Below are positions 1 through 26,618 of a stretch of DNA of 26,618 bases, piece by piece. Each line of letters begins with the position of its first letter. Position 1 is the first letter of the stretch. Origin of the DNA: a virus; the IMG/VR virus record IMGVR_UViG_3300009071_000055, positions 1 through 26,618 of that record; one strand, 5' to 3'. The translations under genes were made by a program, and so were the position numbers. Under the pieces are notes generated by a model. That model was not told the origin of the DNA and ran no database searches. It saw only the letters and a list, made by a program, of their open reading frames with translations.

Positions 1-87
1 CTCGACCCAGTCTCAAGAGAGCAGTTCGAACTCCAAAAAGAAGCACCGAGCAAATTCAACGGTCTGATGAAAGATCGCAGCGCGTAA
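1..87 (+). CDS. Small terminase subunit, P27-like, C-terminal end only
   Basis: Frame 1 is open from the window edge to a TAA at 85-87 and encodes 28 residues. They begin LDPVSREQF and end GLMKDRSA. P27-family small terminases, which recognise phage DNA for packaging, typically end with a GLTPxSR element followed by a short charged tail, and LDPVSR fits the second half of that element. The position just before the large terminase is where this subunit is expected. Only the tail is visible, so the family call is an inference from one short motif plus synteny. It overlaps the reading frame of the large terminase, which is open over the same bases. Confidence 0.45.
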   Translation, partial: LDPVSREQFELQKEAPSKFNGLMKDRSA

Positions 88-1649
88 TTGACTTCATCGA
101 GCTGCTGACTGTCCCTTCAGGTAAAGGAGCAGGAGAGCCATTTCGGCTTGACCCATTCCAAAAGATGTTCATTCGAGATGTCTATGGTCCGATGAATCGC
201 AATGGCAATCGAAAAGTCCGACGTGCAGTCCTGTCTATGGCGAGGAAGAATGGCAAGACTGCACTGATTGCATGCCTTGCTCTTGTCCACCTTGTCGGCC
301 CAGAGTCCACACTCAATGGTGAAATATATTCAGCAGCGACAGAGCGTGAGCAAGCAGGTGTCGTCTTCAGATATGCCGCACAGATAGTCCGGTCTGAGCC
401 AGAACTTTTGGCTTTGGTTCGTGTTGTGGACAGCACCAAGACAATCGCCTGTTTTGGAAATGGGAGTTTCTATCGAGCAATCTCTGCCGAGGCAGGATCG
501 AAGCATGGCTTGAACCCAACACTCGTCATCTATGATGAGCTTGCACAGGCCAAAAACCGCGACCTATACAATGTGCTTGACACTTCTATGGGAGCTCGAG
601 AAGAACCACTCATGGTCGTCATCTCTACACAGTCAAATGATCCACAGCATGTTTTGAGTGAACTTATTGACGACGGTCTTAAATCTGAAGATGAGACGAC
701 AGTCGTCCACCTCTATGCAGTACCTGATAATCCTGACAATCCAGACCAAGCTCTAGAGGATGAGGAACTTTGGGCACTCGCGAACCCAGCACTTGGTACT
801 TTCCGAAATGCTGAAGACTTACGAGCACAAGCGGCGCGAGCGAGGAGGATGCCGAGTTTTGAAAACTCTTTCCGAAATCTCAATCTAAACCAGCGTGTGA
901 ATGGGAAGGCTCCTCTTATCAGCCCTTCGGAGTGGCGAGCTTGCCAGCAGCCTGAAACGCTGGCACTGGGAGAGCGGGTGTTCTTGGGGCTCGATCTATC
1001 AGCTGTGATCGATCTTACCGCGCTGGTCGCTGTGAGTGAGAGTGATGGAGATCGTATTGCATCTTGGTTTTGGAAACCAGAGGCCCATCTCGAGCTTCAC
1101 TCCAAGAGAGATGGCGCACCTTATGATGTATGGGCCAGAGAAGGGTGGCTGAAAGCGGTGCCAGGGAAATCCATCAATTATGTATACATCGCTCAAGAGA
1201 TTGCCCAGATAAAAGAGGATTATGAAATCGTTTCAATTGCCTTCGATCGATGGAGGATTGATTCTCTCGTTCAAGCATGTGAAGAAATTGGGCTTGACGT
1301 TTGGGTTGAAGGGCAGGATAATGAAATGATTGGCGCAATTCGTCTTGTTCCATATGGCCAAGGATTTAAGGATATGGCTCCTGCGATTGATGCCATTGAG
1401 GCCAGTGTGATGGAGCGAACTCTTTCTCACAGTGGCAATCCGGTGATGACGTTTTGTTTCTCGAATGCGATCGCTACGATTGACCCGGCAGGAAATCGGA
1501 AATTGGATAAGTCGAAGACAAGATTCAGAATTGATGGCGCTGTGGCCACTGCAATGGCAATAGGCTTGAAAGGAAAGTATCTTGGAGAAGCTCCTGGCCC
1601 TGTGGATATCCCATATGAGCGCGGCCAACTCTTTGGTGGTCAAGCATGA
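3..1649 (+). CDS. terL: Terminase large subunit (5' end not in window)
   Basis: This is the packaging motor: an ATPase that drives DNA into the prohead plus a nuclease that cuts the concatemer. From the first internal ATG (165) it encodes 494 residues. The frame is open back to base 3, and the upstream stretch RSQRVIDFIELL then GEPFRLDPFQK is typical terminase N-terminus, so ATG 165 is not the true start. No ATG, GTG or TTG lies in frame between 3 and 164, so the start is outside the window or non-canonical. Numbered from ATG 165, a Walker A-like ARKNGKT sits at residues 26-32, the Walker B VIYDE ends near 125, and a coupling-type ISTQSND follows. The nuclease half shows GLDLS, AFDRWR and a final acidic FRIDGAVATAMA. 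The family is Terminase_1-like. Its stop overlaps the portal ATG by four bases. Base composition looks lower in GC than the portal gene. Confidence 0.92.
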   Translation, partial: RPSLKRAVRTPKRSTEQIQRSDERSQRVIDFIELLTVPSGKGAGEPFRLDPFQKMFIRDVYGPMNRNGNRKVRRAVLSMARKNGKTALIACLALVHLVGPESTLNGEIYSAATEREQAGVVFRYAAQIVRSEPELLALVRVVDSTKTIACFGNGSFYRAISAEAGSKHGLNPTLVIYDELAQAKNRDLYNVLDTSMGAREEPLMVVISTQSNDPQHVLSELIDDGLKSEDETTVVHLYAVPDNPDNPDQALEDEELWALANPALGTFRNAEDLRAQAARARRMPSFENSFRNLNLNQRVNGKAPLISPSEWRACQQPETLALGERVFLGLDLSAVIDLTALVAVSESDGDRIASWFWKPEAHLELHSKRDGAPYDVWAREGWLKAVPGKSINYVYIAQEIAQIKEDYEIVSIAFDRWRIDSLVQACEEIGLDVWVEGQDNEMIGAIRLVPYGQGFKDMAPAIDAIEASVMERTLSHSGNPVMTFCFSNAIATIDPAGNRKLDKSKTRFRIDGAVATAMAIGLKGKYLGEAPGPVDIPYERGQLFGGQA

Positions 1650-2914
1650 ATCTAAATAGCATGGTGCGGTCGATCTTTGGCGTTCAGGCCAGCCGTCCGA
1701 ATGAGATCACATCCAGCAGCGAGCTGGACAACTGGATCCGGTTCGGATCTTCCGGGACTACATCCGGTCAGCCTGTGACGACTGCTACGGCTGAAGGTTT
1801 GGCGGCGATCGCGACTTGCGTTCGCGTGCTATCCAATCCGGTCGCGCATCTTCCGCTCGTTGTTTTCCGTCGTCTCCCGGATGGCTCGCGAGAAGCTGCA
1901 ACCGATCTCTCGGTCTACAAGCTCCTGCATGACACACCAAACAAATATCAGACGTCATTTCAGTTCCGCAAACTTGGGATGAGGGATCTTCTGTATCGAG
2001 GCAATTTCGTTGCCCTGAAGATTCCGGGAGTTGGCGGAACGCAGGGTCTTCTTCGACTAAATCCAGATCGCGTTGCAGTCAGCCTTGACCCTATCACCCG
2101 CGACGCGTTGTATGAATATTCCCCTCCGGATGGCGGGAAGGGCCAGACATATCGACGCGACCAGATCTTCCATGTGTGGATGGACAGTGACGATGGAGTG
2201 GTTGGCCTCAATCCGATCCAGATGTATCGTGAGAGCATCGGTGACGGGCTCGCCATCCGGAACCACGGATCGAGGTTTTTCTCCAACGGTGCCAAGCCTC
2301 TTGGCGTCATCCAGATGGAGGGCTCCATGGGCAAGGAAGCGCGGGACGCCTTCCGCGAGGATTGGGACGACACCTACGCGGGCGGAACGAATGCTCACAA
2401 GACACTCCTGCTGCCTTCTGGCATCAGCTACAACCCAGTGTCTGTCAGCATGGATGACGCCCAGTGGATTGAGGCGCGCAAAGTAACATCGCGGGAGATC
2501 TTCGGAATCTTTGGTGTCCCTCCCCACAAGGGCGGCGACCTCGCTGATGCAACATTCTCGAACATTGAACACGAGAACTTGGACTTTGTGATTGGCTCTC
2601 TGATGCCTTGGCTGGTGGCCTGGGAACAGTCGATCAATCGCGACCTCTTGCCTTCTGATGACTTATTTGTTAAGTTTAATGTTTCAGCACTCCTTAGAGG
2701 AGATGCGAAGACACGAGCAGAGGCGCTTCAGATTCAGAGGCGAAACGGAATCATCAACGCCAACCGCTGGCGAGAGCTTGAAGATATGAACCCTCGTGAT
2801 GATGCTGGGGGCGACGTTTATATCATTGAAGGCAATATGCAGCCGAACGATGGTATGGAACAAACACGCGCGGCTTCCGCGTCATCAAACACTGGAGGGC
2901 CGAATGAGTCTTAA
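1646..2914 (+). CDS. Portal protein, HK97 family
   Basis: It forms the dodecameric ring at the capsid vertex through which DNA enters and leaves, and it docks the terminase. The 422-residue length is normal for HK97-type portals. Family features include the early region TAEGLAAIATCVRVLSNPVA, the YRGNFVALK segment, the wing/stem region with IFHVWMDS, and the C-terminal GDLADATFSNIEHENLDF followed by WEQSINRDLL. The start is fixed by an ATGA overlap with the terminase stop, which implies translational coupling. Its last eleven bases overlap the protease gene, whose ribosome binding site (GGAGG) lies inside the portal C-terminal codons. Nothing is truncated. Confidence 0.93.
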   Translation: MNLNSMVRSIFGVQASRPNEITSSSELDNWIRFGSSGTTSGQPVTTATAEGLAAIATCVRVLSNPVAHLPLVVFRRLPDGSREAATDLSVYKLLHDTPNKYQTSFQFRKLGMRDLLYRGNFVALKIPGVGGTQGLLRLNPDRVAVSLDPITRDALYEYSPPDGGKGQTYRRDQIFHVWMDSDDGVVGLNPIQMYRESIGDGLAIRNHGSRFFSNGAKPLGVIQMEGSMGKEARDAFREDWDDTYAGGTNAHKTLLLPSGISYNPVSVSMDDAQWIEARKVTSREIFGIFGVPPHKGGDLADATFSNIEHENLDFVIGSLMPWLVAWEQSINRDLLPSDDLFVKFNVSALLRGDAKTRAEALQIQRRNGIINANRWRELEDMNPRDDAGGDVYIIEGNMQPNDGMEQTRAASASSNTGGPNES

Positions 2915-3770
2915 AATACTGCCGACAGTTAGCATCGGAACGCCGGTCAACAACCTTGTTGGCCACCTCGATGAGTCCGCCCTGTCGCGATGGACCCCAA
3001 CTCTCCAAGCGGCGACAGAAGGCGACGGATCCGGCTCGATCATCTCGATCTATGACACGATCGGCGCGGATCCCTTCGACGGCTCCGGTGTAAGCTCGAA
3101 GCGGGTGGCAGCTGCTCTTCGCTCCATAGGCAATAAACCTGTGACCGTCAACATCAACTCTCCCGGCGGCGACTTCTTTGAAGGTGTGGCGATCTACAAC
3201 CTGCTTGCGCAGCACCCTGAGAAAGTCACAGTCAACATCGTCGGCCTCGCGGCATCTGCCGCTTCGGTCATCGCGATGTCCGGCGATGATATTTTAATGA
3301 GCAAAGTTGGATTTGTTATGATCCACAACTCATGGGTCATGGCAATGGGGAACAAGACGGATCTCCGCGCGGCGGCAGACTTCCTTGAGCCTTTCGACCA
3401 GGCGATGGCGGAGTTGTATGCTGCCCAGACCGGAGAAGCGCCAGAAGTGGCGGCAGCCTGGATGGAAGCAGAAACTTGGTTTTCTGGAACGCAAGCGGTT
3501 GAGGCGGGTCTTGCCACGGGCTTTGTTGATGCTGAAGAAATTGTTGAGGCTTCCCCGGAAGCCTCGGCGAGTATCCTGAAAGAGCGTAGGGCGGAGATGG
3601 CCTTTCGATCCTCAGGCATGAGTGCGAAGGAGGCCAAAGGCCTTGTCGCAGAACTGAAGGGAACGCCTCGTGATGAGAGCGGGCCATCCATGCGGGACGC
3701 TGGAACAGAAGACATTGTGGCCGATCTTCGGTCACTTATCCACACAATTGGCTCTGGAGGCCAAACATGA
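2904..3770 (+). CDS. Head maturation protease, ClpP-like (S14/S49)
   Basis: This serine protease removes the scaffold-like N-terminal domain of the capsid protein during prohead maturation. I place the start at ATG 2904 because GGAGG lies just upstream and the following MSLKILPTVSIG reads as normal protein. The frame is open further upstream, but that part only shadows the portal gene. The product is 288 residues. ClpP-fold landmarks are NINSPGGD (84-90) near the oxyanion region, GLAASAAS with the likely nucleophile Ser118, and FVMIHNSW with the likely catalytic His141. The third triad residue is not assignable by eye. The C-terminal 60 residues are charged and probably act as a scaffold or linker. 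It ends in an ATGA overlap with the capsid gene, as in HK97-type head operons. Confidence 0.9.
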   Translation: MSLKILPTVSIGTPVNNLVGHLDESALSRWTPTLQAATEGDGSGSIISIYDTIGADPFDGSGVSSKRVAAALRSIGNKPVTVNINSPGGDFFEGVAIYNLLAQHPEKVTVNIVGLAASAASVIAMSGDDILMSKVGFVMIHNSWVMAMGNKTDLRAAADFLEPFDQAMAELYAAQTGEAPEVAAAWMEAETWFSGTQAVEAGLATGFVDAEEIVEASPEASASILKERRAEMAFRSSGMSAKEAKGLVAELKGTPRDESGPSMRDAGTEDIVADLRSLIHTIGSGGQT

Positions 3771-5170
3771 ATAATCATGAAATCGTTCCCTCGATGGGTG
3801 CCAATCGCGGCATCATGGGGACTGTATCCGCAGAAGCTCCCAATGCTCTGAGCAATGAGACACGGCAGCTGATGTCCGATCTGAACCAGACCTTCGCGGA
3901 TTTCCGCTCCGCAAATGATGAGCGGGTTGCCCTTCTGGAAAAAGGCATGGCGGATGTCGTCACTGAAGAGAAAGTTGATCGCATTAATGCGCAGGTCACC
4001 AATCTTCAGGAAGCACTGGACAAGGCTCTTGCCGATCTCTCTGCCTCGCAGGTTGATTCAGGCAAGCCGGGCATTCAGGGTGAGATTGCTGAACGCGCCA
4101 TGGCTTTCTTCTCTGGCAAAACCGGCCAAGAGAAAGTTTCTGCCTCAGGCATCGATCTTGATGCATATGCAGGCTATGAGCGTGTCTATGCAAGCTGGCT
4201 CCGTGGTGGCGATGTTTCGCTTCGCGATCCTGAAGTCCAGTCTCTGATGCAGGTTGGCTCTGAACCTGATGGCGGCTACTGGGTTCCCACTCAGCAGTCG
4301 GACCGTATCATTCAGCGCCTCTTCGAAACTTCGCCAATGCGTCAGGCAGCTTCGGTCTTGTCGATCCCGACGGACAGCATCACTTTCCCCAACGACACCA
4401 ATGACGGAACTTCCGGCGGCTGGGTCGGTGAAACGGAAAGCCGTGCCGAGACGGCGACACCGCAAGTTGGTGAGCAGACGATCTATGTGCGCGAGCAGTA
4501 CGCTATGCCGCTCGTCACACAGAAGCTGTTGGACATGTCCACAGTCGATGTCGAGAGTTGGCTCAACGCGAAGATCGCCGACAAGATGGCACGCACCGAA
4601 AACACCGCTTTTGTTTCCGGAACCGGCGTGAGTCAGCCTCGCGGCTTCCTTGATTACAAGTCAGCAGCGGTCACGACGGCTGATGCTTCTCGGGCTTGGG
4701 GTGTGCTCCAGTACGTCTTCACTGGTGCTTCTGGCGCATTCCCGACGATGTCGGGCTCCACAGCCTCTGACCCCGACAAGCTCTGGGATGTGATTGCTTC
4801 CATGAATCCCGGCTATCTTGCCGGTGCTCAATGGATGATGAGCCGCGCTACGATGGCCGTCATGCGGAAGCTCAAGGATGCCAATGGCAATTACTTCATC
4901 GGCCCAATCCAGGGTGCGGCTACTGGCTTCGAGCTCTGTGGCTATCCGATCACTCCGGCGGAAGATATGCCGGTTGTGGCTTCGGACAGCTTCTCTGCTG
5001 CCTTCGGCAATTTCGGCGAGGGTTATCAGATCGTGGATGGACGCGGCTTCCGCATCCTGCGCGACCCGTTTACCACAAAGGGCCGTGTGAAGTTCTACAC
5101 GACCAAGTTCACGGGCGGAGACGTTCTCAATTTTGATGCGATCAAGCTGCTGAAGTTCGGCACCTCGTAA
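3767..5170 (+). CDS. Major capsid protein, HK97 fold
   Basis: This is the main shell subunit, 467 residues. Residues from about 24 to 90 form a predicted coiled coil (ETRQLMSDLNQTFADFRSAN, then EKVDRINAQVTNLQEALDKA), which corresponds to the HK97 delta or scaffold domain removed by the upstream protease. The mature domain appears to begin after that, with the segment GSEPDGGYWVPTQQSDRIIQ typical of the N-arm. It continues through the E-loop region (VGETESRAETATPQVGEQTI) and the P- and A-domains, and ends with RGRVKFYTTKF-like sequence (KGRVKFYTTKFTGGDVL) and LKFGTS. A GGAGG precedes the start, which overlaps the protease stop. The exact cleavage site cannot be read from sequence alone. Confidence 0.95.
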   Translation: MNNHEIVPSMGANRGIMGTVSAEAPNALSNETRQLMSDLNQTFADFRSANDERVALLEKGMADVVTEEKVDRINAQVTNLQEALDKALADLSASQVDSGKPGIQGEIAERAMAFFSGKTGQEKVSASGIDLDAYAGYERVYASWLRGGDVSLRDPEVQSLMQVGSEPDGGYWVPTQQSDRIIQRLFETSPMRQAASVLSIPTDSITFPNDTNDGTSGGWVGETESRAETATPQVGEQTIYVREQYAMPLVTQKLLDMSTVDVESWLNAKIADKMARTENTAFVSGTGVSQPRGFLDYKSAAVTTADASRAWGVLQYVFTGASGAFPTMSGSTASDPDKLWDVIASMNPGYLAGAQWMMSRATMAVMRKLKDANGNYFIGPIQGAATGFELCGYPITPAEDMPVVASDSFSAAFGNFGEGYQIVDGRGFRILRDPFTTKGRVKFYTTKFTGGDVLNFDAIKLLKFGTS

Positions 5171-5212
5171 TCAGCTTCGGCAATTTGATCACGGACACAA
5201 AGGAGAAACCCA

Positions 5213-5683
5213 ATGTCCACTCGCGATATGGCAGCCTATAAAAAGGTTGTTACCCACGTTGCCCCGGTCGCCATCACGGCGACTAACACTCCAGCCGCTG
5301 GCGTTGACACGCAGGGCTTCGATGCTGCTACGGCAATCATCGGCGTCGGTGTTGTCGCCAACATCGCCAATTCGCCGCAGCCATCGTGGGCGTTCCACGC
5401 GGAGGAAAGCGATTCTAGCGGAAGCGGCTTCACAGCCATTACCGACAGTGCGCAGATCGCCATCGCGGCAAGCGCATCACCGGTCGCGGCTCCGGACTCG
5501 TCAACTGGCGTGTTCCTGACGATCGACGCAGCGGCGGAGGATGCCACCAACTATCACGTTGGCATCGTCTCCTCAAAACGCTATCTGCGCATCGTGGCGA
5601 CTGCTGCCAACACTCCGGGATCGACGCCATACAGCGTTGTGATGGTCCTGGAAGCTGCCAGCAGCACTCCGGTTAGCAACTAA
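5213..5683 (+). CDS. Decoration- or head-accessory-like protein
   Basis: This 156-residue protein is rich in alanine, threonine and serine and predicted to be mostly beta strand. The pattern is an N-terminal VDTQGFDAATAIIGVGVVA, a central EESDSSGSGFTAI, and a closing VGIVSSKRYLRIVATAA. It matches a widespread but poorly characterised phage family encoded directly after the capsid gene. Position and composition suggest a protein bound to the capsid surface. This function is inferred, not shown by a catalytic or binding motif. An AAAGGAG ribosome binding site precedes ATG 5213. A strong terminator lies 12 bases after the stop, so this gene and the capsid gene could be expressed above the genes downstream. 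Confidence 0.6.
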   Translation: MSTRDMAAYKKVVTHVAPVAITATNTPAAGVDTQGFDAATAIIGVGVVANIANSPQPSWAFHAEESDSSGSGFTAITDSAQIAIAASASPVAAPDSSTGVFLTIDAAAEDATNYHVGIVSSKRYLRIVATAANTPGSTPYSVVMVLEAASSTPVSN

Positions 5684-5695
5684 ACTAAGAAGGGA

Positions 5696-5724
5696 GGGGA
5701 GGAGTTAGAAGCTCCTCCCCTTTT
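5696..5724 (+). terminator. Intrinsic terminator inside the head gene cluster
   Basis: A perfect nine-pair stem GGGGAGGAG (5696-5704) and CTCCTCCCC (5712-5720) with a seven-base loop is followed by TTTT. It sits between the decoration-like gene (stop 5683) and the next gene (ATG 5733). Structure and U-run fit a rho-independent terminator. Because late transcription must continue, it probably attenuates rather than fully stops, or needs phage antitermination. The stem also carries the only purine-rich, Shine-Dalgarno-like sequence near the next start. Confidence 0.8.
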
Positions 5725-5732
5725 CCTAAGCC

Positions 5733-6044
5733 ATGAAGAATATCGAAATTGCTCGCGAATTTTCTCACGTCGATCTCTGGGAACTGGTTCCCAAGCGATA
5801 CAGGGCTGGAGATAAATTTGAAGTCGTCGAAGGCCAGTTGATTGGAGAGGGCCAATGCTCAATGCGGTGTGCAGAGGTTGCCTTGATGGAGGGCTGGGCC
5901 AGGGAGTCGGGAATCGATGCTGGCCACCAGTCCCTCAGCTCTGGTATGGTGAAAGAGCCGTCATCATCGCCGGAGGGCCAAGCCTTACCCAAGCCCAAGT
6001 CACCTACACCAAGGAAGCCCAGATCACGCAAGAAGTCCGCGTGA
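5733..6044 (+). CDS. Small phage protein with basic C-terminal tail
   Basis: The product is 103 residues. The first 55 (WELVPKRYRAGDKFEVVEG, then CAEVALMEGWARE) resemble short phage proteins of unknown function that end in an AGWA-type helix and are common among head genes. The rest is low complexity and ends in a Lys/Arg/Pro-rich tail (SPTPRKPRSRKKSA), possibly nucleic-acid binding or disordered. The start is eight bases after the terminator U-run and has no convincing ribosome binding site. The last 190 bases overlap the next gene in another frame. Both frames look like real protein: this one by its family-like N-terminus, the other by its own ribosome binding site. Function is unknown. Confidence 0.6.
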   Translation: MKNIEIAREFSHVDLWELVPKRYRAGDKFEVVEGQLIGEGQCSMRCAEVALMEGWARESGIDAGHQSLSSGMVKEPSSSPEGQALPKPKSPTPRKPRSRKKSA

Positions 6045-6529
6045 TTGCGATCAACAATGCTTTTACGATCGCGCCATGGGCCGATCTGCTCTATGCATGC
6101 GACGGGAATTGGTGGCGGCATCATCCAGACGCACTTGAGTTTGAGGGCATGAAGGTTACCCAAGACGCGACCGTTCAGGGCACTCTCCGAATCCCTAGCG
6201 TTAATGAAAAAGGCCTGTCGCTGGATCCTCTCCGGATTAACCAAGGCGCGAACAGCGGATACCAAGCCATCAACCTAGCGGTCTTGCTCGGGGCTTTTGA
6301 GATCATTCTTCTCGGGTTCGATATGAAAGCAAAAGGCTCCCATCGACACTGGCACGCAGATCACCCATCCGGGCTGAACAATCCTTCTGATTCGAACTTT
6401 GAGTCATGGATCAAGAATTTTGATGAAATGCTTCCGGATCTTGATCGCGCAGGGGTCCGCGTAATAAACTGCTCCCCTGGGAGCGCCCTAGAGGCATTCC
6501 CGATTGCCAACCTTGAAGATGTCCTATGA
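5855..6529 (+). CDS. DUF115/MptE-like Rossmann-fold protein (glycan-associated)
   Basis: The product is 224 residues. The core starts near residue 32 with a nucleotide-binding-type turn, GERAVIIAGGPSLT. It continues VRVIAINNAF, APWADLLYACDGNWW, QGANSGYQAINLAVLLGAFE, IILLGFDMK, HWHADHPSGLNN and VINCSPGSALEAFP. This series is characteristic of a phage family related to DUF115 / 6-hydroxymethylpterin pyrophosphokinase MptE-like proteins, which often sit beside glycosyltransferases. Substrate is unknown. ATG 5855 is preceded by GGAGAGG, which supports this start despite the 190-base overlap with the upstream gene. The first 30 residues, rich in Gly, Cys and Trp, may be constrained by that overlap. 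It ends in an ATGA overlap with the methyltransferase gene. Confidence 0.75.
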   Translation: MLNAVCRGCLDGGLGQGVGNRCWPPVPQLWYGERAVIIAGGPSLTQAQVTYTKEAQITQEVRVIAINNAFTIAPWADLLYACDGNWWRHHPDALEFEGMKVTQDATVQGTLRIPSVNEKGLSLDPLRINQGANSGYQAINLAVLLGAFEIILLGFDMKAKGSHRHWHADHPSGLNNPSDSNFESWIKNFDEMLPDLDRAGVRVINCSPGSALEAFPIANLEDVL

Positions 6530-7086
6530 AAGCAGAGCGCGCCAACGAGCACCGCAAATATGAAGCGGCATACAAGATCCCAAATTATCACATGGGCGGT
6601 GCCCGTATGACGGACGCTTGTGCGGCTTTATCTTCCCTCCCCGTGCGCGGATCTTATTTAGATGTCGGTTGTGGTCGTGGCGAGATGCTGGACTTTGCGG
6701 AACAAAACGGTTTTTCTTCCGTCAGCGGTGTTGAGATCGTTCCCGCGCTGATCGACGGAAACCGCGTTGTGCGCGGGGAAGTTCATGACCTCCCATTTCC
6801 TGACCTCTCTTTCGCAGTCGTGACGATGTTCGATGTGATCGAACATCTTATCCCAGGCGATGACGAGCTTGCTTGCCGGGAGCTTGATCGTGTGGCATCC
6901 CGACACATCATCCTGACAGCCAACAATCGACCATCCAAGAATGCCATCGGCGAGGAACTCCACATAAACAAAAGGGATTATGCGGAGTGGGACAGCCTCT
7001 TTCGCCAGTGGTTTAGCGGCGAGGTCACTTGGCTGAAGGGCGGAACATACTTCTCTGAAAGCTGGGGCGTTGACCTTCATGCTTGA
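6526..7086 (+). CDS. SAM-dependent methyltransferase, class I
   Basis: The 186-residue product carries the class I methyltransferase landmarks: motif I LDVGCGRGEML (near residues 44-54), post-I acidic VEIV, and the motif IV/V region FDVIEHL. The short format and the DVGCG...DVIEHL pair match Methyltransf_11/23-type small-molecule or sugar methyltransferases rather than DNA methyltransferases, since no NPPY or PC motif is present. It overlaps the genes on both sides and lies between two glycan-type proteins, so a sugar or glycan-linked substrate is a reasonable inference. The actual acceptor cannot be told from sequence. Confidence 0.8.
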   Translation: MKAERANEHRKYEAAYKIPNYHMGGARMTDACAALSSLPVRGSYLDVGCGRGEMLDFAEQNGFSSVSGVEIVPALIDGNRVVRGEVHDLPFPDLSFAVVTMFDVIEHLIPGDDELACRELDRVASRHIILTANNRPSKNAIGEELHINKRDYAEWDSLFRQWFSGEVTWLKGGTYFSESWGVDLHA

Positions 7087-7870
7087 CATGGTATCGGCCA
7101 TCATCACTCCCCATTTCAAGCATCATCCGTATTGGTGTGGCGCGATGCTTGAGGGAGTGCGCTATCACGGCCACGAGACTTCCATTCACACATCGCCGGA
7201 GACTGTGCAGGAAGAGGGTCCGATCATTTGCTGGGGGCTTCGAAATGCGGCACCTTTTTTGAAACAAAACCGAGACACCCTGATCCTTGAGTGTGGATAC
7301 ATCGGAGACCGGACTGAGACATGGGCATCAGCAGGTTGGAATGGCCTCAATGGTCGCGCAAAATTTCCAGAAATATATGATGACTCCCGTCTTCAAAGAT
7401 ACCACCCAGATCTGATCCAACCTTGGGATGATTGCCCTATCGGGGTCGCTCTGATTGTTGGCCAAGTCCCTGGCGACCAATCCCTGATCGGATTAAATTT
7501 CGACAAATGGAGAAAAGACGCGGAGGACTTTTTTGATGCTCGCGGGACGGCCCACCGCTTCCGGCCACATCCAAAATGTAACATCACTCCAAGCCGATCG
7601 AGGCAGGAAGATTTGGATGATGCACTATTTTCTTTGACGCTAAACAGCAACTTTGCAGTTGACTCAATTCTTGCTGGCACTCCGGCAATAACGATGGATG
7701 TCGGATCTATGGCGTGGGAAGTTTCGGCCCACTCTCTCGATTCAGAACTCATTCGACCAGACCGTCATAAGTGGGCATCACACCTTGCTTGGTGTCAGTG
7801 GACTGTTGAAGAGATGAGAGATGGGACGGCATGGGAATCACTTCGCAGCCTCAGAACAGGAGCAAATTGA
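7079..7870 (+). CDS. Glycosyltransferase-like protein of capsule/LPS type
   Basis: The product is about 263 residues. The C-terminal half has FRPHPKCN, a serine-containing linker, then LNSNFAVDSILAGTPAITMD and GSMAW. This corresponds to the donor-binding tail of GT-B-like capsule and LPS transferases, where HPxx and NSxxAVEALLAGxP recur. The N-terminal half (ICWGLRNA, LECGYIGDR) would be the acceptor domain and is less conserved. The donor sugar is not predictable. Possible starts are TTG 7070, ATG 7079 and ATG 7088, with no strong ribosome binding site at any. I chose 7079, which overlaps the methyltransferase stop by eight bases. The gene joins the connector gene through TGATG. It may act with the two preceding genes to modify virion or host glycans. 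Confidence 0.65.
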   Translation: MLDMVSAIITPHFKHHPYWCGAMLEGVRYHGHETSIHTSPETVQEEGPIICWGLRNAAPFLKQNRDTLILECGYIGDRTETWASAGWNGLNGRAKFPEIYDDSRLQRYHPDLIQPWDDCPIGVALIVGQVPGDQSLIGLNFDKWRKDAEDFFDARGTAHRFRPHPKCNITPSRSRQEDLDDALFSLTLNSNFAVDSILAGTPAITMDVGSMAWEVSAHSLDSELIRPDRHKWASHLAWCQWTVEEMRDGTAWESLRSLRTGAN

Positions 7871-8502
7871 TGGGACTTTCACTGATCACAGCGCCAACCA
7901 TCGAGCCGATCACAAATGCAGAACTGTGGGACCACCTTCGTCTCAATCTTTCAGGAAGCCCAGAGCAGCCGACAACGCGAGAGATGAACTCAGCAGCTCA
8001 ATGCCTTTCCGCAGCAGTTGCTCTTATTGATGGCCGAGATGGAATCCTAAATCGGTGCCTCGTTCCACAAACTTGGGAATTGACCATGGACGAATTCCCA
8101 TTCGGAGATCTGATCAGTCTTCCTCTCTCGCCAGTGGTCTCGATCGATAGCATAAAATACACAGATGTGAATGGTGCAGAGCAGACCTTCTCCGCCTCAA
8201 GTTATTCACTTAGTCGTGAAACATATTGGCGACCAATGGTGATTCTTGGTTACAATCAAACATGGCCTTCGACGCGAGTAATCGAAGAGGCTGTCCGGAT
8301 CCGCTTTGTCGCGGGCTTCACTTCAGGCAACTCGCCGGAGGATGCAACCGCCGTTCCCAAGTCACTCAAGCAATTCATACTCCTGATGGCGGGCCACTAC
8401 TTCGAGAGCAGGGAAGCCACTGTGATCGGCACTATCGCAACGGAGCTCCCTCTGGGTGCTAAGTACCTGATCAACCCATTCATGAATAAGGCTGTCGGAT
8501 GA
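7870..8502 (+). CDS. Head-tail connector, phiE125 gp8 / gp6-like
   Basis: This adaptor protein attaches under the portal and receives the tail. The preferred start is ATG 7870, which overlaps the previous stop (TGATG) and follows AGGAG at 7858-7862. An in-frame ATG at 7831 would give only a shadow of the upstream gene. The 210-residue product begins MGLSLITAPTIEPITNAEL, the standard family N-terminus, with helical regions (REMNSAAQCLSAAVALID) flanking the central strands (LPLSPVVSIDSIKY), then RIRFVAGFT and the C-terminal helix LKQFILLMAGHYFESRE. These agree with the phiE125 gp8 family of phage connectors. It overlaps the next gene by four bases. Confidence 0.82.
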   Translation: MGLSLITAPTIEPITNAELWDHLRLNLSGSPEQPTTREMNSAAQCLSAAVALIDGRDGILNRCLVPQTWELTMDEFPFGDLISLPLSPVVSIDSIKYTDVNGAEQTFSASSYSLSRETYWRPMVILGYNQTWPSTRVIEEAVRIRFVAGFTSGNSPEDATAVPKSLKQFILLMAGHYFESREATVIGTIATELPLGAKYLINPFMNKAVG

Positions 8503-8828
8503 AAGCGGGCCAGCTCGATCGAGAGATCATTATCCAGAGTTTCACAGAAAGCCAGGATGCTTCCGGACAGCCGATTCAGAGTTGGGCGACCTTCGCAACG
8601 GTCTTCGCCAACCGCAAGATGGTCAAAGGAAACGAAAGATTTACAAGCGAACAGCGGATGGCCGTTCGCACGGCAACCTTCCGGTTCCGCTGGCTCGCAG
8701 GGATTACGGAGGAGATGAGGATCACTGACGCTGGTTCAATGTATCGGATCCTTGGAATTGCGAGCGATCAGCGGGAAGGTTGGATTGAAATCTCAGCAGC
8801 CGCCACCAATCCGGAGGCAACGCAGTGA
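8499..8828 (+). CDS. Head closure / head-tail adaptor (SPP1 gp16-like)
   Basis: This 109-residue protein follows the Phage_H_T_join pattern. It starts MKAGQLDREIIIQ, continues with the two-part DASGQPIQSWATFATVFA, the strand RTATFRFRWLAGI, and ends with YRILGIASDQREGWIEISA. Members of this family form the ring that closes the connector after packaging and docks the tail terminator. It lies in the expected place between the gp8-like connector and the DUF3168 protein. Its ATG overlaps the upstream stop (ATGA), and its own stop overlaps a GTG start. Confidence 0.85.
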   Translation: MKAGQLDREIIIQSFTESQDASGQPIQSWATFATVFANRKMVKGNERFTSEQRMAVRTATFRFRWLAGITEEMRITDAGSMYRILGIASDQREGWIEISAAATNPEATQ

Positions 8829-9211
8829 CCGTTGAAACCGATATTAGAACAAGGATTGTGGCGGATGGTACGATCTCCGGCCTAGTTGCAACTCGTGTTT
8901 ATCCTTTAGTTCTGCCCCAAAAGCCGACATATCCCGCAATTCGATATGGACGAATCTCCGGACCGCGTAGCCAACTTCTTGATGGGCCTAGCGAATGGGG
9001 TTTTGCAAGAGTAGAATATGATTCATGGGCCACGAGCTACACAGGCGCGCAAACTCTCGCAGCCGCTGTAAGATCGTCCCTGAATGGGTTTATTGGGACG
9101 CTCTCCGGGCGCTCTGTAGTAATTCGACTTGAGAATGAACGGGACGATTTTGAAGAGGCTGACGAACTTTATCGTGTGATTCAGGACTATATTGTCTTGC
9201 ACGAAAACTGA
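8825..9211 (+). CDS. DUF3168 tail terminator / completion protein
   Basis: The 128-residue product has the DUF3168 layout: an N-terminal helix (ETDIRTRIVADGTISGLVA), VYPLVLPQKPTYPAIRY, a central strand ARVEYDSWAT, and a C-terminal VIQDYIVLHEN. Structural work on this family places it as a ring between head connector and tail tube (tail terminator or tail-to-head joining protein). The start is GTG at 8825, overlapping the adaptor stop as GTGA, a coupled junction. A 63-base gap follows and carries the ribosome binding site of the tube gene. Confidence 0.8.
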   Translation: MTVETDIRTRIVADGTISGLVATRVYPLVLPQKPTYPAIRYGRISGPRSQLLDGPSEWGFARVEYDSWATSYTGAQTLAAAVRSSLNGFIGTLSGRSVVIRLENERDDFEEADELYRVIQDYIVLHEN

Positions 9212-9274
9212 TCCCGCTAATGGGAAATGCCTTAACCCTGGCCTTGGGCAAGCCGCAAGCGAAGGAGAACCGTC

Positions 9275-9694
9275 ATGGCGGTTTATGTAGCAGACGGGAC
9301 GATCATCGCTCGCGGCGATGCAGCATCCCCAGAAGTTTTTACGGCAATCGCTCAGGTGGCCAGCATCGGAACCGTTGGTTCTGATCGCGGTCTGATCGAT
9401 GTCACCAATCTTTCGAGCGCTGCTCGGGAATACAAGAAGGCCATTGTTGACGGCCAAGAGATCCAGCTTTCGTGTCAGTGGGATCCGGCCAATGCTATCC
9501 ATGTCCTGCTTCAGGAGACGGATGTCGATGCGGAAACTAGCGTGAACTTCAAGATCACCTTTGCTGATACAAGCACCACGATCGTGACGTTCGCCGCGAT
9601 GGTGACAAACGCCTCTGTGACAAATGTTGAAATCGACAATGTCCTGATGCTCAATGTCACATTGAAGCCGACCGGAGCACTCACCTGGACGTGA
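9275..9694 (+). CDS. Major tail tube protein
   Basis: The 139-residue protein is almost all predicted beta structure. It shows IDVTNLSSAAREYKKAIVDG, a signature of siphovirus tube proteins in which a D(V/T)T turn is followed by a charged helix, then ISLSCQW-like sequence (IQLSCQW), VNFKITFADTST and a closing VTLKPTGALTW. Tube proteins stack as hexamers around the tape measure to form the DNA channel. A strong ribosome binding site (AAGGAGAA) precedes the ATG, which fits the high expression needed. It is preceded by a 63-base and followed by a 43-base non-coding gap. Confidence 0.85.
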   Translation: MAVYVADGTIIARGDAASPEVFTAIAQVASIGTVGSDRGLIDVTNLSSAAREYKKAIVDGQEIQLSCQWDPANAIHVLLQETDVDAETSVNFKITFADTSTTIVTFAAMVTNASVTNVEIDNVLMLNVTLKPTGALTWT

Positions 9695-9737
9695 TCACTT
9701 GATCTCGCCTAGACGCTAAACAAAAGGAGGATGCCAG

Positions 9738-10121
9738 ATGCCACCCAAGAAACTAGAAGGAGACTTCCTTGCCCGCGCCAAGTCAGCACATCAGATTGAG
9801 AAGGTTGATGTGCCTGGCATGGCCGGGGAGGATGCCTACATCAAGACCCTTTCCGCTTCCGAGGTCCGCTTGATCACGGAAGCCTGTCGCATTGTTGATG
9901 ATGATAAAACGGACGTCGAAGAAACGTATGACAATGCCAAGCTGATCCTAATGATCATGGCAGCTTGCATTGTTGATGGCAAAGGAGATCGTCTTATCCC
10001 GGTAGGACGCCACAAAGAGATCGAGGATCTGCCAAATTCAATCAAGCTGGCGCTCCAAGGAAAAGCGCTGGAAGTCAACGGGATGGGCGGATCTGAGAAA
10101 GAAGAAGAGGGAAACGACTAG
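9738..10121 (+). CDS. Tail assembly chaperone, lambda gpG-like
   Basis: The 127-residue protein begins MPPKKLEGDFLARA and contains VPGMAGEDAYIKTLSASEVR, a helical central part (AKLILMIMAACIVDG) and an acidic end. This fits the shorter of the two tail chaperones that coat the tape measure during assembly. AAAGGAGG precedes the ATG. Near its 3' end is a canonical slippery heptamer, so a fraction of ribosomes should bypass the TAG at 10119-10121 and make a G-T fusion. It sits between tube and tape-measure genes, the standard position. Confidence 0.85.
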   Translation: MPPKKLEGDFLARAKSAHQIEKVDVPGMAGEDAYIKTLSASEVRLITEACRIVDDDKTDVEETYDNAKLILMIMAACIVDGKGDRLIPVGRHKEIEDLPNSIKLALQGKALEVNGMGGSEKEEEGND

Positions 10122-10139
10122 CGGGTGACGGGCGTCGCC
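10109..10139 (+). promoter_or_regulatory. Programmed -1 ribosomal frameshift signal
   Basis: The heptamer G GGA AAC occupies 10109-10115 and is phased so that GGA and AAC are zero-frame codons of the G chaperone. It fits the X XXY YYZ rule and differs from the lambda site (G GGA AAG) only in the last base. Downstream a hairpin can form, GGTGAC (10124-10129) with GTCGCC (10134-10139) including one G-U pair, about eight bases after the heptamer, a spacing typical for stimulators. The zero-frame stop TAG (10119-10121) lies between. The -1 frame is open from 10097 through to 10471. Confidence 0.88.
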
Positions 10140-10471
10140 GATTTCTATATCGCCTTGCCCTAGCCCTTGGAATACCCAACGTCGACATCTTGGAGGACAG
10201 TTTAACTGATGCACAGCTTACTGAATGGCAGCAGTTCTACTCGGTCGAACCTTGGGGGTCTGAAATGGATTTCTTCCGATCGGGAATTGTTGCGTCTGCT
10301 GCAATCAACGCCTCTCCCAACCGCAAGCAAGGGTCAAAGGGTTCAAGCCCAAAGGACTTCATGCCAACGTTTGAGAAGCCAGTGAGGCCAAAAACAGCCT
10401 ATCAAGAGCATCCACTTCGGAATGATTTGATGGCTGCATTCGGGGCAAGGAACAAGAAAGCTGATGGCTGA
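10115..10471 (+). CDS. Tail assembly chaperone T domain, made as G-T fusion
   Basis: This frame is read after the -1 shift and adds 118 residues to 126 from the G chaperone, giving a fusion of about 244. The conserved T-type motif begins RRRFLYRLALALGIPNVDIL and continues WQQFYSVEPWGSEMDF, the pattern of DUF4035/gpT-like proteins. RLALALGIPN lies upstream of the only local start (TTG 10190), so a free-standing gene from that TTG would lose half of the conserved motif. This supports the fusion reading. The C-terminal part (PKDFMPTFEKP, then LMAAFGARNKKADG) is basic. In lambda the T part recruits tail tube protein to the chaperone-coated tape measure. The gene ends eight bases inside the next one. 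Confidence 0.85.
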   Translation, partial: RLAGDGRRRFLYRLALALGIPNVDILEDSLTDAQLTEWQQFYSVEPWGSEMDFFRSGIVASAAINASPNRKQGSKGSSPKDFMPTFEKPVRPKTAYQEHPLRNDLMAAFGARNKKADG

Positions 10472-10889
10472 GACGATCACATTCAACATCGAGGGTGCAA
10501 AGGAGATGGAACGCGTCCTCGATCTTCTTGGGCCGCAAATTGCTAGAAGTCTGGGGCAGGCAGCAGCTCGCGCCGGTGCAAAGATTATTGTGGAAGAGGC
10601 CAAGCGACTTGTCCCTGTCCAGACAGGAGATTTGAAAGAGAGCATAGTGATCAAGGCTCTTCCGAATAGAGCACGAGGGGAGGATCAGGCAGGGGTTTTA
10701 ATCGGGTTTGAAAAGCCGACAAGCAGAATAGCACATCTTGTCGAGTTCGGGACTTCTAATTCAGCGGCTCAACCTTTTATGCGCCCAGCAATGGATGGAA
10801 AAGCCCCAGATGCGCTTGATGCAATGGGGAAAAGTATGGCTGCTGGAATCAAGCGCGAAGCCAACAAGTTGTCAAAAGGCAAAGGATAG
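10464..10889 (+). CDS. HK97 gp10-like tail completion protein
   Basis: The 141-residue protein has the HK97-gp10_like pattern. A helix (QIARSLGQAAARAGAKIIVE) leads into EAKRLVPVQTGDLKESIVIK, a central GVLIGFEKP, then AHLVEFGTSNSAAQPFMRPA near the C-terminus. The PVxTGxL and HxxEFGT...AxPFMRPA motifs are diagnostic. The family is involved in joining or completing the tail. It is usually encoded between the head-tail adaptor and tail terminator genes, but here it follows the chaperones and precedes the tape measure. Its ATG overlaps the T-domain frame by eight bases. Confidence 0.85.
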   Translation: MAETITFNIEGAKEMERVLDLLGPQIARSLGQAAARAGAKIIVEEAKRLVPVQTGDLKESIVIKALPNRARGEDQAGVLIGFEKPTSRIAHLVEFGTSNSAAQPFMRPAMDGKAPDALDAMGKSMAAGIKREANKLSKGKG

Positions 10890-10892
10890 ACC

Positions 10893-13800
10893 ATGGCTTC
10901 CATCGGTTCACTTACTGCCGACCTGCGACTAGAGAGTGCTTCCTTTACTCGTGACATAGCAAAGGCGACAAGCACAATATCTAAAAGCTCCAAGAGGATG
11001 GAGCAGGACATGCGCCGCGTCAAGAAAGCGGCAGCAGGTGTAAACAAAAGTTTCTCCCAACTGAAGAATGCGGCTGGCGCATTGGCTGGTGCTCTGGCGG
11101 TTCGGCAATTTGTGCGCTTCACATCAGCAGCGATTGATAGTGCTGATGCGATCGCAAAGACATCCAAGCAGTTGGGCGTCGCAACCGACGCGTTGCAGCG
11201 ATACAGGATCGAGGCGTCGCTTGCTGGCGTTGAAACAGCGCAAGTCGACAAGGCACTTGGCGCATTTACAAAGCGCGTTGGCGAGCTTCGAGTTGGCACG
11301 GGCGCGCTTGCTACACTGCTGGGCGAGACGAACGTCCAGCTAGAGGCACAGCTGAAGGCTGCATCATCAACAGAGGTAGCATTCCGCCTGATGCTGCAGG
11401 CAATCGACGACGCGCCGACGAGCTTCGACAAGGTCGCGCTGTCTGCTGCAGCTTTCTCTCGAACAGCCGGCATCGCAATGGTGAACCTGGCTGCGAACGT
11501 CGGACAGCTGGACGCAGAGATGGTGCAGCTTGTCACACGCTCGTCTGAAGTCCTGGCTGCTGGCGAAAAGCTCAAAGACGAATTCACACTGTTAAGTGAG
11601 AGCTTCAGTGTGGGCTTCGACACTGCTCTCATTACGAACCTGACAGGCTCCGTCCAGGCGGCTGCCGACACAATGCGACAAGCGCAGCAGATCGGCGAGG
11701 ACTTCGGCTTTGCCGTAGGGCAGGCGATGCGAGCACTCGCTGTTGCGGCCAGGATCGTCGGCCAGAACCTGCGCGAGCTTGTCACAATCATTACTGGCTT
11801 GATCGCGATGAAGCTCGCCAGCTTCCTGATCGGCGCATCTATTGCCATGCTCAAGTTCGGCAAGACGATCCTCGCTGTTTCTAGGGGAACGCTGCTCCTT
11901 TCGACTATCATGCGTCGATCAGGCATCGGGGCACTTGCGTCGATTGTGATCAGCATTACTGCGGCCGCAGCGGCTTGGGAGGCTTTCGGCGAAGACGCTG
12001 TCGCAGCCATGGATCGTATGACGGGCGGCATGGACGATCAGCTTGCAGCCATGGGCGAATTGAGCGACGTCACGGACGACCTCGACAGCACGTTCGAAGA
12101 TTTTATGAAGACACAGAGGGACCATCTTCAGATCGCAGAACACGCCCTGCGTGCGCACCACGAGGGTGCTGAAGCAGTCGCACTCCACGAGGCTGCTGTC
12201 GTCATCTTCAACCAAGAGATTGCTGCTGGCATTGAGCTGACGACCGAGCAACGCAAGGAAATGGCTGCCCTGATCATTGCGACAAATAAACAGGTCCAGG
12301 CGCTAGAGGATGTCAAGGAGGCAGAGCAAGACGCAAGCGATGCCGCAGCGGATTACTTGCAGACACTGCGCGATCAGGAACGCGCAGCGCAAGAGGCATA
12401 CCAACAGCCCTTCCTTAATGCGATCGGCAGTGTGCAAGGCGCTTTCGCAGACATGTTTGAGAGTGTCTTCGAGGGAGGTGTCAACAGCTTCGGCGAGCTA
12501 GCTAATGCGGTGAAGCGCATTATGATCAAGCTTGCTGCTGAAGTTGCTACGCTGATGGTGTTCCGTCCTATTGTCGGAGGCACTCTTTCTGCATCCGGAT
12601 TGCCAGGCCTCGGAGCTCAGCTAACAGGCTCCCCCATCGGGGGAGGAAGTGGTGGGGGGCTGGGCTCCTTTACCGGAGGTGGCATCCCCACGCCTCCCAC
12701 CTCTTTCCTTGGCGACGGATTTGGCATTGGATCGTCGATCAATTCCTTTGGCTCTTCGTTCGGTTTTGCGCAGACAGCTTCCTCATTAACAGCGGCGGGT
12801 TCTGGCGGTGGCGCATTTGCGGCGGGCGTTGCTGGCCCACCTTCATTAGCAGGAGGCACTTTTGGAGCCACAACGCTAACAGGGATGCTCGGTGGTGTTG
12901 GTGCTGGATTCGGCACTGGCATGTTCGTCAACAGTTTGCTTGGCGGCAACGAGACGGGCGGAATGGTTGGTTCAGGCCTTGGCGCTACAGCAGGGGCAAT
13001 TATTGGGTCGGTGGTTCCTGTCATTGGCACAGTGATCGGCGGCATGATCGGTGGCGCTCTTGGTGGCGCGGTCGGTGGCTTGTTCGGCAGCAGCGGAGGT
13101 GTTGGGCCGAATGCCGCTGCAAGGGTGATTGGCTCATCCGTATCGCCTGAACTAGGATTTAGAATTGGCGGCAGCGGCGCGGACAATGGCGGGAATCTTG
13201 CTGGAGTCAAAGCGGAAGCGCAAAAAGCCGTCGATGCGCTCAACGGAATCAAGGATGCTCTCGATCTCGGTTTCACCAACACTGTTTCCCAGACCTTGGG
13301 AGCGACCAACAACTTCATCGGCCAAGGAAGAGGTGTCGGAGGTTTCCGATCTGCTGAAGCTCTGGTGAATGCTTTCATGAGTCGTGGGGGCTTCAGCAGT
13401 GAAAACAAGGATATTGAGAGGATCGTAAAAGGCTCGACCGCGAAAACTCTCCAAGAGAACATCACATTGCTCAGTTCTATTCCCGGATTGATCGGACCTG
13501 TAACAAGTGCCTTTGATTTGGCGACTAAGGCTGTGAATGATAACTTCGACAAGATTGCAGAAAAGGCGACCAAATTCGGATTAAGCATTACGAAGGTTGA
13601 AGCTGGACGTGCTAAGGCGATGGAGGATTTGCGCCTTCAGGCACAAGCACCTTTCATCGCAGACGCCATGAACGTCGTTCAGTTCCTAAACGCCCAAAGC
13701 CTGTCTGGCGGATCTTCCCTGTCCCCAACAGAACGACTCGCCGAAGCGCAACGTCAATATGAAGACATCCTTGGTCGGGTGCAGGGAGGAGAGGCTGGCT

Positions 13801-14075
13801 TGGGCGGAGCTCTTACGTCTGCCGCATCGAACTTCCTTGCCTTTGGCCGCGCCCAGTTCGCGTCCAGTGGAGCCTTTGCAGGAATCGAGAGTTCAGTTCG
13901 AGGGGACTTGCTGGATGTCGCGGAGAATATATCCAGCGAGGACTTTTTCCAGGCTCAGATCGAAGCAACAAGGCAGCAGACAGAAGTGATTGCGGATGGC
14001 CAGGACCAGTCGAACAGCCTGCTTGATATCCTGATCAAGGAGATCCAAACCCTGCGCCGGGAGATGGCAGCGTGA
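10893..14075 (+). CDS. Tail tape measure protein
   Basis: This 1060-residue protein sets tail length and is ejected with the DNA. The N-terminal 450 residues are helical: ADLRLESASFTRDIAKATST, then KSFSQLKNAAGALAGALAV, the common start of phage tape measures of this type. Hydrophobic segments around 290-370 (LVTIITGLIAMKLASFLIGA; LASIVISITAAAAAW) may insert into the host membrane. A second helical stretch (about 400-510) precedes PFLNAIGSVQGAFADMFESV and a Gly-rich low-complexity part (about 570-730), including GGMIGGALGGAVGGLFGSS. The C-terminal 330 residues are again helical and end with LLDILIKEIQTLRREMAA. At the usual 1.5 Angstrom per residue the tail would be roughly 150 nm, an estimate only. 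No lysozyme or peptidase domain is evident. Confidence 0.92.
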   Translation: MASIGSLTADLRLESASFTRDIAKATSTISKSSKRMEQDMRRVKKAAAGVNKSFSQLKNAAGALAGALAVRQFVRFTSAAIDSADAIAKTSKQLGVATDALQRYRIEASLAGVETAQVDKALGAFTKRVGELRVGTGALATLLGETNVQLEAQLKAASSTEVAFRLMLQAIDDAPTSFDKVALSAAAFSRTAGIAMVNLAANVGQLDAEMVQLVTRSSEVLAAGEKLKDEFTLLSESFSVGFDTALITNLTGSVQAAADTMRQAQQIGEDFGFAVGQAMRALAVAARIVGQNLRELVTIITGLIAMKLASFLIGASIAMLKFGKTILAVSRGTLLLSTIMRRSGIGALASIVISITAAAAAWEAFGEDAVAAMDRMTGGMDDQLAAMGELSDVTDDLDSTFEDFMKTQRDHLQIAEHALRAHHEGAEAVALHEAAVVIFNQEIAAGIELTTEQRKEMAALIIATNKQVQALEDVKEAEQDASDAAADYLQTLRDQERAAQEAYQQPFLNAIGSVQGAFADMFESVFEGGVNSFGELANAVKRIMIKLAAEVATLMVFRPIVGGTLSASGLPGLGAQLTGSPIGGGSGGGLGSFTGGGIPTPPTSFLGDGFGIGSSINSFGSSFGFAQTASSLTAAGSGGGAFAAGVAGPPSLAGGTFGATTLTGMLGGVGAGFGTGMFVNSLLGGNETGGMVGSGLGATAGAIIGSVVPVIGTVIGGMIGGALGGAVGGLFGSSGGVGPNAAARVIGSSVSPELGFRIGGSGADNGGNLAGVKAEAQKAVDALNGIKDALDLGFTNTVSQTLGATNNFIGQGRGVGGFRSAEALVNAFMSRGGFSSENKDIERIVKGSTAKTLQENITLLSSIPGLIGPVTSAFDLATKAVNDNFDKIAEKATKFGLSITKVEAGRAKAMEDLRLQAQAPFIADAMNVVQFLNAQSLSGGSSLSPTERLAEAQRQYEDILGRVQGGEAGLGGALTSAASNFLAFGRAQFASSGAFAGIESSVRGDLLDVAENISSEDFFQAQIEATRQQTEVIADGQDQSNSLLDILIKEIQTLRREMAA

Positions 14076-15760
14076 GCGTCTTCCCCTTAGCATCAGATCC
14101 AGTCGCACGGTCCTATCCTCCGGCCAATGCAAGCCAAGCCTGGGTGGACCTGGTTGAGTCATCGGAAGGCTCTGGCCAATACCTCCTTGAGATCCTCACA
14201 TATATCGGCGGGATCACTCGCTCTGGCGGCTTGGCAACGGTGGCTGAAATACCAGTGGCGAGCAATCCGCCAAACTCTGGAGTCAACACAGGCCAGATAA
14301 CGCTGACTTATGCTGACAGGAATTGGGTTGGCGAGCCGGATGCCGTGAACAAGGCAAATGTGTTCTATGAAGATCGCGTGACAGACCCGCTCACTGCATC
14401 ACGGACCATCCCGATCCTCCCAGAGCAAGAGAGGCGGGTTCAGCGCCAACTCGGCGAGGTTGTGATTGCGAACGGTGATGGCGCGCTTGATCAAATCGTT
14501 CTGTCATACGCTGTGGATGGTCGGCAAGTGCGCATCCTTTATGGACCACTCATGGGTGCGTATGAAGATTTCAAACTCATTGCAGACGTTGTCGCGACAG
14601 GTTGGGATGTTGACGACCTTAGTGTAAAGATGAAAATCCAAGACCGCTCCTTCAGCCTAGACCTTCCGCTGCAGACCAGCCTTTATTCCGGCGCAGGAGG
14701 GGCCAACGGCACAGTTGATATTCAGGGCAAGCCCGTCCCTCTAACTTTCGGACGTTGTCGCAATGTAGCACCATTGATGGTTGATCCTGCCAACTTGATA
14801 TATCAAGTCCACGACGGACTCATCCAAGCAATCGACGGGGTGTTCGATCGCGGCTTGGCATTGACGGCAGCTTCGGATCGGGCTGACTATGCTGCCCTTT
14901 CATCGGCGTCAATCTCATCTGGCCAATACGACACTTGCCTGGCACTTGGGCTTTTCCGTCTTGGCGGATCACCATCTGGCCTTGTGACTGCCGACGTGAG
15001 AGGAGACGCGACCGGAGGCTATGCCGACACGCTCGACGTAATCTGTCTCCGAATCTTGAAGACCTGGCACGGCCTTGACCCTTCTTTTATCGACGACAGC
15101 ACCTTTGCTGGTGCGGCAGCAATCGCCGGAGAGCTGGGAATCCATATCACTGCCAATGAAAATCCTACGACAAGCCAAGTCATCAATGCTCTAATCGGCT
15201 CAACCGCTGGTTGGTGGGGCGCGGCTCGTGACGGCCACATTCGGGCTGGCCGTCTATCGCCGCCAGAGGACAGAACAGCTTCACTGCGCCTCGACCAATT
15301 TAACGTCCTGTCTGTTGAACCATCAACGGTGCCGCTAACACGTTGGCGTCAACGTGTTATGTATCGTCGAAATTGGGTCGTTCAGCGCGGAGAGGATCTT
15401 GCCGGATCAGTCACAGACACTCGTCGCCAGTTGCTCGCAGAGCCGGGATACGTGTTCACTGCTGCTGATGTCTCGGTCAAGGTTCGACACCTCAGAGCGG
15501 AAGATCCTGCCCCTCTGGTATCGCTTTATGAGAATGAGGCTGATGCGGAGACCCTGGCCGATTTCCTCCTCAACCTCCATTCCGCCGATCGGCAGCTAGT
15601 ATTTGTGCCTGTAAAAAGGTTAGGATATAAGCTGGACTTGCAGCAAGTCGTTCACCTTACATGGCCGCGATTTGGCTTGAGCAACGGGAAAAACTTTATG
15701 GTTGTCGGGATTGAGGAGAGCGCTGTGAATGATCTTACCACTTTGATCCTCTGGGGATAG
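14072..15760 (+). CDS. Tail tip / hub-like structural protein
   Basis: This 562-residue protein directly follows the tape measure, where the distal tail and hub proteins are normally encoded. The N-terminal half has Dit-like strand-rich sequence (GSGQYLLEILTYIGGITRSG, ERRVQRQLGEVVIANGDG, YEDFKLIADVVATGWDVDD). The middle has VPLTFGRCRNVAPLMVDPAN and QVHDGLIQAIDGVFDRG, a block seen in tail proteins of alphaproteobacterial phages. The C-terminus (VFVPVKRLGYKLDLQQVVHL, then MVVGIEESAVNDLTTLILWG) resembles the end of hub/gpJ-type proteins. No catalytic motif is seen. The start is GTG 14072, overlapping the tape-measure stop as GTGA, with GGGAGAT upstream. Exact role (distal tail versus hub) is inferred. 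Confidence 0.7.
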   Translation: MSVFPLASDPVARSYPPANASQAWVDLVESSEGSGQYLLEILTYIGGITRSGGLATVAEIPVASNPPNSGVNTGQITLTYADRNWVGEPDAVNKANVFYEDRVTDPLTASRTIPILPEQERRVQRQLGEVVIANGDGALDQIVLSYAVDGRQVRILYGPLMGAYEDFKLIADVVATGWDVDDLSVKMKIQDRSFSLDLPLQTSLYSGAGGANGTVDIQGKPVPLTFGRCRNVAPLMVDPANLIYQVHDGLIQAIDGVFDRGLALTAASDRADYAALSSASISSGQYDTCLALGLFRLGGSPSGLVTADVRGDATGGYADTLDVICLRILKTWHGLDPSFIDDSTFAGAAAIAGELGIHITANENPTTSQVINALIGSTAGWWGAARDGHIRAGRLSPPEDRTASLRLDQFNVLSVEPSTVPLTRWRQRVMYRRNWVVQRGEDLAGSVTDTRRQLLAEPGYVFTAADVSVKVRHLRAEDPAPLVSLYENEADAETLADFLLNLHSADRQLVFVPVKRLGYKLDLQQVVHLTWPRFGLSNGKNFMVVGIEESAVNDLTTLILWG

Positions 15761-15763
15761 GCC

Positions 15764-16549
15764 ATGCCAGCGGGAAAGATATTATTGAGCTGGGAGAATC
15801 AGGTTGACAGCTCCAGTGCAATCTTGACTTCGTCACAACACGTCGGCGATCTATCAATCAGCAATGTTGCTGATTCGATTATTGGGCGACGCTGGAGGAC
15901 GACGAGCCTGACAGCCTATGGCCAGATTGACTTTGGCTCGAACAAGACGATCGGAGTGCTCGGTCTGCGCTTTCCCAGAGACACACCCTTCCCGACCGCA
16001 GGGACAGTCAACCACGCCCTCGACGCAAACGGCGGGACCGCTGGGGCCGGGGTGGCCTATTCGTCCCCTAGCACACCAATAGACACCACGACCGGCTATG
16101 GCTACCACTCCCACATCCTAGCATCTCCAGTGACTGCCCGATATTGGCGCTTCACTTTCAATGTGTCCGGCGTTGGCTACATCGATGTTGGCCGCGCCTG
16201 GGCCGGGGAGGCTTGGCGACCAACGTACAATATTGTTCTTGGTTACGAAGACGGTTGGGCAGACCTCTCCCGCGCGTCTCGATCGCAGAGATCGGGAGCC
16301 GAGTTTATCGATGTGCGACCTCGGCAGCGGGAGTTCGCCTTTGGCCTTGAGGCTCTATCAGACGCGGAGAAGAATGATATTAGAGAGATGGGGAGGATCA
16401 CAGGCGTCTCTAATCAGCTTTTGTTTATCAAAGATCCAGCCGCCCCTTCTCAGGAGTCTGTCATTGGTCGCATGGCTCAGACAACTGCGATTCGCCATCG
16501 CAATATCCCAATCCACTCCAAACCATTTTCAATCAGGGAGAGCCTGTAA
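15764..16549 (+). CDS. Tail protein with galactose-binding-like domain
   Basis: The product is 261 residues. The first about 155 residues look like a jelly-roll of discoidin/galactose-binding type: DSIIGRRWRTTSLTAYGQID, IGVLGLRFPRDTPF, PVTARYWRFTFNVS and YIDVGRAWAG, where the WR...ARYWR strand pair is typical. The rest (EFAFGLEALSDAEKNDIREM) looks like a short tail-attachment domain. Such proteins often bind surface polysaccharide, but the sugar and the binding residues cannot be assigned. It starts three bases after the hub-like gene and its TAA overlaps the fibre ATG by one base. Confidence 0.65.
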   Translation: MPAGKILLSWENQVDSSSAILTSSQHVGDLSISNVADSIIGRRWRTTSLTAYGQIDFGSNKTIGVLGLRFPRDTPFPTAGTVNHALDANGGTAGAGVAYSSPSTPIDTTTGYGYHSHILASPVTARYWRFTFNVSGVGYIDVGRAWAGEAWRPTYNIVLGYEDGWADLSRASRSQRSGAEFIDVRPRQREFAFGLEALSDAEKNDIREMGRITGVSNQLLFIKDPAAPSQESVIGRMAQTTAIRHRNIPIHSKPFSIRESL

Positions 16550-17577
16550 TGGCCAAAATAGGCAACCGCACTAAAGAGTCTACGGACACTACAGGCACAG
16601 GCACTCTGGATCTCAACGGGGCACCAGTCGGGTTCCGTGGATTTGGCGATGAGCTGAGCTCGGGCGACACAGTCTACTATTTGATTGTCGATGATCCTGA
16701 TAATCCCGTTTCATATGAATATGGCGTCGGCACCTTCACTTCTGGAACACCGGACACCCTGTCGCGGGACACAGTCGAAGGATCATCCAACTCCGGCAGC
16801 AAGGTCAGTTTTGTTGCTGGCACCAAGACGGTCATATCAACAATCACTGTTGATACGTTGGACAATATCCCTCCCGCTGCATCTACCACCGTTGCCGGAA
16901 AAGTAGAACTGGCCACCACCGCTGAAACGACCACTGGCACTGACGCAACCCGCGCTGTCACGCCTGACGGCCTGCACGACATGACCAGCCTAGCTGGTGC
17001 CTCGTGGTTCCTCGACGAAGACGACATGGTCAGCGACTCGGAGACCAAAACAGCCAGTCAGCAGTCGATCAAGGCCTATGTCACATCGTCTATCGCGGCA
17101 GCTGGTGGCATTACTCTCGCCACCATGCAGGCCAGCACCAGCGGCACAAGCATCGACTTCACCTCGATTCCGGCAGGAACGAAACGCATAACAATAATGT
17201 TCGCAGGCGTCTCCACGACCGGGACCAGCGATGTAATTGTGCAGCTAGGTGACTCAGGTGGCGTTGAGACCACCGGCTATAGCGGCAACAATGTTGACTC
17301 GACCCAAAGCGGCGGTGTCGCCAACAACACGGGCTTTATCCTCAATAATTTGCAAGGCGCGGGTGATGGTGCTGATGGAGCGGTGACGCTGACGCTCATG
17401 GACGCTGCTACGTTTTTGTGGGTTATGACTTCCACAATGTCTGATGACGCAAGCACGAATGTTTTCTGGACCTCTGGCACCAAGACACTCTCAGCCGAAC
17501 TTGATCGGGTTCGGATCACGACGGTCACAGGATCGCAGACCTTCGATGGCGGCTCAATCAATATTGCTGTGGAGTGA
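16549..17577 (+). CDS. Tail fibre protein
   Basis: This 342-residue protein has a modular fibre layout. The N-terminal domain (TGTGTLDLNGAPVGFRGFGD, SGDTVYYLIVDD, PDTLSRDTVEGSSNSGSKVS, FVAGTKTVIST) is the particle-attachment domain seen on many phage fibres. A short connector with VAGKVELATTAETTTGTDAT and RAVTPDG follows, a repeat-type motif from phage fibres, here present once. The C-terminal 150 residues (ITIMFAGVSTTGTSDVIVQL, SAELDRVRITTVTG, FDGGSINIAVE) match a receptor-binding tip domain found on unrelated fibres. It presumably recognises the host surface. No chaperone or peptidase domain is seen. Confidence 0.82.
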   Translation: MAKIGNRTKESTDTTGTGTLDLNGAPVGFRGFGDELSSGDTVYYLIVDDPDNPVSYEYGVGTFTSGTPDTLSRDTVEGSSNSGSKVSFVAGTKTVISTITVDTLDNIPPAASTTVAGKVELATTAETTTGTDATRAVTPDGLHDMTSLAGASWFLDEDDMVSDSETKTASQQSIKAYVTSSIAAAGGITLATMQASTSGTSIDFTSIPAGTKRITIMFAGVSTTGTSDVIVQLGDSGGVETTGYSGNNVDSTQSGGVANNTGFILNNLQGAGDGADGAVTLTLMDAATFLWVMTSTMSDDASTNVFWTSGTKTLSAELDRVRITTVTGSQTFDGGSINIAVE

Positions 17578-17581
17578 CCAG

Positions 17582-17827
17582 ATGAAAGGAATCCTCACCA
17601 GTATCGAGGCTTCATATGGAAGTTTTATGACATACAGCGCAGTCACAGTTAACACCGTTGTGATTTCTTCACAGCCAAATGAGACAGCTTGGATTGATAA
17701 CTATGGGATCATCCAGTGGCTGTCAGTTGGGGACAATTGGTTCCTGCTGCTGTCGGCTCTGGCGGTGATTGTTAGACTGGGAATCGATTTACCAAAATTG
17801 ATAAACCACGTGCGAAGCAAAGGATAG
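17582..17827 (+). CDS. Small membrane protein, possible holin
   Basis: I start this gene at ATG 17582, five bases after the fibre stop. An in-frame ATG further upstream would only shadow the fibre gene. The 81-residue product has one clear membrane segment (WFLLLSALAVIVRLGIDL, near residues 54-71), preceded by a weakly hydrophobic stretch (FMTYSAVTVNTVVI) and followed by a basic tail (KLINHVRSKG). A single-span protein ahead of the endolysin is commonly a holin or lysis regulator. No family motif proves this. The ribosome binding site is weak. It ends two bases before the endolysin ATG. Confidence 0.55.
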   Translation: MKGILTSIEASYGSFMTYSAVTVNTVVISSQPNETAWIDNYGIIQWLSVGDNWFLLLSALAVIVRLGIDLPKLINHVRSKG

Positions 17828-17829
17828 GC

Positions 17830-18345
17830 ATGGACAACCGACACTACGTCTCGCAATGCGTCTTGCCAGCGGCGCTCACCCTCCTCCCGTCCAAAATGAA
17901 CGCGGAGGGTGCTGCCCGACTGATGCTGGCCATTGGCCTTCAGGAAAGCAATCTTGACCACCGCGCTCAAGTGAAAGGTCCGGCGCGAGGGTTCTGGCAA
18001 TTCGAAGCGGGTGGGGGAGTGCGCGGTGTTATGACGCACCAGGCAACAGCCAGCATTATCCGGGAGACAATCAAGGTGATGAGTTATGATCCTGAATCCC
18101 ACTTCTCGGTCCACCATCAGAACCTCGCCCACAACGACATCTTGGCGGCAGTGTTTGCGCGTCTTCTGCTTTGGACGGATCCCGGACCTCTGCCAACAGA
18201 GGATGATGTGGAAGGTTCGTGGCAGTACTACATCGACAACTGGCGTCCGGGCAAACCGCATCGCGATCGCTGGGATGCGAATTTTGCGGAAGCGATTCTG
18301 TTGACGACACCTGACCGCAAGGTGCCAAGAAAACGAAAAACATAA
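17830..18345 (+). CDS. Endolysin, lysozyme/transglycosylase-like
   Basis: The 171-residue enzyme would cut the glycan chains of peptidoglycan at lysis. The motif IGLQESNLDHRAQ followed by GPARGFWQFEAGGGVRGVM matches the lytic-transglycosylase/goose-lysozyme-like core, with Glu39 the likely catalytic acid. The AVFARLLLW helix and the C-terminal SWQYYIDNWRPGKPHRDRW (glycan-binding-type tryptophans) complete the domain. There is no signal peptide, so release through a holin is expected, consistent with the flanking membrane proteins. The basic tail RKVPRKRKT may aid binding to the cell envelope. A pinholin/SAR mechanism is not supported. Confidence 0.8.
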   Translation: MDNRHYVSQCVLPAALTLLPSKMNAEGAARLMLAIGLQESNLDHRAQVKGPARGFWQFEAGGGVRGVMTHQATASIIRETIKVMSYDPESHFSVHHQNLAHNDILAAVFARLLLWTDPGPLPTEDDVEGSWQYYIDNWRPGKPHRDRWDANFAEAILLTTPDRKVPRKRKT

Positions 18346-18358
18346 CAGGAGATCGAAG

Positions 18359-18838
18359 ATGTCTCAGTACAGGAAGTTGATTGCTGCCCTGATCGGGGTC
18401 GCTCTCATGGTTGCCAACGACCGTTTCGGCTACAACCTGACCGGAATGGAGACAGAGCTCACTGGCCTCGTGATCGCGGCGCTGACCGCCCTTGGTGTGT
18501 GGGCTGCGCCCAATAGCAACTCAAAAGGCACAACCCTACAATCTCCGTCGATCGTGGCGCTACTGGCGCTGGCCTTGGCCCTCTCCGCTTGTGCTGGTAC
18601 TGTCGGAACGCGGGCAGCGAACGCGGTGGCGATCTCCTGCGACACCTACGCGGTGGCGCTTGAGGCGCTCACACCATACAAGCCCGACCTTTCGGCCTCC
18701 CAGGTCGATCGGGTGGACGCTGCCAATGCTCTGGTGGACCCGGTCTGTCTGCCTGGGAGCGCGATCGATCCGGCGGAAGGCGCTGAGACTGTGCAGGCGG
18801 GAATTGCCCTGCTTCAAACGCTCAAGGAGGGATTCTGA
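18359..18838 (+). CDS. Holin-like membrane protein fused to a lipoprotein
   Basis: One 159-residue frame with a good ribosome binding site (AGGAGA) joins two parts usually encoded separately. Residues 1-50 hold two membrane segments, KLIAALIGVALMV and LTGLVIAALTALGVWAA, as in short phage holins. After a hydrophilic linker (NSNSKGTTLQSPS) comes a third hydrophobic stretch ending in a lipobox, L75-S76-A77-C78. The last 81 residues (AVALEALTPYKPDLSASQVD) are helical and would be periplasmic. With the basic N-terminus (R5, K6) inside, the two spans return the chain to the cytoplasm, which is the orientation signal peptidase II needs at C78. The only in-frame internal start (GTG 18554) lacks a ribosome binding site. 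Whether the lipoprotein part is an outer-membrane spanin is a guess. It lacks the usual proline richness. Confidence 0.65.
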   Translation: MSQYRKLIAALIGVALMVANDRFGYNLTGMETELTGLVIAALTALGVWAAPNSNSKGTTLQSPSIVALLALALALSACAGTVGTRAANAVAISCDTYAVALEALTPYKPDLSASQVDRVDAANALVDPVCLPGSAIDPAEGAETVQAGIALLQTLKEGF

Positions 18839-19011
18839 TGTTCGAACCAAACAGCGCAATCGCACTGCTTTATACAGGCATCAAGCTAACATCACTCGCA
18901 ACTCGCGCCATCGAGGCTGGGTCAAGTGGGGATGAGGTCGAAGCAAAAAAGTATCTGGACGAAGCTCGCGAGCATTATGAGATGGCCCGCTCAGGCTGGG
19001 ATCGAGCCTGA
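18838..19011 (+). CDS. 57-residue phage protein after the lysis genes
   Basis: This short gene starts at ATG 18838, overlapping the preceding stop as TGATG, with CAAGGAGGG just upstream as ribosome binding site. The product begins MFEPNSAIALLYTGIKLTSL and continues as one charged helix, KKYLDEAREHYEMARSGW. It has the amphipathic look of a soluble helical protein, with no membrane span. I do not recognise a family. Its last codons form the 5' arm of a hairpin, so its stop lies within an RNA structure. Confidence 0.6.
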   Translation: MFEPNSAIALLYTGIKLTSLATRAIEAGSSGDEVEAKKYLDEAREHYEMARSGWDRA

Positions 19012-19040
19012 TTCTAGCCTCCCCTCTGGGATCAGGCTCG
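19003..19040 (+). other. Ten-pair hairpin abutting the late terminator
   Basis: CGAGCCTGAT (19003-19012) pairs perfectly with ATCAGGCTCG (19031-19040) around an 18-base loop. The 5' arm includes the stop codon of the 57-residue gene. No U-run follows, and the next base starts a second hairpin. It may stabilise the 3' end of late mRNA or help termination by stacking on the neighbour. Confidence 0.7.
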
Positions 19041-19081
19041 GAAAGGCCACTGCATTGTCGTATCTGCAGTGGCCTTTCTTT
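19041..19081 (+). terminator. Terminator at the end of the late genes, probably bidirectional
   Basis: A perfect 14-pair stem, GAAAGGCCACTGCA (19041-19054) with its complement at 19065-19078, encloses a ten-base loop and runs into CTTTCTTTG. It lies between the last rightward gene (stop 19011) and the convergent leftward operon (stop 19142). The A/T-rich stem base supplies a short U-run on either strand, so it can end both transcripts. Confidence 0.85.
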
Positions 19082-19141
19082 GCCAGCTTCACAGCCACCA
19101 GTCGGGCTGACCGCCGACAGCCCCGGAATCAATTACTATTC

Positions 19142-19534
19142 TCATGACTGGCTATCTCCATTGAGTGCTGTTTCCAGACGGGCAATCGTGCTGAGCAGCC
19201 AATCCTGACTTCCGCTGACATACATCGTGGCTGTGCGGAGCCCTTGTCCGGCATCCGCCAGCGCCACAGTCAGCGCCTCCACCTGACCCTCAAGAGTGGT
19301 GGTAAGATCGTCTGCGTCGATCAGCGCCGCCTTGGTTTCCTCAAATCCCTCGTCTCGCTCCTGTCTCTCCCGCGTCAGCCGTTTGATGGTGGCGTCACGC
19401 TCGGCAAGAGCAGCGGCAGGAACGTACTCACAGACCTCGCCGTCTCCCGACTCGTCGTCCGTACACCATACGATTTCTTCGTCTGGCTCAAATTCAAACA
19501 GGAATATCTTGGGAAATTCAAGATTACGGCTCAT
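19142..19534 (-). CDS. Early coiled-coil protein, unknown function
   Basis: This is the last gene of the leftward small-gene operon, with 130 residues. The N-terminus (LFEFEPDEEIVWCTDDESGD) is acidic. Residues about 38 to 100 form a coiled coil starting ALAERDATIKRLTRERQERD, and the C-terminus ends LLSTIARLETALNGDSQS. The layout resembles Ead/Ea22-like early phage proteins, whose role is not understood. Its ribosome binding site and start (AAGGGGAGCGCGTC then ATG) lie inside the last codons of the upstream gene, with an ATGA overlap. That junction is almost repeated at the upstream gene's own start. Confidence 0.6.
   Translation of the reverse strand: MSRNLEFPKIFLFEFEPDEEIVWCTDDESGDGEVCEYVPAAALAERDATIKRLTRERQERDEGFEETKAALIDADDLTTTLEGQVEALTVALADAGQGLRTATMYVSGSQDWLLSTIARLETALNGDSQS
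19367..19408 (-). repeat. Coiled-coil-encoding direct repeat, copy 1
   Basis: This 42-base segment matches 19603-19644 at 36 of 42 positions by eye, including 18 identical bases at 19391-19408. It encodes the ALAERDATIKRL heptads of the 130-residue protein. Confidence 0.75.
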
Positions 19535-19770
19535 GACGCGCTCCCCTTGGTGGTGAGGCGGTCGATAGCAAATGTGTGCCTCTCTTTGCGCAAGTCATCA
19601 ATCTCCCGCATCAGCCGTTCTATCTCGGCGTCACGCTCGGCAAGGGCGTCTGCGGCTTCAATTTCACGTTGGGCATCTCGCACGCTGTAATAATCGAGAC
19701 CATCCGTACCGCCGTGGCGGCGCTGGAAACCGTTGGCCCGCCCACGCAACCGCTCTATCAGGTCACTCAT
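19531..19770 (-). CDS. Early small protein with a shared coiled-coil segment
   Basis: The 79-residue product has a conserved-looking head (MSDLIERLRGRANGF), an element YSVRDAQREIEAADALAERD and a coiled coil EIERLMREIDDLRKERH. The first part resembles short phage early proteins that begin DLIERLR. The ALAERD coiled coil is shared with the downstream gene, and VRDAQ is shared with the upstream gene, which suggests mixing of modules. The ATG overlaps the upstream stop and the stop overlaps the downstream start, so all three genes are coupled. No function can be assigned. Confidence 0.6.
   Translation of the reverse strand: MSDLIERLRGRANGFQRRHGGTDGLDYYSVRDAQREIEAADALAERDAEIERLMREIDDLRKERHTFAIDRLTTKGSAS
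19603..19644 (-). repeat. Coiled-coil-encoding direct repeat, copy 2
   Basis: This is the second copy of the 42-base repeat, inside the 79-residue gene, where it encodes ALAERDAEIERLMRE. The mismatches to copy 1 cluster in six positions, mostly in the middle. Confidence 0.75.
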
Positions 19771-19988
19771 AACGCGCTCTCCTTGGCCTCGTGCGCTGCC
19801 GCGAGACGGGCGAACGATTGTGCTTGCGCATCGCGGACATGATCGAAGCCGAGAGTTGCTGGCGCTTCATCAGGATAAACAAGGGCGCGGGCTTCGCTGG
19901 GCGTCTTGCCGGCAGCAATGTGCTCAAGAATCTTGTTGTCAGCCCATGCTTCGTTTGCTGCGATGATTTCTTTGAGGTTGTCGGTCAT
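19767..19988 (-). CDS. Small early protein, unknown
   Basis: The 73-residue protein starts MTDNLKEIIAANEAWADNKI and has ILEHIAAGKTPSEARALVYP and DHVRDAQAQSFARLAAAHEA. It is helical and charged, with no membrane segment and no recognised family. A strong ribosome binding site (AGGAGA) precedes the ATG. Its last codons (KESAL then stop) double as the ribosome binding site of the next gene, as occurs again one gene further on. Confidence 0.55.
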   Translation of the reverse strand: MTDNLKEIIAANEAWADNKILEHIAAGKTPSEARALVYPDEAPATLGFDHVRDAQAQSFARLAAAHEAKESAL

Positions 19989-20024
19989 CTGTCTGTCTCC
20001 TGTTTGTGGGATGGGCAGGGCGGG

Positions 20025-20282
20025 TTAGTCGGCTGGATTATCAGCGATGGCACGTGCCAGCACTGCGGCTTCGAACCCGTTGATGAAAGCGTTTATGATG
20101 CTATACGTCTCACGGGCCGTGGCACGGTCTGACAGATCACGCTCTCCAATACCGAACGCGCCCCGTTGACATAGACGATAGCTGCCATAGGCAGCGTCCA
20201 GCGTGTAGGTGTCAGTGTTGGCGACGCGGTTCAGGCGTGCGATGGCGGACCGGAGAGTGGTGATCGTGATGCGCTGTGACAT
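20025..20282 (-). CDS. Small phage early protein (YxLDxAYGxYRL family)
   Basis: The 85-residue protein reads ITTLRSAIARLNRVANTDTY followed by TLDAAYGSYRLCQ and, near the end, RETYSIINAFINGFEAA. The combination of an LN-type helix, a LDxAYGxYRL strand and an (R/K)ExYxxINAFIxG helix recurs in small early proteins of many unrelated phages. Its function is unknown to me. AAAGGAAA precedes the ATG. Gaps of about 40 bases separate it from both neighbours, unlike the overlapping genes downstream. Confidence 0.6.
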   Translation of the reverse strand: MSQRITITTLRSAIARLNRVANTDTYTLDAAYGSYRLCQRGAFGIGERDLSDRATARETYSIINAFINGFEAAVLARAIADNPAD

Positions 20283-20322
20283 GGTTTGGTTTCCTTTGGT
20301 GGTTGGGCTGATATGCGAGGCG

Positions 20323-20544
20323 CTATTTGCTGACAGTCACGCTGCAGGCATCCATGGACTTGACGCGCCCGGATTGCCGCGACTTGACCGCGACCATTCC
20401 ATCTCGCGGATCAAGTGCCGTGGTGATGCGGACTATGGTGCCAACGATGGGTCGTGCCAGCGTGGGGAGCTGGTAGGTCACGACGTCGCCCACATTGATG
20501 GTGGTGAGATCGTGCCGTGTGATGGTGTGTGAGTCTTGAGCCAT
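20323..20544 (-). CDS. Small beta-rich early protein, first gene of the operon
   Basis: The 73-residue protein (HDLTTINVGDVVTYQLPTLA; PIVGTIVRITTALDPRDGMV) is predicted to be mostly strands, with a pattern like a small barrel or SH3-like fold. No catalytic motif or family is recognised. AAGGAA lies just upstream of the ATG. It is the first gene after the candidate promoter and palindrome at 20609-20656, so it may respond to whatever binds there. Confidence 0.5.
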   Translation of the reverse strand: MAQDSHTITRHDLTTINVGDVVTYQLPTLARPIVGTIVRITTALDPRDGMVAVKSRQSGRVKSMDACSVTVSK

Positions 20545-20608
20545 GGTCTTGTTTCCTTAGTGTGGGGTTCGTCGCTTCAGTAAAGAGAGTATGCGCCAGC
20601 CAGATTCA

Positions 20609-20656
20609 GAAGAAAAGGCTTTTCTTCAATTATTTTGAAAAAAGTTTCAGGCGCAA
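20609..20656 (-). promoter_or_regulatory. Candidate early promoter with a 19-bp palindromic operator
   Basis: GAAGAAAAG (20609-20617) and CTTTTCTTC (20619-20627) form a perfect palindrome around one G. On the minus strand, TTGCGC (20656-20651) and AATAAT (20634-20629) lie 16 bases apart, just upstream of the palindrome, which would cover the transcription start. The -35 overlaps the U-run of the terminator. The palindrome is read directly. The promoter is a weak match to a sigma-70 consensus and only tentative. Confidence 0.35.
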
Positions 20657-20681
20657 AAAAAGGGGAGGCCGAAGCCTCCCC
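20655..20681 (-). terminator. Intrinsic terminator with UUCG loop, leftward
   Basis: Read on the minus strand, GGGGAGGC (20681-20674), the tetraloop TTCG and GCCTCCCC (20669-20662) are followed by seven Ts (20661-20655). An eight-pair stem with a very stable loop and a long U-run makes a textbook terminator. It lies 12 bases after the stop of the winged-helix gene and separates the replication unit from the small-gene operon. Confidence 0.92.
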
Positions 20682-20693
20682 AGTTGCCAGAAC

Positions 20694-21059
20694 TCAGAGC
20701 GTAGTCTTGAGAAGCCCTATGGCCCCAACCGGGACATACTTGTTCGCAAGCTGGATAACATATCCCTTGTCACACAGACCAACCACCACATTGTGGACAT
20801 GACCGAGTGATCGACTTCCTAATGCTGCCTGAAGCCCACGAATCGTCATCGCGAAACGCTCTGATTCGTAGTGCTCTATCAGGACACATAGAGCCCTATC
20901 CTCTGACAAGGTGAGTGGCGGTCGAGTGATAAGGATCGCCCTGATGATGTCGCACAGCTTCCGACGGGAGAGCGACACTCCGGTCGCGGTGCAGATAATG
21001 TTTCGGACTCTTGAGATCTGCTCATCGTCCGGATTGATGCTCGATTGCATATCAATCAT
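20694..21059 (-). CDS. Winged-helix DNA-binding protein, LexA-N-terminus-like
   Basis: The product is 121 residues. Its second half (about residues 50-115) reads LTLSEDRALCVLIEHYES, MTIRGLQAALGSRSLGHVHN and VVVGLCDKGYVIQLANKYVP. This follows the winged-helix arrangement of the LexA DNA-binding domain (helix, PTxRxxAxxLG..S...VH..., then a LxxKGYI wing). No protease domain follows. It is the last gene of the replication unit, just before the terminator and the palindrome, so regulation of the following operon is an attractive guess. A second in-frame ATG three codons downstream is possible. The upstream ribosome binding site (AGAGGATGG) is moderate. Confidence 0.6.
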   Translation of the reverse strand: MIDMQSSINPDDEQISRVRNIICTATGVSLSRRKLCDIIRAILITRPPLTLSEDRALCVLIEHYESERFAMTIRGLQAALGSRSLGHVHNVVVGLCDKGYVIQLANKYVPVGAIGLLKTTL

Positions 21060-21081
21060 GGCACTTGCCCATCCTCTGTTA

Positions 21082-21261
21082 TCAAATGTCTACAGACGCC
21101 ATCCGCCGAGCACGTCTCCGTGCCACCTCCCGTGTGAGAGCGCTATCAAGACGCTTCCCATCTCTGTCGAGTATTAGCCAAGGAATCAATTTCCCCCTGC
21201 CCCATTTCCTTATCGTAAATCCACAGCACGACTCTTCCCGGATCAGTGTCAATTTCCTCAT
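21082..21261 (-). CDS. 59-residue basic protein, unknown
   Basis: I start at ATG 21261, which overlaps the primase-helicase stop (TGATG) and has GGAGAG nearby. A GTG one codon earlier is possible. The protein reads MRKLTLIREESCCGFTIRKW, then GKLIPWLILDRDGKRLDSAL, and ends in an arginine-rich helix (TREVARRRARRMASVDI). It is strongly basic, suggesting contact with nucleic acid. I recognise no family. The coupling to the primase-helicase hints at a role in replication. Confidence 0.5.
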   Translation of the reverse strand: MRKLTLIREESCCGFTIRKWGRGKLIPWLILDRDGKRLDSALTREVARRRARRMASVDI

Positions 21262-23462
21262 CACATCTCTCCTTCCATCAGCTCGATCGGCTTGATTGCC
21301 ACCTTCCTTATCATTGCAGCAGCTTCGGCATCCCCCAACCCTTCAAGTGCCCTCTCAAGGGTTGCGTTGATTAGTGCATATTGCCAGCGCCCATGGACCT
21401 TGAATCGCCTCTTCCAGCAAGTGATTCCGCATTCAGTCATGGTCCTTCGCAGTTCGTAGTCACTGTCAAACATGCGACCTTGGATGGTTGCCTTCGCCCA
21501 AGACGACACGTCTTTGATGAATAGAGCACTTGGCTCTTCTCGATCTTTCAACATCTCTGCGAGAGCAGCAGCCTCTCCTTGGGCTTCTGATCGCGACCCT
21601 TCGATCATATCTTTTTTCCTTTCTGTCATCGGAGCACGGTCCGATGGCTCAACATAGTTCCCATAATCATGTGCCCAGCTGGAAATTATGTTCAAGCCTC
21701 CACCATCGAGCCATTTCCGGAAGGCGACGAACTTCTCCTTGGGCCACGGCACCTCTGTGATCTCAGGATAGAACCACCTCCTGTCATCGTTCTCCATCTT
21801 GAGAGCTCGCATCGAGTTGGAGCATGCGAAGATGTGACACCAATTCTCGATCGTATAGGGTCGCTGATACTTCTGGTTCACAGTCACGTCCCGATCAGTG
21901 ATCACCGACTTCAGTGTGTGGTACGCCTTCCAGCTCGATCCGAAGTAGATCTCATTCACAACGACCAGCCTCTTGTTCGCCATCCAGTCATTAAAACTGG
22001 ACAGGATGTCTGCTTCTCCTGGATAGCCCACATTGTTATACCCAACCAGCGGAGCAAGAATGTTAGCACCAAGTGTCGTCTTCCCAATCCCTTGGCGCTC
22101 GGATATCAAAAGCATACCATATCCCATGCGGATGTCTGGCCTCGCAATCAAAGTCGCACACCATATCTCTGCCCGTTTCCGCTCCAGTTCATGGACGAAC
22201 ATATAACTGAGGAACTCCAACCATGGACCTGCATCTCCTGTGGAGGCTCTTACGTTGGTCGGCACATGCAAATTTATGGCCGAGGAGCCGCGAAAGGTTA
22301 CATTTAACCCTTCTTGGTCTGGCCGGTAACAGATGCGTGCGGAGCGCCCTCTATAAGCCTTGACGATCAATCGCGAAGTTTCTGCGACATGAGAGAATGG
22401 AGCCAGCATCCGATTTAGAATCGCCTCAGTTCGTATGATCTCTGGCATCTCAGTGCAGACATAAACGTCCGCCTCTTCAACATAAGCCCACATTGCTCTA
22501 AAGCTATCGCGGAGGGCTGGCGTCGGCTTCCCTTTCTTATTGGGAATAAGGTCAGTTGCCCATGTGGCCGGATGAAGGCAATCGCGGAACGATGGACCAA
22601 TATAGTGACGACCTTCTGATGCAGCTCCGAACATATCTTCTGGGAACTGATCTGCGAGATCGAAGCTTGGTGGCCACTCATCCGTGAACTGGACAACGAA
22701 TGTGGGGATGCGAATTTGCTGAGAGATTAGCGGCACTGCTTCCCTTCCTGGCTGATCGTTGTCTGCTACGATATAAACCCTTTTGATTCCTGCCTTGGCC
22801 AGCTGTCCCCAAGAAGTCCGATAGGGAGACATCGCTCCGCCAATCCATCCGAGGTGCACGGCATTCTCAAGCTCCATCGCCCATGGGTGATCTCGGAAGG
22901 CTTCCTTGGCGGCTCGGTCCTGCCTATCGCACATGGATTGGATTCTTTTAGCAGCCTTGGCCCCTTCATGGATGAAGACCACTGAAGCATCCTTGAGTCG
23001 TTCTGCACCAAAAAGTGGAAGAGGTCCATCAGGTTCGCACATACGCCAAGTGTCGTCATCCCAATATGTCCAGGGGACATAATTCTTCTCACCTTCGCGT
23101 TCGACTCTGACTTGAATCATCAAGATGCTGCCACTGGTATCACGGAACTCAAAGATGTTCTCCTTATCAGCCTCTTCGATCATTGGAGGAGGGTTCGAGA
23201 TTCGAGTTACAGGGACAACACTTGGCCAAGAGACTGAGGTGCATTCGTCAGCGATCGATTTGCGCTCAAGATCTGTCGGTTCGTACTCGTGGGAAGAACA
23301 TTCAACAGTTCCATCTTTCGCAAATCGGATCACTGCAAGATCTTTCCAATATGATCCCTTCACCTCTCTGATGACTGCCGTCTTGAGAGATCTTGCTTCT
23401 GCCCCGACGCGGTTGAGATATAGACGAATTGCATTTACATCGTTTAGGTCTTTGATCTTCAT
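21261..23462 (-). CDS. Primase-helicase with TOPRIM-like and SF3 helicase domains
   Basis: The 733-residue protein would prime and unwind DNA at the phage fork. Residues 160-240 hold a TOPRIM-like module: VVFIHEGAKAAKRI with Glu166, then VYIVADNDQPGREA with Asp234 and Asp236. The helicase region has Walker A ERQGIGKT (455-462), a Walker B-like RLVVVNEI (Glu504), a sensor FACSN (545-549) and an arginine-finger-like DDRRWF (559-564). This agrees with D5/DUF5906-type SF3 helicases of phages and plasmids. No zinc finger is evident at the N-terminus, so template recognition may differ from DnaG-type primases. The last 150 residues are charged and may contain a winged helix. The gene overlaps the polymerase by four bases and the 59-residue gene by one. 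Confidence 0.85.
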   Translation of the reverse strand: MKIKDLNDVNAIRLYLNRVGAEARSLKTAVIREVKGSYWKDLAVIRFAKDGTVECSSHEYEPTDLERKSIADECTSVSWPSVVPVTRISNPPPMIEEADKENIFEFRDTSGSILMIQVRVEREGEKNYVPWTYWDDDTWRMCEPDGPLPLFGAERLKDASVVFIHEGAKAAKRIQSMCDRQDRAAKEAFRDHPWAMELENAVHLGWIGGAMSPYRTSWGQLAKAGIKRVYIVADNDQPGREAVPLISQQIRIPTFVVQFTDEWPPSFDLADQFPEDMFGAASEGRHYIGPSFRDCLHPATWATDLIPNKKGKPTPALRDSFRAMWAYVEEADVYVCTEMPEIIRTEAILNRMLAPFSHVAETSRLIVKAYRGRSARICYRPDQEGLNVTFRGSSAINLHVPTNVRASTGDAGPWLEFLSYMFVHELERKRAEIWCATLIARPDIRMGYGMLLISERQGIGKTTLGANILAPLVGYNNVGYPGEADILSSFNDWMANKRLVVVNEIYFGSSWKAYHTLKSVITDRDVTVNQKYQRPYTIENWCHIFACSNSMRALKMENDDRRWFYPEITEVPWPKEKFVAFRKWLDGGGLNIISSWAHDYGNYVEPSDRAPMTERKKDMIEGSRSEAQGEAAALAEMLKDREEPSALFIKDVSSWAKATIQGRMFDSDYELRRTMTECGITCWKRRFKVHGRWQYALINATLERALEGLGDAEAAAMIRKVAIKPIELMEGEM

Positions 23463-26341
23463 GAACTTGCCTCTGTTGAAATTGGTTCTTCATCAATGTC
23501 TCCGATAAAACGTGCCTGCTTGACGCTTATCATCCTGAAAGATCCTGGAGGGACTTTGCCCTTGATCGCATAGAGGCATTTTCGGACTCTTCCGCGCTCA
23601 AGAATTTCTTTCCCCAGCCGATCATAGTCGAATCTCCCAATCTTGGCGAAGATGGTGTCTGTGTCATCAGTGAGTCGGAGATTCAGGCTGGATGTCTTGC
23701 CATCAGTTATGACGACACCACCTCGTTTGGCAACATTGATTGATTCATTCTCATCGCGCGGATTGATGTTTGAGATTACACAAAAGACCAACACCTCCTC
23801 CCATGTTGTCCCTTCGCGTATGTCTTCGATTGCGACTGGAGGTGTGTGTATGTTCCTAGAACTTGGATCTGGGAGGTGCTTCTTGAAAGCATCTCGGATA
23901 GGCCATAAACTGTCGATGTCCGTCTTTGGATTGCTCAACAATTTTAATGCCTTTCTTGGCATAGGCTCTCCAAGAGAGCGTGCATGGAGTATCTGCTGAG
24001 AGAGCTTCGGGCCTATTCCTTTCACCATGGACAATGGACCTACAAGGGTCTTGGCCTTGTTAGCTCCTCGAACTGTGATCCCCCACTTTAGCGTCGAAGT
24101 GTCAGCCTCTACAGGAACATAATCATAACCCTCTCTGACCATCTCCCGCAGCAGCGACATCTGACGTTCAGGGTCAGTCTCATGAGATAGTGTGGCTGCT
24201 GCAAACTCAAATGGGTGATGAGCCTTTAGCCAGCAGCACCAATATGAAATCATCCCATAAGCTGTAGCATGACTCTTGTTAAAACTCCACGATCCATACG
24301 CGCAAAGATCATCCCAGACCTTGGTCGCATCTTCCGTCCTGACCCCTTTAGAGATTGCTGCAGTTTTCCATCGGTCTCCATACTGGTTGAAGAACTCGAC
24401 CCCTAGAGATTTGCTCATGGCCTTGCGCAGTGCAGTCACATCGCCCCAGCTGAGACCGCCAATGTTCCGGGCAATCTCCATCACCTGCTCCTGATAGATC
24501 ACAATCCCCAGTGTCTCTGAGAGATAAGGCTCAAAGACTGGGTGGATGTATGCTATTGGCACCTTGCCATTCTTGCGCTTTACCCACTCGTTGGTGCCCC
24601 CAGAGGCAGAAGGTCCAGGACGGGCCAATGCTGTAATCGCCACAATATCGTCAAAGCTCTCCATCTTAACTGAAGTGGTCACACTTTGAACTGCTGCCCC
24701 GTTCCACTGGAAGATTCCTGCGAAGGATCGGTCATTCAAAATAGCGAATGCTGCCGGATCATCCAGAGGTATTTTCTCCAACGTGTCATAGGGCAACCCT
24801 GCAAAGTCCAGAACGTCTTCAAACACAGAAAGCTGTGTAAGTCCAAGAGCGTCGATCTTGAGAAGGTTCAAGTCTTCCGCGTCGATCTTATCGCACATGG
24901 TCGCACCAGTGCGCTCATCAACTGCGACAATATCGCTGATCGGACGCGCTGCGATGACGATGCCCGCTGCGTGCTGGGAATGGTGGCGAGGATGGCCTTC
25001 CATCCGAGATGCAACCATTATCTCTGGAAATTTCTCGAGCAACTCTTTTCCCGCAGGAAGGGAATTCAGCGTATCTTCCAGCGTGTCAAGAGCTCGCGCG
25101 TCTCCCCCACTGCGCTCGATTAGGCTGGACGCAACCGCGTCAACCTTCCAAGGCGGAATGCGCAGTGCTGCAGAAGCCTCTTTGAGTGCCGATCGTGCCT
25201 TGAAGAGAGAGACAGTTCCCAGACGGGCAACATTCTCAGCGCCATACTTGTCATTGATGTAAGCGAACACCTGATGTCGTTGCTGGTCAGAGAAGTCTAT
25301 GTCGATGTCCGGGAGATCATCCCGATTGATGTCAATAAATCGCTCAAAGATCAACCCATGAGGAATAGGGTCAACTGTGGTGATCCCAAGAAGATAACAC
25401 ACGAGAGAGCCGCAAGAGCTTCCCCGCGCTGGGCCCACGATCATGCGAGACCGAGCCCACTGGCAGATATCTGCGACAAGATAGAAATAGTCCTCATAGT
25501 CCTTCTTGACGATCAGACTCAGCTCGCGCTCCATCCGCGCCCGATAGATCGGGTTTTCCAAAGGGCATCCTATTCTGCGCGCACCAAGCTCGCACATCGC
25601 CTTTAGCGTATCAGGACGATCTGGGTGAACCAACTCTGCGCGCTGGAGAGATGCTGTCGATTGCGCTAGGAGCCCATAGGAGCGGTCCAATGCTTCTTCC
25701 TGTAGGGTTGTGCCAATATCAAGCCTATCGATGCTACGCGACCACTCTTCGCGTGTTAGAATGTGTTGTGGATACGATTGTGTCTCTGCGGAGCGCCCAA
25801 TGGCGACCTCATAAAATCCGCGATCGCTTTCTCGCACGAAACGATTGTCTCCTGCAGCGACAGGGATCATGCCACGCTCAAGTGCGGTTCTGTAATAACC
25901 TCTTGATGTAGAGGGTCCAAGCCCGAATAGAGTTCCCGGCTCAATATTATCGAAAAGTGTTTTGTGGCCAGCAATTTTGAAGACGCCCTGTGCACTCTGT
26001 GCTTGTTCATAGGTGAGAAGAGGTTGATATCTGAACTGTCTGGTGGCAGTCGATACCAGCCGATTGATTGGGCCTAGATCTTCTTGAGCGATAAAAGTCC
26101 AATGATCAACATTGGGCTTCTTCGCAGAGACTGAGTCAGTCACTCCAAGCTCGACACCAAACACAGGAATAAGGCCTGCGAGCTTTGCTGCCTTTGACCA
26201 TCGAACCCAACCGAAGGTGCTGGCTCGGTCGGTGATTGGGGCATAGGTCGCGCCGACCTCCTTCAGTCGATCCATGACATCGGAGATACTTCCGGCAGCG
26301 GCGCGGAATGAATATCCATTTCTCAATCGTGGACTGTCCAT
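23459..26341 (-). CDS. dnaE: DNA polymerase III alpha subunit (DnaE-like), phage-encoded
   Basis: This 960-residue C-family polymerase would replicate the phage genome. The PHP region (about 1-260) is recognisable but degenerate. GPARGSS (303-309) marks the nucleotide-binding part of the palm. The catalytic acids are D347 and D349 in PDIDIDF (344-350) and D497 in LLKIDALGL. Fingers include the SFNKSHATAYG block. A helix-hairpin-helix (MVKGIGPKLSQQIL) and an OB-like domain (ITDGKTSSLNLRL) follow, and the C-terminus is shorter than E. coli DnaE (about 1160), so tau binding may be lost. I could not find a convincing clamp-binding motif. The ribosome binding site GAGGAGA precedes ATG 26341, which overlaps the exonuclease stop (TAATG). 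Confidence 0.93.
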   Translation of the reverse strand: MDSPRLRNGYSFRAAAGSISDVMDRLKEVGATYAPITDRASTFGWVRWSKAAKLAGLIPVFGVELGVTDSVSAKKPNVDHWTFIAQEDLGPINRLVSTATRQFRYQPLLTYEQAQSAQGVFKIAGHKTLFDNIEPGTLFGLGPSTSRGYYRTALERGMIPVAAGDNRFVRESDRGFYEVAIGRSAETQSYPQHILTREEWSRSIDRLDIGTTLQEEALDRSYGLLAQSTASLQRAELVHPDRPDTLKAMCELGARRIGCPLENPIYRARMERELSLIVKKDYEDYFYLVADICQWARSRMIVGPARGSSCGSLVCYLLGITTVDPIPHGLIFERFIDINRDDLPDIDIDFSDQQRHQVFAYINDKYGAENVARLGTVSLFKARSALKEASAALRIPPWKVDAVASSLIERSGGDARALDTLEDTLNSLPAGKELLEKFPEIMVASRMEGHPRHHSQHAAGIVIAARPISDIVAVDERTGATMCDKIDAEDLNLLKIDALGLTQLSVFEDVLDFAGLPYDTLEKIPLDDPAAFAILNDRSFAGIFQWNGAAVQSVTTSVKMESFDDIVAITALARPGPSASGGTNEWVKRKNGKVPIAYIHPVFEPYLSETLGIVIYQEQVMEIARNIGGLSWGDVTALRKAMSKSLGVEFFNQYGDRWKTAAISKGVRTEDATKVWDDLCAYGSWSFNKSHATAYGMISYWCCWLKAHHPFEFAAATLSHETDPERQMSLLREMVREGYDYVPVEADTSTLKWGITVRGANKAKTLVGPLSMVKGIGPKLSQQILHARSLGEPMPRKALKLLSNPKTDIDSLWPIRDAFKKHLPDPSSRNIHTPPVAIEDIREGTTWEEVLVFCVISNINPRDENESINVAKRGGVVITDGKTSSLNLRLTDDTDTIFAKIGRFDYDRLGKEILERGRVRKCLYAIKGKVPPGSFRMISVKQARFIGDIDEEPISTEASS

Positions 26342-26618
26342 TATACGTCTCCTCTTTCTCGAAGCTCATTAAACACGCGCACAAGAGCCTCAACATCAGT
26401 CCGCGCTCGATGGGCAGATGCAAAGGCCTCTCCGAACAGCTCCTCGTGAAGCATGGTAAGGGATAGTCGGAACCCTTTCATCCACTCGGTCGCCTCGACA
26501 GTACAGATCCGCACAACTGGCCATTTGATTCCCATACCTGCTCGAGACATTTCACTTTCCACCACGAACATATCGTAGGACAGATTGTGAGCGACGACTG
26601 CATCCGCACTCTCGATGA
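26341..26618 (-). CDS. DnaQ-like 3'-5' exonuclease, N-terminus outside the window
   Basis: The frame is open to the window edge. The visible C-terminal part has Exo II (AVVAHNLSYDM, with the HN..(Y/F)D signature) and Exo III (HRARTDVEA, the HxAxxD motif) near the end, followed by a helix ALVRVFNELRERG. This is the DEDDh exonuclease pattern of the epsilon subunit and relatives. Exo I (DxE) would lie outside. Being first in the operon and coupled to the alpha polymerase through TAATG, it probably supplies proofreading. An ATG at 26571 occurs within the Exo II region, so it is not the true start. Confidence 0.85.
   Translation of the reverse strand, partial: IESADAVVAHNLSYDMFVVESEMSRAGMGIKWPVVRICTVEATEWMKGFRLSLTMLHEELFGEAFASAHRARTDVEALVRVFNELRERGDV

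Follow-up and report, generated by a model that had tools for sequence, protein, structure and literature searches.

The question raised by this locus is whether one open reading frame in the window, 26,618 nucleotides of a virus record, encodes two parts of a phage lysis system in a single polypeptide that signal peptidase II would then divide. A first-pass annotation had proposed that one frame joins two membrane spans, a lipobox and a periplasmic domain, with Cys78 on the outer face after a third span. This description held up on inspection. The frame is open from ATG 18359 to TGA 18836-18838 (159 codons, zero internal stops), and its hydrophobic spans begin at about residues 7, 36 and 65 (15-residue window; KD 2.0, 2.1 and 2.7). 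The loop charges are +2 at the N-terminus, −1 in loop 1 and +1 in loop 2, and therefore predict an N-in protein with Cys78 outside; they agree with the proposed topology and are opposite to the reversed one that had been named as a refutation. The features of a lipoprotein signal found within the chain are the LSAC lipobox, a hydrophobic stretch reaching KD 2.7, K56 on the cytoplasmic side in the linker between span 2 and span 3, which is predicted to be cytoplasmic, and the N-in/C-out orientation given by the loop charges. AlphaFold2 placed helices at residues 2-23, 32-48 and 63-78, followed by a three-helix C-domain at 82-157, in a model with an overall pLDDT of 66 and values of about 75-87 in the C-domain. 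Under the enterobacterial +2 rule, the residue after the lipobox cysteine decides sorting, and A79 at +2 of Cys78 predicts outer-membrane sorting of the lipoprotein half. The features of the locus are listed in the table.

Table. Features of the fused gene and its neighbors in the window
Feature	Position	Strand	Remarks
81-aa one-span protein, candidate holin before endolysin	17582..17827	+	Position as that of the AH2 holin; one hydrophobic span
Endolysin, lysozyme-superfamily fold (phrog_3108)	17830..18345	+	phrog_3108 E 1.1e-39
Fused gene, 159 aa	18359..18838	+	In order: holin-like part of two spans, linker, lipobox-bearing third span, lipoprotein domain of three helices
Two-span holin-like domain "type A," residues 1-57	18359..18529	+	Resembles standalone 58-aa ORF (L171) and 51-aa ORF (L182)
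Third span/internal signal peptide (predicted), about residues 65-77	18551..18589	+	KD 2.7 from residue 65; K56 ahead
GTG (Val66), possible internal start named earlier	18554..18556	+	Judged not used; anti-SD duplex +1.2 kcal/mol
Lipobox L75-S76-A77-C78	18581..18592	+	Fits [LVI][ASTVI][GAS]C; signal peptidase II predicted to cut ahead of Cys78 (codon 18590-18592)
Mature lipoprotein domain (predicted), residues 78-159	18590..18835	+	Three predicted helices; conserved Cys94, Cys130
57-aa small helical ORF	18838..19011	+	One-base overlap with fusion (TGATG)

The length of the fusion frame is by itself only mildly unusual, being matched in 16 of 2000 shuffles, and the frame is raised above chance by homology, because the same fused architecture occurs in L170 and L178 and the same frame in an independently assembled contig. 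That contig, from another metagenome, matches window positions 18390-26618 at 99.94% over 8229 nt with the fusion frame kept. The homologous fusion in L170, a genome of the class of a Xanthobacteraceae MAG, was detected at an E value of 5.6e-20, and the second lies in the viral contig L178. These two fusions share 70% identity with each other and 35-37% with that of the window, show the same charge alternation as the window's protein, and differ by a linker indel that preserves the frame. Their pairwise dN/dS is 0.26 in the two-span part, 0.42 in the linker and third span and 0.37 in the lipoprotein, indicating purifying selection on both halves and on the linker. No fused match was found among the phage records searched, and the L177 lipoprotein had no match among plasmids.

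Relatives with the module in fused or split form came from viral contigs and from genomes sampled from the class of the Xanthobacteraceae MAG. L177 carries the parts as two genes that overlap out of frame by 4 bp (ATGA), with 48% identity in the lipoprotein domain; further split versions are present in L230 and in L182 and L184, which are prophages within a single genome. L190, L191 and L192 have the lipoprotein after the endolysin and lack the two-span gene. The lipobox cysteine and the two cysteines at the positions of Cys94 and Cys130 are invariant in seven aligned homologues, and L230 keeps all three. The existence of split relatives, with the L177 genes arranged such that a one-base error could fuse them, is what an assembly or sequencing error merging two genes would have in its favor. 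However, two assemblies agree and two further records hold homologous fusions whose linker indel respects the frame, and we thus ruled out an artefact, the chance of which we regard as negligible. Judged from these sequences, two neighboring lysis-cassette genes have truly been fused in frame in the window, and the fusion is real and rare.

The two-span parts fall into type A (window, L171 and L182) and type B (L170, L178, L177 and L184). The window's two-span domain is 42% identical to the standalone 58-aa ORF of L171 (E 2.8e-5) and matched phrog_17495, annotated as "membrane protein," at 1.6e-4 and the holin family phrog_4712 at only 0.45, with DUF7439 below the cut-off. The L177 two-span gene, the counterpart of the L170 and L178 part, matched the holin family phrog_34682 at 1.5e-6. 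We accordingly use "holin-like" for the window's two-span part on the basis of weak profile matches and treat a holin function as putative; another holin or holin candidate is also present in the window and in L178. Types A and B could not be joined into one family, as the hhalign probability was 19 and the alignments were shallow. In the lipoprotein tree, the window groups with the split L177 (83/96), apart from the other fusions, a grouping that needs two changes, and a single fusion origin was recovered in 10% of bootstrap trees. The dissimilarity of the two types and the grouping of the window with L177 favor more than one fusion, or an exchange of parts; thus, fusion or first-half exchange probably occurred more than once. 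Fusion was seen in just one of the 80 best type B loci from IMG/VR.

Whether the frame yields one precursor or two products depends on where translation starts. ATG 18359 is preceded by the Shine-Dalgarno sequence AGGAG, with a duplex energy of −7.4 kcal/mol, and all true starts examined across these cassettes had energies between −4.2 and −12.1 kcal/mol. The standalone lipoprotein genes had a ribosome-binding site in all six starts examined (anti-SD duplex, −4.2 to −8.2 kcal/mol), and their signal peptides open with an n-region of one or two charged residues (K, H or R) ahead of the hydrophobic stretch. Initiation inside the frame, at GTG 18554 or nearby, would yield the lipoprotein as a second product in addition to the long form, and each of the three fused genes does have start-like codons close to its third span. 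Unlike every standalone relative, however, none of the three has a charged n-region after any internal start; GTG 18554 lacks a ribosome-binding site, and the other internal starts have weak ones at most. The three fused genes have kept the lipobox and lack internal start signals. We ruled out GTG 18554, which had been put forward as evidence that would overturn a single precursor, on the grounds of the missing ribosome-binding site and charged n-region, and we consider internal initiation in general very improbable. Given the unfavorable duplex at GTG 18554 and the uncharged n-regions, translation as a single precursor from ATG 18359 is predicted to be much likelier.

The precursor could also remain uncut, as a protein held in the inner membrane by three spans and exposing its three-helix domain to the periplasm, because Lgt and Lsp process the internal signal poorly or never. 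The helix of the fold model is continuous up to residue 78, and we found no description of internal lipoprotein signals behind a membrane hairpin in the literature searched, both of which fit such a protein. Against it stand the lipobox and its cysteine, which each of the three fused proteins retains (LSAC, LAGC and LAGC) although a chain that stayed whole would not need them, and the free lipoprotein made by the split relatives; we judge it unlikely. The retained lipobox and the free lipoprotein of the split relatives instead lead us to infer that the precursor is cut into the same two mature proteins. In the scheme that we propose, one precursor would be made from ATG 18359, its first two spans would form a membrane hairpin whose ends both lie in the cytoplasm, and the third span would act as an internal lipoprotein signal peptide. 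Cys78 would be modified by the host and signal peptidase II would cut before it, leaving a 77-residue hairpin part in the inner membrane and sending an 82-residue lipoprotein to the outer membrane.

The first-pass annotation had tied the fusion to two steps of lysis, and its surroundings support a position in a lysis cassette. A tail fibre gene, the 81-aa one-span protein and the endolysin lie upstream, the endolysin directly so, and a small ORF overlaps the fusion downstream, after which the coding strand switches. The endolysin is 46% identical to gp42 ("lysozyme") of Burkholderia phage AH2, and its model (pLDDT 91) gave muramidases and lytic transglycosylases as the best PDB alignments, from Z 11.6 down. 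Family searches with the 81-aa protein gave no match. The 57-aa ORF has the best Shine-Dalgarno sequence of the cassette (−11.9 kcal/mol), and a small ORF follows the lipoprotein in all 10 distinct loci. The maximum KD of this ORF is 0.81-1.70 across loci and 1.21 in the window, against 2.17 for the i-spanin-like ORF of L075; with a weak hydrophobic stretch at best, the 57-aa ORF is not clearly an i-spanin. No Rz/Rz1 pair was found in the window, nor any other plausible lipoprotein gene, the remaining lipobox frames being antisense to real genes.

The position of the lipoprotein is that of a spanin; neither this nor the conserved small ORF behind it had been noticed in the first-pass annotation. 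An i-spanin-like ORF and an overlapping lipoprotein (o-spanin-like) ORF come next in 32 of 77 classified related two-span loci, as counted by a crude heuristic that mislabels some ORFs. The phage contig G429 carries an endolysin, a type B gene and a spanin-like pair between the tail-fibre end (88.6% nt) and the downstream gene (93% nt) that it shares with the window. The spanin-like pairs at this place in relatives and in G429 indicate that the lipoprotein and the small ORF occupy the slot of a spanin pair. The window domain also has two periplasmic cysteines (C94 and C130), as o-spanins most often do (240 of 526), and u-spanins have none (PMC6139136). Like an o-spanin, the fusion lies in an endolysin/holin neighborhood with an adjoining partner gene; the N-terminal lipobox of o-spanins is found in the standalone homologues, and in the fusion Cys78 instead stands behind two spans. 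A u-spanin was rejected, since the order is reversed and no span follows Cys78.

Against a plain spanin stand the lack of a clear i-spanin, the absence of sequence similarity and a generic helical fold. Profile and sequence searches with the lipoprotein domain revealed no convincing similarity to named families, NCBIfam and PDB sequence searches returned nothing meaningful, and a Foldseek search of viral models with the fusion fold gave no match at E 0.001 or better. PDB structural alignments of the fusion reached Z 9.8 (DnaK lid), a level that any three-helix bundle gives. The lipoprotein half therefore appears spanin-like by position and not a member of the spanins.

The same half might instead be a late surface lipoprotein, acting for example in superinfection block or receptor masking, that merely shares the lysis operon. 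Residues 1-38 of the L182 lipoprotein, signal peptide included, weakly match the Cor family of superinfection-exclusion proteins (E 0.011), and in L025 spanins are present alongside a similar-looking fusion. We nevertheless find this improbable, as the lipoprotein sits exactly in the spanin slot beside either of two unrelated kinds of endolysin, one with a lysozyme fold and the other an M15 peptidase, has two conserved periplasmic cysteines, and is encoded in a window devoid of spanins. After endolysin action, the lipoprotein, together with the 57-aa partner, would most likely act in the final lysis step as a spanin-like outer-membrane factor. Cleavage, outer-membrane sorting and a spanin-like role are what we infer for the fusion, and we put the chances at even that a fused precursor is cut by signal peptidase II and that its lipoprotein serves the last lysis step with the 57-aa partner in a spanin-like manner. 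More tentatively, the Lsp-cut hairpin and lipoprotein might constitute a lysis polyprotein that, with the small ORF, represents an undescribed spanin type, fused repeatedly and missed by surveys because its lipobox is internal; we hold this broader proposal to be possible but the more doubtful.

Known systems match the fusion in part. Two-component spanins (Rz/Rz1 of lambda; PseT.3/PseT.2 of T4) likewise have an outer-membrane-type lipoprotein after the endolysin and a short overlapping partner ORF, and T4 PseT.2 also has two periplasmic cysteines. In the fusion, however, the lipoprotein signal is internal and joined to a two-span protein, the partner ORF has no clear span or periplasmic coil, and the lipoprotein is helical rather than proline-rich, with no sequence similarity found. 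The unimolecular spanin gp11 of T1 combines a lipobox and a membrane span in one gene, whereas the spans of the fusion precede the lipobox, so that a single chain is unable to connect the two membranes; the fusion also has two periplasmic cysteines where u-spanins have none. Small two-span phage holins and holin-like proteins (phrog_34682, phrog_17495 and DUF7439) share the two short spans, N-in C-in topology and lysis-cassette position, but the fusion adds a C-terminal lipoprotein, and the window domain's own matches are weak. A parallel outside phages is Bradyrhizobium FbcH, a cytochrome b-cytochrome c1 precursor in which the polytopic part comes first and an internal signal peptide is cut to give two membrane-bound proteins. 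FbcH, unlike the fusion, has a non-lipoprotein signal and belongs to a respiratory complex.

The first-pass annotation knew of no described example, and our literature search, which covered a minority of the subscription journals, likewise found no description of a holin-lipoprotein fusion. A survey covering 677 phages that infect Gram-negative hosts reported only embedded, overlapped, separated or unimolecular spanins, and none in 91 phages (PMC6139136). That survey relied on N-terminal localization signals, and none of its four architectures has an internal lipobox (PMC6139136); a lipoprotein behind a holin-like hairpin would slip past surveys of this kind. The fusion appears to be an undescribed variant of the phage lysis cassette, with a well-supported architecture and a predicted mechanism. 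If cleavage takes place, the gene would give a fixed 1:1 supply of inner-membrane and outer-membrane lysis parts and offer a clean way of asking whether an internal signal is a substrate for Lsp, and the fused and split relatives are ready-made natural controls.

Several further arrangements were observed in the related loci. A 228-aa ORF of L025 (3737-4423, + strand) has two spans, a third ending in LGGC115, and then a hydrophobic stretch and a tail, and a separate Rz/Rz1-like pair lies just before it; such a fusion thus need not replace spanins. Kinship of its tail with the lipoprotein domain was not supported (hhalign probability, 2.8), and the ORF is possibly an unrelated third fusion. Behind the standalone type A two-span gene of L171, a 78-aa ORF is overlapped at its end by a 71-aa lipoprotein (1159-1374, − strand), and the two look like an overlapped spanin pair. 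L141 encodes a 77-aa standalone lipoprotein (889-1122, + strand) immediately after the endolysin. In L183/L191 and L189/L190, an M15 peptidase endolysin is followed directly by a three-Cys lipoprotein and the small ORF, and in L192 by one extra ORF before them, in each case with no two-span gene.

Within the window, positions 16915-17577 and 19603-19786 are near-identical to G429 (88.6% and 93% nt, respectively) and the lysis cassette between them differs; it is a swapped lysis module. On the opposite strand, by eye only, a 960-aa product (23459-26341) resembles the DNA polymerase III alpha subunit and a 733-aa product (21261-23462) resembles a primase/helicase.
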